Position numbers and translations under genes: made by a program
Notes under the pieces: model-generated
What the model saw: the letters and a program-made list of their open reading frames with translations, nothing else
What the model was told of the DNA's origin: nothing
Databases searched by the model: none
Origin: Lactococcus protaetiae
GTDB taxonomy: Bacteria; Bacillota; Bacilli; Lactobacillales; Streptococcaceae
DNA: 64,000 nt
Direction: 5' to 3'
NCBI RefSeq assembly: GCF_006965445.1
Contig: NZ_CP041356.1
Location: 2,542,001 to 2,606,000, forward strand
Shown here: piece after piece, positions 1 to 64,000 of the stretch
Layout of the letters: every line of letters starts with the position of its first letter
Position numbering within the stretch: position 1 is the first letter of the stretch

Positions 1-953
1 TACTAGAAATGATGGCGAAAGCCGTTGAAAATTCCATGACTCACTTGGTCATGGAAGTCAGCTCACAAGCCTACAAAACAGAGCGAGTCTACGGCTTAAC
101 CTTTGATGTTGGTGTCTTTCTCAACATCTCACCTGATCATATCGGCCCAGTCGAACACCCAACCTTAGAAGACTATTTCTTTTGTAAACGTCAACTGTTA
201 CACAACTCACGCTACTTTGTCGCAAATGCTGAAATGAATCACTTTGGTATCATCAAAGAAGAACTTGCCGCCCTCGAACTCCCATACACCTTTTACGGAA
301 AAGATACAGAAAATAGAATCCTCGAATCTACAGGTTTACATTTTGAAACGACCGGTAGCATAATCGGTAGCTTTTCCATTCGTCTTCTAGGGCGTTTCAA
401 TCAAGAAAATGCTTTAGCAACTGCCCTAGCAACACGCGCACTTGGCGCTTCAACCAGTCAGATTAAAGCTGGTCTTGCCAAAGCTACTGTTCCTGGACGC
501 ATGGAATTATTCACAGCAAAAAATGGCGCACACATCTATGTAGATTATGCACACAATGGCATCTCACTTGAAAATCTTGTCAAAGTTGTCGAAGAACACC
601 ATAATGGTAAGCTTATCCTTATACTTGGTTCAACAGGTAACAAAGGCGAAAGTCGCCGTCACGATTTTGGAAAAGTTATTGAAAATCACAAACGCCTCGA
701 AGTCATACTAACAACTGATGACTCCAACCGAGAAGACCCCAAAATAATCGCAGAAGAAATCGCAAAACCTGTAACTCGCCCTCTTGATTTTGAGCTTGAC
801 CGTGAAACAGCTATAAAACAGGCGATTCAACGCACAAATTCTCCATCAGATGCCGTGATTATTGCAGGAAAAGGAGCTGACAAATTCCAACTCTTAAATG
901 GTAAGCGCGAACCTTACATCGGAGATGCCGAAGCTGCCCAAAAATACATATAA
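1..953 (+). CDS. murE: MurE-like Mur ligase (UDP-MurNAc-tripeptide synthase), 5' end outside window
   Basis: This is the central and C-terminal part of a Mur ligase; the frame is open from base 3, so the true start lies upstream. Mur ligases add one amino acid to UDP-MurNAc peptide in the cytoplasm using ATP. Visible landmarks are MEVSSQAY (central domain), [11 protein letters not shown] (C-terminal domain), DDSNREDP where MurE carries its amino-acid-selecting DNPR-type motif, and AGKGADKFQ near the end, equivalent to GKGHEDYQ of MurE. The selecting motif is not the DAP-type DNPR, which fits L-lysine as substrate. The GKGAD form also occurs in MurE paralogues, so this could be a second MurE-like copy. 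A hairpin terminator follows the stop. Confidence 0.75.
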
Positions 954-972
954 TCCTACCAAAAGTTTACAA

Positions 973-1001
973 AGTGATAAGCTCCTGCTTATCGCTTTTT
1001 T
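973..1001 (+). terminator. Rho-independent terminator after murE-like gene
   Basis: Stem AGTGATAAGC / GCTTATCGCT (one G-U pair), loop TCCT, followed by a T run. Confidence 0.85.
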
Positions 1002-1432
1002 ATCGAAGCAAGTGTATGCTATCTCCGCCCTTCGGGCTGCGCGATAAACATTTGTCCGTTTTCTCTAGTCACTATCTTCGCTTCACCCCGCTGTCCGTTT
1101 GATTGCCATTTGGCGTTGCCTCTATTCTTGTCACTTTAGTGACTTAGAGATAGAGGACAAATGTTCATCGGCAATTTAGTGCCTTACAGTCAATGCCTTT
1201 TGCTTAGCTGCTTTAGCAGCTAAGCAAAAGGACAGCGAAGCAACGAAGTTTCGTAGACCGTCCGTAGAACGGCGTGTGAAGCATGTAGCATCGACAGCCT
1301 TTTTATCGACGCTTCAGCGGCTAGATAAAACGGACAAATGTTTTACGAAACTCCCACTGAATAAGTCTTGACTTCATTGCAAAATGAAACACCTTTCTCA
1401 CAAAAAAAACAGCCGAACTTCGATTTTTTATG
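1002..1432. repeat. Mosaic intergenic repeat region
   Basis: No gene seen. The stretch is built from modules that recur elsewhere in the window: the 'gctatctccgcc...' module, 'ggacaaatg', small inverted repeats such as CTGCTTTAGCAG, and a 47-bp segment at 1332-1378 that is identical to 38868-38914. The 47-bp copy ends shortly before the promoter of the MFS gene. Confidence 0.7.
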
Positions 1433-1438
1433 TATAAT
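1433..1438 (+). promoter_or_regulatory. -10 box directly upstream of MFS gene
   Basis: TATAAT lies six bases before the ATG at 1445, so transcription would begin at about the start codon. No convincing -35 box was found at the right spacing. The upstream ATG at 1430 overlaps the -10 box and is unlikely to be used. Confidence 0.5.
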
Positions 1439-1444
1439 AAACCC

Positions 1445-2632
1445 ATGACCTCAAAAGCAAAATTTCTCCTCGCAGTTGCCATGCTTTTCTCAGCAGGAAA
1501 TAGTGTCGCTTCTACCTTTATTAATGTCTTTCTCATGCGAACAACGGACAATAGCATTACCCTTGTCATCTGGCAAAGCATTCTCAACTATCTTATTCTT
1601 CTGATTGCTTTTGTTAGTGGCACACGGCTCCTGTCAAAACTCTCTATTACCAAAATATTTCGACTGGGTATTATTGCCCAAGCTCTCTATTATGTCATCA
1701 TCCTTGTCATGCGCAACAATCTATTACCTTTCATTGTACCTTTGGGCATTTTTTCAGGTCTTGGTCAGGGACTCTACTGGTTCTCACTTAATCTCCTGAT
1801 TGGTGATATTGTTACCGAAGACAATCAAGCAAAGTTCTTTAGCTACCAGCAGATGATGGGATTTATCTTTGGTATCCTCGTTCCTGCGTTATCAGGCTTT
1901 CTGATTGTTCGTATGGGTGGGCTCTCAGGATACTATGTCCTCTTTGCCATTTCTATTTTTCTCTTTTTGTTTGGTATTTTCCTCATCAAAAACATTTCAG
2001 GTTTTAAAACTGAAAATAAAATGAATATCTTGGGTGTACTTACACTGAGGGGCAATCGTTACTGGGATTCCAATGCAATTTTAAGTTTTTCGATGGGTTT
2101 CAAAGGAGTTCTGAACAGTCTCATCTTTGTCCTCTTTGCCTATCTTATTTTCAAAAACGAAAGCACGATGGGCAACCTCGGTTCATTTCAAGCGATTTTA
2201 AGTGCAATCAGTTCACTAATTTTTGCACATATTTTTCAAAAAAGCCATACACGCGCGATGTATTTTATCACGTGCAGTTTAAGTTTTCTAACTTTCGTGC
2301 TACTCGCACTTTTTGCCAATCCCATTATGATGATTGCAGGCTACATCATATTTGGTATCATCCAAAGTTGGGGAAGTGCGATTGCTAACGCGATGAACTA
2401 TAGACTCTCAACCCGTGGCGGAAACGGTTTTTCTCAACGTGAGTATATTGTTGCTAGTGAATTTCCTATTGCCCTTGGACGTGTCTTAGGATTGCTCCTT
2501 GCCCTACTACTGACTCAGATTCTACCATCGGCGTTAACCGCTTATCGCTTTCTTTTTATCGCAACGGGTCTCATGTGGATGCTTGAGTTTATCATCATTG
2601 ATTACAAGGTCAAGTGGTTAAAAAACGACTAA
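1445..2632 (+). CDS. MFS transporter
   Basis: A 395-residue, very hydrophobic protein with about twelve predicted membrane segments, typical of the major facilitator superfamily. It probably acts as a proton-coupled efflux or uptake carrier in the cytoplasmic membrane. The half-way loop contains a charged stretch (FKTENKMN). No substrate can be named. I chose the ATG at 1445 rather than 1430 because the latter sits inside the putative -10 box and neither has a clear ribosome binding site. The gene stands alone, bounded by a repeat region upstream and a bidirectional terminator downstream. Confidence 0.8.
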   Translation: MTSKAKFLLAVAMLFSAGNSVASTFINVFLMRTTDNSITLVIWQSILNYLILLIAFVSGTRLLSKLSITKIFRLGIIAQALYYVIILVMRNNLLPFIVPLGIFSGLGQGLYWFSLNLLIGDIVTEDNQAKFFSYQQMMGFIFGILVPALSGFLIVRMGGLSGYYVLFAISIFLFLFGIFLIKNISGFKTENKMNILGVLTLRGNRYWDSNAILSFSMGFKGVLNSLIFVLFAYLIFKNESTMGNLGSFQAILSAISSLIFAHIFQKSHTRAMYFITCSLSFLTFVLLALFANPIMMIAGYIIFGIIQSWGSAIANAMNYRLSTRGGNGFSQREYIVASEFPIALGRVLGLLLALLLTQILPSALTAYRFLFIATGLMWMLEFIIIDYKVKWLKND

Positions 2633-2661
2633 AAAGAGAGAAGAATCTTCTCTCTTTTTTT
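2629..2661. terminator. Bidirectional terminator
   Basis: Near-perfect dyad AAAAAGAGAGAAG / CTTCTCTCTTTTT with a 3-base loop between the convergent MFS gene and the LPXTG protein gene; A and T runs on both sides let it work both ways. Confidence 0.85.
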
Positions 2662-2664
2662 AGT

Positions 2665-5600
2665 TTATTTACCTGAATTACGACGTTTTTTAAGCCATGC
2701 AGTCAAACCACTAAGTCCAAGTAAAGCCGCACCGAACAGACCTGCTGTTGATGCCATCTCACCAGTTGAGGGAAGATTTTTACCTGTTCCAGTATCAACA
2801 TTATCACCACCAGTTACGATAGTATCATCATCGCCATTAGTAGTTTCATCATCGACCTCATCATCTCCAGTATCTCCTGATAATTCATCAGCAGTTACGG
2901 CAACTGTCATTGTGCCATTACCAGGTAACTGACTTGTTGAAGCGCGAGTTGGAGTTATCTCAACTTCATCTGGACCGAAGTAGAACGCTACATCAAGCCC
3001 CTCATGAGCTGTGTCTAAAGCTAAGAGTTCTTCTGTATCAAACTCAAGTGCAGGATTTTCTACTTCTTCAAGCATCCTAGGAGTCTCTCCGTTCCCTGCA
3101 AACCGTGATACAGGAGTAGTAATATCAACTGCTTGAATCACACGAGTCACAGAGTCAGCTAAAGTTTCATCAATCGTTTCCTCATCAATATCTGTAAGAG
3201 CTAGTGTCGGATCGTTAGAGACTGCGAAATGTCGGAGGTCATCGGACATAGCAAGTCTACCACCGTCTGTATCAATGATTGTTACAGCATTTTCCATATT
3301 GATATATTTCGATTCTTTCTCACCTTCAATTTTAACTTCAAAGATCGCATTATATACTCCCTCTTCACCATCGAAAAACGGAACTGTGACATTGATAATC
3401 TCAGCATTCAAGTCTGTGTAACCTTTTATCGCTATAGGTGTCGCAGTTGCAAACACATCATTCCAGTCTGCATCTACTGCTTCATCAAGGCTCATTGCAA
3501 CGCGCTCTGCATCAACATCACTGAACATTGACGAATTAATCGTGACTTTCGCTTCTTTATCGATAACTTTAGACCCTGCATCTTCATCGTTAGGATCTGC
3601 AAAAACTGTATACCTAACCGTTACGTCAAACTGCTCATCAAGTTGGAGTTCTTCCATACTAAATCCTGCTGGAAGTTCTAGTTCAAAGTCTCCAGTTGCT
3701 TCATGCTCTTCCCATTCTCCCACTCCATCTGTGTCGTGGTATTTACGTTCAACTTGAGGTTGGATGAGTTCTAAAAGTTGTGCTTTAAAGTCTGTGTCAT
3801 TATCAGCAACTTCATTCTGATTAATATCTACCTCTTCCTCTGTTAAAGTCAATCTATAATCATAGCCTGATACTGTAACTGGAATTTGACCATCCACATC
3901 ACTTTCAGCGAAGTTTGTAATTCCAAAAGTTCCTGTCAGCGCACTCTGATTCAAACGATAACCAATATCGTAGGTTCCACCAAAGAAGCGGTTAGTATTC
4001 ATAAACATCTCTAAATCATCGCCATCCAACTCAATCATATCAAGCAAATCTCCTCCTTCGATTTCCTCTACTTCCCCATTGGCAGCAACAATAAAGAGTC
4101 TAAAGCCAGAGCTGTAAAGGATCTCTTCAATTACATCTTCCTGACTCATATCCGACAAGTCCTCATGAGATATTGCTGTTGGGTTAAAGCTGATGATAGC
4201 AGCAGCCCCATCTTCACCTACTGGGATAACTTGTTGGATAGTATCATCAGAGTCATCAGTTGTTGTTGCAAATTCAAGGGTACGGAAAATTGTAGTGGTC
4301 TTTAGACCATTGTAGCTGAAAGTTACTTCATGGTCCGTGCGTATTACACCTGACTCTTCATTCTCTTCCCCTTCTACAACTCTAACTTTGACATCAGCTT
4401 CAGATATTCCACTAACGACAAGTCCTGCCGCTTCTTTTAGGGCACTATCATCACTAGAAATAGCATCGAACGCTTCCGCTGTCATAGGAACTACTGCCTC
4501 TGAACTAATATCAACGATTGCTATCTCAATTTCTAACTCGCCAGCAGCTGCGTGTGAAGCCCTCATGCCATCTGTCATAAAGCTACGGTCAACATCATAC
4601 AGAAGATGATTATTTTGATTCAGAATAGAAACTTTAACCTTTCCATCTTCGATATCAGAAGTATCAACATTCAAGCTTCCTTTATCACGACCTTCGTACT
4701 CATCTCTACCACCAACTTCGTCTAAATCAAACCTGTTCCACGTTGGTACAAAGTTTGGGTTAAAACTGATTCCTTGATTGTCTGCTGGCTTTAGCTCTGC
4801 CCACTCACCATAAACATTGGCACGCTCTAAAATCAATGCTTGGAGTTCTTCAGCATCCATTTCTAGTTCACCTTGTGTTAGCAGAACTCTATTATTTGTT
4901 CCATTGAGACGGAAAACAGAAGTCCATGATTGATCCCAATCTCCCCAGTTTTCTGGATTACGTTGATCTTCAAGTGTTTCCCATCCTTGCAAAGGACTCA
5001 CTGGCCATTCTGCTACAATACGCAATGGAATTGTTTTTTCAGCACCACCAACATTAAATGTTACGTCAATTGCTTCACCGATGTTGCGCTCTCCCGCTTC
5101 CCAAGTCGCCCCAAAATCTTTATCAGTCAAAGGTACTGGCGTTCCATCAGCACCAGTAAATTGGAGACGGGCCATATCAGCAATTTGCGCAGCTGTCAAT
5201 GTTGATGCCTCTGCTGGTGTTATATGAAGTGTATTACCTGGATTCCAGTCTTGGGTAATTTCACCGACAGAAACTGCAACTTCAACCATAGCAGGTGCTG
5301 CCTGTAAATTTGGCCTTTCTGGATGAGCAAGGAAATCATTTGTTGTGTCCCATAACATTACTTCATTAGCACTATTTACAAGTTTAATTGTTGCAGTTCC
5401 CTCTGTAGCAATATGAGTTGTGTCAACGACAACTTGCGCATTTTCACGGTTATCCACAGATGAATCTACTCCAATATTTACCCAAGATGGATTCCAGTTT
5501 TCATCATTCGGTCCAATGCCTGCCCATGTATTTGCTCCCTGCGCTGTAAGCCCTGATGCTGCAAAAATAAGTTCTTCTAACTCTTGTGTGTCGCCAGTGA

Positions 5601-6102
5601 GTTGTGCGGGAGTGATATCGATTGTTTCTGGTTGATCACCTGCAAATCTGTAAATTGTACCCCAACTTTGACTTGGAGTTGGGAACATCGGATTTTCCGT
5701 ACTAATCACGCGCCATTGCTGTGTAGGACTTCCCTCACGAGAAAATATAGGAAATTCAGTCGCTGTCATAATCGACTTTTCGTCATTAAACTCCGTACTC
5801 ACACTCGGCAAGACTAGATTACTCGCAGACATTTCATCAGTTGAGTTTTCTATTTTATTTTCTTCCGAACTATTTTCTGTTGATTCCTCCATTGTTTCTG
5901 GAAGTCCAATCTCCTCTGGAAGCTCTGTTTCGGGAGCTTCTACAACTTGTTCAGTGTTGATTTCTGCTTCATTTGTTGTGATAGTATCAGCAACAGCATT
6001 CATTGCTGGTGCAAGTGGACTTACCAGTAACGAGGTCGTCGCAGCGGTTGCTGCAAATTTACGGAAAATAGCTTTTTTGTTTCTGCGTTGTTTGTTTGAC
6101 AT
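2665..6102 (-). CDS. Sortase-anchored (LPXTG) surface protein
   Basis: A 1145-residue secreted wall protein. The N-terminus is a long signal peptide (basic KQRRNKKAIFRKF, then an Ala/Thr-rich hydrophobic core ending near NAVADT), followed by a Glu/Thr-rich stretch. The body holds repeated acidic domains of about 150-250 residues. The end is a textbook sorting signal: LPSTGE, a hydrophobic segment and KKRRNSGK. Sortase would link the Thr to peptidoglycan. GGAAG precedes the ATG at 6102 by four bases, so I prefer it to the ATG 15 bases upstream. No catalytic domain is recognised; adhesion is an inference. It is divergent from recQ. Confidence 0.85.
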   Translation of the reverse strand: MSNKQRRNKKAIFRKFAATAATTSLLVSPLAPAMNAVADTITTNEAEINTEQVVEAPETELPEEIGLPETMEESTENSSEENKIENSTDEMSASNLVLPSVSTEFNDEKSIMTATEFPIFSREGSPTQQWRVISTENPMFPTPSQSWGTIYRFAGDQPETIDITPAQLTGDTQELEELIFAASGLTAQGANTWAGIGPNDENWNPSWVNIGVDSSVDNRENAQVVVDTTHIATEGTATIKLVNSANEVMLWDTTNDFLAHPERPNLQAAPAMVEVAVSVGEITQDWNPGNTLHITPAEASTLTAAQIADMARLQFTGADGTPVPLTDKDFGATWEAGERNIGEAIDVTFNVGGAEKTIPLRIVAEWPVSPLQGWETLEDQRNPENWGDWDQSWTSVFRLNGTNNRVLLTQGELEMDAEELQALILERANVYGEWAELKPADNQGISFNPNFVPTWNRFDLDEVGGRDEYEGRDKGSLNVDTSDIEDGKVKVSILNQNNHLLYDVDRSFMTDGMRASHAAAGELEIEIAIVDISSEAVVPMTAEAFDAISSDDSALKEAAGLVVSGISEADVKVRVVEGEENEESGVIRTDHEVTFSYNGLKTTTIFRTLEFATTTDDSDDTIQQVIPVGEDGAAAIISFNPTAISHEDLSDMSQEDVIEEILYSSGFRLFIVAANGEVEEIEGGDLLDMIELDGDDLEMFMNTNRFFGGTYDIGYRLNQSALTGTFGITNFAESDVDGQIPVTVSGYDYRLTLTEEEVDINQNEVADNDTDFKAQLLELIQPQVERKYHDTDGVGEWEEHEATGDFELELPAGFSMEELQLDEQFDVTVRYTVFADPNDEDAGSKVIDKEAKVTINSSMFSDVDAERVAMSLDEAVDADWNDVFATATPIAIKGYTDLNAEIINVTVPFFDGEEGVYNAIFEVKIEGEKESKYINMENAVTIIDTDGGRLAMSDDLRHFAVSNDPTLALTDIDEETIDETLADSVTRVIQAVDITTPVSRFAGNGETPRMLEEVENPALEFDTEELLALDTAHEGLDVAFYFGPDEVEITPTRASTSQLPGNGTMTVAVTADELSGDTGDDEVDDETTNGDDDTIVTGGDNVDTGTGKNLPSTGEMASTAGLFGAALLGLSGLTAWLKKRRNSGK

Positions 6103-6117
6103 AAGTCTTCCTTTCAA

Positions 6118-6306
6118 AATATGAGAATTGTTTAATTATAGTTTACTTTTTCTCATTTATTTATAATGTAAATTATAACAAAATTAAAAAAAAAAAAAAA
6201 ACGATATGATTTTAGCCATTATATAACCGTTTTATTGATTTTATTTTTCTCATTTTTTATTTATTTTTATTAAAGTGATTTTTTTATTTTTTTTACGTAT
6301 AATAGA
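6118..6306. promoter_or_regulatory. AT-rich divergent promoter region with a 16-base A tract
   Basis: Very AT-rich spacer between the LPXTG gene and recQ. A run of 16 A residues spans 6186-6201. On the minus strand a TATAAT (6135-6140) could serve the surface protein. On the plus strand TATAAT at 6298-6303 abuts recQ. Long T-rich stretches precede recQ. Confidence 0.5.
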
Positions 6307-6312
6307 ATGAGT

Positions 6313-8091
6313 ATGAATTTAGAAGAAAAACTCAAAGAAATCTTTGGATATGACAATTTCCGAAAAGGACAAAAACAAATTATTGAGCAGGTGCTTTCCA
6401 AACAGGATACGCTTGGTATTTTGCCAACGGGTGCTGGGAAGTCAATTTGCTATCAACTGCCTGCAGTGATACAGTCTGGCGTGACTTTAGTCATCTCGCC
6501 TTTGATTAGCTTGATGAAAGACCAAGTAGACCAGCTCAATGTTGCAGGTATTCCAGCGACTTTTATCAATTCAACGATTGACGATTTTGAGTCTAATTTT
6601 AGAATGCAACAAGTCGAAAATGGTGCAATCAAATTACTTTTTGTTGCACCTGAACGATTTGGTTTAGACTATTTTAATCATTTTTTACAACATTTACCTA
6701 TTGACCTTGTGGCTATTGATGAAGCCCACTGTATTTCACAATGGGGACATGATTTTAGACCAAGTTATGTTGAATTTGCCCAGCATTTGCAAGATTTACC
6801 CACTCATCCAACGATTTTAGCATTAACAGCCACCGCCACCCCAAGGGTTACCGAAGACATTCAAAATCTCCTCTCTATCACTCCTTACAATACTGTGAAG
6901 ACTGGATTTCTTCGTAAAAATTTAAGATTTGAAGTGGTTAAAGGTGTCGATAAACGTACTTTCCTAAAAAATTATCTCAAAAATCGAGAAAAGGGTGAGT
7001 CGGGTATTATCTATGCCAGTACCAGAAAAGAGGTTGAAGAAATCTGTGAGTGGCTCAATCGCAATAACTTTAAGGCAAGTCGTTATCATGCAGGTCTTAG
7101 TGAAAATGAACGAAAAACCAATCAGGAACAATTCATTTATGATGAAATTCCGATTATGGTTGCAACCAATGCGTTTGGAATGGGGATTAATAAGTCCAAT
7201 GTCCGCTTTGTCATTCATTACAGTATCCCTGCAACGATAGAAAGTTATTATCAAGAGGCAGGACGCGCTGGACGGGACGGTCTTGAATCCGATGCAATCC
7301 TCCTTTTTTCACCTAATGATGTCCGAATTCGCAATTTTTTGATTGAGAGAAGTGAAGGTGATGACTCTCATAAAGAGCACGAATATGAGAAACTGCGTCA
7401 GATGCAGGCATATACTAGCTCTGAAACTTGTTTACAACGATATATTTTGGAGTATTTTGGCGATGAAGGGCAAGCTTGTGGAAAATGTAGTAATTGTTTA
7501 GACGAGCGTGAGGATGTAGATATTACTGTTGAAACTCAAAAAGTGCTCTCTTGTGTGATTCGGATGGGCGAGCGATTTGGGAAAACTGCTGTGGCACAAG
7601 TGCTTGTCGGCTCTAAAAATAAAAATCTTGCTAAATGGAATTTTGAAAAATTATCTACTTTTGGTATTATGAAAAACTTCTCTCAAAAAGCTGTGGGTGA
7701 GTTGATTGACTTTTTAGCTGCTGAGGGCTTTCTCAATGTGACTGCTGGAAAATTTCCAACACTTATCGTTTCAAATAGGGGAGCAAAGGTGCTTAAAGGT
7801 CAGGAAAAAGTTCATCGTCGTGCGACTTTGATTGCAGAAAAGACTGTCATTCATTCTGAAGCGTTTGATGCTGAACTATTTGAGGATTTACGTGTTCTAC
7901 GATTGGAAATTGCAAAGCGTGAGTCTGTGCCACCATTTATGATTTTTTCTGATGCTAGTTTAAAAGATATGGCTAGACTTCAGCCTATTGATGATACAAA
8001 CTTTCTTCAAATAAGCGGAGTGGGACCTGTTAAACTTGAAAAATATGGTTTTTTATTTATCAATAAGATTAAAGAATATAAAAAAAGCTGA
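6313..8091 (+). CDS. recQ: ATP-dependent DNA helicase RecQ
   Basis: A 592-residue 3'-5' DNA helicase of recombination repair and replication-fork maintenance. Helicase motifs in order: LPTGAGKS (Walker A, about residue 37), TATATPRV (motif III), IDEAHCISQWGHDFRPSY (DEAH box and RecQ aromatic loop), then the second RecA-like domain ending QEAGRAGRDG (motif VI). A zinc site C-x16-CGKCSNC, a winged-helix RQC region and a C-terminal HRDC-like domain follow, the usual RecQ order and length. A TATAAT ends ten bases before the ATG at 6313 and only four before the ATG at 6307. No Shine-Dalgarno is present, so the message may be leaderless from 6313. Confidence 0.93.
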   Translation: MNLEEKLKEIFGYDNFRKGQKQIIEQVLSKQDTLGILPTGAGKSICYQLPAVIQSGVTLVISPLISLMKDQVDQLNVAGIPATFINSTIDDFESNFRMQQVENGAIKLLFVAPERFGLDYFNHFLQHLPIDLVAIDEAHCISQWGHDFRPSYVEFAQHLQDLPTHPTILALTATATPRVTEDIQNLLSITPYNTVKTGFLRKNLRFEVVKGVDKRTFLKNYLKNREKGESGIIYASTRKEVEEICEWLNRNNFKASRYHAGLSENERKTNQEQFIYDEIPIMVATNAFGMGINKSNVRFVIHYSIPATIESYYQEAGRAGRDGLESDAILLFSPNDVRIRNFLIERSEGDDSHKEHEYEKLRQMQAYTSSETCLQRYILEYFGDEGQACGKCSNCLDEREDVDITVETQKVLSCVIRMGERFGKTAVAQVLVGSKNKNLAKWNFEKLSTFGIMKNFSQKAVGELIDFLAAEGFLNVTAGKFPTLIVSNRGAKVLKGQEKVHRRATLIAEKTVIHSEAFDAELFEDLRVLRLEIAKRESVPPFMIFSDASLKDMARLQPIDDTNFLQISGVGPVKLEKYGFLFINKIKEYKKS

Positions 8092-8115
8092 GGAATTTCT
8101 CAGCTTTTTGCTTTT
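8082..8115 (+). terminator. Terminator after recQ
   Basis: Stem AAAAAGCTGAG / CTCAGCTTTTT, loop GAATTT, followed by further T residues. Confidence 0.9.
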
Positions 8116-8299
8116 TATCAATTTTTGAAGTGATTACTTCATTGGTGGGGGAATTAGCACGCACTTGCTAAGTTAAATCCAAGCACCAAGGTTTCTTGAT
8201 ATACGCACTAAAAGTGCAAATGATGATGATTGTTGTCTTCCAAAATCTTTCTATAGTTAGTTTAATATGAAAATTTGCAACAAGATGAACACTCAAAGA

Positions 8300-9823
8300 T
8301 TATTTACTTATTTTTTTATAACGTTGCATCATGAAGTAAGCAATAATACTGAAAATCACTGGACCACCAACCATTGAAACTACTGAGGTAAGCATATCTG
8401 TTAACGCTTTTGAGGTGTGTCTTGCTGCTGGAAGTTCAATGTAATTCACGATAGGTTGAACGATTGTAAAGAAGTTTGCACCAATGACCACAATCAAGAC
8501 AAGGATTGTTAAAGCTGTTGCAACAAGATGTGATTTGAAAAACTCAATGGGTTTGTGAATCGCTTTATTTTTCTTAAAGAACCAGTAAGCAATTACAATG
8601 AGAATGTAAGGCAAGGTCATTGAAACGTTTGCCATGTAGGTCAAAACTTCGAAAAATTTGCTCGCGCCTCCTTGAGAAGTGAGGAAATTTAGTACAACGA
8701 TTAATGTCACAATGGCAAATTGAACCCACATCGCAAATTTTGGCATTCCATCATCTGAGAGTTTACCAAGCTTGCCAGGCCAGAGCTTTTCTGGTGTTCC
8801 TGTAATGATTTGTTTGATTGGGCTATAAGTCAGAGTAAAGAAAGCTCCCATATATGCTAACAACATTGATAAACCAATGTATCGTGCAAAGATGCCACCA
8901 AGAATATCTGCGCCTGAGTGAGATAAACCGATCGCTTGCCCGACTGCTTCTCCAAGGCTTTGAAGAAGCATATAGGGTACTGTTCCGAGATTCATGGTTT
9001 GCGCCTTGATAGCTGGAAGCCACTGTGAGTAATCCACAAAGAACCCAACGCTAAGAATTGCTACGGAATAGCCAATTGCTATAATAAGTGCTGAAATAAT
9101 GATGCCTCGAGGGAAATTTTTCTCTGGTTTATCCGTTTGGTCAACCAAGCCTGCAACGGATTCAACTCCACCATAAGCAAAGATTGCAAAAACCAAAAAG
9201 GCAATAAATGCAACACTGCTTCCGTCAAATGTAGGGTTGGGTGATGATGTGAAAGAATGAAGGTTAATTGGTGTCGCTGGGTGGCCGTTTGCGATGAGAA
9301 CAATCACCGCTCCTAAAATCAAAATAACATTCAACGAGAGGACGGCAATTCCCGCGATTGATGTAAATTTCTTTATGGTATCAACCCCTTTTGAAACCAT
9401 AAATGTGATAAGTGCCATCCAAACAACTGCTGCAATTGAAATCCATAATGGTGATGGGGTATGGGTAGAATTACCAAAAATCAAATTGACAATTGGAATT
9501 AATATTTTATTGGCTACTGTTACCATCCAAATAACATAAGAGGCATACCACATAAATGTTCCTACAAATGCAAAGGTAGGGTTGACCGATTCACTCATCC
9601 ATGAGTAAATCCCTCCCTTTTCATCTTTAAAAGCCGAGCCCATCTCTGTAACCATGAATGCAAACGGCAGGAAAAAAAGCAAGGCTCCAATAATGTACCA
9701 CGGAATGGCACCATACCCCATTTGGTAGAAAGCAACAGGAATATTCCCGAAGCCGAAAACAGTTGTAAAAATCATCAATGAGAGACCTACAAGTGAGAGT
9801 TTACCTTTTGTATCTTTTGACAT
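8300..9823 (-). CDS. yjeM: YjeM-type amino acid permease (APC superfamily)
   Basis: A 507-residue membrane protein with about twelve hydrophobic segments. The N-terminus (GKLSLVGLSLMIFTTVFGF, then GGIYSWM and GTFMWYASYVIWMV) and the C-terminal half (FAIFAYGGVES, TYSPIKQII, ANVSMTLPY) match my memory of E. coli YjeM closely. YjeM belongs to the glutamate/GABA antiporter group of APC carriers; its substrate is not established. The gene is monocistronic, preceded by AAAGGAAA and a 12-bp palindrome at 9844-9855, and surrounded by repeat-rich DNA. Amino acid exchange is the family-level expectation only. Confidence 0.8.
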   Translation of the reverse strand: MSKDTKGKLSLVGLSLMIFTTVFGFGNIPVAFYQMGYGAIPWYIIGALLFFLPFAFMVTEMGSAFKDEKGGIYSWMSESVNPTFAFVGTFMWYASYVIWMVTVANKILIPIVNLIFGNSTHTPSPLWISIAAVVWMALITFMVSKGVDTIKKFTSIAGIAVLSLNVILILGAVIVLIANGHPATPINLHSFTSSPNPTFDGSSVAFIAFLVFAIFAYGGVESVAGLVDQTDKPEKNFPRGIIISALIIAIGYSVAILSVGFFVDYSQWLPAIKAQTMNLGTVPYMLLQSLGEAVGQAIGLSHSGADILGGIFARYIGLSMLLAYMGAFFTLTYSPIKQIITGTPEKLWPGKLGKLSDDGMPKFAMWVQFAIVTLIVVLNFLTSQGGASKFFEVLTYMANVSMTLPYILIVIAYWFFKKNKAIHKPIEFFKSHLVATALTILVLIVVIGANFFTIVQPIVNYIELPAARHTSKALTDMLTSVVSMVGGPVIFSIIAYFMMQRYKKISK

Positions 9824-9843
9824 AAATTTTCCTTTCTTTTTGG

Positions 9844-9855
9844 ACGCTATAGCGT
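9844..9855. promoter_or_regulatory. 12-bp palindrome upstream of yjeM
   Basis: Perfect dyad ACGCTATAGCGT about 20 bases before the permease start codon, in its 5' leader or at its promoter. It could be an operator; no regulator is identified. Confidence 0.3.
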
Positions 9856-10720
9856 TAGTTTTTTCGTTTGTTATGATACTGACAAGGCTTTTGAAGTGAG
9901 TACTTCATTGGTGAAGAATTCTTTTTCCTTCACCAATGTTAGGGCAAAATCTATAGGTGTAATAACTATCTTCGCTTTGCTACGCTGTCGATTTCACTAA
10001 GCCACTAAAGTGGCAAGTTCAAATCGCAATCGACCTGTACGCAGCTAAAGCTGCAACAGTCTGCTTAACCTCAAAGATATGAGGTCACATCTCCGTTTCG
10101 CTTCGTTATCCATTCGCTCTATCTCCGACCTAAGAGGTCGGGGTATTGCGATTGCGACTAGCCACTTTATAGGATAGCCGTTTGCGCTTCAGCGCTTACG
10201 GATATGCTAGTTGTTACATCTAGTGGCGTAGCGAGCATCGACAGCGTAGCCGTAAGGCGGAGATAGCACGCACTTGTTTTGATAAAAAGGACAAATGTTT
10301 ATCGTGCAGCCCAAAGAGCGGAGATAGCACGAACTTGCTAAGTTAAATTTCTGTCAGTAAATTTTTCGATAGATTTAGTCTGTCAGCACGGTTCTCTAAT
10401 TAGAACGAATAGATATAATAATTATAGACAGTTACAGAACTATACCAATTTTAGAGATTAGTCTGAAAATTTCACACTAACAACAAAGCAAGCCGCTCAA
10501 TATGAACTCTCAATTGAGCGCATATTGGGCGACTTGTTGATTGATTAATGTCAGCATTTCCTAGAAATTACTGCTTACAAAGTGCTGTAAGCAGGGATAT
10601 ATTAGTATTCTGACCATTTTAAAATAGAGATAGTACCATGAGCTAATCACGGCGACCACGACTTCATTCACTGACAGCTTTCTGTCAGCATTTTTTTGAC
10701 TTACAAAAGTCTGTCAGTAA
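9856..10720. repeat. Repeat-rich intergenic region with several hairpins
   Basis: No gene seen. It holds an inverted copy of the GAAAGAA-loop hairpin (about 9887-9937), mosaic modules including 'gctagttgttaca' and 'ggacaaatg', and a long imperfect hairpin at about 10482-10542 whose arms are CAAGCCGCTCAATATG-like and CATATTGGGCGACTTG-like. Several CTGTCAG/CTGACAG heptamers lie at 10345-10385 and 10667-10715; the last group sits directly downstream of pepT. Confidence 0.65.
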
Positions 10721-12525
<1,805 letters not shown>

Positions 12526-12526
12526 A

Positions 12527-13297
12527 TTAATCTCCCAACGAGATAAAGTTTTCTATCGGAGTTTTTTGTTGGATTTGAGCTTCAATAAAACTTTCAGCAT
12601 CATCAAAAACAATTTCCGAAATCTCATATTCAACAAAATTCAACAAGCATCTATATTCGCGCTCACCAACTTTTTCAATCATTTCGAATTTCTCAAGTAC
12701 TTGAACAAAAATATCCTCTTTTGTCTTAACGACATCTTTTCGCATAAATTTTAAAAGAAATGTCGTCATATATTTGAGCGCATATTCTAAATCTACATCA
12801 CCCATTATCTGATAGATTTCTTTTTCAAAATCCGTCAACGACAATTGCTCAGCCACTTTATAAAAGTAATTTGCCAATGTTGCTGTTTGTAGATTATAAC
12901 GACTCGCAAAATTCAATTTTACCTTATTAGTCCTGTTTGATAGTGTCTGAATTTGCCATGACAACTCCAGTTTTGTTGCAATTTCACTATCAGATTCTAC
13001 AAAAAATGGAGCCGTAAACACATTTCTTACTGACAAAGTTTCTTTCAAAACTGACAGATTTCTGTCAGTAAAATCCTTGTCTGAAAACACATGAAAGCCT
13101 AGATAATAACGTTTGTCAGCACGTACAATCAATCCAGCATCAATAAAAGTGTCCAACTGTCTATCCAAATTCTTCACGTCAGTAAAATCTTTATGAATCT
13201 GACGCAAAGTCGTTTCCTCATGATGTGCTAAATATTCAATCAGAGCTTTAAAAAATGGGCGACGTGTCATCCGATTTTCATTGTAAATTTTTATCAT
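12527..13297 (-). CDS. DUF1803-like protein
   Basis: A 256-residue soluble protein without signal peptide. The N-terminus (IYNENRMTRRPFFKALIEYL, then ETTLRQIHKDF and a winged-helix-like LDTFIDAGLIVRADKRYY) resembles what I recall of the DUF1803 family of streptococci and lactococci. A DNA- or RNA-binding role is possible from the helix-turn-helix look but is inference. It is the first gene of the operon with the phosphatase and pepT. It contains two CTGWCAG heptamers around 13053-13070. Confidence 0.6.
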   Translation of the reverse strand: MIKIYNENRMTRRPFFKALIEYLAHHEETTLRQIHKDFTDVKNLDRQLDTFIDAGLIVRADKRYYLGFHVFSDKDFTDRNLSVLKETLSVRNVFTAPFFVESDSEIATKLELSWQIQTLSNRTNKVKLNFASRYNLQTATLANYFYKVAEQLSLTDFEKEIYQIMGDVDLEYALKYMTTFLLKFMRKDVVKTKEDIFVQVLEKFEMIEKVGEREYRCLLNFVEYEISEIVFDDAESFIEAQIQQKTPIENFISLGD

Positions 13298-13835
13298 AAA
13301 ATAGCAAAATACTTCCTAATACTGTTTAACTTTTAACCAAGCAAGTGTCTGCTAAATCCCCACCTCTTTTAGGTGGAGGGATAAGCAACACTAAGCTTTG
13401 CTTTCGTTCTACTGCCCTAGGGTCTTGGCGCTTTAGCGCTTAGACTTCAGGGACAGGGTGACCTCATATCTTTGATGTGAGGTTGTGCCCTAACATCAGC
13501 GGGAGAGAAAGAATCTCCCACTGATGAAGTAATCACTTCAAACCTAAGGTTTAAAAATTACTTCGCTGCGCTACATTGCCAATGCTCGCTATGCGACTAA
13601 AGTCGCTAGTCGCAATCGCAACCTTTGTGTTTCACACAAACCACTTTCTGGGCTTACCATTTCGCCTTGATACTTTAGCAGATTGCGATTTGAACTTGCC
13701 ACTTTATAGGAGCTAAAGCAGCAACGGATATGCTAGTTGTTACACCTAGGTAAGGGTGTTAGCACGCACTTACTTCGATAAAATAAGCAAACTGATTTTA
13801 AAGCGGTTCCAGTATAACGCAGTATAAAACTTCTA
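13298..13835. repeat. Mosaic repeat region with a GAAAGAA-loop hairpin
   Basis: No gene seen. The hairpin at 13494-13526 has arms CATCAGCGGGAGA / TCTCCCACTGATG around GAAAGAA and is followed by GAAGTAATCACTT. The module ending 'gctagttgttaca' (about 13680-13745) is shared with the 10.2 and 37.0 kb regions. Confidence 0.65.
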
Positions 13836-14780
13836 TTAGGCATTAAAACTTTCAGTCAATTGAGGAACCACTTGTTTCTTACGTGACACTGCACCTTCAA
13901 GAAAGGCATGGTCATCCTCTAAAGTAAAGTGGAAAGCAGCTTCAATCTTATCAGCATGAGCGCCCAATTCCACAATTTCTGAATTAGAATTTACAATATC
14001 CGTAATCATAAAGACAAAGTCATCATAACCATTTGCTTCCATTGCTGATTTGATTGCTGATTTAAGGTCAACCAAACGAGCCAAAACCTCAGGAATATCA
14101 ACAGTATTCACTTGAGCAATACGAACCTTAGAACCATTTAGCTCAAAAGTTTTCGCATCGATGTCAATCAATTCTTCTGCAGATTTATTTGCAAGATTTG
14201 TTCCAGCTTTAAGCATTGCAAGACCATATTCTTCAAGATTAACACCAGCAATTTTCGCCAATTCTTCTGCAACTTTATGGTCTGTTATATGAGTTGTAGG
14301 TGATTTCAAAAGCAAAGTATCAGAAATCAAACCTGAAAGCAAAAGTCCAGCAACCTCTTTAGGAATTTCAACACCAGCCTCAAGGAATTTACGATAAACA
14401 ATAGATGATGCAGAACCAACAGGCTCAACCGTCATAAACAAAGGCGCTGCTGTATTAAAGTTTGCAACACGGTGATGGTCAACAACACCAAATATTGTCA
14501 CATCCTCAATATCAGAAATAGACTGTTGGAATTCATTATGGTCAGTCAAAATAACTGTATCCACGCCTTCTTCCTTTGCCGAATTTACCACACGTGGTGC
14601 TTCAACACCAAAGTAATCCAAAACAAATTGAGTTTCTTCATTAGGCGTACCAAGAGCAACAACTTCAGTGTTAAGTGTGCCATTTGGACGATGATTACTC
14701 AAATATGAGAAACCATAAGATGAACCGATAGCATCAGTATCAGGTTTTTGATGACCAAAAACAAGAATTTTGTCAGACAT
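13836..14780 (-). CDS. ppaC: Manganese-dependent inorganic pyrophosphatase (family II)
   Basis: A 314-residue cytoplasmic enzyme that hydrolyses pyrophosphate and drives biosynthetic reactions. The DHH-family metal motifs are all present: [13 protein letters not shown] (residues 9-21), TDHNEF, VVDHHR (about residue 98) and a C-terminal [10 protein letters not shown] with the substrate-binding Arg/Lys. Length is typical. It is monocistronic, with GAGG shortly before the ATG, and repeat DNA lies downstream. Confidence 0.95.
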
Positions 14781-14960
14781 TTTTCTACCTCATTTTAAAA
14801 AATTTTTCCCAAACCACTCCTCCTTATCTCTACCTCCTCATAATGAATGTAGAAATAAATTCTAGTGCTTCAGTTTACCCGAATCAATCAGGCAATATTC
14901 CCTTAAATTATACCAAAAATATAACTATTTTGCTCTACTTGCCCTTGTTATTCTCAAAAT

Positions 14961-14990
14961 AAAAAATCAGAGTAAAGCCTCTGATTTTCC
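14961..14990. terminator. Terminator, bidirectional
   Basis: Stem AAAATCAGAG / CTCTGATTTT with a six-base loop between the Spx remnant (minus strand) and ppaC. Confidence 0.8.
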
Positions 14991-15014
14991 ATATCACAAT
15001 TCCCATTTTCCCTC

Positions 15015-15350
15015 TTACACCTTGATATGTGGCAAAAAAACTCGAATATCATCTTTATGGTAACCAACCAAAATTTTTTTGTCATCAAATATAATAGGTG
15101 CTCTCAAAAATTCCGTATGATTTAGGATGAAACGAATAATATCAGATGTCGTAAGTTGCTTAACATGGAAATAATTTCTTGCTGCATTATATGGCTTCAT
15201 TGACTTTTTAGCTGAGACAATAATTTCATTAAAGCCCCCATCAAAAAGTGATAATATATGCTTTATTATAGCCTCTGAAAGTTCATTCTTTGAAATACTC
15301 TCAAACTCAAGTTTATATTTTTCCAACCAAGCAATAGCTTATTTATAGGA
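15015..15350 (-). pseudogene. Spx/ArsC-family regulator remnant, N-terminus degraded
   Basis: The last ~105 residues match the Spx family: AIAWLEKYKLEF, FDGGFNEIIVSAKKS, FLRAPIIFDDKKILVGY and a terminal DDIRVFLPHIKV. Spx proteins bind the RNA polymerase alpha subunit and sense thiol stress through an N-terminal CxxC. Upstream of AIAWL the frame has a TAA stop at 15339-15341. The preceding codons read N-S-Y-K where the family has about S-C-K-K, so the CxxC region is lost. No ATG start with a ribosome site exists; a TTG at 15326 would give a CxxC-less protein. I read it as a decayed paralogue, though a truncated protein may still be made. Confidence 0.65.
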
Positions 15351-15411
15351 GTTTTACCCCACGTTTCCACGCTAAACCTTCATCATGTTTCACTTCCCCA
15401 TGGTCTCCCGC

Positions 15412-15933
15412 CTAACCCCTTAACAACCAATCTAAAGTCACCTCTCCCAAATCCGCAATCTGGATAAGGTGTTCCAACGAAGGGACAAATTGATTCCCCT
15501 CTATCTCTCTGATAAATCGAGGAGAAACAACGGGCGATAAGGCCACTCCAAACGCAACCTCCGAGAGATTAAGGCGAGTTCTTATCCCCTTAATCTTCCC
15601 GCCCAGTTCATTCAAAAGCTCAGGATATGCACAACTTAAAGAAGGATAGGATTGACTCAACGTTTCCAAAGGTAAGGTCGAGCCAGTCCCTCTCGGTTTA
15701 GCCGTTCTGACCTCCTCCTTATCCTGAATGGAACCCTTCAAAGCTTCCTCTATCTTCCTTAACAACATAATATCTGGTTTCTTTCTCAAGAATAAAATAT
15801 CCGATAATAATGCTGCTGGATAACCTATCTCCTCTGAAAGCTTCAAGATAGGAATTCTATAACGACGCATCTCTGCTTTAAAATTCTTTATTCGTTCATT
15901 AACTTCTGTTTGTTCCATTATAGTTCCACTCAT
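15412..15933 (-). CDS. Protein with two helix-turn-helix domains (XRE type)
   Basis: A 173-residue protein. Residues ~10-65 form one HTH-like region (LSEEIGYPAALLSDILFLRKK). Residues ~110-172 form a classical Cro/C1 domain (LGGKIKGIRTRLNLSEVAFG, then PRFIREIEGNQFVPSLEHLI). A Pro/Ser linker joins them. AAAGGA stands six bases before the ATG at 15933. It is the last gene of the coiled-coil/actin block on the minus strand, 51 bases after the membrane protein gene. It may regulate the block or link filaments to DNA as ParR does for ParM. Both ideas are inference. Confidence 0.7.
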   Translation of the reverse strand: MSGTIMEQTEVNERIKNFKAEMRRYRIPILKLSEEIGYPAALLSDILFLRKKPDIMLLRKIEEALKGSIQDKEEVRTAKPRGTGSTLPLETLSQSYPSLSCAYPELLNELGGKIKGIRTRLNLSEVAFGVALSPVVSPRFIREIEGNQFVPSLEHLIQIADLGEVTLDWLLRG

Positions 15934-15984
15934 AACTATCCTTTCTAACGCCCTCTCCTGATCAACACAGCCTTCTCAACTTTT

Positions 15985-16989
15985 CTACTTCACTGAGTCG
16001 GACAACATTTCCTCATAAACGCTTTGAGCAATTTCTTTTGCTTGCTCAAGTCGAGCCAGTGCTTCAAACTGATTTTTCTCCGCAAAGTCCAGAGCGTACT
16101 CACTCTTCTTCTTTTCTTCTGACCAACGTTCGATTTTTTCAGCGATAATGACGTAATTTTCTCTATATTCCCTTAGTGCTGCCCTCTTTTGAACCTCCAT
16201 TTGTTCAAGTTGTTTTATTCTCACCTGCCACTTTTTCATTCCTTCACTAAGATTAGTAGTTTCAGCTTTCAGGTAGACCAGTTCTTTTTGGAGTCCTGGT
16301 TGACTATTACTACATTTTTCTTGAAGAAGCGCTTTTTTCTGTAATAGCTTCACATTATGATCTTTTAAGTGTCCATTTTCCTCTTTTAGCTGACTAAGAA
16401 GTGTTTTTTGATGGCCGAGCTCCTTCTTTGCTTGATTTAAAGCCAAATGCAAGGAAGAGGTCATTTTTTGATAGCCTTCCAGTGTCGCCCTTGCTTCAAC
16501 CTTTAGCTGACTTCCGCTCCGTCCACTAAAAATAAGTAGACCTAAAAAGACAAAGAGGACAATAACAAAATCAAAAACAAAAATAAAATCTCCAACATGA
16601 AGCAGCGCGAAAAAATTGTGTTGTCCCTCACTCACGCTACCCGCAGTCGCAATCTTTCTCGGAAAAAAGATAAAATGTGTCTGAAGCCGATAATACATTA
16701 ACCCCATAAAGAGCAAGCTACTTCCAATCAGGCTAATACCCGTAGAAATACAGTAGTAAAGCCATTGTTTACGGATAAATGAAGCAAATCCCATCAATAT
16801 TGCAGTAAATAATGCAGGAGTTAAAATTGTTAGCACAAAGCCTTGTAACACATAGTCCAAGTAAAAAATACTTTTTATTTCCAGATAGATATAAATGACT
16901 TTCAAAAAGAGAGCAACAATCAATAGCCAGTAAAATAAGCCTCTAGATTTTAGAACATTCTTATTTTTCCTCAATACCTCACTCCTCAT
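15985..16989 (-). CDS. Membrane protein with LtaS-like TM domain and cytoplasmic coiled coil
   Basis: A 334-residue protein unlike any family I can name as a whole. Residues ~16-155 contain four hydrophobic segments. The order and local motifs (LKVIYIYLEI, LMYYRLQTHFIFFP, LHVGDFIFVFDFVIVLFVF) resemble the first four membrane helices of lipoteichoic acid synthase LtaS. The fifth LtaS helix and the extracellular sulfatase domain are missing. Instead residues ~165-330 are a long charged coiled coil that, after an even number of helices, should face the cytoplasm. The start is uncertain: an internal TTG at 16971 has a better ribosome site (AGGAG). It lies downstream of the actin gene. Confidence 0.65.
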   Translation of the reverse strand: MRSEVLRKNKNVLKSRGLFYWLLIVALFLKVIYIYLEIKSIFYLDYVLQGFVLTILTPALFTAILMGFASFIRKQWLYYCISTGISLIGSSLLFMGLMYYRLQTHFIFFPRKIATAGSVSEGQHNFFALLHVGDFIFVFDFVIVLFVFLGLLIFSGRSGSQLKVEARATLEGYQKMTSSLHLALNQAKKELGHQKTLLSQLKEENGHLKDHNVKLLQKKALLQEKCSNSQPGLQKELVYLKAETTNLSEGMKKWQVRIKQLEQMEVQKRAALREYRENYVIIAEKIERWSEEKKKSEYALDFAEKNQFEALARLEQAKEIAQSVYEEMLSDSVK

Positions 16990-17018
16990 CTATTTATTCT
17001 TTTACTCCCTTCGCATGC

Positions 17019-17657
17019 TTAGGGCGTTCTTCTCGCTGCTTTCATTCTTTTTGCATGACGAAACAAATCCGCAAGCTGTGCTTTCTCTTCCAGCGCTGAC
17101 TCTGTAAGACGATCATATTCTTTCTCAATTTGAGTTTTTTCTCTTATGAGTTGCTCTAAAACCTGCTCTTGTTTTTTTCTGTCCTGTTTTAATTTTTGGA
17201 TTTCTCGCTCAAGCGCAGATACCACTGTCGTTTTTACGCTTGTTTCTTCTTTTACCTTTTTGAAATTATCGACTAACACTGCTTTTTCTTCTGACAGTCG
17301 TTTAAGCTCAAGCTCCGTTTCTTGCTTATTTTTAGCAAAATTTTGAGTATTTACAGCGATTTTCGACTCTAATCCTTTATTCGTTGCCTTTAAAAGAGCA
17401 TTTTCCTTCTCAATTTTATCCAACACCCTAGTATTAGCGATTACTGCCTCTGTTGAAAGCAGATATTCTTTTTCAAGTTGCGCCAATCCCTCCCGCAAAG
17501 AAGTATAATCCCCGTTCTTCCTAGCAAGTTGTTGAGCAAAAACTTTATTAAAGTTTAAAGTAACCTTTTTTACTTCCATTAATAAGCTTTCTCGCTCAGT
17601 TTCCATTCTTGCAGGCATAGAATTATCCTTTGATTCCTCAACTAATTTATCATCCAT
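17019..17657 (-). CDS. Coiled-coil protein of the actin block
   Basis: A 212-residue, highly charged, almost entirely helical protein without membrane segments or signal peptide. Long heptad-like runs of Leu/Lys/Glu cover residues ~20-200 and the C-terminus is basic (HAKRMKAARRTP). No family is recognised. It begins six bases after the actin gene stop and ends 29 bases before the membrane coiled-coil gene, so it is clearly cotranscribed. A role as scaffold or filament partner is inference. Confidence 0.7.
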   Translation of the reverse strand: MDDKLVEESKDNSMPARMETERESLLMEVKKVTLNFNKVFAQQLARKNGDYTSLREGLAQLEKEYLLSTEAVIANTRVLDKIEKENALLKATNKGLESKIAVNTQNFAKNKQETELELKRLSEEKAVLVDNFKKVKEETSVKTTVVSALEREIQKLKQDRKKQEQVLEQLIREKTQIEKEYDRLTESALEEKAQLADLFRHAKRMKAARRTP

Positions 17658-17662
17658 AGCAA

Positions 17663-18882
17663 CTAAATCTCTTGTTCAATTTCTTCTCTTAAGCGATTTA
17701 ACTTTGTTTGCACTTGTTTTAATTGCTCAGAATAGACTGGGTGAGGAGTTTCTTCAGCAGTAGACACGCTAGAAATTGTTCTCACTTCTTCCATTTTCTC
17801 TGGTTCTCGAACCTCTCTTGAGCCATTCCAAATGAGAAAAGCATATTTATAAAATCCTCGAACATTCGCTAACTCGGAAGCTTCAATAAAAATTAAACGA
17901 TTAAAGTATTCCTGACCAATTTCATCCAGTAGAGCCGTTTTATCTACAATATTTGCCCCACCCCCAGTCATGATAATGAAGTCAATGTCTTCAATATCAG
18001 GGAAATTTTCTGTTACCAAAGGGGCTACAGTAAATCGGGTATAATCCTCTATTGATTTTTTTACAATAAAGGAGATATCTTTTGAATCGGAGACATTACG
18101 ATTTGGGCGATAAATATAAGTTCCACTAGAGCTTCCCTCACGAAGGAGTTGCTCAATCGTAAACAGCTTCGTTGAATTAATTTTTCCAGCAATTATTTTA
18201 ATTAATGTCTGAATCCCCTCAAAGCGTTCAGCCCCCATTGGTGCTGGGTTCAGGCGATTTGATGTATTAATCAGTATAGTGCCGCCCCGATATCTAAAAC
18301 ACCCATACGTCCGTTGACATATTCATCTACAGGATGCATTCCTTCATCATAAGCCAATTCAAACGCAGTTCCCATGTATTGAGGAATAACCAAGATAGAG
18401 TCCTCAGAAGGAATTTCAATGATTAACTCTTCCCCATCCACCCGAATATAGTGTCGTCCAATCATCAACTCTTTCAAAATTTGAATTGTTCTACTCTCTT
18501 CATGCAGATCTGTAATCGGTACGCCCAATACCAGCTGGACAACAAGTGGCTTAGTACGGGCTTCTTTGTAATCTAAAGCTAGACGTCCCAAAGCAAATTC
18601 TAAAATACGCTGTGTTTTTTTCTGTTCAATCCGACCCGAACGAGCATAAGTATCAATCATTTTTTCAGAGAGATGATAAGCCTCTAACTCTGTTCCCCAA
18701 ACAAATCGATTTTCTCCTGTTTTATCTATAGAATAAACTTGATTTCCTTTTAGTTTCCAGCCTCCCAGTACACCTCGGGTTACATTTTCTGCTGTCAAAT
18801 AAGAGGCAGGATAGACATATTCCCCTCGGTCACTTTTCATCTTAATTCGTTTATTTCCTAAATCAATAGCAAAAATATTCAT
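17663..18882 (-). pseudogene. ParM/StbA-like actin ATPase, split by one-base frameshift
   Basis: Two adjoining frames form one 406-residue actin-like protein. The first (18271-18882) has the phosphate-1 loop IFAIDLGNKRIKM and VLGVPITDL. The second carries the adenosine loop IIMTGGGANIV and a helical tail. The break lies inside the phosphate-2 loop: the first frame reads VLDIG then AALY and stop. Adding one G to the run of four (plus-strand CCCC at 18285-18288) gives DIGGGTILINTSN and the total length becomes a multiple of three. ParM-type actins polymerise with ATP to move plasmids or organise cell structures. The start has AAAGGAG upstream. A frameshift at this catalytic loop would be fatal if real. 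Confidence 0.8.
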
Positions 18883-18947
18883 CCTTTTTCTCCTTTAGTT
18901 CTGAGTCCTTTTCAAAGACTCAAAACTCCTTTACCTGATACAAATTT

Positions 18948-19763
18948 TTATAAATGACTGACACTTCTCAAGAGAAGATCAATGGTTTGAGCTGCTTCAT
19001 TGATTTGAGCCGAATAATACTCTATCCGCTCTTTAAGTTGGCTAAGTTTCACTCTAGATTGGGCTTCCTGAGTAGCCGCTTCCTCTTCTGCTTTACTAAT
19101 CATCTGTAAGGCTTCTGCCTTTGCTTCTTCTAGTAGCTTATCCGCTTCATTTTGAGTTGTAAGTGTGATTTTTTCCCATTCTTCAAGCTGCTTGTTTCTC
19201 TGTAATTCCTGCTTATTTTTTTCTTGAGCTATTAATTCACGTTCACTTTCTAGCAAAGCCGTCTTGTAAGCAAAGTGTTCTTGGAGTTCTAATAAAACGT
19301 CCGAAACTTCTGATTTAATCTCTAGTTTTTCTCTTGTTAACCGCCTAATCTCAGAGTCTTTTTCTGCAATTTTCTCATCAAAAGTCTTAGAAAGATTGAC
19401 TTGCTCATCTTTTTCTGCAAGAACCTTTGTTTCAAGGGTTTCTATTTGCTTCTTTTTACCTGTTAATTCATGCTCTAGAGAGGCAACTTGCTGTTTATAT
19501 TTTAGAAGCTGCTCATTTAAAACTTTTTCAGACTGCGTGTTCTTTTGAGACTGCATTGATTTATTATCTTGCAATTTCACTTGCTTCAATGTTTCATATT
19601 GGACCTTAATATCTTCTTTTTCTTGTTCAACTCTTTTTATTTTTTGTTTTAAGGATGTTACCTGTTGAGCAATTTCAGAAATTTGTTGAGTAGTAACTGA
19701 TGTCCCTCCCTCTGAAGCTTTAGATCCTATCTTTCTTTGAAAAAAACCTTTTTTCTCCACCAT
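18948..19763 (-). CDS. Coiled-coil protein, first gene of the actin block
   Basis: A 271-residue, charged, coiled-coil protein (residues ~35-265), no membrane segment. The C-terminal part, with alternating Ala/Glu and AEALQMISKAEEEA, is reminiscent of DivIVA-type tails, but no family can be assigned. GAGGAG stands five bases before the ATG at 19763, which I prefer to a TTG 42 bases upstream. It precedes the actin gene by 65 bases and follows the WxL-interacting protein gene by 80 bases with no obvious promoter between, so read-through from the WxL operon is possible. Confidence 0.7.
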   Translation of the reverse strand: MVEKKGFFQRKIGSKASEGGTSVTTQQISEIAQQVTSLKQKIKRVEQEKEDIKVQYETLKQVKLQDNKSMQSQKNTQSEKVLNEQLLKYKQQVASLEHELTGKKKQIETLETKVLAEKDEQVNLSKTFDEKIAEKDSEIRRLTREKLEIKSEVSDVLLELQEHFAYKTALLESERELIAQEKNKQELQRNKQLEEWEKITLTTQNEADKLLEEAKAEALQMISKAEEEAATQEAQSRVKLSQLKERIEYYSAQINEAAQTIDLLLRSVSHL

Positions 19764-19802
19764 TCTCTCCTCTGATATCCATCGTTTTAACCCTAGTAAA
19801 CT

Positions 19803-19825
19803 CAAGACTGTGTTCCACAGTCTTG
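19803..19825. terminator. Perfect hairpin between WxL locus and actin block
   Basis: Stem CAAGACTGTG / CACAGTCTTG with a three-base loop. A T run follows only on the plus strand. On the minus strand, the coding direction, it lacks a good U tract and may be a leaky terminator or processing hairpin. Confidence 0.5.
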
Positions 19826-19843
19826 GTTTTTCAAGTTAGTTCA

Positions 19844-21025
19844 TCACTCATCTTTTTCAGAAGCTTCTTTGCTTTCTTCATTCAATTGTGCTTTAATCGC
19901 TTCAAGTTGAGCTTGGAGTTCTTCTTTTTCGGAGGGGTGTTCTTCATCGTCTTCATCATCTTTACGGCGTTTCCATAAGAGGAAGAATAGGAAAAGTAGT
20001 GCCAAAAGAATCAGGAGAATTCCCAGCCAAATCAACCAGTTTTTATACCAAGGTTCTGGTTTAACCGTGACATCCTTAGCATTTAATTTTCTTGCCGTTT
20101 CTCCAGAAATTGTAAAGTCTCGCGTAAATTGCCAGCGATAATCAAATTTCTGCGCTTTACCCGCCGCATCTTTATATGAATATTTTCCATTCGCATCTTT
20201 TTGACCATAGACCGTCATGGTTAAACGATACTTCCCTGCCTCAAGACGCTTTCCTTCGCCAATCGCAATAGGATAATCAAAATTAGTATTAGGAGCCATC
20301 TGCATCATTTCTTTATTTGCAGTATAGGACAAACTCGTATTACTCAATCCCTTAATCGTTGCTTGCGCATACATTTGATTAAGGTATCCTGCATTTGGAT
20401 TTTGTAGATTAGCATTAATGACATTTCTATAGTTCACTTGGCCTGGAGCCACAGCGTTCATTTTTAAATCTGGTGCAACCCCTGTTTTATCTTGTTGCAT
20501 CAAAAGTGCAACGACATACGCATATTTATTTTGAATACTCAAACCTTTAGATTTGGAGTCTGTTGTGCCAGAATCTTTTTCTTTAAACGTAATCCCACCT
20601 GCGATAACCCCTTTAAAAGTTTCATCAGGCATCTTAACATTAATTTTTACCTGTTGTGATGATTTTGGAGTAAGGGTAATTTCTTTGGGCATCGTCGCAT
20701 AGTCTGCAAGATTGTACTTTAAAGTGCGATCTGGCTTAATCTTATTTGGAGAATATTCGATGACGCCATTAATATTCGTTGTGGCACTTGCGATTGCTTC
20801 TTCAACAATTACCGTTTTCTCTGTTGAGTTTTTGAGTGTAACGGTCAAAGTCTGAGATTGACCAGGGGTCATTTCTAAATTGAAATACCCACTTTGACCG
20901 ATTTGATTTTCTGGGAGAACGGGGTTCACCGAGAAGTTAAACTCGTTGGCATAAGCCACTTTACTAATTGCTCCAAGAGTAAAGATTGTCGCAATTAATA
21001 ACAAAATTTTTCTATAATTTTTCAT
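19844..21025 (-). CDS. WxL-interacting protein (DUF916/DUF3324)
   Basis: A 393-residue surface protein. A signal peptide (MKNYRKILLLIATIFTLGAI) ends near AYANE. Two beta-sandwich domains follow in the order of DUF916 then DUF3324 proteins (NFSVNPVLPENQ, TPGQSQTLTVTLKNS; later LQNPNAGYLNQMYAQATI). A C-terminal membrane helix (NWLIWLGILLILLALLFLFF) and a charged cytoplasmic tail rich in Asp/Glu close it. Such proteins bind WxL proteins and host matrix at the cell surface. It is the last gene of the WxL locus. Confidence 0.9.
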   Translation of the reverse strand: MKNYRKILLLIATIFTLGAISKVAYANEFNFSVNPVLPENQIGQSGYFNLEMTPGQSQTLTVTLKNSTEKTVIVEEAIASATTNINGVIEYSPNKIKPDRTLKYNLADYATMPKEITLTPKSSQQVKINVKMPDETFKGVIAGGITFKEKDSGTTDSKSKGLSIQNKYAYVVALLMQQDKTGVAPDLKMNAVAPGQVNYRNVINANLQNPNAGYLNQMYAQATIKGLSNTSLSYTANKEMMQMAPNTNFDYPIAIGEGKRLEAGKYRLTMTVYGQKDANGKYSYKDAAGKAQKFDYRWQFTRDFTISGETARKLNAKDVTVKPEPWYKNWLIWLGILLILLALLFLFFLLWKRRKDDEDDEEHPSEKEELQAQLEAIKAQLNEESKEASEKDE

Positions 21026-21163
21026 TATTCCCTCTTTCTAAAAATGTAGCGATACATTCTATTAGTCAATCGTTGTCTTACTATAAATATAAAATAAGTC
21101 CGTTGTTCTAAATGGAAATTGCTTTCCATTTAGAACAAAAATACAAATTAACCAATCCTTCTA

Positions 21164-24100
21164 TTAATTGGTGGGTACATCATTGAGAGACCAAGTCAAT
21201 TGTCCTTCGTAAGTTCCTTTTTCTTGACTCTGTACAGGGATATTCAGTTGAATACCTTGTCCAGTGCCTGAATTCCAATTTTGATTCAAATTGAATGTAC
21301 CGGTTGTTGGTGCTGTATTTGCGTAAATTTGCATAGCAGCACTTGTAATTTGTTGGCTTCCTGTTCCATTCTTGAAGATAAGATATGGAGCAAGATTATT
21401 TCCATTTGTGACCCCTTGCAAATCTTGGGTTTGTGCAACAGTAACGTCCCAAGGTTTAAGCCCTGTTCCTGTGCGAGTATCTGTGACGGTCACATCACTT
21501 GAAGGACTTTGTGCCCAAGCAACCAAAGGTTTTGGACTAACATTTAATGTTCCAAAGTCATACATCGTAGGAGTGGTTAAACTAATTGATCCAAAGCTTA
21601 AATTAATAGTGATCTCTTTTGATACACCATTGTAAGTATAAGTTACAGGATGGATATTTCCATTTTCATCAATGATTGGATTATCAGCCGTAATGGTTTG
21701 TAAAGTACCGACTAAACCTACCGGAGTAGAAATTGTCGGATCTTCTATTGTGCCATCTGCTTTGAAGCCCAAAGCATAAGTCCAATTTCCATCTAAATCG
21801 GCTTGATTTTTAAGCGCATTAGCCTCATCCCCTGTCATACTTGTATCATAAGCATTCACAGCAGTCTGATGGTCTGATGAAATAACCGCAGCTTGTGGAA
21901 CAACAACAATATTACTTTTAGCCGTACTACTGCCCAGTGTCCAAGTCATTGGAACTTCTGCATAAGACTGACCTTGAGCGTTTGTCTCTGAGGAAGTAGG
22001 GTCTTGAATCGTCGTACCTGCATTGTTAATTGTTGATAAAGTCCCATCACTCACAGTAATATCGGACATTACTCCTACCCCTTTCAAACCAACAATTTGT
22101 TGGAGTTGAGTCTGAGTTAATGAGGAGGCATTTGTTCCTGAACTGGTATTAGGTAGGATATAATTTCCTGCACTCAACGAAGTTGTATTATCTGTGACCA
22201 CATTTTGAATAATATAACTCCCAAAAGTAGTTTGGTCATTCGAGCCGTTTTGTTGGTTCCCTGTGAAGTAATCTCCCGTAGCAAAATTACGTGTGGCTCC
22301 TGTGGTCCCCGCACTGACATCGAAATTAGGATTTGTTTGGGGTAGTTGTTCAAAACATTTCCGTTGTAACCCGATGCCGAACGAGATTTTATATATCCAG
22401 GAGCATCAGAATTGAAAGAAAATGGTTGATTATTAGCCACACTACTTAAATCTGGATTATAGTTCATGACATATTTCAATTCAAAACTTGATGTTGGTGT
22501 ATTTGGATTCACAGATGCCCACGCTTGCATAGCTGTTCCTGGTGTTGGAGTTCCTGTAGTTACACCTGGTAGATTATATTGCCAATTACCTGTTGAACTG
22601 TTTAAACCTGTGGTATTGAAAACACGTATCTGTCCAGGAACAACATAACCAATCCAAGTAGGATTCGTTGGACTAGTTCCTGAATTTAATGTGTAATCTC
22701 CGAGAAAAGCATAATTATTTTTAGAATCAACGCCTTGGAAATTACCCGGTGTGATATTAAATGCACCTGAACCTGTCGAGGCATTGCCACCATTAAAAGT
22801 CAGAACTGGAAAGCCCTTTTGTGATCCCCAATAAGCTCCTGAATAAGTTGTGCTTGGAGAAATTACAGTTCCCGTAGGAATCCATGATAAACTTGCTCCA
22901 CTTTCACTCATATCCAAATCAGAGAAATTCATCAAACCAGGAGTATTTATATATGGACTAGAAAGTTGTACATTTTTCCCCACAATGAGTTTGGCTCCTG
23001 AAATGACAGATGATGTGGAAGTAACCCCAAGTGTAGAGTTATCACTAAGCGTCAAATTGCCCGATGTTGCATAAGTAGAGGCATGATTAGTTGCTGTTGC
23101 ATTCGCTCCATTTAATAGTCCCCTGATACAGTTGTATTAACTCCTGGCATAACACTAGCGGAACTAAAGTTTACAACTTTCCCAGTAATCATAATTGGGT
23201 TCGCAACATTTCCTGACCCATCACCAAATTGAATCGTAGAAACATTACTGCCAGCATTAGCATAAACAGAGGTCAAATTATCGCTTGAAGCACTATTATA
23301 TATGCTACCAGCAATTGTGGTTCCTTCTCCAATTTTTGTAGTAACATTACGAGCCAATCCACTTGATAAAACGATTGAACGATTTGATGCATAGACATTA
23401 CCAACTGTAGCACTATCAGCATCAATTAACATATTGATAGTTCCAGCTTTAATATTTGTTGAGTTAGAACCATCTCCATAGATTGTCGCACTAGATAGTT
23501 TCGTTGCAGTATTAGCATTCGCTTTAATAGTTAGATTAATCGTATTCGTTGCATCTGTACCACTTTGAACACCTGTTTTGTTATAACCTGGTCCCGCTGA
23601 AAGATACGTATTTTGTGACGGAAATTGGAATGTATTACCATTTGGTCCTGTCAAATCAAGTGTCAGTGAGCTATTACCATAAACAACTGAATTACCAGAG
23701 TTGAAATTACCGCCACATACTGTTTTAGGACCATCCTGACGTGGAGCATTTGAGAAATCGCCACCATAGATATATACGCTAGAATTTCCAACTGTAACAT
23801 TATTCCCAGCAAGTGCATAGTTTCCACCTGTATTAGCAGGAATTACGCCATTGTTTACTACCGTTGTCATATTCCCAGAAATATATCTACCGTTCCAAGC
23901 TCCTCCTGATAAAAACCAGTCCGTCTGTCCATTATTGAATTGGGCACTAGTATTTCCGTATACAGTACCACCACTGCCATACATGCCTCCTTCAAGTGTA
24001 TCGGTTACAGCTCCATTATTGAAGTTATAGGAATTACCTATTTGGTTTCCCGACCATCCCGCTCCATATGTCCAACGAGCTGCAGAATTATTTTGTATAA

Positions 24101-26070
24101 GGTATGAGTCGCCAACTTGCCAATAATTTGAACCATTACCAGCATCGTTACCTCCACCCCCAACAATATCATTAAGATAGTATGAGTTGGCAATATTTGT
24201 ATTACTGCCATTGTAGTTCACTCCATTTGCTGCTTCAGTAGAGGCAAGAGAGCCATCCCCTTGATCCCCTATTACAACAAATCCTGAACCACCGATACCC
24301 GTACGATTTGAGGACGAACGACTACCATCGTCTACTCCGTTCTCACCAGTTGTATTACCTCCTGGTGCAGTTGAACCATCTCCAACTTCCATGATTGTAT
24401 TGCCTTTGATGAAGCCATATCCACCACCAAGTACAATATTATAATCATAACCTGCGCCAACCAGTCCTGAACGAAGCCAAGTATAAGCGTTGCCGTAAAG
24501 TTTCTCTGAAGCGGAAGATTCAGCAGTGGCTGCTGCTGCCGTTGGATTAGCATCATTAGCCGTACCAGATACAGGCATTCTTGTATTATAAAGATAATCT
24601 GCACCATAAGCGCCTGCAGCCCCACCCATAAAGGCAGTGCCACTTGTGCCATATCCTGTTTTCGTATAGTTGATGACGTTACCATACACAGTAACAGCAT
24701 TACTATTACTTCCCCAGCATTATTAGCCCCAGCTATTCCAGCAAAATTGGCATAACCACCAGTAAATTTTGAGGTATCATAATCATTTACAATTGCGGAA
24801 TTTGTGCTGCCAGATACCCCAACGGTACCATTTTGAACCCCACCATTATACATTTCTTCGCCATTGTATGATCCTAAACCCTTAAAAGTATTGTAGATTG
24901 TACCCTTAATTGTTCCGTAACCTGCACCACCATAGTAAGTCCCGTTATAACTTGCACCAGAAATCGTAGAATTCCAATTGTTGTAAACGTCACCATTCAC
25001 AGTAACAGGATTAGCACTTGTACCAACTCCTGCTCCATACATGTTTGCAATATTACCAGTAAATCCTGTTACCGAGACATTGGTATCTCCACTAATTGTC
25101 CCACCAGAAGCATTACCTCCTGTAACAGTCCCCAAACCAGAAGCATTTGTTATAGATACATGAGTACTACCTGAAATATTTCCTCCAGCGTTATTGCCGC
25201 CGTAGAAACTCATTGTTCCTGTACCAGTTGAACCTACATAAATATTGGTATCTCCTGTTACACTTGAAGTACCATCTGTACCACCATAAACTGATATACC
25301 TGTTCCTGTAAAGTTTGAACCAGGCATAAATGCAATGGGATTTCCTTGAGCATAAAAATTATGATTTCCCGCTGCAACATTGACATTACGAAAAGCGGTT
25401 GATGCACCAAAATAGTTATTGGTTGGCGTTGTAATTGTGAAACTTCCCACTGCTGCGACGTTTGGAGAGCTTACCAAGCTATCTGTAGTATTCGCAATAA
25501 TCGTAATAGATTTTACTTTACCATTCAGACTAGCAAACGTTCCGCCTGTCGTTGTATTTCCCATCGTAGTTGCACTAAGTGTAACGTTACCACCAATGAA
25601 AAGCACAAAGTCACTTGAATTATCCGCATTGGAATAAATATATTGTAATGCAGCTTGTACATTAGAATCAGTTACACTTGTATAATTTTGAACAGAAACA
25701 CCATTTTTTATAACTTCAATCTGCCCTGCAGTAACCCCCGTAAGACCAGCTATACTACTTTGATATCCAAAGCTGGTTCCATTTATCGCCTCTGTTGGCA
25801 ATTTTATATTTAAAGCTGGGCGACTAGGCTGAGGGATTGTAGTACCTTCAAAATCAGTACTACTAGTGGGAACAACGCTTTTAAGCATGGTACTCATACT
25901 AGTATTTGACGTTGTCGCTCCTACTTCTTGAGGTGATAACATCTTCCCAAGAGATGTTGGCGTAACACGTCCGCTACTAAAAGCTTGAGGAATTGCCCCA
26001 AGTTCATAGATGGGACCAATGCCAGCAACATTGCAAAAGTCACAAGTTTAAATTTGTTTTTTCTTTGCAT
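21164..26070 (-). pseudogene. Giant WxL-domain surface adhesin, four one-base frameshifts
   Basis: Restoring one G at each of four runs (plus-strand positions 25996-25999, 24712-24715, 23120-23123 and 22339-22342) joins five fragments into a 1636-residue protein. It has a signal peptide from ATG 26070 (RNKFKLVTFAMLLALVPS, RBS GGGAG) and about 1000 residues of Gly/Asn/Thr-rich beta-helix-like repeats. The C-terminal part has a WDVTV motif and ends LTWSLNDVPTN, as in WxL domains. WxL domains bind peptidoglycan non-covalently. It is transcribed with the four small WxL genes and the WxL-interacting protein. Whether the breaks are real or consensus error is discussed in the findings. Confidence 0.8.
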
Positions 26071-26117
26071 GAAATCTCCCTTACTTGTTTCTCACCACTA
26101 AACATATTATTAAAAAA

Positions 26118-26873
26118 TTAGTTAGCAGGTGTGTCATCAAGGGTCCATGTAAGGTCTGCTGTATATTTAGCTGCACCCGCTACACCTGCAGGAACTGCGA
26201 GTGTTACGGCTGTATCTTTGGTTGCACCATCTTTGCCACCAAAGTCAAGCAAGCTGTTACCTGAACCATGTCCTGCTGTTGCTCCAAGGATTGTGTCTGA
26301 TTGAACACCTGGTGTCAATACTGTTGACGCTGCTGAAATATCAGCTGGATTTGCTGTACCAGCACCTTGAATTTCTGCATCTCCAAGTGTAACTGTTGCG
26401 CCTGTAAGTGTTCCATGACCATTAGCAACAAGTCCTGCATCTGAAGTAGTGAAGTCAGTCATTTGAACTTTTAAGTTCCATCCAGAGAAGGTCCCACGGT
26501 TATCCGCTACTTGAACATAGTTTGTACGTGTGGTATCATCATCCAATTTTTGTGCTGCTGCGTTATAAACTTCTGCTTTATTGCTTACTGGATGACTACC
26601 AAAATCAAAGCTTGAGGCATAAACAATCGTCAAACCGCTATCTGGCATTGTTGGCCCTCCAGGGTTAACACCATCTGGTTCTGTAGGATTTACAGGAACA
26701 GTTGGGTCTTGTGGGTCAACTGGTCCTGTTGTATCAGTACCAGGTGTGAATGTGACTTCACCTTGTGAATTGTAGACTTGTGTTGTTGCAGCACTAGCAA
26801 TTTGTGGCGCAATAGAAGCTGCCAAAAGTCCAAGTGTGGCTAATGAAATATATTTTACTGCTGATTTAGACAT
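26118..26873 (-). CDS. WxL-domain surface protein
   Basis: A 251-residue secreted protein: signal peptide ending near SAATT, a Pro-rich linker (TGPVDPQDPTVPVNPTEPDG), then the WxL domain. The paired signatures are FSGWNLKVQM and LTWTLDDTPAN at the very end. It should be held on the wall non-covalently. It is one of four small paralogues in tandem, sharing the DFGxxxxS, YVQVxDxRGT and terminal W-x-L features. Confidence 0.9.
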   Translation of the reverse strand: MSKSAVKYISLATLGLLAASIAPQIASAATTQVYNSQGEVTFTPGTDTTGPVDPQDPTVPVNPTEPDGVNPGGPTMPDSGLTIVYASSFDFGSHPVSNKAEVYNAAAQKLDDDTTRTNYVQVADNRGTFSGWNLKVQMTDFTTSDAGLVANGHGTLTGATVTLGDAEIQGAGTANPADISAASTVLTPGVQSDTILGATAGHGSGNSLLDFGGKDGATKDTAVTLAVPAGVAGAAKYTADLTWTLDDTPAN

Positions 26874-26930
26874 GAAATTGTCCTGCCTTTCTGATATATA
26901 AATAAGTTTTTATAGCTTACTCCTCTTGTA

Positions 26931-27689
26931 TTAAGTGGGAGTATTAGTTGGTAAATCAGATAAAATCCAATTTAGTGTTGTTGTATAAGCTGCTGCATCT
27001 TTTGGTGTCGTACCGGGGACAAATAGTGTTACATCTGGAGTGAGTCCATCCTTCGTAATACTGGTTTGACTTCCCCAACGAATCACCCAAGTCCCTGCAC
27101 CTTCACCAGATGTAGCAAGTGCGACTTGCGTTTCTACACCTGGAATTAAGCGGAGTACTTCTTGAGCTTTGGGAGCAGATGTTCCATTTGTAGATGCTGG
27201 AACTGGATTTCTCAAAGAAATCGCAGAGCCGTTAAGCGTTTTATATTTCTGAGGACCTGTAGCAACTTGCGTAAATTGAGAAGTTTCTACAACTTTTAAA
27301 GCCCAACCCGAAAATGTGCCACGTCTATCTGTTACTTGGACGTAATTGGGCGTTAAAGTATCTGAATTAAAATACTTTTGAGCTTTCGCAAGGTAAGTTT
27401 GGTCTTCATTTGAGATATCGTGAGTTCCAAAATCAAAGCTTGATGCAAAATCGATTGTAAGTGGGCCATCACCGCCAGGAGTAGGTTTTGAACCGTCTGG
27501 ATTCTGTGGATCTACAGGAAGTGTAGGATCAGGTGTATTAGGATCTACAGGAGGTTGAACCCCACTTCCTGTACTAAATCCAACAATTCCTTGTGAATCA
27601 TAGGTCTGAGTTGTGGCGGCGTAAGCTTTATGAGCTAAACCCAATGAAATCAGGATGAGAGGCACGCTTAACAATGTTATTTTTTTCAC
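26931..27689 (-). CDS. WxL-domain surface protein
   Basis: A 252-residue paralogue: signal peptide (MKKITLLSVPLILISLGLAHKAYA), Pro/Asp linker, DFASSFDFGTHDIS, NYVQVTDRRGTFSGWALKV and terminal LNWILSDLPTN. Function as for the other small WxL proteins: non-covalent wall attachment and probable complex formation with the DUF916 protein of the locus. Confidence 0.9.
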   Translation of the reverse strand: MKKITLLSVPLILISLGLAHKAYAATTQTYDSQGIVGFSTGSGVQPPVDPNTPDPTLPVDPQNPDGSKPTPGGDGPLTIDFASSFDFGTHDISNEDQTYLAKAQKYFNSDTLTPNYVQVTDRRGTFSGWALKVVETSQFTQVATGPQKYKTLNGSAISLRNPVPASTNGTSAPKAQEVLRLIPGVETQVALATSGEGAGTWVIRWGSQTSITKDGLTPDVTLFVPGTTPKDAAAYTTTLNWILSDLPTNTPT

Positions 27690-27729
27690 AGTACCCTCCT
27701 TTTCATGTTATTAAGGTTAAGCAAATGGC

Positions 27730-28521
27730 TTAGTTCCCTGGAGCATTTGTTAATGACCAATTAAGTTGAGTTGTGTAAGCTGTTGCTTTATTGGTTCCTG
27801 CAATAACTTTAAGAGTAATTGGTGATGCTGTTGATACTGCATCATTATCAAGATGTGGTCCTCCGTTTTCTTGGTAGTCTGCGTTGCCACCAAGACCATA
27901 AACCCAAGTTCCCATTCCTTGATTAGTGCCTGCACCTAAAATCTTAGTTGCTGCTGTCCCTACTGTAAAGCTGTCGGTATTAACATAACCTGGTGTTGCT
28001 GCTGTGGTACCATCCGTATAGCCTTTGCTGAAAGATAGTTCTGCTCCAGTCAACTTATCTCCATCTGAATTTTGGAATTGGTCACTTTCGGCAACAGTTA
28101 GAGTCCAACCATCCCATGTTCCGCGTGTGTCTGTTACTTGGACATAGTTAGGACGGGTAATATCAACATCGTTTCCATCTTTATCTTTGCTAATCCATTG
28201 AGCATGGGCATAATAAGTTGCATCATTAGATGAAATCTTCTGTGTACCAAAGCTCAAACTTGAGGCAAAGTCAATAGAAAGTGCGCCACCTGTCCCTGGT
28301 GCTGGGTCTGTACCATCAGGATTTGTTGGTCCTACTGGAACTGTCGGATTTAATGGGTCAACTGGGCTAATCCCTGTATTATCCCCTTCTTCAAAATTAA
28401 CATAGCCATTAGACGTGTAATCTCCGCCTGTACTTGCAGCACTTACAGTACCAGCAATCATAGGTCCCACTACAAGACATGTGGTCAATACTGAAGCTGA
28501 TTTCAGTAACATTTTATTCAT
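27730..28521 (-). CDS. WxL-domain surface protein
   Basis: A 263-residue paralogue with signal peptide, linker SPVDPLNPTVPVGPTNPDGT, IDFASSLSFGTQKIS, VQVTDTRGTWDGWTLTV and terminal LNWSLTNAPGN. AAGGAG lies before the ATG. The insertion between the two W motifs is longer than in the neighbour at 26.1 kb. Confidence 0.9.
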   Translation of the reverse strand: MNKMLLKSASVLTTCLVVGPMIAGTVSAASTGGDYTSNGYVNFEEGDNTGISPVDPLNPTVPVGPTNPDGTDPAPGTGGALSIDFASSLSFGTQKISSNDATYYAHAQWISKDKDGNDVDITRPNYVQVTDTRGTWDGWTLTVAESDQFQNSDGDKLTGAELSFSKGYTDGTTAATPGYVNTDSFTVGTAATKILGAGTNQGMGTWVYGLGGNADYQENGGPHLDNDAVSTASPITLKVIAGTNKATAYTTQLNWSLTNAPGN

Positions 28522-28566
28522 TAGTTGTCTCCTTTTAAATAATCATATTTTTAATACAGTATGATT

Positions 28567-29409
28567 TTATTGAGTTACTGCAGATGTGTTACCTGACCAA
28601 TCATTGCCTGGTACTGCTTGGAGACTCCAATATAAATCTGTTGTATAAGGCGCTGCTTTTTCTACCAAACCTGCTGGAACTGTTAAACTAATTGCTGATT
28701 TTGTCGCAACTTTAGATTGATCTGACGTGTTTGCAGTATCTACTGATGCTGCATCATATGCATCTACATCACCAAAGTTGTAAAGCCAGGTTCCTGCCCC
28801 TTCATTTTCAGCTGCTGAAACAAGTTTAGTCGCTACACCTGGTGTGAGTGAGCCTGAGCTTACAACATCACTTGGTGTACCTGCGGTAATTCCATTCCCA
28901 CCTACAATTGTTCCACCGTTGAAGTTAATTTGTGCTCCAGTAAGTGCATAGCCTGCATCTGAAGAACTACCAGATGTCAAGTGAAGATCTGAGGCTTGAG
29001 TCAAGGTCAGAGTCCATCCAGCCAAATCTCCTGATTGGTCAGTCACTTGCGCATAGTTGGGTACAATTTTAGTAACGTCGTCTTTATCTACTACCATGTC
29101 AGGGTGAGCATAATAAGTTTGTGCTTGTGTAGAGATTGATTGTGTACCGAAGTAAAGGGTTGAACCATAGTCAACTGTCAAGTTACCTGATGCTCCTGGG
29201 GTTCCTGGATCTACGGGAGTCACTGGATTGGTTGGATCAGTGGGATCAAGAGGGTCTACTGGACCTGTTCCTGCTTGCAAAGTAAGGTTGGCACTAGAAG
29301 TATAGTCACCACCAGTAGTCGTTGCTGCACCTGCGGTAGAAATAAGCACTGGTCCTGCAATTAAAAGTGTTGCTAATAGTGCTGAAGATTTTAATACTAA
29401 TTTGTTCAT
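28567..29409 (-). CDS. WxL-domain surface protein
   Basis: A 280-residue paralogue, the first of the four: signal peptide ending near AGAATT, Pro/Asp linker, VDYGSTLYFGTQSIS, WTLTLTQASDL and LYWSLQAVPGN. A short Ser/Thr tail (SGNTSAVTQ) follows the final motif. AAGGAG precedes the ATG. Confidence 0.9.
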   Translation of the reverse strand: MNKLVLKSSALLATLLIAGPVLISTAGAATTTGGDYTSSANLTLQAGTGPVDPLDPTDPTNPVTPVDPGTPGASGNLTVDYGSTLYFGTQSISTQAQTYYAHPDMVVDKDDVTKIVPNYAQVTDQSGDLAGWTLTLTQASDLHLTSGSSSDAGYALTGAQINFNGGTIVGGNGITAGTPSDVVSSGSLTPGVATKLVSAAENEGAGTWLYNFGDVDAYDAASVDTANTSDQSKVATKSAISLTVPAGLVEKAAPYTTDLYWSLQAVPGNDWSGNTSAVTQ

Positions 29410-29494
29410 TAAATGTTTCTCCTTAAATGTTAATCCATTAGAAATAAACTATTTTTCAAATGGTGAGTAATAAAACTTTGGGTTTAGTATTTTC

Positions 29495-29806
29495 CTATAT
29501 GGCTTCCCTCCTTCTATACTTTTTATAAACTGTAATGAGGAATAAAAGAATCATTCCTGCAAAACTCGTTATAACTGAAGAATTTGTTGCATCTCCCGTT
29601 TTTGGAAGAATACTTTGCTCCTTAGGAAGAGTGGGTTTAGATTCCGCAGGAGGAACATTCTCACCACTAGATGACGGGGGCGTTTTCCAAACACCTGTAA
29701 ACCCTACACGGCCTTGCGTGTTATACTTTGTTTCGGCTGCGTGAGCGTAAACTGTAGGCATCATTAAAAGCAACACAAGCAAAGCAAATAAATTTTTTTT
29801 GTTCAT
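29495..29806 (-). CDS. Small LPXTG wall protein at the head of the WxL locus
   Basis: A 103-residue protein: signal peptide (KKNLFALLVLLLMMPTVYAHA), a short ETKYNTQGRVGFTG segment also found near the mature N-termini of the small WxL proteins, a Pro/Ser linker, then LPKTGD, a membrane helix and basic KKYRRREAI. Sortase would anchor it covalently. Small LPXTG proteins are a regular part of WxL loci and may act as partner or anchor for WxL proteins. It is the first gene of the operon. Confidence 0.85.
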   Translation of the reverse strand: MNKKNLFALLVLLLMMPTVYAHAAETKYNTQGRVGFTGVWKTPPSSSGENVPPAESKPTLPKEQSILPKTGDATNSSVITSFAGMILLFLITVYKKYRRREAI

Positions 29807-29960
29807 GGTTTCTCCTAATTTTTCTCTAGATTGAGAAAGTGATACTCTGTTTTTCTAGGCAAGTGATATTACCTATGTTAAACAACTAATTTTTAAAGTT
29901 TCATCCCTCCTTTTTTAAAAACACTTTCCTAATTATGAGCATAACGTCTAGAGATACTAT

Positions 29961-29985
29961 TTCAGAAAAATCATAATTTTTCTGA
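29961..29985. repeat. 25-bp palindrome, copy 1
   Basis: Imperfect dyad with core AAAAATCATAATTTTT flanked by TTCAG and CTGA, 155 bases before the first gene of the WxL locus. It is the exact reverse complement of copy 2. Confidence 0.7.
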
Positions 29986-30238
29986 TATTTAGTTTTTCAT
30001 AGTATAATATAGTAAATGAATATCTCTATAAATAGATAATTATTTTTAAATTTTTAATCTGATTCGATTCTATGTTGTACTGAGATTACCTAAAATGGAA
30101 GTTGTTATATAAAATAATCTTCACGAAAGGGTTGAAAAGATTACGATATTTTTATATAATATTCTTGTAACTAATTAATGCTTTTCTATTTTGTTGCATA
30201 ATTTCTAGTTGTTTTTATACTCGCTTTCAAACTTTTCT

Positions 30239-30263
30239 TTCAGAAAAATTATGATTTTTCTGA
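30239..30263. repeat. 25-bp palindrome, copy 2
   Basis: Reverse-complement copy of 29961-29985 (core AAAAATTATGATTTTT). It lies just downstream of a possible minus-strand -10 box at 30271-30276. Confidence 0.7.
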
Positions 30264-30576
30264 AACTCACATTATAGCTAAACCTTATGGTTAAGCCTTT
30301 TTTATTTTTATTACTCTAAAAAAATAATTAGTTAAAATGTCCTGATTCAAACAAAACGTTTATTACAAAATCTTTTTACTTACTACTTTTTAGCTCCAAA
30401 GCTCTTATGATTACGTTAAGAAAAAAGTCTATTTCTTCATTTAAGAGATTTTACCTTAAAATTTGGTTCTTTTTTTAAATTTTTAATGCAATAGCTACTC
30501 TTATTCCTATTAAAAAATTAAATTTTTTGTAACATTAGATATAATTAATTCGCTATAAGTGTTCATTAAAATAAAA

Positions 30577-30600
30577 AAAGCGTAAAATCTACGCTTTTGA
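30577..30600. terminator. Terminator after small ORF
   Basis: Stem AAAAGCGTA / TACGCTTTT, loop AAATC, downstream of the 60-residue gene on the minus strand. A CTGTCAGTACTGACAG hairpin lies between it and the gene (about 30613-30628). Confidence 0.75.
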
Positions 30601-30633
30601 TGTATTACCTTTCTGTCAGTACTGACAGATTTT

Positions 30634-30816
30634 TTATTTATTCCCCTTCATTGTTCGATTGAAACGATGATGCGAACGACCATAGCGGCTAATCCTCCGA
30701 TGAGGTTTATGAGCTGGAACTCCATTTTCCTCAAAGTCTTCTAACTGCTCATCTTCTTCTCTACCACTCAGAATTTCGTGAAGTTTAAGTAATTCTTCGC
30801 GTTGTTTCTCTAACAT
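30634..30816 (-). CDS. Small basic protein of unknown function
   Basis: A 60-residue protein: N-terminal helix (MLEKQREELLKLHEILSG), an acidic middle (REEDEQLEDFEENG) and a basic His/Arg-rich tail (HKPHRRISRYGRSHHRF). I do not recognise a family. GAGGGTG stands six bases before the ATG at 30816; an ATG at 30861 in frame has no ribosome site. The basic tail suggests nucleic acid binding, as inference only. Confidence 0.5.
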   Translation of the reverse strand: MLEKQREELLKLHEILSGREEDEQLEDFEENGVPAHKPHRRISRYGRSHHRFNRTMKGNK

Positions 30817-30914
30817 TTTTTCACCCTCACTTATCTCTATAAGTCCTTTCTTCTTTCTCATCTTAATATCATTATCTCATTTTTATCTTATTCATCAAAA
30901 TAATACACAACTGA

Positions 30915-30955
30915 CAAAAAAGGTTACTGACAGTTTTTCTGTCAGTAACCTTTTT
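30915..30955. terminator. Terminator made of paired CTGWCAG motifs
   Basis: Stem AAAAGGTTACTGACAG / CTGTCAGTAACCTTTT with loop TTTTT, overlapping the 3' end of the lipase-like gene. Its inner arms are the over-represented CTGACAG/CTGTCAG heptamers. Confidence 0.85.
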
Positions 30956-32273
30956 CTTTTAATTCTGAAAGCATCTGAACATAAAATTCCATTACATCAA
31001 ATCCTTTAATATTTTTACGGCTCAAGTCAATCATATCACTATGCGAGATTCCTATTTTTCCTTTTGGTCTTAATATACCTAGAAAATTTCCCCATTGCAT
31101 TGACTTCGTTGCAACAAGCCCATCATTATCACCAGCGATCGGTTTAATAAGTGCATAGCCGAGATTTAATGGAAAAGATGCTGACCGCCTTGATTTCAGC
31201 GATGAGCCAACGCTTTGATAATAGACATCTGGTGAATCTGTCATTTTTCTATTTAACTGTCCACAGCGTTCAGGGGTCAGCTCTTTGATTGACTCAACAA
31301 AATCACACTGAGTATCTCCCAATCTCATAAATATATTCGAATACTTATTGCCTATTTTTGTCACAATTTTTTCTGGCGTCATGGATAATACTCTCCCTGC
31401 TAAATCCGAACCATAGTGTGGACTATTGATTGTCGTAAGACTTGCCACATAAGGAGCGAGCCCTAACACAGATATAGCATACCGACTATCAATTCCCCCT
31501 TTTGAATGTGCGATGATATTCACTTTGTTTGCGCCAGTCTGAGCAAGTATACTCAAAATTTTATCTCTAATTTGTATCGCAGCTTGCTCAACAGGAATGG
31601 ATGATTCATGTTCTCCATAAAATATTTGCGCTCCGTTATCTTCAAGCGCCTCAGGGATTCTTCCCCAATAATTAAATATTTCCCAATCTCTAAAAAATAT
31701 TCCATGTACCATAACAATTGGATACTTTGTTTTGCAAACTTGTTTTTCTTTGCGCTTTTGATTGAGGACATATTTTTGATTATCAAATATGAGTTCCTGT
31801 TTTATTTTCACAGCTGCAAAGGTCGAAAAGATACTGTTAAAAAATGGCATCCACCAAAAAGACAATAAAGCAATTCTGAGCAAAAGACCAATTTGTCGTG
31901 ATATTGTAAAACTTCTTATCAAGCCGTTAATAACTAAAAAGTAGCACAATAAAAGACTCACAGCAAAATTAGTTAAAAATATCACCCAGTGTATTGGATA
32001 GATTGTTATTATAGAGAGGTATATTAAAGCTTGAACCGAAAAGACTACTGCAGATGCTTGCAAAATATCATAGCAAGCACTTAATTTAGTTAATTTTTCT
32101 GCTGGATATTCCGTGGTTCGAGGATTAAAATTATAAAAAAAGTAAAATAAGGTTAGCACAATTCCTATTAAACCTTTAACATAAAAAGCTCCATTGAATC
32201 TTGTTAAAATGATGACTTGATTGACTGATAAAATTAGAAGAAACCAAAATAATATTTTTTTGAGTATTATCAT
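30942..32273 (-). CDS. Membrane-anchored alpha/beta hydrolase (lipase-like)
   Basis: A 443-residue protein. Residues 1-165 hold about five hydrophobic segments. Residues ~180-440 form a lipase-type alpha/beta hydrolase: oxyanion-hole region PIVMVHGIFFRDW, nucleophile elbow IAHSKGGIDSRY, and INSPHYGSDLAG, as in triacylglycerol lipase or PGAP1-like enzymes. A late Asp (GDNDGLV) and His (ISHSD) can complete the triad. The substrate is unknown, probably a lipid or acyl ester at the membrane. It is monocistronic; downstream is a strong terminator. Confidence 0.75.
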   Translation of the reverse strand: MIILKKILFWFLLILSVNQVIILTRFNGAFYVKGLIGIVLTLFYFFYNFNPRTTEYPAEKLTKLSACYDILQASAVVFSVQALIYLSIITIYPIHWVIFLTNFAVSLLLCYFLVINGLIRSFTISRQIGLLLRIALLSFWWMPFFNSIFSTFAAVKIKQELIFDNQKYVLNQKRKEKQVCKTKYPIVMVHGIFFRDWEIFNYWGRIPEALEDNGAQIFYGEHESSIPVEQAAIQIRDKILSILAQTGANKVNIIAHSKGGIDSRYAISVLGLAPYVASLTTINSPHYGSDLAGRVLSMTPEKIVTKIGNKYSNIFMRLGDTQCDFVESIKELTPERCGQLNRKMTDSPDVYYQSVGSSLKSRRSASFPLNLGYALIKPIAGDNDGLVATKSMQWGNFLGILRPKGKIGISHSDMIDLSRKNIKGFDVMEFYVQMLSELKEKGY

Positions 32274-32299
32274 ACTTTAACTATAACAAAAACAAAGTA

Positions 32300-32328
32300 A
32301 AAAATCCCTGATAATCAGGAATTTTCTA
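32300..32328 (-). terminator. Terminator after pflA
   Basis: Minus-strand stem AAATTCCTGA / TCAGGGATTT with loop TTA, followed by a T run. Confidence 0.8.
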
Positions 32329-32331
32329 ATA

Positions 32332-33122
32332 TTATCTAATTCTTTGTAAATAGTCTTGGTAGGACTCCGTATCCATCACTTCTTTAGCATTGTGAACACG
32401 ATCTTTTGTTGGTGGTTTTACACCTTCTAAAGGATATTTCCAGCCCAATTCTCGCCATTTGAATTCACCCATTGTATGGTAAGGAAGTATTTCAAATTTC
32501 AAAACATTTTTGAGTGTTTTGACAAACTCACCAAGCTTTATCAAGTCTTCATCATAGTCTGTTTCTCCTGGAACGAGGACATGACGAATCCACATTGCTT
32601 GCCCACGGTCTGAAAGATATTGAGCAAAGTCAAGAATGTTATCTACTTTATTTGCAGTTAAATCTTTGTGACGTTCAGGATTAATCTCTTTCAAATCTAA
32701 CAAAACAAGGTCAGTATAATCTAATAACTCTGCGATATGTTCCGTCACATAGTCATCTGTCATATAGGGTTGCCCTGCGGTATCTAGTGTTGTATGAACT
32801 CCAAGAGACTTCGCTACTTTGAAAAGAGCAGTCACAAAATCAATTTGAAGGAGCGCCTCACCACCTGATACAGTAATTCCGCCCTTTTCCCCCAAAAACC
32901 TCTGAACCGTAAAGCTTCGTCCATGACATCGCCCACTGTTCTCACAGTAGCTTTGTCAGATTTCATCGCCCAAGTGTCTGGATTATGGCAGTATTTGCAA
33001 CGCATCCGACAACCTTGAACAAAGACAATGAAACGCACACCAGGTCCGTCAACTGAACCAAAAGATTCGGTGGAGTGGATTAACCCTGTCACTTGTTTAA
33101 GCTCTTCTATATTTTCAGACAT
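32332..33122 (-). pseudogene. pflA: Pyruvate formate-lyase activating enzyme, one-base frameshift
   Basis: A radical-SAM activase that makes the glycyl radical on pyruvate formate-lyase under anaerobiosis. The N-terminal frame has [16 protein letters not shown] and the cluster motif [11 protein letters not shown]; the second frame continues with [13 protein letters not shown] and KEINPERH. Adding one G to the run of five (plus-strand CCCCC at 32889-32893) gives [14 protein letters not shown] and a 263-residue protein of normal length. Loss of this enzyme would cripple mixed-acid fermentation, so a consensus error is likely. AAGGAGAAG precedes the ATG. Confidence 0.9.
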
Positions 33123-33134
33123 ACTCTTCTCCTT

Positions 33135-33620
33135 TAGATATAAGAAAGGTCCCTCCAGAAATTACGAAAGCAAAGAAAACTAAAGCAGCGCTCAATTATC
33201 TGAGCTTCAGTCGTTAGTCATTTGTATCGCTTCTTTTTTCGAAATTTCTAACCTTTTCTCACCCAATTGACTAATATACTATTTAACTTCCAAAAGACAC
33301 TTTTTATACTAGTTCATCTACCGAATCTGCTGCCTTGCGACGAAAGAGAAAAGCGTAGCTTTTCTTATTCGCAACCTTGACGCATTGCGTCAAGCACAAG
33401 AGATGGTTTGCGTGAAACGAAACCTTTAATTTCTAAACCGTTTAGAAATTAAACAGTATTAGAAATTAAAATTTGCGTCTTGCTTTGCACCCATATTTAG
33501 TAATAAAGATAACCTCAGTATCATTATTATAAAGATATTGGAGTGGACAGACTCACTCATTCGGAAGTCATTTATACCTTATATCATACCGCATTCGGCG
33601 ATATTTGGCAAATTAAATCA
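33135..33620. repeat. Intergenic region with hairpins and shared modules
   Basis: No gene seen. It contains two perfect hairpins (GAAAAGC gta GCTTTTC near 33355; CTTGACGC att GCGTCAAG near 33378) and the AATTTCTAAA / TTTAGAAATT dyad followed by AAACAGTATTAG (about 33429-33465). That dyad recurs at 37206 and 41783. The module 'tactagttcatct' at about 33308 is shared with the 36.8 and 41.9 kb regions. Confidence 0.6.
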
Positions 33621-33652
33621 TAAAAGCTCCTAGCAATCTAGGAGCTTTTATT
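33621..33652. terminator. Terminator after CNNM/CorC gene
   Basis: Perfect stem TAAAAGCTCCTAG / CTAGGAGCTTTTA, loop CAAT. Confidence 0.9.
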
Positions 33653-33653
33653 A

Positions 33654-34991
33654 TTATTCTTCAATTTCTTCTGGGATAACATCAAATTCAACACGAAGTT
33701 TAACAATCCGCTTTCCATCAACTTCTAAACTCGTCAATGAGAAATGGTCTTCTTCATTATCTACTTTGAAAACAATTTGTTGACCTTTTTCTGGAATTTT
33801 TCCTGTTGTTGCCAAGAAATATCCTGCAATCGTATCAACATCATTGCTCTCCAAGTGAGTGCCGAATTCTTCATTGAAATCATTCAAAGTCATTTTTCCT
33901 TGAACGACATAGAGATTTTCACCGATTTTGAACACTTCTTTTTCGGCGATATCTGTTTCATCATCAATTTCTCCGACGATTTCTTCAAGCAAATCTTCTA
34001 GAGTCACGATTCCTTCGACACCACCATATTCATTGAGTAGGATTGCCATTTGGTTCTGAGTCTTTCTCATTTGACGCATCAAGTCATCAACAAAGATTGT
34101 TTCTGGGACAAAAAGAGGTTCTTGAAGTATATCTCTAATGTTTAATTTATCAAAGCCATGTTCAAAACTGGCTCTCAAAAGTTTCTTCACATGAAGAATA
34201 CCTAATATATTGTCTTTATCATCATCATATACTGGAACACGAGAAAATGATTCCCCAAGAATAGATGTAATATTTTCATGTGTATCATCGTTGATGTCAA
34301 TCATAAAGGCATCTGTCCTAGGCACCATAATTTCACGCGCTACAAGCTCGTCCAGACTAAATACACCTGTAATCATTTCGCGCTCTGTGTCATCTAGAGC
34401 ATCATCATTTGTATTTAAAAGATATTCAATCTCATCTCTGGTCATGCTTTCATCGGCATCATCAAATTTCATGGGTGTCAATCGACTCAATAAGTTAGTG
34501 GAACTTGCTAAAAACCAAACAAATGGTTTCATTACTGCTCCGAGAAATTGAATCGGCGGTGCAACTCGCAAAGCCAACTTTTCTTTTAGGTTTTGTGCGA
34601 TTCTCTTTGGATAAAGCTCACCAAATACCAATGAAACATAGGTTAGGATAGCCAAAATGATAATCTGTGAAAGTGTGCGCGCTAAAGCTGTTCCACCCAA
34701 AAGAGGAGTCAAACGTGAGGCTAAAGCATCGGCTAGACTTGCCCCAGCCAAGATATTAATCAGGGTAATCCCTATCTGAATTGTTGATAAAAAATTACTT
34801 GGTTGGTCAAGAATTTTGACTAGGTTAATATACTTTTTGTCACCTTCACTCGCCTTTTGTTCGACCTTTGTCCGACTCAGGCTGACCATTGCCATTTCAC
34901 TGGCTGAGAAAAATGCGTTTAAAATCGTCAAGAAAATAAGTAATAAAATCTGCAAGAGTATCGATACACTCTCGGGATCAGGGTTTGACAT
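33654..34991 (-). CDS. CNNM/CorC-family transporter (hemolysin-like)
   Basis: A 445-residue membrane protein with an N-terminal DUF21 membrane domain (residues ~5-190, four helices; FSASEMAMVSLSRTKVEQ is the conserved start). Two CBS domains follow (~205-330; IMVPRTDAFM, NQMAILLNEYGG), then a C-terminal CorC/HlyC domain (~345-435). Members export or modulate Mg2+ or Co2+. It is monocistronic, downstream of a tandem hairpin-repeat array. Confidence 0.88.
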   Translation of the reverse strand: MSNPDPESVSILLQILLLIFLTILNAFFSASEMAMVSLSRTKVEQKASEGDKKYINLVKILDQPSNFLSTIQIGITLINILAGASLADALASRLTPLLGGTALARTLSQIIILAILTYVSLVFGELYPKRIAQNLKEKLALRVAPPIQFLGAVMKPFVWFLASSTNLLSRLTPMKFDDADESMTRDEIEYLLNTNDDALDDTEREMITGVFSLDELVAREIMVPRTDAFMIDINDDTHENITSILGESFSRVPVYDDDKDNILGILHVKKLLRASFEHGFDKLNIRDILQEPLFVPETIFVDDLMRQMRKTQNQMAILLNEYGGVEGIVTLEDLLEEIVGEIDDETDIAEKEVFKIGENLYVVQGKMTLNDFNEEFGTHLESNDVDTIAGYFLATTGKIPEKGQQIVFKVDNEEDHFSLTSLEVDGKRIVKLRVEFDVIPEEIEE

Positions 34992-35007
34992 TGTTGCTCC
35001 TTGAAAT

Positions 35008-35363
35008 AAGATGTGAGTCCGACTGTTTTGAACGGTTGAAAAATAAGAAAGCTAGAGGTTCTGTCACAGACAGATTCATAGTTTTATCTTTTTTCATACC
35101 TTTCAAGGAGGACGAACTCAGTTATAAGATGTGAGGGACGCTTGCCCAAAAGCGTAGCGATTTAGAAAAATGTGACTCTGTGCAAAGCACAGGTTCCATT
35201 TTATCTAATCACCTAGCTTTTAGCGTTCCGAACTCAATTTAAGTAAGATGTGGGGAAGGTTCGTACAGCACCTTTGAAAAATAGGGAAATTTTGGTTCTT
35301 CGTTAGCGCAGGTTCAAAATTTCATCTTTTTTTACAAGTTTCTAGCCTTCCGAACTTAATTAA
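35008..35363. repeat. Tandem array of three long-hairpin repeat units
   Basis: Three units of about 115 bp, each opening with AAGATGTGAG (AAGATGTGGG in unit 3) and closing with GAACTCARTT-like sequence: 35008-35124, 35125-35240 and 35243-35363. Each folds into one long imperfect hairpin. Tips differ but stay paired, for example CTGTGC/GCACAG in unit 2. The array lies in the 5' region of the CNNM/CorC gene. Confidence 0.75.
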
Positions 35364-35517
35364 ACTAAGATATAAGGTTATCCCTTGCAATCAGGGTGAA
35401 TCCCCATTAAATAAACTTTAACTTTATTGCTATGCTACTTTTTAATCTGGAAAACAACTGGATAATTTTCTAGGTTAAAAGATGTTAGATAAGATTTATT
35501 ATATCATATTTTTGTTA

Positions 35518-36630
35518 TTATTTTGAAAGAATTCTGCGTTGTTCTTTGTGATTTTGATAGAGACTATTAAGGAATTTTACAATTTCTTTGACCAGACAGT
35601 AGGCTGGCACTGCAATAATCATGCCGATAATTCCATATAAGCTTCCTGAAATCAGCATGAGTACCATCACTGTGACTGGGTGAACTTTAACTGCTGACCC
35701 AACAATTTTAGGATAGACGAGATTTCCATCAAGTTGTTGGAGAATCAAAACGTATGCAACGGCAATTAATGCTGTCCACGGATGATTGAAAGCAACAGTG
35801 AAGACCATTGGTAGAACACCGATATATGGTCCTGCATATGGAATCAAGTTGGTAATTCCTGCGAAAAGTGCAAAGAGGAATGCGTAAGGAATACCCATAA
35901 TCAAATATCCGATAAAAACGAAAATGAAAACTAAAAGTGCGTCAAGTGCGACACCCGAAATATATCGTGAAATGGTCCGGTTCATATTTTCAAGTAATTC
36001 AAAAATATTGAGTTTGTCTTCTTTCAAGACATTTTTGCGTAAAAACGGAAGAATTTTTTCTCCATCTTTTAACATGTAAAAAAGTAAGATTGGCACCAAA
36101 ATCATAACCATAACAATGCTTGTAATAATGCTTACCAGACTTCCGACACTTATTGTAATGCTATTTAAAAGGTTATGGAGAATGTCTGTGTAAGAGATAT
36201 TCAGGCGATCAACCAAGCTATTAACGTCAATTTGTTGGTAAAGTTGAGAAAATCTTGGATTATGTTGAAGATTTTCAATCCATGTTCTCACTTCTGGATA
36301 AATCCGTGTACTTGCGTTGATAAGCCCTGTTAGTTGCGCTACAATGCTTGGAATAACTGAGGCAATAGCATAAAAAATCATTGCTGCAATGAGAATAAGT
36401 ACGATAAAAATCCCAAAGACTTTTCTGATTTTTAACTTTTTCTCCATGAATATTACGACAGGATTGAAGACATAGTATAAGAAACCTGAAATAATAAATG
36501 GGATAAATAATAGTGCTAATAAGGTTTTAATCGGTTGAAAGACGAATTGGATTTGGGTCAGTAGAAAAATTAATAAGGCTACAGCCAAAATCTCAATTGT
36601 CCAAAAAAATAATTTACTATTTTTAAACAT
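35518..36630 (-). CDS. AI-2E family transporter (PerM/YdbI-like)
   Basis: A 370-residue membrane protein with about eight hydrophobic segments and the family pattern: two N-terminal helices pairs, a soluble middle (about residues 85-150), then GYLIMGIPYAFLFALFAGITNLIPYAGPYIG and a C-terminal AVPAYCLVKE segment. The family was named after E. coli TqsA, an autoinducer-2 exporter, but many members move other solutes. No operon partner; repeat DNA lies on both sides. Confidence 0.82.
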   Translation of the reverse strand: MFKNSKLFFWTIEILAVALLIFLLTQIQFVFQPIKTLLALLFIPFIISGFLYYVFNPVVIFMEKKLKIRKVFGIFIVLILIAAMIFYAIASVIPSIVAQLTGLINASTRIYPEVRTWIENLQHNPRFSQLYQQIDVNSLVDRLNISYTDILHNLLNSITISVGSLVSIITSIVMVMILVPILLFYMLKDGEKILPFLRKNVLKEDKLNIFELLENMNRTISRYISGVALDALLVFIFVFIGYLIMGIPYAFLFALFAGITNLIPYAGPYIGVLPMVFTVAFNHPWTALIAVAYVLILQQLDGNLVYPKIVGSAVKVHPVTVMVLMLISGSLYGIIGMIIAVPAYCLVKEIVKFLNSLYQNHKEQRRILSK

Positions 36631-37449
36631 AAATTCCTATATTTTCTTTGTTTGGACGAGTGATAGTGGTGAGATAAAGGTGAATAATTTTGTCAGCATA
36701 CTGACAGAATTTTTATTCGTCAATTTCATGCTCGCGTGAGCCACGTGAAACTGTCAGTATGCTGACAAGTTTCTTATATTAGTTCATCTCTAAACAATAC
36801 AGTTATTTAGTAGTTGAACTGCAAATATACTGCCTTTTGCTGCCGTAGAGTCTAGTTGCTTCAGCAACTAGACTTCTCGGACAGGGTGAGCTCATATCTT
36901 TGATGTTAAGCAGACTGTTCGTACAGGTCGCTTAGTTGTTACACCTAGAGGTTGTACCCTCTTACAAATTTCGCTTGTTAAGCAAACAACCACTTCGCCT
37001 TGCTGCTTTAGCAGATTGCGATTTGAGCTTGCTCCCTTAATAGGATCTAAAGCAGCAACGGATATGCTAGTTGTTTCACCTAGTGTCTTAGGTGAAATCG
37101 GAAGCGGAGATAGAGCGAATGCCTCTATCGTTGTCAGCTCTGCTGACTTACGAATAGAGGACAAATGTTCTACGGATACCCGTGGTGCATCGACAACGTA
37201 GCGGAGTAATTTCTAAAAACATTTTAGAAATTAAACAGTACTAGAACAATTTTCAAGCTATTTATATTATAATAAATCAAAGACTATTAAGCAATCTTTG
37301 ATTTTTATGCTAAGACGTTAAATGAGAAAAGTATTGCTTTTTCCAATCGTCGCAAGGCAGTATAACTACCGTTCACGTAGCTAAATGACTAAAATCGTTT
37401 AGAAATTAACTTGTATAAAAATGATGAGGTCAATTCTGTTTTTGAGAAA
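36631..37449. repeat. Long mosaic repeat region
   Basis: No gene seen. It contains two CTGTCAG-type inverted pairs with four-base spacers (about 36691 and 36751), then a segment (36778-36842) whose reverse complement recurs at 41875-41940. It also has modules shared with 10.2 and 13.7 kb ('gctagttgtt'), and the AATTTCTAAA...TTTAGAAATT dyad with AAACAGTACTAG (about 37206-37245). A second partial dyad is at about 37395. Confidence 0.65.
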
Positions 37450-37478
37450 TTGAGCTGACTTCATGCTAATGTTATAAA
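37450..37478 (+). promoter_or_regulatory. Promoter of GNAT gene
   Basis: TTGAGC (37450-37455), 17-base spacer, TATAAA (37473-37478), with TG one base upstream of the -10 (extended -10). It predicts a short leader of about 20 bases. Confidence 0.6.
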
Positions 37479-37503
37479 TTATTAGAAAGCTCTCCCTAAA
37501 TTT

Positions 37504-37944
37504 ATGGAAATTAAAATCACTCGTGATACAATGTCTGACATTTATTTTGATGCGTTACGTATTCGAAATCAGGTTTTTGTCAAAGAACAAGGTGTTCCTT
37601 ATGAGTTAGAAGTTGAAAACCCTGTTGAGGAGGCTTCTGCTGTCCACTTTGTGCTTTATATTGATGGCAAAGCCTATGGTACGGTTAGACTCCTTGCTGA
37701 CTTGGACAAAAAATCGGGACTAATTCAACGCATGGCGATTCTTAAAGAAGGACGTGGCAAGGGATACGCTAATGTTTTACTATGTCAACTTACAGAATTT
37801 GCAAAGTCTTCAAACATTGATATACTTGAATTGCACGCACAACTCTCCGCTCGTGGTCTCTATGCTAAACATGGTTTTTCTGAGGTGGGACAAGTTTTTG
37901 AAGAGGCAGGTATTCAGCATATTACTATGGAAAAAGCGCTCTGA
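37504..37944 (+). CDS. GNAT family N-acetyltransferase
   Basis: A 146-residue cytoplasmic acetyltransferase. The N-terminal strand-helix has RNQVFVKEQGVPYELE, then VHFVLYIDGKAYGTVRLL. The acetyl-CoA loop is QRMAILKEGRGKGYANVLL (motif A), followed by LHAQLSARGLYAKHGF. This resembles the YitI/ElaA-like group. The acceptor is unknown. It is convergent with the UDG-like gene, with a CTGTCAGCACTGACAG hairpin between them. Confidence 0.85.
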   Translation: MEIKITRDTMSDIYFDALRIRNQVFVKEQGVPYELEVENPVEEASAVHFVLYIDGKAYGTVRLLADLDKKSGLIQRMAILKEGRGKGYANVLLCQLTEFAKSSNIDILELHAQLSARGLYAKHGFSEVGQVFEEAGIQHITMEKAL

Positions 37945-37970
37945 TGAGTGCTTCTTGACTTCTAAAAACT

Positions 37971-37986
37971 CTGTCAGCACTGACAG
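37971..37986. terminator. CTGTCAG inverted pair between convergent genes
   Basis: 16-bp dyad CTGTCAGCACTGACAG between two convergent genes. Position suggests a terminator, but the T tracts are weak. Confidence 0.4.
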
Positions 37987-37988
37987 AA

Positions 37989-38573
37989 TCACTTTGTCAT
38001 AATTTCTTGAACAATTCTCCTCAACTCTGGTAAAACTTCGGGTTCAAACCAATCATTCTTAGCCATCCAAATATTATTACGTGGGCTGGGATGAACAAGC
38101 GGAAAGTATTGAGGAAGATAAGATTTAAAATTGCGGATAACATCCGTTGTTTTTTCTTTTGAAGACAAATGCAAATAATATTTTTGGGCATAAGAACCAA
38201 TCAAGACTAAAAGCTCCATCTCAGGCATTTCATCCAATAATAGTTGATGCCATTTTTCAGCAAAGCCCTTGCGTGGTGGTAAGTCGCCTGATTTTCCTTT
38301 ACCTGGAAAGTAAAAATCCATCGGAATAATCGCAAGTTTATTGGAATGATAAAAAGTTTCACGATCAATTCCCGTCCATTCGCGCAAACGGTCTCCAGAA
38401 GGGTCATTCCAATACATCCCGCTTTCCTGAGCCCGTATGCCTGGTGCTTGACCTATCAGGCAAATCCGTGCTTCTTTATGGATCGAATAAAGTGGTTCAA
38501 TCCCGTTTGCCGTATATTCCGCATTTTGTGGATCTGCTTTTATTGCCTCAAAAATTTCTTGAAATTTATCCAT
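37989..38573 (-). CDS. Uracil-DNA glycosylase family protein
   Basis: A 194-residue protein of the UDG superfamily, which excises damaged bases. Landmarks: ARICLIGQAPGIRAQESG (water-activating motif region), YWNDPSGDRLREW, LLVLIGSYAQKYYL and VHPSPRNN (C-terminal loop with His). This HPSPRN form is typical of bacterial UDG-like proteins distinct from Ung. GGTGG precedes the ATG at 38573, so a TTG seven codons upstream is not needed. Actual glycosylase activity is family inference. Confidence 0.8.
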   Translation of the reverse strand: MDKFQEIFEAIKADPQNAEYTANGIEPLYSIHKEARICLIGQAPGIRAQESGMYWNDPSGDRLREWTGIDRETFYHSNKLAIIPMDFYFPGKGKSGDLPPRKGFAEKWHQLLLDEMPEMELLVLIGSYAQKYYLHLSSKEKTTDVIRNFKSYLPQYFPLVHPSPRNNIWMAKNDWFEPEVLPELRRIVQEIMTK

Positions 38574-38594
38574 TTCCCACCTTTTTCTCTGCAA

Positions 38595-38909
38595 ATCATC
38601 CTTTTATCAAAGCTGTCAGTACGTTGACAGCTTTATACGATTCACACAAACATGAAATCAACTGATAAAACTTCTGTCAGTATACTGACAAACTTATCAA
38701 AGCAAGTCCCTAGAAGATAAAGCAGTACTATCTCCGCTTCGCTACAGTGTGACCTCATATCGAAGAATGTTGCGTACAGGTCGCTTAGTTGTTACATCTA
38801 GAGGTTGTGCCCTAAATTCAGTGGTGAGTTGCTCTTTTCTCTAGTCGCTGAAGCGACTAGAGAAAATGGACAAATGTTTTACGAAACTCCCACTGAATAA
38901 GTCTTGACT
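38595..38909. repeat. Repeat region downstream of uvrA
   Basis: No gene seen. It contains two CTGTCAG-type inverted pairs (about 38619 and 38675), the 'tatctccgcttcgctac' and 'gcttagttgttaca' modules, a TAGTCGCT / AGCGACTA hairpin (about 38842-38860), and the start of the 47-bp repeat (38868-38914) that overlaps the uvrA stop codon. Confidence 0.65.
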
Positions 38910-41732
38910 TCATTTCTCTAATTTTGCTTTCAAATAGTGTCCTGTATAACTGTTAGCAACTTCGGCAACTTCTTCTGGCGTTCCTTTAGCAAGAATGGTT
39001 CCACCACCAGAGCCTCCTTCAGGTCCGAGATCAATGATATAATCTGCTGTCTTAATTACATCAAGATTATGCTCAATGACAACAATCGTATTTCCTTGGT
39101 CAACCAAACGGTCTAAAACTTTAATCAAAGTTGCAATATCTTCTGAATGAAGTCCCGTTGTCGGTTCGTCCAAAATATAAAAAGATTTACCTGTGCTTCG
39201 TTTTTGTAATTCAGATGCCAATTTCATCCGCTGCGCTTCACCACCTGAAAGCGTCGTTGCAGGCTGTCCGAGTGTAACATAGCCCAATCCGACATCAACA
39301 ATCGTTTGCAATTTACGTTCAATTTTTGGAATATGGCGGAAGAAATCTAACGCATCAGACACACGCATATCCAATACTTCCGAGATATTTTTCCCTTTAT
39401 AATGTACTTCTAAAGTTTCAGAATTATAACGTTTTCCATGACAAACTTCACAGGGCACATAGACATCCGGCAAAAAGTGCATTTCAATCTTGATAATTCC
39501 GTCACCTGAGCAAGCCTCGCAACGTCCGCCCTTGACATTAAAAGAGAAACGTCCTTTTTTATAACCACGAATTTTTGCTTCATTCGTATTGGCAAACAAA
39601 TCACGAATATCATCAAAAGTTGAAGTATAAGTCGCAGGATTTGACCGTGGTGTCCGTCCAATCGGAGATTGGTCAATATCGATCAAGCGCTCGATACCTT
39701 CATAACCTGTCAATTTCTTGTGCTTCCCTGGTTTTTCAGAATTATGATTCAATTTTTGAGCTAAAGCTTTCTTCAAAATACTGTTGACTAACGTCGATTT
39801 TCCAGAACCAGAAACCCCTGTGACTACCGTCATCAATCCAAGAGGAAATTCAGCATCAATATTCTGTAAATTATTTTCGCCAGCACCAAACACTTTGACC
39901 ATTTTCTTATTATCAATTGCACGTCGTTTTTCAGGTACTGGAATACTGCGTTTACCTGCCAAATACTGCCCTGTCAGTGATTTTTTATTTTTCATCACTT
40001 GTTTTGGTGTTCCAGAGGCAATGATTTCTCCGCCTAAGTCCCCCGCACCAGGTCCAACATCAATCAACCAGTCCGCCGCCATCATCGTATCCTCATCATG
40101 CTCCACCACAATCAAAGTATTTCCCAAATCACGCATCTTTTGCAAAGATTCAATCAATCGGTCGTTATCTCTTTGGTGAAGCCCAATCGAGGGTTCATCT
40201 AAAATATACAAAACTCCTGACAAATTTGACCCAATCTGTGTCGCAAGTCTTATCCGTTGCGACTCACCACCCGATAAAGTCCCACTAGAGCGTGATAAGG
40301 TCAGATAATCTAGCCCTACATTTTTCAAGAAAGTCAAACGGTCTTTAATCTCTTTCAAAATCGGTTTTGCAATAATTTCATTGTTTTCAGATAAATGAAG
40401 CGTCCCTACATAGTCAAGCGTATCTCCAATTGACAAAATAGAAAATTCTGCAATATTTTTTTCGCCAACTTTGACAGACAACGCTTGATCATTCAAGCGA
40501 TAGCCATGACAAGTTGTACAAGTCAACTCTGTCATGTAAGCTCGCGCCATTTCACGTGCTGACTCTGTCATTCCAGACTGAAAACGACGCCATAGATTAG
40601 GAATCACACCAACAAAAGTCATATCTTGGTCACGTAGTCCAAAATCACCTTCATGATAAAAATGAAATAAACGTTCCCCAGAACCATGCAAGACAAGATT
40701 TTGATCTTTCTCCGATAATTCCTCCCAAGGTGTATCTAAATCTACACCAAATTGTGTCATTGCTTGTTCTAAAAGTGCTGGATAATAAGTAGACGCTTTA
40801 CCATACCAATAAACAATCGCACCTTCACGCAAAGTTTTTGTCCCATCTGGAATAATCAAATCCACATCAGGCTCTAACTTAAGCCCCAAACCATCACAGT
40901 CAGGGCAAGAACCAAATGGTGCATTGAATGAGAACAAACGCGGTTCCAGCTCGGGCACCGTAAACCCACAAACTGGGCAAGCATAAAACTCACTAAATAA
41001 AAGTTCTTCACCATCCATTTTATCCACAATCACATAACCTTCTGCTTGGTGAAGTGCTGCTTCAACAGAGTCAAATAGACGTGAACGAATACCTTCTTTG
41101 ACTACAATACGGTCAATGACGATTTCAATATTATGTTTTTTATTTTTATCTAACTCTGGTGCATCAGAAACATCATAAACCTCGCCATTAACACGAACAC
41201 GAACGTACCCATCTTTTTGGATACGCTCAAACATCTTGACATGCGTTCCTTTTTTACCTCTTACAACAGGAGCAAGGATTTGTAGCCGTGTTTTTTCTGG
41301 TAATTCAAGGATTTGTTCGACAATTTCCTCAACAGATTGAGCAGAAATTTTTCCATGTCCATTGATACAATAAGGCGTACCAACACGAGCATACAAAAGG
41401 CGCAGATAATCATTGATTTCCGTCACTGTGCCCACCGTTGAACGTGGATTTTTACTGGTTGTTTTTTGGTCAATGGAAATTGCAGGCGACAAACCGTCAA
41501 TACTATCTACATCAGGTTTATCCATATTACCTAAAAACTGTCTGGCATAAGCAGACAATGACTCAACATAACGACGTTGCCCTTCTGCATACAAAGTTTC
41601 AAAGGCAAGTGAGGACTTCCCAGAACCCGAAACACCTGTGACAACGACAAGTTTGTCTCGAGGAATTTCAACATCAATATTTTTTAGATTATGTTCACGC
41701 GCTCCGTGAATGATGATTTTATCTTGTGGCAT
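38910..41732 (-). CDS. uvrA: Excinuclease ABC subunit A
   Basis: A 940-residue ATPase that loads UvrB on damaged DNA in nucleotide excision repair. Both ABC cassettes are complete: Walker [13 protein letters not shown] near residue 33 and [12 protein letters not shown] near residue 640; [12 protein letters not shown] and [12 protein letters not shown] signatures; [15 protein letters not shown] and [11 protein letters not shown] Walker B regions. The two zinc modules (CPVCGF...CPDCDG and CEACSG...CEVCHG) are present. Length is normal. Confidence 0.98.
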
Positions 41733-41744
41733 ATTTAGTATACA

Positions 41745-42105
41745 AAATTGACCTATTAATACTTTGGAAAAGAGACTAATACTGCTTAATTTCTAAAATA
41801 CTTTTTAGAAATTGCTCCGCTAAAGTGGCAAGTTCAAATCGCAATCTGCTAAAGCAGCAAGGCAAAATGGTAAGAGCAAAAGGCAGTATATTTGCAATTC
41901 AACTACTAAACAAGTCTGTCGTTTAGAGGTGAACTAGTATAAAAAGTTATTTATTCAGTCAGGCAACTATTGTCTAACCAACTTTTATAGCTCTTTTCTG
42001 AAGTCTGGTCAAATTTGCCATCCTTCCTGATATTCTTATAAATTACAAATGAATTAAATCTATTATACCACGAAAACAAAGTCAATTCTTAACTTTGAGC
42101 ACCTG
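41745..42105. repeat. Mosaic repeat region upstream of uvrA
   Basis: No gene seen. It has the AATTTCTAAA...TTTAGAAATT dyad (about 41783-41814), the module 'ctaaagtggcaagttcaaat' shared with 10.0 kb, and a ~65-bp segment (41875-41940) that is the reverse complement of 36778-36842. Confidence 0.6.
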
Positions 42106-42111
42106 AAATGG

Positions 42112-42117
42112 TATAAT
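42112..42117 (+). promoter_or_regulatory. Extended -10 box abutting the GIY-YIG gene
   Basis: TGGTATAAT with only seven bases before the ATG at 42125 predicts a leaderless or nearly leaderless message. Confidence 0.55.
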
Positions 42118-42124
42118 CTGACTT

Positions 42125-42424
42125 ATGACGAAAAATTATTATGTCTATGTTCTACAGTGCGCCGATAATACACTCTACTGTGGCTATACAGATGATGTAA
42201 AAAAACGCGTAGCTACACACAATTCTGGAAAAGGAGCAAAATATACCAAACCAAGATTACCAGTCAAACTCTTGACTTCTATTGAGTTTGACAATAAATC
42301 CGAAGCTACTAAGTGCGAATGGTGGTTCAAGCACACGTTAAATCGCAAACAAAAGTTAACTCTAATTAAAAACAAGCAACTTAAAACTGCCTTCTTAAAC
42401 AATCAAAACTCTCGTCAAAATTGA
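42125..42424 (+). CDS. GIY-YIG nuclease superfamily protein (UPF0213)
   Basis: A 99-residue single-domain protein. The GIY-YIG signature appears as [18 protein letters not shown], with the following Arg ([21 protein letters not shown]) and the late Glu (ATKCEWWFK) that complete the catalytic set. Single-domain members such as E. coli YhbQ are thought to be nucleases, role unclear. No Shine-Dalgarno is present; the -10 box is adjacent. A terminator overlaps the last codons. Confidence 0.88.
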
Positions 42425-42592
42425 CGAGAGTTTTTTACTCTTAATCATCATTCCTAGAGCCAATAGAGCTATACCAGAAATCCCAAGTAAACTCATTGTT
42501 TCTCCAGTGCTGGGAAACTTTCTTCGGTAATTTGAGTCAATTTTCCCTTTGCAATATCCTCCAGTAGTTGTTCTCCGAAATTTTTTCTCCAT
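42395..42592 (-). pseudogene. LPXTG sorting-signal remnant
   Basis: A 65-residue frame contains FPSTGE followed by a hydrophobic helix (MSLLGISGIALLALGMMI) and KSKK, the layout of a sortase signal with Leu replaced by Phe. It then runs on through the neighbouring terminator hairpin. Upstream codons do not form a signal peptide or a domain, and other frames hold short coherent pieces. I read it as the tail of a lost wall protein. Confidence 0.45.
42406..42433. terminator. Terminator overlapping the GIY-YIG stop
   Basis: Stem AAACTCTCGTCAA / TTGACGAGAGTTT plus T run. Confidence 0.9.
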
Positions 42593-42681
42593 CTTCTGCT
42601 ATTTCTTTTTCGGTTTCTCGCATAAGAAATTTAATTTTATCCTGATGTATTTGCTTTTTACTTGTTATATTATAATAAACA

Positions 42682-42711
42682 AAAAGGATTAGAATTTTCT
42701 AATCCTTTTAG
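42682..42711. terminator. Terminator after permease gene
   Basis: Perfect stem AAAAGGATTAG / CTAATCCTTTT, six-base loop, downstream of the permease on the minus strand. Confidence 0.85.
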
Positions 42712-42758
42712 AGGTTTCAAGTAATAATAAGAAGATACTTTTCTTAAGGAGACGATTG

Positions 42759-44091
42759 TTATTCTTTTGCCTTATGATAAGAAAGCAGACTTGCTAAACA
42801 GATTACAATTGCGAAAACAGTGAGTCCCAAGGATTTGAAGTCACTGTGAAATAGCCAATCACAAGTAATACAACTAAGGTCAAAACGGAGATGATTTTGA
42901 TAAAGGCTGAACCATATCCACCTTTAAAATAGAAAATCAAACTTGAGATTAAAAGCATAATCCAAACAATCAAAATCGTATATGAGATTGAACCTGCAAG
43001 ATAATTGAAAAGATTTGCTCCAAAGATATAAGACAAGATAACACCAATAAATAGCAGTCCAGAACAAAAAGCAATGGCGTGTAAAGGTGCATTCTTCTCA
43101 GAAAGTGCGCTTAACCAGCGTGCTGCCCCAAGTTTTGAATCTTTTGTCCGTGAATAAAGCGAGCGTGATGTTGCATAGATTGCTGAATTAATCACTGAAA
43201 AAAGCGCTAAAATGATAATAAAGTTGATGATATGTGCCGCCCCGGGAATTCCAAATTTATCAAAAATGAGTGCAAATGGGCTTTCTTTTGTTGTGCTTAA
43301 AAACTTCCAAGAGTAGAGTTCAATAAAAAGAAACATCGGAATGAAATAAAATGCAACAATACGAGTCATTACTCCACGAATTGCTTTAGGAATCGCTGTC
43401 TTCGGGTCTTCCACTTCTGAAACAGTAATAGCCACTAACTCAGAACCGCCATAGGAGTAAATTACCATCAGCATGGCGTTGAAAAAGCCTTTCATCCCAT
43501 GGGGTGCAAAACCACCATAGGCATTCATCCGTCCCAATCCATCTGCTACTCCCATATGAAGGACTTGAGCAAAGAGAAACCAAATTCCTAAGACAATCAA
43601 AACAATAATAACTGCAATCTTTGCTATCGCAAGCCAGTACTCTGTTTCAGCAAATGCTCGTACTGAGTAAAGGTTAATTCCCAAAGTAATCAACGCTACA
43701 ATGAGTACAAAAATCCAATCTGGAACTTTAGGCCACCATACACTCAAAAATTGAGCGATAGCAGATGCTTCTGCTACTGTGACACACATCCATGTTGACC
43801 AGTAAACCCAGTCGGTAAAGTGTGCAAAACGCTTGCCCACATACGGTTCAATCAATCCCGCCATACCTACAGATCGTGTTTTTTGGTGAAGTACAATCTG
43901 TCCAACACCATGCATCACGACAAATAAAATAAGTCCAGCAATTAAGTAGGTAAAAATAACAGATGGACCAGCTGCAGCTATCGCCGAGCCTGAACCTGCA
44001 AAAAGACCTGCACCAATCGCTCCCCAAGTGAGAGCATAACAACGTGTCGAGTTTTGAGTGAAGACTTCAACACTTTTTTAGAATTTTCCAT
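42759..44091 (-). pseudogene. fywP: Aromatic amino acid permease (APC family, FywP-like), two one-base frameshifts
   Basis: The visible frame (42803-43918) lacks both ends of a permease. One added G at CCCC 44022-44025 restores MLSLGGAIGAGLFAGSGSAI, the conserved first helix. One at CCC 42826-42828 restores a last helix SNPWGLTVFAIVICLASLL and stop at 42759. The result is a 444-residue, twelve-helix amino acid permease. GGAG lies six bases before the ATG at 44091. The naming rests on similarity to AAT-type permeases and on the leader peptide upstream, whose codons are rich in Phe, Tyr and Trp, the substrates of lactococcal FywP. Substrate is therefore well-supported inference, not proof. Confidence 0.75.
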
Positions 44092-44326
44092 GAAATTCTC
44101 CATTTCTTTAAAATATGAGTAGAATTTACTTTTAAATGTGAAAAATAGAAAACCATAATAAGATAATGTAACTTCCTAGTAAGTTTTGGCTTTTTCACAG
44201 ATTTCAAGCATTCTGTCTCAATTAACTGTGGTCAAATCACGTAAAACCCTGCTTGGAGTCGTTTGCGATTAGTTTTACTTTAATCAGAAATTTCATCATT
44301 TCCTAAAATCTGCCACAATTTTTTAA

Positions 44327-44368
44327 ATCCAAAAAGAAAGACCGAATAGCACTTTACTATCCGGTCTT
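44327..44368 (-). terminator. Attenuator terminator in permease leader
   Basis: Stem AAGACCGGATAG / CTATTCGGTCTT, loop TAAAGTG, then TCTTTTT on the minus strand, about 240 bases before the permease start. The heptamer CGGATAG of its 5' arm is repeated at the end of the leader peptide ORF, so the 3' arm can pair with either. Confidence 0.8.
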
Positions 44369-44439
44369 CCTGAGAATCGCAGGCAGCAGAATTTTGAGTA
44401 TACTCAAAAGTTGTATCTACGCCTCTGCATAAACACAAA

Positions 44440-44484
44440 CTATCCGCGCCAAAAGTAAAAGACTGTGAATTGTTGTGAATACAT
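44440..44484 (-). CDS. Leader peptide with aromatic control codons (attenuator)
   Basis: A 14-residue ORF, MYSQQFTVFYFWRG, with six aromatic residues, four consecutive (FYFW). GGAG lies six bases upstream of the ATG and a good promoter 30 bases before that. It is followed by an 18-bp palindrome (TTTTGAGTATACTCAAAA) and a strong terminator before the permease gene. This is the layout of ribosome-mediated attenuation: ribosome stalling at Phe/Tyr/Trp codons in starvation should favour read-through. Seen directly: ORF, RBS, promoter, terminator. Inferred: the regulatory outcome. Confidence 0.7.
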   Translation of the reverse strand: MYSQQFTVFYFWRG

Positions 44485-44513
44485 CTGGTTCTCCTTATCC
44501 TGAATTTTCTATA

Positions 44514-44542
44514 ATTATACTGTCTTTTTGAACAAATTGCAA
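44514..44542 (-). promoter_or_regulatory. Promoter of permease attenuator
   Basis: Minus-strand TTGCAA, 17-base spacer, TATAAT (44514-44519). Confidence 0.75.
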
Positions 44543-44718
44543 GAATCAACTGAATTTTGCGCTATTTTTATCTGACAAGATTCTGTCAGTATGCTGCGGC
44601 TCGACTTGCGACTTCAGTCACCTAGCGAGAACGGACATTCGAGCATTAGCGTGTGGAGATGACAAAACTTTTGACACAACTTTCCGAAATGGTGCAAACT
44701 GTCAGCATACTGACAGGA
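44543..44718. repeat. Spacer with CTGTCAG motifs
   Basis: No gene seen. It has a CTGTCAG half motif near 44587 and a complete pair CTGTCAGCATACTGACAG at about 44700-44717, next to the end of the oxidoreductase gene. Confidence 0.5.
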
Positions 44719-45642
44719 TTACTTTTGTTCTAACATTTTAGAAATGATTTCGTGTGACTTGAATATATTATCTTGTTTAAGCGTTTTCAAGAGTTCTAAC
44801 CGATTTTTGCCATCAAAATTTTTTACAGCTTCAACCATTCCTTGTACTAAATGGTCGAAACCACGATTGTAGGTTGCTGATTGCCAGCCATTGATACCAA
44901 AGTGCTGACAGTCAAGTCCTACAAATTTTTCAAGTTCTGTCAGTTCTGACAGACGTAATGTTTCTGTTTGTGACTCTACTGTAAATTCTTCCATAAAGGC
45001 ACCTGACATGAGATTCATTGTCGCAATCCCTGTAGTTGTCGCTGTTTCAAGCATGACAGCCGCACGTACTAATTTCCCCTCTTCATCAAAATTGATGGAA
45101 GTATGCGTGTCCAAAATTTCATCATCTAACAGATAAATCAATGTGTCCAATGGATGAATGAAAATATCATACATTGAAAATTGCACATTACTGCTTGCCT
45201 GATGCGCAAGATTTTTGCTGACTTTTACCATATTTTTATGTGGCACAGCTTTGAGCTTTTCTGTTTGTGGTGCAAAACGACGATTGAAACCAACAACGAA
45301 AAGGACATTATTTTCCTCTGCAAGTCGTTGTAACTCCTGAACTTCTGCTAGATTTTCTGACACAGGTTTATCCATTAATACTGGAACTCCTGCTGTTAAA
45401 TAGCGTTTTGCTAGTCCAAAATGCTGGCTTGTTGCTGCATGAATAATGAGCAAATCCAATGTTTCGAGTGAAGCTAAGTCTTCTGTAGCGTACTCAAACT
45501 TGTATTGTTGACGTACTTTTTCAGCTTTTTCCCATTCACGAGAATACAAAACAAAGCGATGTTCAGCCTGCATTTTTGCATAAACTGGTAAATAAGCTTT
45601 ACTTGCAATATTTGATGTTGCTCCGATTACTCCGATAATCAT
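44719..45642 (-). CDS. Gfo/Idh/MocA family oxidoreductase
   Basis: A 307-residue NAD(P)-dependent dehydrogenase. The N-terminal Rossmann fold starts MIIGVIGATSNIASKAYLP; the family EKP motif appears as MDKPVSENLAE (about residue 92); VVGFNRRFAPQ follows. The C-terminal alpha/beta domain has IFIHPLDTLIYLL, where a His could be catalytic. The substrate, usually a sugar or inositol derivative, cannot be inferred. It contains three CTGWCAG heptamers. A tandem hairpin array lies upstream. Confidence 0.88.
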   Translation of the reverse strand: MIIGVIGATSNIASKAYLPVYAKMQAEHRFVLYSREWEKAEKVRQQYKFEYATEDLASLETLDLLIIHAATSQHFGLAKRYLTAGVPVLMDKPVSENLAEVQELQRLAEENNVLFVVGFNRRFAPQTEKLKAVPHKNMVKVSKNLAHQASSNVQFSMYDIFIHPLDTLIYLLDDEILDTHTSINFDEEGKLVRAAVMLETATTTGIATMNLMSGAFMEEFTVESQTETLRLSELTELEKFVGLDCQHFGINGWQSATYNRGFDHLVQGMVEAVKNFDGKNRLELLKTLKQDNIFKSHEIISKMLEQK

Positions 45643-45646
45643 TTTT

Positions 45647-46094
45647 TAGATGTGAGTTCCAATACGAAAATTGCCGTTGGCACGTTATAATCAGCGCTCC
45701 TGCTAGATTGGACAAGAAATCTGGAACTCAATTCCTTTCATTTTAAGATGTGAGGGGCGCTCGATCAAAAGCGTAGCGATTTAGGGAATTGGATGGTTCG
45801 TGCGAACGCACGGTTCTCCAATTTATCTAATCGCCTAGCTTTTAGCGCCCCGAACTCAATTTAAGATGTGAGCCCGCCTGCTCTGAAAGGTTGAAAAATA
45901 GGAAAATGTGGAAATGGACGAAGTCCATTGGAACATTTTATCTTTTTTCACGCCTTTCAAGGAGGACAAACTCAATTACAAGATGTGAGGAACGCTCGCC
46001 CAAAAGCATAGTGATTTAGGAAAATATGGTTCTGTGCGAGGCACAGGTTCCATTTTATCTAATCGCCTAGCTTTTAGCGTTCCGAACTCAATTA
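45647..46094. repeat. Tandem array of four long-hairpin repeat units
   Basis: Units at about 45647-45732 (short, diverged), 45744-45861, 45862-45978 and 45980-46094. Each runs from GATGTGAG to ACTCAATT. Bodies are alike but the tip stems differ with pairing kept: CGTGCG/CGCACG, ATGGAC/GTCCAT and CTGTGC/GCACAG. The third unit is of a second type (TTGAAAAATAGGAAAATG body). The last unit reaches the restored thiN stop. Confidence 0.8.
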
Positions 46095-46729
46095 ATTTAT
46101 CTCTTTTCTATCCCTAGAATAAATGACAATGACCATTCCCTGCTCAAGTGATACGGTCATTTTATTGCTGATAAATTCATTGCTTGCATAAATTTGACTA
46201 AAATTTTCTTCTGCTTTTAAAGGGTATTTTGCCCTTCAATCGCAAGCGTATCCGCACTTTCTACTTGCATAAAACCAATGTAGCGATAAGGTTCCATCTG
46301 ATATAAAATATGGCGCCCAGGTAATAAATAACGCACTAGATTTTGTTGATCGATTACTGTTATTTTTTCAGCTAAAGCCTGATACTGAGGTCGTGTCGGT
46401 AAAAAAACATTGGTCAGCAAATGATCTAAACGCCCGCCAAGACTTCCAATAATTGTAAGTTCTGCTTCTGGAAATTTTTCCAATATCCAATCCAAAGCAA
46501 CTTCTAAATCAGTTTTATCTTTTTCAGCAGGCAATTTGACAATTTCTTTACTACTGACAGAAATTTTTTCAAATTCGTCAGCACTGACAGAGTCAAAATC
46601 TCCTACCGCAAGGTCAGGCTCTTGCCCGTTTTCTATCAAAAACAAACTTCCACGGTCTACGCCGATTTTTCTGTCAAAACTTTCGCTAGGAAGGACTTTC
46701 GCTAGACCTGCGACAATCAAAATTTTCAT
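46092..46729 (-). pseudogene. thiN: Thiamine pyrophosphokinase, one-base frameshift near the 3' end
   Basis: Converts thiamine to thiamine diphosphate using ATP. Visible motifs: GVDRGSLFLIENGQEPDLAVGDFDS (ATP site), LPAEKDKTDLEVAL, IIGSLGGRLDHLLTN. The current frame stops after EGQNTL. Adding one G at CCC 46232-46234 gives EGAKYPLKAEENFSQIYASN, the usual substrate-binding C-terminus, and a 212-residue protein ending at 46092. The start overlaps the restored mazG stop by four bases. An essential cofactor kinase is unlikely to be genuinely broken. Confidence 0.85.
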
Positions 46730-47072
46730 CGATTATCACCTGCCCTGAAATTTTTCCTCGCTCGAGACGACTTTCAAGCTTACTCAAATTTGTCCCAGCT
46801 ACATCTGTTAATGACAGCCCTAAGTACCTAGCAGTAGTTGCGACATACCATAGGACATCTCCTAGCTCTTTACTTAGGGCAAGCTTATCTTCTTTTCTTA
46901 TCCGGCCTTCTTGGTCACGAATTATTTTTTTTACTTTGTCAGCAACTTCTCCAGACTCCCCTGACAACCCTAAAACTTTATCCAAAAAAGCAAAATCAAT
47001 TTTGTCTATATTTCGGATATCTCCGTTCATATCAAACTTCACAATTGCTTCTTGGTATTCATTTAAATCCAT
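46726..47072 (-). pseudogene. MazG-type nucleotide pyrophosphohydrolase, one-base frameshift at 3' end
   Basis: A 115-residue all-helical NTP pyrophosphohydrolase after restoration. The metal motif GLSGESGEVADKVKK and the second KELGDVLWYVATTARYLG are clear. The current frame runs on into thiN. One added G at CCC 46743-46745 gives the end ERGKISGAGDNR and a TGA that overlaps the thiN ATG (ATGA). It probably cleans up non-canonical nucleotides. It is the first gene of a two-gene operon with thiN. Confidence 0.8.
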
Positions 47073-47125
47073 ATATTCTCCGCTCTAATCCTCTTTCTCA
47101 ATTATAGCATATCATCAAAAATATA

Positions 47126-47157
47126 AAACTTGCCGTATCTTTTTACGACAAGTTTGT
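47126..47157 (-). terminator. Terminator after LPKTN surface protein
   Basis: Minus-strand stem AAACTTGTCGTA / TACGGCAAGTTT (one mismatch) followed by TATATTTTT. Confidence 0.75.
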
Positions 47158-47160
47158 AAG

Positions 47161-48417
47161 TTAATTTTTGATAATTTTTCTATAAAATTCAAAAGTTGCT
47201 AAAGTTGCGAGAAGGCTTATTCCAACAAAACTAAGGGTTCTTCCTGATGTATCATTTGTTTTTGGAAGTTCTGCCTTTTCTTTCGATTTTGGTTCATTAT
47301 TTGTCGAATGAGTTGGCGAAATTACCGTTTCTGTTGAGCTCGGAGCAGCTTTGGATGGTGCTGTTGTTGAGCTTGGAGGAGTTGGTTGGGAGCTGGAAGG
47401 AGTTGGCTCTACAATCCAGTTAACGAAAACATTTGCCGTCGCACTTTCACCGTCATCATCTATAAAATTCACTGTTTCTGAAGCATTTCTTGTGAAAACT
47501 TTTGTAAAAACTTTGTTGCTACTATCTGTCGCTGTCCAACCCGCAGCACGATTTTTGATGGTAATCGCTTTATTGGCTCTCAAAGTCGCTGTAACGGCTT
47601 TTTCTGTTTTTGTTGTCGTTGAGTAAGTAATACTTGCAATCAAAGGAGCAGGAATTTCTCCAGAAACGACTTTTTCTGCAATATCAATCTTCCCTGCTGT
47701 ATCATAAGAAGGTAATTCTGTAAAGAAGGTATCCATTGGGTTTGTTGCAAAGCTTAAAGTTGCACCATTACTCTCATCCATCACCAATGCAGCTCCAGTA
47801 GCCACCTTCATACCATCATCAAAACTTAAATTCATTGTATTTGCAGTTTTAGGTGAATAATCAATAAAAGCTCCTGCTCCAGCAGCCGTGATTCCGCTCA
47901 AATCAACATCGCTCACAGCTTTGAGATTCATCGTTGCTTGTAAGTTTTGAGCAGCGCTCATATCAAGCGTGACATTTGATAAAGTCAAATCATCAGTCGA
48001 AATAACATTCAGCACAGGCAGAGCTGTTGCGCCACCTTCTGAAACGAGATTCACATTGGAAATCGTGATTTTATTTGGAGAAATAGCTCCATATGAATTA
48101 TTGGCATAAGAGTCGTCCACCAACAAACCGTAATTATTTGGTGCAACCTTGATTGTTTTTCCTTTACCGTCAAAATCTTTTGTTAATTGGATTCCTGAAC
48201 CGCGTCCTCCGATTTGATAGGTACCAGAAATTTCTATATTTTGTACTGACGAATCATCAATAGCTGCTACGAGTTGCTCCTCATTTGAAACTACCACGGG
48301 TGAACTTGTATCAGCAAAAACTGTCAGCACTGACAGGTGACTAAAATTTGTCAAAAAAATATTTCCAAGTAGAATAACTGAAATTATTATTAAGAGTTGT
48401 AAAATCCTTTTTCTCAT
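47161..48417 (-). CDS. Wall-anchored surface protein with LPKTN sorting signal
   Basis: A 418-residue secreted protein: signal peptide (MRKRILQLLIIISVILLGN), ending near VFADT. A parallel beta-helix-like region (residues ~40-200; VSNEEQLVAAIDDSSVQNIE then TISNVNLVSE, LTLSNVTLDM) follows, as in pectate-lyase-like wall proteins. Then a beta domain, a Pro/Ser/Thr spacer and a C-terminal LPKTN, membrane helix and short tail. LPKTN replaces the common LPXTG. AAAAGGGG precedes the ATG at 48417. A cre-like site lies about 80 bases upstream. Confidence 0.75.
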   Translation of the reverse strand: MRKRILQLLIIISVILLGNIFLTNFSHLSVLTVFADTSSPVVVSNEEQLVAAIDDSSVQNIEISGTYQIGGRGSGIQLTKDFDGKGKTIKVAPNNYGLLVDDSYANNSYGAISPNKITISNVNLVSEGGATALPVLNVISTDDLTLSNVTLDMSAAQNLQATMNLKAVSDVDLSGITAAGAGAFIDYSPKTANTMNLSFDDGMKVATGAALVMDESNGATLSFATNPMDTFFTELPSYDTAGKIDIAEKVVSGEIPAPLIASITYSTTTKTEKAVTATLRANKAITIKNRAAGWTATDSSNKVFTKVFTRNASETVNFIDDDGESATANVFVNWIVEPTPSSSQPTPPSSTTAPSKAAPSSTETVISPTHSTNNEPKSKEKAELPKTNDTSGRTLSFVGISLLATLATFEFYRKIIKN

Positions 48418-48495
48418 AAAATACCCCTTTTCTAATTTTACTTTCATATCATAACACAAGCTTATATACTGGTTCAATAGTATATCGCCTAATAT

Positions 48496-48509
48496 TTATA
48501 ACGTTTTCA
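48496..48509 (-). promoter_or_regulatory. cre-like site (catabolite control)
   Basis: Minus-strand TGAAAACGTTATAA differs at one position from the lactococcal CcpA consensus WGWAARCGYTWWMA-type pattern. It stands upstream of the LPKTN protein gene. Confidence 0.45.
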
Positions 48510-48606
48510 AAACTTAACGATTTCATTATTTTTTCATAATATTAAAGAAAATCGAGAATTAAATGATACAAAATTTAGAATTTATTCATAATTGACCCAA
48601 AACTAA

Positions 48607-48640
48607 AAAAATGTTCTCCGATATTGGAGAACATTTTTAA
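48607..48640. terminator. Bidirectional hairpin terminator
   Basis: Stem AAAATGTTCTCC / GGAGAACATTTT with loop near GATATT, T run on the plus side. Confidence 0.75.
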
Positions 48641-48950
48641 CTTAGCAAGTGCGTGCTATCTCCGCCTTTGGGCTACGCTGTCGATGCTCGCTACGGTGCT
48701 GAAGCACCTAGTCGCAATCGCAATTCCCCCACCTCTTAAAGGTGGCGGGATAAGCAGCACTATCTCCGCTTCGCTACGCTGTCCATTCGCTCTAAATCGC
48801 TAAAGCGATAAGGCGAAATGGCAAGCTCTGCTTTCGTTCTACTAACATTGGTGGGGAGAAAGAATCCCCACCAATGAAGTAATCACTTTAATTTTTTTAA
48901 AACACTGTTAATGTTTGGATTTTATTTTTAACTTGAACTTAACATCTAAT
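48641..48950. repeat. Repeat region with GAAAGAA-loop hairpin
   Basis: No gene seen. It contains modules 'tagcaagtgcgtgctatct' and 'tatctccgcttcgctacgct'. A perfect hairpin at 48846-48876 has stem CATTGGTGGGGA / TCCCCACCAATG and loop GAAAGAA, followed by GAAGTAATCACTT. Confidence 0.7.
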
Positions 48951-49388
48951 TTAGATTAGTTTCTGACTATAGATATCCGCCAAAATCCCAAGCAGCATTT
49001 GCTTATACTCAAAATCATCCACAAGCACCCCTCGCAAACAACCTTGTTCATAGTAAAGGTCGCATAACTGACCAAACAGCCGATGATATTGCACTGCTTC
49101 ATTAGGAACGCCTCGCATATTCTCACTTGCCAGGTTGACAAATAAAATCAGCATACTTTCTTCATCAAGATGCTCTGGTTTAATCCAATAATTTGCGTAA
49201 GCAGAAATCACAAATTCAGCAATAAAATCTGATATAAACTGTGGTTTAAAGTAATCATATTTATAAAGCTCATACGTCACCACCGCGCGCTCCGCCATTC
49301 GTTCAGCCAATTGGCGTGTCGCCAAATCCACCATTGGCTCATATTTAGAATCCGCCTGTTTCAAGCGGAAATCATCTTCATTTTTCAT
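48951..49388 (-). CDS. Uncharacterised helical protein
   Basis: A 145-residue soluble, acidic, mostly helical protein. I do not recognise a family. Its C-terminal layout (helices with IKPEHLDEESMLILFVNLASENMRG) is loosely like a TetR ligand domain, but no HTH is present. I chose the ATG at 49388 because TGGTATAAT ends six bases before it with TTGCCA 18 bases further up. A longer frame would include the promoter. The message would be leaderless. Confidence 0.55.
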   Translation of the reverse strand: MKNEDDFRLKQADSKYEPMVDLATRQLAERMAERAVVTYELYKYDYFKPQFISDFIAEFVISAYANYWIKPEHLDEESMLILFVNLASENMRGVPNEAVQYHRLFGQLCDLYYEQGCLRGVLVDDFEYKQMLLGILADIYSQKLI

Positions 49389-49394
49389 AATTTT

Positions 49395-49424
49395 ATTATA
49401 CCAAGATGCGAGTACGATTGGCAA
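49395..49424 (-). promoter_or_regulatory. Promoter abutting the 48.9 kb gene
   Basis: Minus-strand TTGCCA (49419-49424), 18-base spacer, extended -10 TGGTATAAT (TATAAT 49395-49400), six bases from the ATG. Confidence 0.65.
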
Positions 49425-49439
49425 GAAATGATGAAAATT

Positions 49440-49605
49440 GCCACTTAGCTCTTTGTGCTTCAGCATATAAGCCAATGGACAGCGGAGTGCTGAAAGCACG
49501 TAGATAGGAAAAGACGGAAATGCGCTTTGCCCATTGGAAACGTTTGTCTATTTTCCTGAGTTTTAAGCAGTCGAACTCAATTACAAGATGTGAGTATGAT
49601 TAGCA
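49440..49605. repeat. Hairpin repeat unit carrying an inserted module
   Basis: A single diverged long-hairpin unit (ending GAACTCAATTACAAGATGTGAG-like at about 49573) preceded by GCCACTTAGCTCTTTGTGC and CCAATGGACAGCG. The same two end sequences border the insertion at about 50788-50957. Confidence 0.55.
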
Positions 49606-49680
49606 AAAAATGATAAAAAAATATGGGTAACACCAGAAATTCTCTGTGATAGTTGACCTATTCATAACCTCAAAAAGCTA

Positions 49681-50616
49681 TCATGATTTCAATTTCATCT
49701 TAATCGTGTATGCTGCACCTAACATTCCTGCATCATTTTGCAGACCAGCAGGTTTGATTTCTGTCAGAAGACCTTGATTTTTTATCCGACTCAGTCCAAA
49801 ATGTCGCTCAATCAACTCACTCCATTTTGCTTGAAGCCTCTTGATGAAGTAGTCATTTGCCGAGATTCCACCGCCAATCAAGATGACCTCTGGGTCAAAA
49901 CAAGCCGTCAAATTCATTAGATTGACCGTAAGGTCACACAAAAATTGCTCAAAGACAATGCCTGCGACTTTATCGCCTGATTCCGCCAAATCTACGACTT
50001 CTTTTGCCTCAAGTAGTGGTGTGAAATTGTTATGCGTGATGGACTTTTGCGCTTCGTTGTAAGTCCGTAAAAGTCCCATGACAGCTGCTGCTTTGAAGTT
50101 TTGTGAAACATCTTCAAGCTCACCAACCGCTGTGATACCGCTTGTCAGTGCCCAACCAAATTCGCCTGCAATGCCATGCCCGCCACGATAAATCTGGTTA
50201 TTGATGACAATGCCGCCACCAATACCTGTACCAAGCGCCATCACCATGTAATCAGAATAATTCTTCCCAGCACCAAGCCACTTTTCAGCAATGGCAGCTG
50301 CATTCGCGTCATTTTCCACCACTACGGGTAAGTCTGTCAGTGCTGACAGCTTTTTACGCAAAGGCAGACCATACATTTTGGTCAGTCCACCAAAATTGAC
50401 CATGACTCCGTCTTTATTGGGCGTGCCTGGCGCTGAAACACCGATGCCCGCAAGTTCAAACCGTGCTGACAGACTTTTTGTTGTTTCTGTCAGTGCTGAC
50501 AGAAACGGTTTTTCTTCATCAGGCGTCGGAAATTTTCCTTTTTCCAAGATTTCGCCGTCATCAGCGACCACGCCATATTTGACAAAAGTTCCGCCGATGT
50601 CAAATGCTAAATACAT
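49681..50616 (-). CDS. ROK family sugar kinase, probable beta-glucoside kinase
   Basis: A 311-residue cytoplasmic kinase. ATP-binding motifs: YLAFDIGGTFVKYGVV at the start and MALGTGIGGGIVIN near residue 128; the substrate loop VVENDANAAA and GHGIAGEFGW are present. The CxCGxxGC zinc motif of glucokinase-type ROK proteins is absent. The nearby 6-phospho-beta-glucosidase needs a phosphorylated substrate, and the importer is an ABC type that does not phosphorylate. A BglK-like role therefore fits best; glucokinase or fructokinase is the alternative. Four CTGWCAG heptamers lie inside the gene. Confidence 0.75.
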   Translation of the reverse strand: MYLAFDIGGTFVKYGVVADDGEILEKGKFPTPDEEKPFLSALTETTKSLSARFELAGIGVSAPGTPNKDGVMVNFGGLTKMYGLPLRKKLSALTDLPVVVENDANAAAIAEKWLGAGKNYSDYMVMALGTGIGGGIVINNQIYRGGHGIAGEFGWALTSGITAVGELEDVSQNFKAAAVMGLLRTYNEAQKSITHNNFTPLLEAKEVVDLAESGDKVAGIVFEQFLCDLTVNLMNLTACFDPEVILIGGGISANDYFIKRLQAKWSELIERHFGLSRIKNQGLLTEIKPAGLQNDAGMLGAAYTIKMKLKS

Positions 50617-50632
50617 CTTTTCTTCTCCTTTT

Positions 50633-51030
50633 CAGATGTGAGTGGCGCTCGTCCAAAAGCGTAACGATTTAGGAAAATGTGGTTCTGTGTGAGACACAGG
50701 TTCCATTTTATCTAATCACCTAGCTTTTAGCGCACCGAACTCAATTTTCAGATGTGAGCCCAACTGCTTTGAAAGGTTGAAAAATGCCACTTGGCTCTTT
50801 GTGCGAAAGCAGTATAGCTTCGCATGACCCTAGGACATTTGTCCGTTTGCTTAGGGACTAAAGTCCCAAGAGCAAAAGGCATTGGCTGTAAGCTGCTAAA
50901 GTAGCCACGCCAAATGGCAATCCAATGGACAGCGTAGTAGTCACACTACGGAGATAAGATAATGTGGAAATGGTTATCGTCCATTGAAACATTTTATCTT
51001 TTTTCACTCCTTTCAACGAGAGCGAACTCA
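50633..51030. repeat. Two long-hairpin units, the second interrupted by a ~170-bp insertion
   Basis: Unit 1 (50633-50746) runs GATGTGAG to GAACTCAATTTT with tip CTGTGT/GACACAG. Unit 2 (50748-51030) is of the second type but is split after TTGAAAAAT: about 170 bp (50788-50957) rich in mosaic modules intervene before AATGTGGAAATGG resumes. The insert starts GCCACTTGGCTCTTTGTGC and contains CCAATGGACAGCG near its right end. Confidence 0.7.
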
Positions 51031-51450
51031 TTTTTTGTAATATTTTTCGACTTCTAGCAACAACTTTCTGAGTTCATCAAGCTTTAAATCTGAAAAATTC
51101 CGAAAGCTAAAGTTATTTTTCTTGCCAACTTTGCATTCTCCAAGCTTACCAATATAATCGTCAATCGGCACCTCGCTCCAAATGTAAACACTGATATAGT
51201 TTTTTTGAAGCGCCACCCCAATCATTGGCCACTCAACTTTTCTAGCTTTCCGGTCTAGATAAAAAGTCTCACCATAGCCAAGCAATTTCACACGCATTCC
51301 ACTTGCGCCGATAGGTGTCCCAGCGTGAAAATAAGCATTCAAATCTGGTGCGACCTCCTTGATAAGCTGGTCAAATTGCAATAAATCTGACTTCCGTTGA
51401 AGGTCAAAGTTAAAATAATCTTCGCTAGAATTTACCTCGACTTTGAACAC
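51028..51450 (-). CDS. DUF1801/YdhG-like protein
   Basis: A 140-residue soluble protein. The pattern YFHAGTPIGASGMRVKLLGYG, then WPMIGVALQKNYISVYIW and a late GKKNNFSFRNFSDL resembles DUF1801 proteins of unknown function; the match is from memory and moderate. It starts with GTG immediately after the TAA of the GH1 gene, so it is the last cotranscribed gene before a repeat array. A metabolic link to beta-glucosides is unproven. Confidence 0.5.
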   Translation of the reverse strand: MFKVEVNSSEDYFNFDLQRKSDLLQFDQLIKEVAPDLNAYFHAGTPIGASGMRVKLLGYGETFYLDRKARKVEWPMIGVALQKNYISVYIWSEVPIDDYIGKLGECKVGKKNNFSFRNFSDLKLDELRKLLLEVEKYYKK

Positions 51451-52920
<1,470 letters not shown>

Positions 52921-52924
<4 letters not shown>

Positions 52925-55043
52925 TTTACCACCTCAATCTCGCCAATAACGGCGATCAAATCATTGATATAAAACCGCACTTCCCCGTTTTCAAGCCGTT
53001 TTTCACCCTGATGCTCCACGTATGATAAGCTGTCAGTGCTGACAGAAAATTCAACCCGTTTCGCTTCGCCTTTTTTAAGTGGAATTCGCTTGAAATCAAG
53101 CAATTCGCGCACGGGGCGCACGAGGTTTGACACAGGATCTTCCATGAAAAGCAAAAGACTTTCTGCCGTGTCATACTCACTCAGATTTGTAAGCGTTAAA
53201 CTCAAGGAAATCGGCTGCTCGTCAGTGATGACAGGTGACGAGACTACGATATTTTCGTACGACACCTGACCATAACGCAGCCCGTGCCCAAAACTAAACA
53301 ACGGCCCAATCGGTAAATCTTGATAACGACTGCTGTAAGTGCTGTCATTGGCAGGCCTACCAGAGCGCAGCTCGTTATAGCGCAGCGGCACTTGGCTGCT
53401 AACCCGTGGAAAACTCATCGGCAAGCGACCTGTTGGACTGTCAAGACCAAGGACCAGCTCTGCAATCGCTGAGCCTGCTTCATTGCCCAAATACCAAGTC
53501 CACAAAAGCGCATCTAAATCATCAATCACAGCACCAAGTGCAAGCGGACGACCCGCAAAGCCCAGTCCAATCACTTTCTTACCCAAAGCTTTTAGGTCAA
53601 AAATCAAAGATTGCTGCGCGCTTGATAGCTCCAGATTCGCTGACGAATGTCCCTCACCAGACTGATCCCAAGCCTCACCAAGCGTGACCAACACGCTGTC
53701 AGCACTGACAAGCACATCCTCTGGCACCTCATCAAGAAATTCATACGCAAAAACCCGGTCAGCATGCTGACGGAAACCATTTTCCACAGAAATCGTCTCT
53801 GAGCGCTTGCCCTTGCAGTTCCAGTTTCCCAGCAGCGCCTGCGTTTTGGCAAAAGGTCCGATGATCAGCACTGGATCAGCCGCTGACAAAGGCAAGATTT
53901 CATTATCATTTTTTAGCAAAACACAGCTTTTCTTTGCAGCGGTTTTGGCAGCGCTGACAAGCTCGTCAGAGCGTACCACATCAGCTTCTACACTACTGTC
54001 AGCATAGGGCTGCTCAAACAAGCCTAATTCATTTTTAAGTTCAAGAATTTTCCAAACTGCATGGTCAATTTTCTCCAACAATTCAGGCGATTTCTCCGCG
54101 AGATTCGCACCATGTTTCAAAAAAGTATTTGAAACCATTTCAATCTCAATCCCAGCTTCAAGTGCCAAAAGTCCAGCTGCCGCGTCATCAGCTGCCACAC
54201 CATGATTCGTCAGCTCTGACACCGCACCCCAGTCCGAAATCAGCAAATCATCAAAAGCAAAATGCCCACGTAAAATCTCTTCCAGTAGCCATTTAGATGC
54301 CGTTGCAGGCTCGCCATTGAGCGAATTAAACGATGCCATGACCATCCGCGGATTGGCTTTCAAAGCCAGCTCATAAGACTTCGCATAAAAGCCGAAAAAC
54401 TCCTTCATACTCATATCCACGCTCGCATAATCTCGCCCAGCATCTGGCGCACCATAAGCCGCAAAATGCTTCAAACAAGCCACCACACCGTCAGGTGCGA
54501 TTGTTCCGTTGCCAGAGCCTTGATATCCCTCAATCATCGCAGCGCCCATCAGCCCTGACAGCAGCGCATCCTCGCCAAAACTCTCCATGACACGCCCCAT
54601 CTGCTATCTCGCACCACGTCTGTCATCGGCGAGAAATCCACCTGAATCCCAGAAGCACGCAGTTCTTGAGCGGTCAATCTCCCCACATCACGCAGCAAAT
54701 CACGGTCAAACGAACTCGCAAGTCCCAGCGGAATCGGAAAAATCGTTCGATAACCATGAATCGCATCGTGCATAAACATCAAAGGAATCTTCAACCGACT
54801 CTTTGCCAAATAAGCGGACTGTACAGCATTAATCGCAGCAGTCCCAGAAACACCAAGCACAGAGCCAATCTGATAAATATTCTCCTGATTAAATCCCAAA
54901 TCTTCCATCGAAGGTCCTGTAACTACCAATTCAGCAGCAAATTCAGCGCCCACAAAATGCTCCCCAGTCGTCTGTGTCATCTGACCCAACTTTTCAACCA
55001 AAGTCATTGACTGGAACAACTGTCGTAATCTCTTTTCATCCAT
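52921..55043 (-). pseudogene. Beta-glucosidase (GH3), one-base frameshift
   Basis: A 707-residue GH3 enzyme after adding one G at CCCC 54595-54598, which turns RDSRWGVSW into the family RDSRWGRVMESFGED. No signal peptide, so it is intracellular. Domains: N-terminal barrel with the nucleophile Asp in LLISDWGAV, then the alpha/beta sandwich, then a fibronectin III-like tail. It removes terminal beta-glucose from imported oligosaccharides. It follows the importer genes and overlaps the GH1 gene by four bases. Confidence 0.88.
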
Positions 55044-55062
55044 CTTTACACCTCAAAACAAT

Positions 55063-55106
55063 AAACGCTAGAACAATAACAGGAGGAAACCATTCATTCT
55101 AGCGCT
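55063..55106 (-). other. Intercistronic hairpin
   Basis: Inverted repeat AACGCTAGAA / TTCTAGCGCTT (one mismatch) around a 23-base loop between the importer ATPase and GH3 genes. No U tract; probably an mRNA processing or stability element. Confidence 0.4.
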
Positions 55107-55120
55107 TATCTTACACTTTT

Positions 55121-56179
55121 TTACTTTTTATCACCAGTCAGCTGAGCAGGGAGTTCTTTTCCTTGCCTCATCTCATCATAAAGAATACATCCAACCAGAT
55201 GACTCGCGTCATCTCCCGAGACATCCGTTGATTTCAAATCAACCTCATACTCCCGACAACCCTCATGAACAAAAGCACAGCGATCAGCAAAAGGACAACC
55301 AGCACCCAAAGTCGCCATATCAGGTGGCGTGCCAGGAATCCCACCCAGTTCTCGTCTTGGTCCATGCAAAGGTGGAAATGAATTAATCAAACCACGCGTA
55401 TAAGGATGTCTTGCGTGTGCATACAAATCCAGCGCAGGTCCATCTTCAATAATCTGACCCGCATACATAATCGCAATTCGATCCGCAATCTCAATCAGCA
55501 AAGACATATCATGCGTGATAAAAATAACCGCAAATCCTAGTTTCTTACGCAACTCCGTAATCTGCTCCACAATCTGCCTTTGCATGACCACATCAAGCGC
55601 TGTCGTCGGCTCATCCATGATCAAAACTTTAGGTTCTAGCGCCAAAGCCATCGCAATCATGACCCGTTGGCGCATCCCACCTGAAAGTTGATGAGGAAAA
55701 GATTCCAAACGGTCAGGAGAAATACCCACCATTTCCATGAGTTCGACCGCACGCTTTTGCAGTTGCGCTTTGTCCCAATCTGGACGGTGTGCCTGTATGG
55801 CATCCTTAATTTGCCGTCCCACCTTATACACAGGGTTGAGCGAATTCATTGCCCCTTGAAAAACGACCGCTTCATCAACCCAGCGTTGTTCGCGTAGCTC
55901 TTTATCCGTCATTTTCAGCAAATCGCGCCGTTCACCATTGACCCCTTTTATCCAAACTTCGCCAGTCGTAATCAATCCAGGCGGAGGTAACAAACGCGTC
56001 GCACCGTAAACCAAAGTTGATTTCCCACAGCCTGATTCACCAGCCAAGCCTAAGACTTCACCCTCATGCAAGGTCAAGCTGACCCCACGCAAAACGTGTG
56101 CCGCATCATCTGTATAACCATAATCCACACTCAAATTCTTAATTTCAAGTACAGGCTCTGCCTTTGAAAAATCTGTCAT
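55121..56179 (-). CDS. ABC importer ATPase (OppD/DppD type)
   Basis: A 352-residue ATPase. Walker [12 protein letters not shown] (residues ~43-53), signature [15 protein letters not shown], Walker [14 protein letters not shown], and the C-terminal oligopeptide-type cysteine region [14 protein letters not shown]. It energises import with the partner ATPase at 58.1 kb. It overlaps the permease stop by four bases. Opp-type transporters also carry beta-gluco-oligosaccharides; the operon context favours that. Confidence 0.9.
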
Positions 56180-57171
56180 GATTTTACCTCCTGTTCTTTG
56201 ATGACACGTCCTCTATCATCATGATTATGATTAGCAATTGGTGTAAAACCAACACGTGGACGAATACCACGTTTCTTCAAAATTTTCGCATTCATACCCG
56301 TATTACGCAAGCGTGGATTGACAAATTCATCAATACCAAAATTAATCAAAGCAAGACTCATACCAAGAAATGCCACACAAAGCCCAGCAGGCGCATACCA
56401 CCACCATTGTCCAGAAGTAAAGGCACCATTATTTTGCGCATAATAAAGCACTGTTCCCCAAGACCAATCTGAAGGTGGTATAATCCCAATATAAGATAAA
56501 GTCACAAGTGACATAATCGCAGCCGTTACCGTTCCAATAAAAGTTGAAGCCAAAATCGCGGTCAAATTTGGCAAAATCTCAAAGATAATAATACGCCAAC
56601 GTGACTCGCCAGAAGCACGCGCCGCCTCAACAAAATCTCTTGTCCGCAAAGACATCGTTTGTGAGCGCAATACCCGCGCACCCCATGCCCAACCAGTAAA
56701 GGAAATGACCAGTACAATCGCACCAAGACCCGCATTTTGCATCGTCCCCATGATAATAATAATCAAAGGTAAGCCAGGAATGACAAGAAAAATATTCGTC
56801 AGCATTGACAAACCTTCATCTCCCCAACCAGATAGAAAACCAGCTGACACACCAATAACTGCAGCCAATACCGTTGCAATCACACCCGTAGATAAACTTA
56901 CAACCATGACCCCACGTGTTCCGATAACTAATTGTGAGAAAATATCTTGTCCCACATTGGTTGTTCCCAAAAAATGTTGCATCGACGGTGCAGCATTTGA
57001 CAAAGGAGATGTTTTATTTGGGTCAAATGGTGCAAGTATTGGTCCAAAAATTGCGACCAAGATAAAGAAAGCAAAGATACTTAAACCGATGATTGACTTA
57101 GTGTTGCGTAAGAAAACCATATGCTGTTTTTTTGCCACTTTTGGCTCTGATGTTTGTTTTACTTCAGACAT
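56176..57171 (-). CDS. ABC importer permease (OppC/DppC type)
   Basis: A 331-residue membrane protein with six helices. The EAA loop appears as EAARASGESRWRIIIFEILPNL and the N-terminal region carries the OppC-type FDPNKTSP segment. AAAGGAGGGG stands directly before the ATG at 57171; a longer frame exists but would overlap the neighbour. The C-terminal tail (KRGIRPRVGFTPIANHNHDD) is cytoplasmic. It pairs with the OppB-type permease. Confidence 0.9.
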   Translation of the reverse strand: MSEVKQTSEPKVAKKQHMVFLRNTKSIIGLSIFAFFILVAIFGPILAPFDPNKTSPLSNAAPSMQHFLGTTNVGQDIFSQLVIGTRGVMVVSLSTGVIATVLAAVIGVSAGFLSGWGDEGLSMLTNIFLVIPGLPLIIIIMGTMQNAGLGAIVLVISFTGWAWGARVLRSQTMSLRTRDFVEAARASGESRWRIIIFEILPNLTAILASTFIGTVTAAIMSLVTLSYIGIIPPSDWSWGTVLYYAQNNGAFTSGQWWWYAPAGLCVAFLGMSLALINFGIDEFVNPRLRNTGMNAKILKKRGIRPRVGFTPIANHNHDDRGRVIKEQEVKS

Positions 57172-57172
57172 T

Positions 57173-58153
57173 TTACCCCTCCTTTCGCGTCCGTGGGTCA
57201 AGAAACGCATAAACCACATCTGCCACAATATTTGCCAATAAAACCGACATTGTAATCACAAGAAAAATTCCTTGCATCAACGGATAGTCGTGATTATTTG
57301 TTGCTTGAAGCAAGCGATAGCCAATCCCTTGATAATTAAAAACTTGTTCCATAACCAAAGTCCCAGAAACCACAAAACCAAGTGATAAAGCAAACCCAGA
57401 AATTTGTGGCAAAATCGCATTTCTTGAAGCATAGCGAAACATCACCACTGATTCTCTCAATCCTTTAGCATGAGCTACTGTTACGTAGTCTTCTGAAGAA
57501 ACCGTGACCATCATATTACGCATTCCAAGAATCCATCCGGCCATTGAACTTAAAACAATTGTCAAAGCTGGTAAGAATCCATAATACGCTACTGAAGAAA
57601 TGAATGCCCCATTCAGACCTGGAACAGCATCAATTGAGTACGAACCTCCTTGAGGGAACCATTGTAATGCTGTCGCAAAAATCGCAATCGCCATTAATCC
57701 AATCCAAAAATAAGGAACAGATGAAAAGAAAGTTGTAATAGGAATCAAAGCATCCCATTTTGTTCCACGACGCCAACCAAGAATAATACCAATTGTTGTC
57801 CCAATCACAAAAGCAATAATCGTTGCCAATCCAACCAAACCAATCGTCCAAGGTAGCGATTGAGCAATAATTGTAGAAACTTTTGTCGGGTAAGCTTGTA
57901 GTGATACACCGAGATTACCGTGAAAAAGTTTGACCCAATAATCAATATATTGTTGCCAAAGCGTTTCATGAGAATCCATTCCAAAAAGTTTACGCAATGA
58001 ATTAACCGCGTCAACTGAAATTTGTCCCTGATAACGTGCGATTAATGCTTGTACAGGGTCTCCAGGCATAAGTCTAGGAATAAAGAAATTCAACGTTACT
58101 GCTGCCCATGCCGTTACGATATAAAAAACCGCACGACGAATGAAAAATTTCAT
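57173..58153 (-). CDS. ABC importer permease (OppB/DppB type)
   Basis: A 326-residue membrane protein with six helices. It starts with the typical [28 protein letters not shown] and has the EAA-like [24 protein letters not shown]. It forms the channel with the OppC-type subunit. The start codon overlaps the stop of the upstream ATPase by four bases. Confidence 0.9.
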
Positions 58154-59256
58154 GAGTTAGTCTCCTTATTTTGAGCAATTTTTTCTTTGACTTCATCAGG
58201 TAACTCCATATCATGGATTGTTTTAAGTTCACCCTTATCTCCGATATTGACCATCGCTTCAGGATTGTCCGTATAAAGCCAACACGCCACTTCTTGACCT
58301 GTGGCGGCTCTGACAGTTGGTGGTACCTCACGCGCACAAAGTTCCGTAGCAAACGGACAACGCGTCCGAAATCTGCAACCTGATGGTGGGTCAATCAAAC
58401 TTGGCGCTTCACCATGTGCCTCGCCCCGCAGGGCATTTAGCGCATCAGGGTCAGGTGCCGAGTTGACCAACAAATCCGTATAAGGATGCGCTGGATGTTG
58501 TGTGACCATCTCAGATGGGCCACGCTCTATGACGCGCCCTGCGTACATGACCAAAGTCTCATCAGCAAAATATCGAGCTGAAGCCACGTCATGCGTAATA
58601 TACAAAATTGCAATGCCTTCATTGTCACGCAAATCTTTAAGTAAATTAAGAATCCCTAGGCGAATCGACACATCTAGCATAGAGATTGGTTCATCAGCAA
58701 GTAACACTTTAGGGTCCGCAGCCAAAGCACGTGCAATAGAAACCCGTTGACGTTGCCCTCCTGAAAGTTCATGAGGAAATTTATCAATATATCGCTCCGC
58801 TGGTGTTAATTTTACTCTCTGGAGTAATTCAATCACGGCTTCTTCTAACTTTTTACCACGTAATCCCTTTTTGTGAATCTGTAAAGCACGTCCAAGAATA
58901 TAGCGAATCGTATGTACGGCATTCAATGAACCAAAAGGGTCTTGAAAAATCATTTGTACTTGATTGGTATATTCACGAAACCCCTTTCCTGATTTTGCCT
59001 TAACTGGCTGTCCATTAAGCTCAATCGTACCACTCGTAATCGGCACAAGTTGGCTTAATAATTTTGCGATAGTAGATTTACCAGAGCCAGACTCTCCCAC
59101 AAGAGCAACCACCTGACCTGCGTACAAATCAAGGCTGACATCATCTGTTGCGTGTACAACCTTATCACGTTTAATTCCACCAACTGGAAAGTGCTTGACA
59201 ATATGTTTAGCACTCAAAACTGGAATTTCATTTTTATTATTTTCAGTATTTGACAA
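58150..59256 (-). CDS. ABC importer ATPase (OppF/DppF type)
   Basis: A 368-residue ATPase. Walker [14 protein letters not shown], signature [15 protein letters not shown], Walker [15 protein letters not shown]. The DEPISMLD form instead of DEPTSALD is something I associate with Opp-type transporters for oligosaccharides. The start is TTG, supported by AAAGGAG seven bases upstream. It follows the binding-protein gene after a hairpin. Confidence 0.88.
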
Positions 59257-59285
59257 TGTTTCACTCCTTTCACAAGCTAGTAAAG

Positions 59286-59307
59286 AAAGGGCTCAAAAGA
59301 ACCCTTT
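59286..59307 (-). terminator. Intercistronic hairpin after the binding-protein gene
   Basis: Stem AAAGGGTTC / GAGCCCTTT (one G-U pair), loop TTTT, short T run. Such hairpins often give binding proteins higher expression than the downstream ABC genes. Confidence 0.6.
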
Positions 59308-59326
59308 TCTCTACTCCTTTTAGCCT

Positions 59327-60991
59327 TTAATTTGACGCTGGTTTTAGCTTAGTTAAAACTAAGGTTTCAGCAGGCGTTGTCATATTGATATCTGTATATG
59401 GATTTTCTTTCGTTGGCCATCCTGTGTAGTATCTTTCTGTATAATTTCCCCAAACTGGAACTTCAAGTACAGGAATAACTGGAACTTGTTCTACATATAC
59501 CTTTTGAATCGTGGCAAGGTCTTTCGTTCTTTGTGCGTCAGAAGTTGCATTAGCATAATCTTTCAGAGCAGCCGAGGCTTCTGGATTTTGGAAACGACCA
59601 AAATTATAGGTTGCAACTTGTCCAAGTGGTTTGTAGAAAGATTGATCCATTGAATCAAGGTAGATGTTGTATGGAGTAAAGCCAGAATCTGTCCAGTGAA
59701 GCGCACCATCAAAGTTTCCCTTAGAAATTTGATCATTCCATGTATCATAAGATGGATTTTGAACTGTAACTTTTGCACCCAAAGATTCAATTTCAGAACC
59801 AATAAGTTGAAGTTCTGCATCATAGTCTGACCAACCTGCTGGGTCTGTCAACATGACTGTTACTGCATTACCTTTTGCATCCTTCAAACCATTCTTAGTC
59901 CCTACTCCTGTATAGCCAGCTTTTGTAAGAATTGTTTTTGCATCAGAAAGACTCGTCTTGAAAGTTTGTCCTGTATAATCTGACGAGATAAAATCTTTAC
60001 CTGATTCTGGAAGCCCTGTAACGCTCGTAATTGGACTTGATGCACCTGTGGTTCCTTGTTGAGAAAGTTGTGCGCGGTCAATCACTGTTGATACTGCTTG
60101 ACGGAAGCTAAGATTTGAGAAAGCTCCCTTAGCATCATTGGTAAATAACGTTGTGTTACCCAGTGTTGATGGATACCATGCTTTATTCGCTTTATTTTTT
60201 GCCAACCATGCTGTCTTGTAATTTGCGATATAAACAAAGCCGTGGTCAACTTGACCTGAAGTCATTGCATTTGTCAAAGATGTATTATCATTGTATTCAA
60301 TATAGCGAATCGTTGGAACTTTAAGTTTTCCACCCCAATAATTTGGATTTGCAGTCAAAGTTACACCTTGAGTAGACCAAGATTTAAGGATATAAGGCCC
60401 TGTACCTACTGGCTTTTGGTCAGTCCACTTTGTTGCGTCTTGATTTTTCCAAATATGTTCTGGAATAATAAATTGTCCATAAATTGCACTTTGGTGAACA
60501 TATTGATTTGAAGTAAAGTTAATCGTTACTGTATCACCAGATGTGGTAATATCTCCAAATGGGATAGATTGGCTATTCAAAGCTGGTGTTTTTTTCATAA
60601 GATTGAAAGTATAAGCGACATCTTCTGCAGTCAGTGGCTTTCCATCTGACCATTTCACACCTTTACGAATAGTAAATTTAACTTGGGTATAATCTGAGTT
60701 CCATTCCCATTTTGTGGCTAACCAACCTTGAGGTTTTTGAGTGGGGTCAACATCATTATATTGAACCAATGTTTCATAAATCGCATAACGGTAACCTTGC
60801 ACTGAAGCTGCTGAGGTTCCTAAGAAGGGATTTGAGTTATTCGTTTGGGGACCATCTGGTTTACCAAATGTAAGCACATGTGAGGGTGCTGCAGTTTTGT
60901 TGCCACTAGCACTTGATGAGCCACAGGCAGCAAGTGTTGCAACGGCAAGGACAGATGCACTACCAAGTGCAACTTTTTTCCAAAGTTTCAT
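59327..60991 (-). CDS. Solute-binding lipoprotein of Opp-type ABC importer (SBP_bac_5)
   Basis: A 554-residue lipoprotein: signal peptide with lipobox VATLAACGSSS (Cys about residue 24). SBP_bac_5 features follow: KGVKWSDGKPLTAEDVAYTF and PVGTGPYILKSW. AGGAGG lies seven bases before the ATG at 60991. The domain family binds peptides, nickel or oligosaccharides. Glycosidase neighbours, a cre-like site and an RpiR regulator point to a beta-gluco-oligosaccharide ligand. Confidence 0.88.
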   Translation of the reverse strand: MKLWKKVALGSASVLAVATLAACGSSSASGNKTAAPSHVLTFGKPDGPQTNNSNPFLGTSAASVQGYRYAIYETLVQYNDVDPTQKPQGWLATKWEWNSDYTQVKFTIRKGVKWSDGKPLTAEDVAYTFNLMKKTPALNSQSIPFGDITTSGDTVTINFTSNQYVHQSAIYGQFIIPEHIWKNQDATKWTDQKPVGTGPYILKSWSTQGVTLTANPNYWGGKLKVPTIRYIEYNDNTSLTNAMTSGQVDHGFVYIANYKTAWLAKNKANKAWYPSTLGNTTLFTNDAKGAFSNLSFRQAVSTVIDRAQLSQQGTTGASSPITSVTGLPESGKDFISSDYTGQTFKTSLSDAKTILTKAGYTGVGTKNGLKDAKGNAVTVMLTDPAGWSDYDAELQLIGSEIESLGAKVTVQNPSYDTWNDQISKGNFDGALHWTDSGFTPYNIYLDSMDQSFYKPLGQVATYNFGRFQNPEASAALKDYANATSDAQRTKDLATIQKVYVEQVPVIPVLEVPVWGNYTERYYTGWPTKENPYTDINMTTPAETLVLTKLKPASN

Positions 60992-61060
60992 TTTGTTTCC
61001 TCCTAATGAAAACAATTTTATTTTACAAATTAAAATACAAAGTCTAACTTCCATTTAGTA

Positions 61061-61097
61061 TTCTCTTATCTATGATAAGAGAAAGGGCTAGCCCTTT
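61061..61097 (-). promoter_or_regulatory. Two abutting dyads in the 5' leader of the sugar operon
   Basis: Perfect 16-bp palindrome AAAGGGCTAGCCCTTT (61082-61097) overlapping a stem-loop TTCTCTTATC / GATAAGAGAA (61061-61083). Both lie between the transcription start and the binding-protein gene. They could be the RpiR operator or an RNA switch. Confidence 0.5.
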
Positions 61098-61103
61098 GAA
61101 TTT

Positions 61104-61144
61104 TGATTACGCTTACATTATATCTGTTTTTATTGTAGAGTCAA
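61104..61144 (-). promoter_or_regulatory. Promoter and overlapping cre-like site of the sugar operon
   Basis: Minus-strand TTGACT (61139-61144), 16-base spacer, TATAAT (61117-61122). Immediately downstream, over the start point, TGTAAGCGTAATCA (61104-61117) matches the CcpA consensus at 13 of 14 positions. This predicts catabolite repression. Confidence 0.75.
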
Positions 61145-61223
61145 TAGCTATATTACCTTTTGGGAGCGGTACCAAAAATACGGTACAATTTTATCTTAAT
61201 ACATACAAAAATAATAAAGATGT

Positions 61224-61276
61224 AAAAAATCGAGATTCATCAATCGCATTAACTAGCGATTCTGAACCTCGATTAT
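61224..61276 (-). terminator. Terminator after RpiR regulator
   Basis: Nested stem AATCGAG...CTCGATT with inner AATCGC / GCGATT, then TTTTTT on the minus strand. Confidence 0.8.
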
Positions 61277-61331
61277 TACAAAATCAAAATTTATTACTTA
61301 CATTGTTCCGAAGGATAAATTGCTGTACCAG

Positions 61332-62056
61332 CTATTTTTCTTCCAAAATCATCTCAGATAATACTTCTATTATAAATATTGCTGGAATTTGGCTTGTTAA
61401 ATCTCCATAAAGATTAATACGCCGTTCTTCTACTTTGTAGTTTATAGATATGTCGCTTATTCTCGCTAAAGTACTTTCATCATGTGGTGTAACGGATGCA
61501 ATCAAAACCTTATCTTTATTTTTTACATGCTGCAATACCTCAAGTAGTTCCCCTGTCTCTCCCGAAATTGAAAAAACAATAATTAAACTATCTTGTGACT
61601 CTATGAGACGGGAATCTAAGGGATAGGTCATATCTGTCAATGCTGAAGCATTGAGGTTTAGTGTCGCAAACCTACGAGTTGCGTATCGGCAAATATTCCC
61701 GAAGCACCCAGACCAAAAAAAATAATACTATCAGCTTTTATCATCATTTCTGACAACTGACGACATTTTCCTATCAGCTCTGCAGGATAGTGACTTGCTG
61801 ACAATAGGCGAAACATATCACTGTCAGCAGTTGATTTCATTTGCTGATTCTCAACAAACTCTTGAAAATTATAATACGAATCGTAACCTAATTTATGAAT
61901 CAATCTCATGACACTAGATGAGCCAGCATGAGCCTCCAACGCGATATCTCTGACATGCATATAGGGAATTTTCTCAAAATTATCACGTAAATAATTATAG
62001 ATTGATTTCTCAGTCTCCGTTAATTTTTTAAAATCTACTTTCCCTAAAAATGCCAT
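61332..62056 (-). pseudogene. RpiR/MurR-family transcriptional regulator, one-base frameshift
   Basis: A 241-residue regulator after restoration. The N-terminal HTH is seen in YMHVRDIALEAHAGSSSVMRLIHKLG. The SIS sugar-phosphate domain begins IIFFGLGASGIFAD and continues in the second frame (MTYPLDSRLI, IIVFSISGETGELLEVL). The missing base lies near 61684-61686, where one extra T gives GIFADYATRRFATLN. This is the only lesion in the window not at a G/C run. It stands directly upstream of the beta-glucoside operon and likely controls it in response to a phosphorylated sugar. Confidence 0.8.
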
Positions 62057-62202
62057 TTTTTTATTGCTCCTTTGAAGTAATTATTTCAATTTCTAAGGGT
62101 GTTCTAAATCCATGCTAGTTTATCCATCCCACTTCACCGTTCAGCTATGCAATATAGTCGCTTAGTCAGGGCAAAACATTATTTTTGAAAGCCCTTCAAT
62201 TT

Positions 62203-63546
62203 TTAAGGTTTAATACGATTAATCATTCGTGGGAATGGAATAGCTTCACGAATATGTTCTGTACCTGCCGCAAAAGTGACCATTCTCTCAAGACCGAGTC
62301 CAAAACCTGCGTGTGGTACTGAACCAAATTTACGAAGCTCCAAGTACCATTCGTAGTCTGCTGGATCTAGACCAAAGTCAGCAATTTTCTGAAGCAACAA
62401 ATCATAATCTGTCTCACGCTCAGAACCACCGATAATCTCTCCATAACCTTCTGGTGCAAGCAAATCGGCACAGAGGACACGTTCAGGATTACCAGGTACT
62501 GGACGCATATAAAAGGCCTTGAAGCTTGCTGGATAATTAATCACAAAGGTTGGGACACCATAAAAGTTTGACAACCAAGTTTCGTGTGGAGAACCAAAAT
62601 CATCACCATGCTCTACGTGCTCATAGTCTGTGTCTTCATCGTGTTCGTGTGCTTGCAGTAAATCTATCGCATCATCGTAAGATACTCTCATAAATGGCGT
62701 ATCAATATATTTTTGTAAAAGACTGGTATCACGTTCTAGTGTTTCTAACGCATAAGCTGCATTATCCAAAACACCTTGTAACAAGGCTTTGACATAGGCT
62801 TCTTGAATATCCAAAGATTCATCATGTGTCACAAAAGGATACTCAGCATCCATCATCCAAAACTCTGTTAAGTGACGACGAGTCTTAGATTTTTCTGCAC
62901 GGAAAACAGGACCAAAGTCAAAAACGCGACCAAGTGCCATGGCACCAGCTTCGAGATAAAGTTGTCCAGATTGGCTTAAAAATGCAGGATTGCCAAAGTA
63001 GTCTGTTTCAAAAAGTTCTGTCGTATTTTCAGCCGCATTACCTGAAAGAATCGGAGAATCAAACTTGATAAAACCATTTTTAGCAAAGAAATCATAGCTC
63101 GCATAGATGATGGCATTGCGGATTTGCATAATCGCCATTTGACGTTTTGAACGCAACCAAAGATGACGATTATCTAATAAAAACTCAACTCCATGCTCTT
63201 TTGGCGTGATTGGATAATCTTGTGAAGTTCCTATGACTTCAAGGTCAGTCACATCCAGTTCATAGCCAAATTTTGAGCGAACATCTTCTTTAACTACGCC
63301 TGTCACGTAAACAGAAGTTTCTTGGGACAAGTGTTTGATTGCATCAAACTTGGCAACTCCAATTTCTTCGCCATATTTTTCTATCATGTTTGGCTTAAAT
63401 ACTACTGCTTGGAAAAAAGCAGTCCCATCACGCAGCTGGAGAAATTGAAGTTTTCCTTTACCGGATTTGTCAGCAACCCAAGCACCGATTTTTACTGTTT
63501 CACCGATGTGTTTTTTCACATCAATGATTGAAATTAAGTCTTTCAT
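62203..63546 (-). CDS. asnS: Asparaginyl-tRNA synthetase
   Basis: A 447-residue class IIb aminoacyl-tRNA synthetase charging tRNA-Asn. An N-terminal OB fold ([24 protein letters not shown]) is followed by the class II core. Motif 2 is [25 protein letters not shown] and motif 3 is [12 protein letters not shown]. Length is normal. Its ATG overlaps the upstream small membrane protein gene by four bases. Confidence 0.97.
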
Positions 63547-63818
63547 AAATAAGTCCTTCTATAATTTTTGATTGATTCTAGTGTGTGATAAAAATAGTGT
63601 ACTAATGCGCCCAAAGATAAAATTATCAGAATAAGCTTTGTGATAAATTGGGGAACAATCAAGGCAAATATTCCGACAATAATCGCAAATCCAAGCACAA
63701 TAAGTGTTCGAAAAATACCTTGAATCCAAAATCTTTTCTTGCTTTTTCCTTGTTTTGTCGCTCCAAACAAAGTTTGAATGATAATGTCTCCAAATAAATC
63801 AGCGAACAATTCAGTCAT
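63543..63818 (-). CDS. Small membrane protein upstream of asnS
   Basis: A 91-residue protein with two hydrophobic segments ([21 protein letters not shown] and [20 protein letters not shown]), both within the second half. No family recognised. The ATG at 63818 overlaps the stop of the gene upstream (TAATG), with GAGGA nearby, so I prefer it to a longer frame. It is coupled to asnS. Confidence 0.65.
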
Positions 63819-64000
63819 TAGTACAATTCCTCTTCTGAGAATTTTTCTAACCAAATTTCTTTTAGGATTTTTAAATCCTCTTTAAATGCTTGAGTGCTTT
63901 GAAGTTCATCTTTTTTGAGTTCTTCTAAAACTTCGAATTCAAAAGCTGCAGTTTTTGCATCTTTTTCGATGGCATAAGGTAAGCCATTCCCCGTTTTTCT
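63818..64000 (-). CDS. C-terminal part of an uncharacterised protein, start outside window
   Basis: The frame is open to the window edge and gives about 60 residues, acidic and helical (EFEVLEELKKDELQ, then FKEDLKILKEIWLEKF), ending EEELY. No family recognised. Its stop overlaps the start of the small membrane protein gene, so the operon extends further upstream. Confidence 0.6.
   Translation of the reverse strand, partial: RKTGNGLPYAIEKDAKTAAFEFEVLEELKKDELQSTQAFKEDLKILKEIWLEKFSEEELY

Follow-up and report, generated by a model that had tools for sequence, protein, structure and literature searches.

The DNA before a FywP-like amino-acid permease gene of Lactococcus protaetiae is very probably a ribosome-mediated transcription attenuator in which the aromatic codons of a short leader open reading frame (ORF) serve as the control. 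The element lies on the minus strand of the 64-kb stretch of DNA that was analyzed, hereafter called the window. The evidence for the leader and its switch comes from sequence and comparison: the ORF itself, the codon classes of its relatives, the match between these codons and the genes downstream, and a chain of helices with its covariation. The part of the element that follows the ORF is a divergent relative of the RF04312 'trpB motif', described in 2024 as SRC-39-1, a strong riboswitch candidate published without a ligand; Firmicutes and Fusobacteria together supply its more than 900 representatives (PMC11109978).

We consider it likely that the entire RF04312 class is one re-programmable attenuator scaffold and no riboswitch, whose copies have spread to new operons and swapped their codons. 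If this is true, a conserved helix chain that starts directly after the leader stop codon acts as the switch, and Trp, His, Tyr/Phe or Phe-Tyr-Trp codons set its specificity. An orphan riboswitch candidate with many published representatives would thereby be given a mechanism, and lactic acid bacteria would have classical leader-peptide attenuation in the form of a reusable module that draws its specificity from a few codons, with a possible use as a programmable amino-acid sensor. Among open-licence articles in PubMed Central, we found no paper that names the trpB motif a leader-peptide attenuator.

Architecture of the leader region and proposed mechanism

An original prediction for this DNA, whose interpretation is partly supported overall, listed a promoter, a Shine-Dalgarno sequence, a 14-codon ORF with six aromatic residues, an 18-nt palindrome and a terminator before the permease. 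Every one of these elements is present in that order (Table 1), and four of the six aromatic residues are consecutive (FYFW). Also as described there, the heptamer CGGATAG is present twice, once where the leader ends (44446-44440) and once within the 5' arm of the terminator (44363-44357). The terminator as a whole (44371-44335) has 17 pairs by scan and is followed by TTTTT. An extra helix that the prediction did not contain joins segments 1 and 2 by 12 pairs. On reading the sequences of relatives, TTGCAA/TATAAT arrangements resembling that of the window also stand 5' of their leaders.

Table 1. Features of the leader region and its surroundings in the window
Feature	Coordinates	Strand	Basis or remark
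Promoter-like site: TTGCAA (44542-44537), 17 nt, TATAAT (44519-44514)	44514..44542	-	consensus scan, 10/12
Shine-Dalgarno GGAG, 5' of ATG at 44484	44494-44491	-	
Leader ORF MYSQQFTVFYFWRG, 14 codons, stop TAG	44440..44484	-	sequence and translation; aromatic cluster kept in relatives
Segment 1 (TTGTGTTTATGC), directly 3' of leader stop; partner segment 2	44427..44438	-	12-pair hairpin
Segment 2 (GCGTAGATACAA), 5' arm of RF04312 motif; partner segment 1 or 3	44411..44422	-	
Palindrome TTTTGAGTATACTCAAAA, 18 nt, apical hairpin of P1	44392..44409	-	sequence; in both predicted states
Segment 3, antiterminator strand (3' shoulder of P1); partner segment 2 or 4	44374..44391	-	folding
Segment 4, terminator 5' arm	44355..44371	-	scan, folding, swap test
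Segment 5, terminator 3' arm, then TTTTT	44335..44349	-	
FywP-like amino-acid permease, regulated gene	42803..44091	-	PF00324
Neighbouring upstream gene, same strand as leader	45642-44719	-	

The course of events that we propose starts when RNA polymerase transcribes a short ORF in which Phe-Tyr-Phe-Trp codons lie close to the end. When charged tRNA is scarce, the ribosome would stall at FYFW with its leading edge at about the stop codon, and segment 1 would be left free to form helix 1:2. Segment 3 would then be left over to pair with segment 4, the terminator would be blocked, and the permease gene would be transcribed. When amino acids are plentiful, a ribosome at the stop codon would mask segment 1, helix 2:3 (hairpin P1) would form, and segment 4 would be free for segment 5, whereupon transcription would end. 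Exchange of the control codons would adapt the same scaffold to other amino acids. We infer that the ORF is translated and that the ribosome stalls, and likewise the timing and the direction in which the switch responds.

The labels 'FywP-like' and 'HisP-like' are those of this analysis, and the name fywP was taken from the original prediction; a search of open-licence PubMed Central articles for fywP together with Lactococcus found no paper. Relative to the intact gene of a relative (L006), the permease frame of the window is broken near codon 23 at a G run, and its main open part covers 42803-43918. The interrupted portion (44091-43918) reflects either a real frameshift or an assembly error, so the switch may govern a broken gene here or the assembly may be faulty.

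Two further sequences, CTGTCAGTATGCTG (44583-44596) and CTGTCAGCATACTGACAG (44699-44716), lie just 5' of the leader promoter and are possibly the terminator of the upstream gene or a small repeat; CTGACAG stem-loops 5' of the leader are also present in L008-L010. Between an oxidoreductase-like ORF and the next gene, positions 45639-46093 hold direct, imperfect repeats: copies of 45-49 nt form two pairs with a spacing of 232-235 nt, and 18-nt repeats form a three-copy family. These are possibly a small repeated element.

Relatives of the element and their codon classes

In an Rfam scan of eight loci, RF04312 was the sole meaningful family, and three others gave weak, scattered matches. The window element reaches 34.6 bits and falls below the gathering cut-off of 59, L028 reaches 64.5 bits, and relatives score up to 57.0 bits in the FYW class and up to 77.3 bits in the Trp class. 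Aligned to the model, the window element displays the RF04312 layout of a P1 hairpin followed by a terminator hairpin with a U run, with a weak P1 whose lower stem includes several non-standard pairs. The published motif and the scaffold described here have in common a P1 hairpin with an antiterminator shoulder, a terminator, and a position before trpB or an amino-acid ABC transporter gene. However, the RF04312 model starts at segment 2 and therefore lacks both segment 1 and the leader ORF.

RF04312 was searched at three levels, with some genomes shared between the searches: 82 of 335 genomes from the family matched, 20 of 398 from the class and 5 of 398 from the phylum. Our samples covered the family, class, phylum, order and genus of the window organism. 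Upstream sequence was read for 123 listed matches, 119 of them unique once four duplicates were dropped; members from beyond the order are L071 and L074 (class) and L109 (phylum). A Shine-Dalgarno-led ORF of 9-45 codons that ends at most 36 nt from the motif start is present in 106/119, and a cluster of Trp, His or Phe/Tyr/Trp codons near the ORF end in 100/119. The corresponding rates in 5950 dinucleotide shuffles are 16.7% for a short Shine-Dalgarno-led ORF and 0.40% for the cluster. Among the 93 unique matches of at least 44 bits, 84 pass the automatic leader test and the remaining nine show a leader on inspection. The leader of L057 has a poor Shine-Dalgarno sequence, that of L126 is cut by a contig end and that of L074 has a weak start, and the peptides of L065, L073, L075, L109, L140 and L145 are atypical. 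Ten of the 119 matches, all at or below 43.6 bits, have no leader and by eye are ordinary terminators after genes.

A second covariance model, R1, was built from 28 members with the 1:2 helix and includes segment 1 but only the stop codon of the ORF. Its matches in the order come from 133 of 395 genomes and spread over 29 of 81 genera; in the genus, all 18 genomes match. We chose 58 of the listed matches from outside the window's family by hand, aiming at a spread of families and at second copies, and read their leaders afterwards. All 58 have a Shine-Dalgarno-led leader with Trp or Tyr/Phe codons (42 with a Trp pair, 8 with a single Trp and 8 with a Tyr/Phe cluster), and the leader stop falls between the start of segment 1 and a point shortly beyond that segment (0 to 21 nt). 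The original prediction took such attenuation to be unusual, and this needs correction: the element is no isolated case, as members of the order use one scaffold with His, Trp and Tyr/Phe codons too.

Copies also recur within single genomes. A DNA search of the window organism's own genome located a second copy with the His leader MKNFTSRHHHVHR (codons HHH-V-H) and a 20-base identical core, which stands before a polar amino-acid ABC permease and ATPase. BLAST matches to the scaffold occur in 16 of the 18 genus genomes, with a maximum of five per genome, and the leader classes in the genus are FYFW, HHHxH, WQxW, YYYW and YYYY. Genome G013 carries five copies whose leaders read FYFW, YYYW, WQSW, WQNW and HHHHH. 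A pattern scan of contigs gave 26 stretches, of which 21 belong to Streptococcus or Lactococcus; the five from Bacteroidales and Pelagibacteraceae may be chance hits.

The original prediction named a lack of conserved aromatic codons in relatives as its refutation, and this is not what is seen. FywP homologues (E <= 1e-120) number 20 in 17 of the 18 genus genomes, and 17 of the 20 have a leader: 16 with FYFW, YFFW, YYYW or YYYY and one with FYF, in which Trp is lost. Fifteen of these leaders were already in the main sets. The remaining five homologues include L289 with FYFWQR and L291 with IFYFGQ (without Trp), and the upstream sequences of L288, L290 and L292 contain no leader. The position of the codons is nearly constant: across four codon classes, 101 of the 105 leaders have the last control codon at the distance from the stop that is usual for the class. 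This distance is two codons in 65/67 Trp and 14/14 FYW leaders and one codon in 19/20 His leaders.

For 170 loci, the first identifiable downstream protein was labelled by BLAST to references, and domain searches were run in addition. All 14 FYW leaders precede a FywP-like permease, which is the second ORF in L016 and L022. The 123 Trp leaders, 13 of them with a single Trp, stand before trpX or trpX-like genes, trpB or trpP in 119 cases (108 TrpX/TrpX-like, 7 TrpB and 4 TrpP); the others precede one family-5 binding protein and three proteins without a BLAST match. Each of the 20 His leaders is followed by a his gene or an amino-acid transporter gene (nine HisP-like, eight amino-acid ABC permeases, HisC, HisZ and one YjeM-type permease). 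HisZ-HisG (L071) and HisC-HisZ (L029) are the firm cases of histidine biosynthesis, and we infer a histidine-related reading for the substrates of the transporters.

The 12 Tyr/Phe leaders precede five TrpX-like proteins, one FywP-like protein, two proteins labelled DAHP synthase and four without a BLAST match. By domain search, shikimate dehydrogenase comes first in one of the loci labelled DAHP synthase (L263), and the four BLAST-negative loci encode shikimate dehydrogenase (L271 and L286), a 3-dehydroquinate synthase-like protein (L280) and a family-3 binding protein (L245). Of the binding proteins tested, those behind Trp leaders score above the NCBIfam TrpX cut-off (5/5) and those behind Tyr/Phe leaders below it (3/3), which fits a different substrate. 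The codons therefore agree with the pathway and not one-to-one with the gene, because TrpX-family proteins occur behind both Trp and Tyr/Phe leaders and FywP-like permeases behind both FYW and YYYY leaders. Short ORFs whose control codons appear to match the amino acid of the regulated gene are thus found, and the predicted leader-peptide attenuation through aromatic control codons gains strong support from this comparison.

Two of these observations bear on the reading of RF04312 as a riboswitch, in which the RNA would bind an amino acid or related ligand directly and the ORF would be incidental. The motif was published as a strong candidate with two covarying hairpins, in a report that also left an attenuator possible (PMC11109978). 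We regard a riboswitch as very improbable. Leader ORFs with control codons stand directly before the motif in 100 of the 119 matches, and a single scaffold precedes Trp, His, Tyr/Phe and mixed aromatic genes with codons that change accordingly. Furthermore, the most conserved bases sit in segment 2, and we read this conservation as the result of two pairing duties, one with segment 1 and one with segment 3, for which no ligand pocket is needed.

Helix chain, covariation and ribosome position

The covariation supports the chain of predicted helices 1:2, 2:3, 3:4 and 4:5. Counts were made on 28 of 76 sequences, kept after an identity filter and removal of L069, L079 and L154. Pairing in helix 1:2 reaches 92.3%, and its 13 double-change cells compare with a shuffled mean of 3.5 (0/500 as high) and are spread over 5 pairs against 2.6 (16/500). 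For helix 2:3, pairing is 90.0%, and the 10 double-change cells compare with 5.0 (8/500) and are spread over 4 pairs against 2.2 (28/500). The members are related, and counts throughout this analysis overstate the number of independent events; the shuffle and swap controls account for composition and pairing, not for phylogeny. A consensus fold of the whole alignment of 76 sequences gave one helix because the terminators align poorly.

The swap test was applied to 74 of the 76 non-redundant sequences (L069 and L079 were dropped). The native pair beats the mean swapped partner in 66/74 for 1:2, 63/74 for 2:3, 68/74 for 3:4 (with a short linker, segments 3 and 4 as cut may share a few bases) and 74/74 for 4:5, with a permutation P < 1/5000 for each. 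The seven other segment combinations gave P values from 0.011 to 1.0. Mutually exclusive helices that join leader and terminator are thus predicted with the support of covariation. The CGGATAG pairing of the original prediction, in contrast, hardly covaries.

That pairing would have leader translation control read-through by letting the leader end capture the terminator 3' arm. The duplication is real, and in the swap test the native pair has a slight advantage (P = 0.011, with the six further control combinations at 0.035 to 1.0). However, the native pair is better in 38 and worse in 35 of 74 sequences, its mean energy is -5.6 kcal/mol against -11.6 kcal/mol for 3:4, and a ribosome stalled at FYFW would itself be expected to cover the leader-end segment. 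As the driver of the switch, this pairing is rejected on the swap test, and we consider the reading highly unlikely. The leader end (segment 0) is also complementary to segment 3 (mean -11.1 kcal/mol), with 31 better, 41 worse and P = 0.22. Complementarity that lacks covariation leaves an 'off' state of the untranslated RNA possible but unproven, and such a state is not predicted for the window element, in which the value is 0.63 untranslated and 0.61 with a stalled ribosome.

The effect of ribosome position on the proposed attenuator was modelled with transcripts truncated before the terminator 3' arm. Ribosome cover extended to 11 nt past the first base of the A-site codon, which is taken as the footprint edge. 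Excluded from folding were 17 matches without a strict leader of ATG plus cluster, comprising the 10 leaderless ones and seven atypical ones (L065, L073, L075, L109, L126, L140 and L145). Compared with a ribosome at the stop, one placed at the last control codon is predicted to leave the terminator 5' arm more sequestered in 99 of 105 leaders, and nearly all leaders of each class follow this direction (Trp 64/67, His 18/20, FYW 13/14, Tyr/Phe 4/4). The mean gain in sequestration is +0.206 against +0.002 in 1050 shuffles. It exceeds 0.2 in 51 of the 105, only two of them among the 20 His leaders, and lies below -0.2 in none; six leaders are at or below zero, the lowest at -0.16.

A second set behaves alike, with 49 of 58 positive, 37 above 0.2, two below -0.1 and none below -0.2, and with a practically zero difference in five of eight Tyr/Phe leaders. 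Its 580 shuffles lie above zero in 51% and above 0.2 in 7.8%. With footprint edges of 8-16 nt, the sign is kept in 93 to 101 of the 105 leaders. A scan of positions gives a plateau where the first free base lies at -3 to +6 relative to the first base of the stop codon. The values drop at +12 to +18, which corresponds to a ribosome at the stop, and would rise again with segment 2 covered too. For the window element, sequestration falls from 0.61 with the stalled ribosome to 0.42 at the stop, in the expected direction and of moderate size.

The folding effect is a thermodynamic one and is consistent with read-through that rises when the cognate aminoacyl-tRNA is scarce. In six folded examples, the completed terminator wins in both ribosome states, so the outcome must depend on what happens first as the RNA is transcribed, and this timing is assumed here. 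In attenuators generally, timing during transcription decides the outcome.

TrpP leaders of L140 and L145 in the genus and of L249 in another family run through segment 1 (WQRYRCMYGF or WQRYYCMYGF) and have their stop beyond it. In this variant, a terminating ribosome would cover all of segment 1.

Other regulatory systems and transporter specificity

Control by a T-box or a protein-dependent antiterminator, with the short ORF as a by-product, is most unlikely. T-boxes are common in the window genome (12 matches at E <= 0.001, one of them above the curated cut-off), and the remark that they are the usual control in this group fits as background. However, no Rfam family matches at the gathering threshold anywhere in the window, and no T-box (RF00230) is found at E <= 10 in eight representative loci, the window element (L004) included. 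Furthermore, the leader ORF is retained across relatives though its N-terminal part varies, which argues against a by-product. With 12 T-box matches and the leader scaffold together, the genome runs both systems. T-boxes have been reported for Lactobacillales (PMC9413887).

A plain terminator of the upstream gene next to a chance ORF is hardly credible either: that gene does lie on the same strand, but the promoter-like site stands between it and the element, the full arrangement is kept in relatives and paralogues with matching codon classes, and a chance ORF is rejected on the shuffle rates of 16.7% (ORF) and 0.40% (cluster) against 106/119 and 100/119.

Leader-peptide attenuators of proteobacterial trp and his operons combine tandem control codons in a short ORF with mutually exclusive hairpins and a Rho-independent terminator, and the ilv operon of enterobacteria is a precedent for leaders that respond to several amino acids. 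The element proposed here shares the control-codon ORF, the exclusive hairpins and the Rho-independent terminator. In contrast, its scaffold is common to several amino acids, its chain exceeds that of the textbook trp case by one helix, and the first pairing segment would be masked by a ribosome at the stop and not by a stalled one.

Among Gram-positive bacteria, His-leader attenuators with 3-5 His codons before his genes are described for the Bacillus cereus group, Peptostreptococcaceae and Erysipelotrichales (PMC9413887). Compared by that description, the His leaders found here likewise place a His-codon ORF before his genes, but they stand mostly before transporter genes and on the RF04312 scaffold. 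A leader motif is also already listed for Lactococcus, namely the Leu/phe leader RF01743 in Lactococcus lactis (PMC2864571). This family differs from the scaffold, and it is rejected together with the Rfam families Trp_leader and His_leader, since none of the three matches at E <= 10 in the eight loci.

If the attenuator reading is correct, the likely substrate of uncharacterised transporters could be read from the codons of their leaders. In L109, the leader IFFNNHFR has scattered Phe codons and precedes the gene for a sodium symporter (PF00209), and it is possibly a further codon class. In L154, a Trp-class leader (WQSWHR) precedes a membrane-like protein without Pfam or NCBIfam match, which is a candidate for a new tryptophan transporter.
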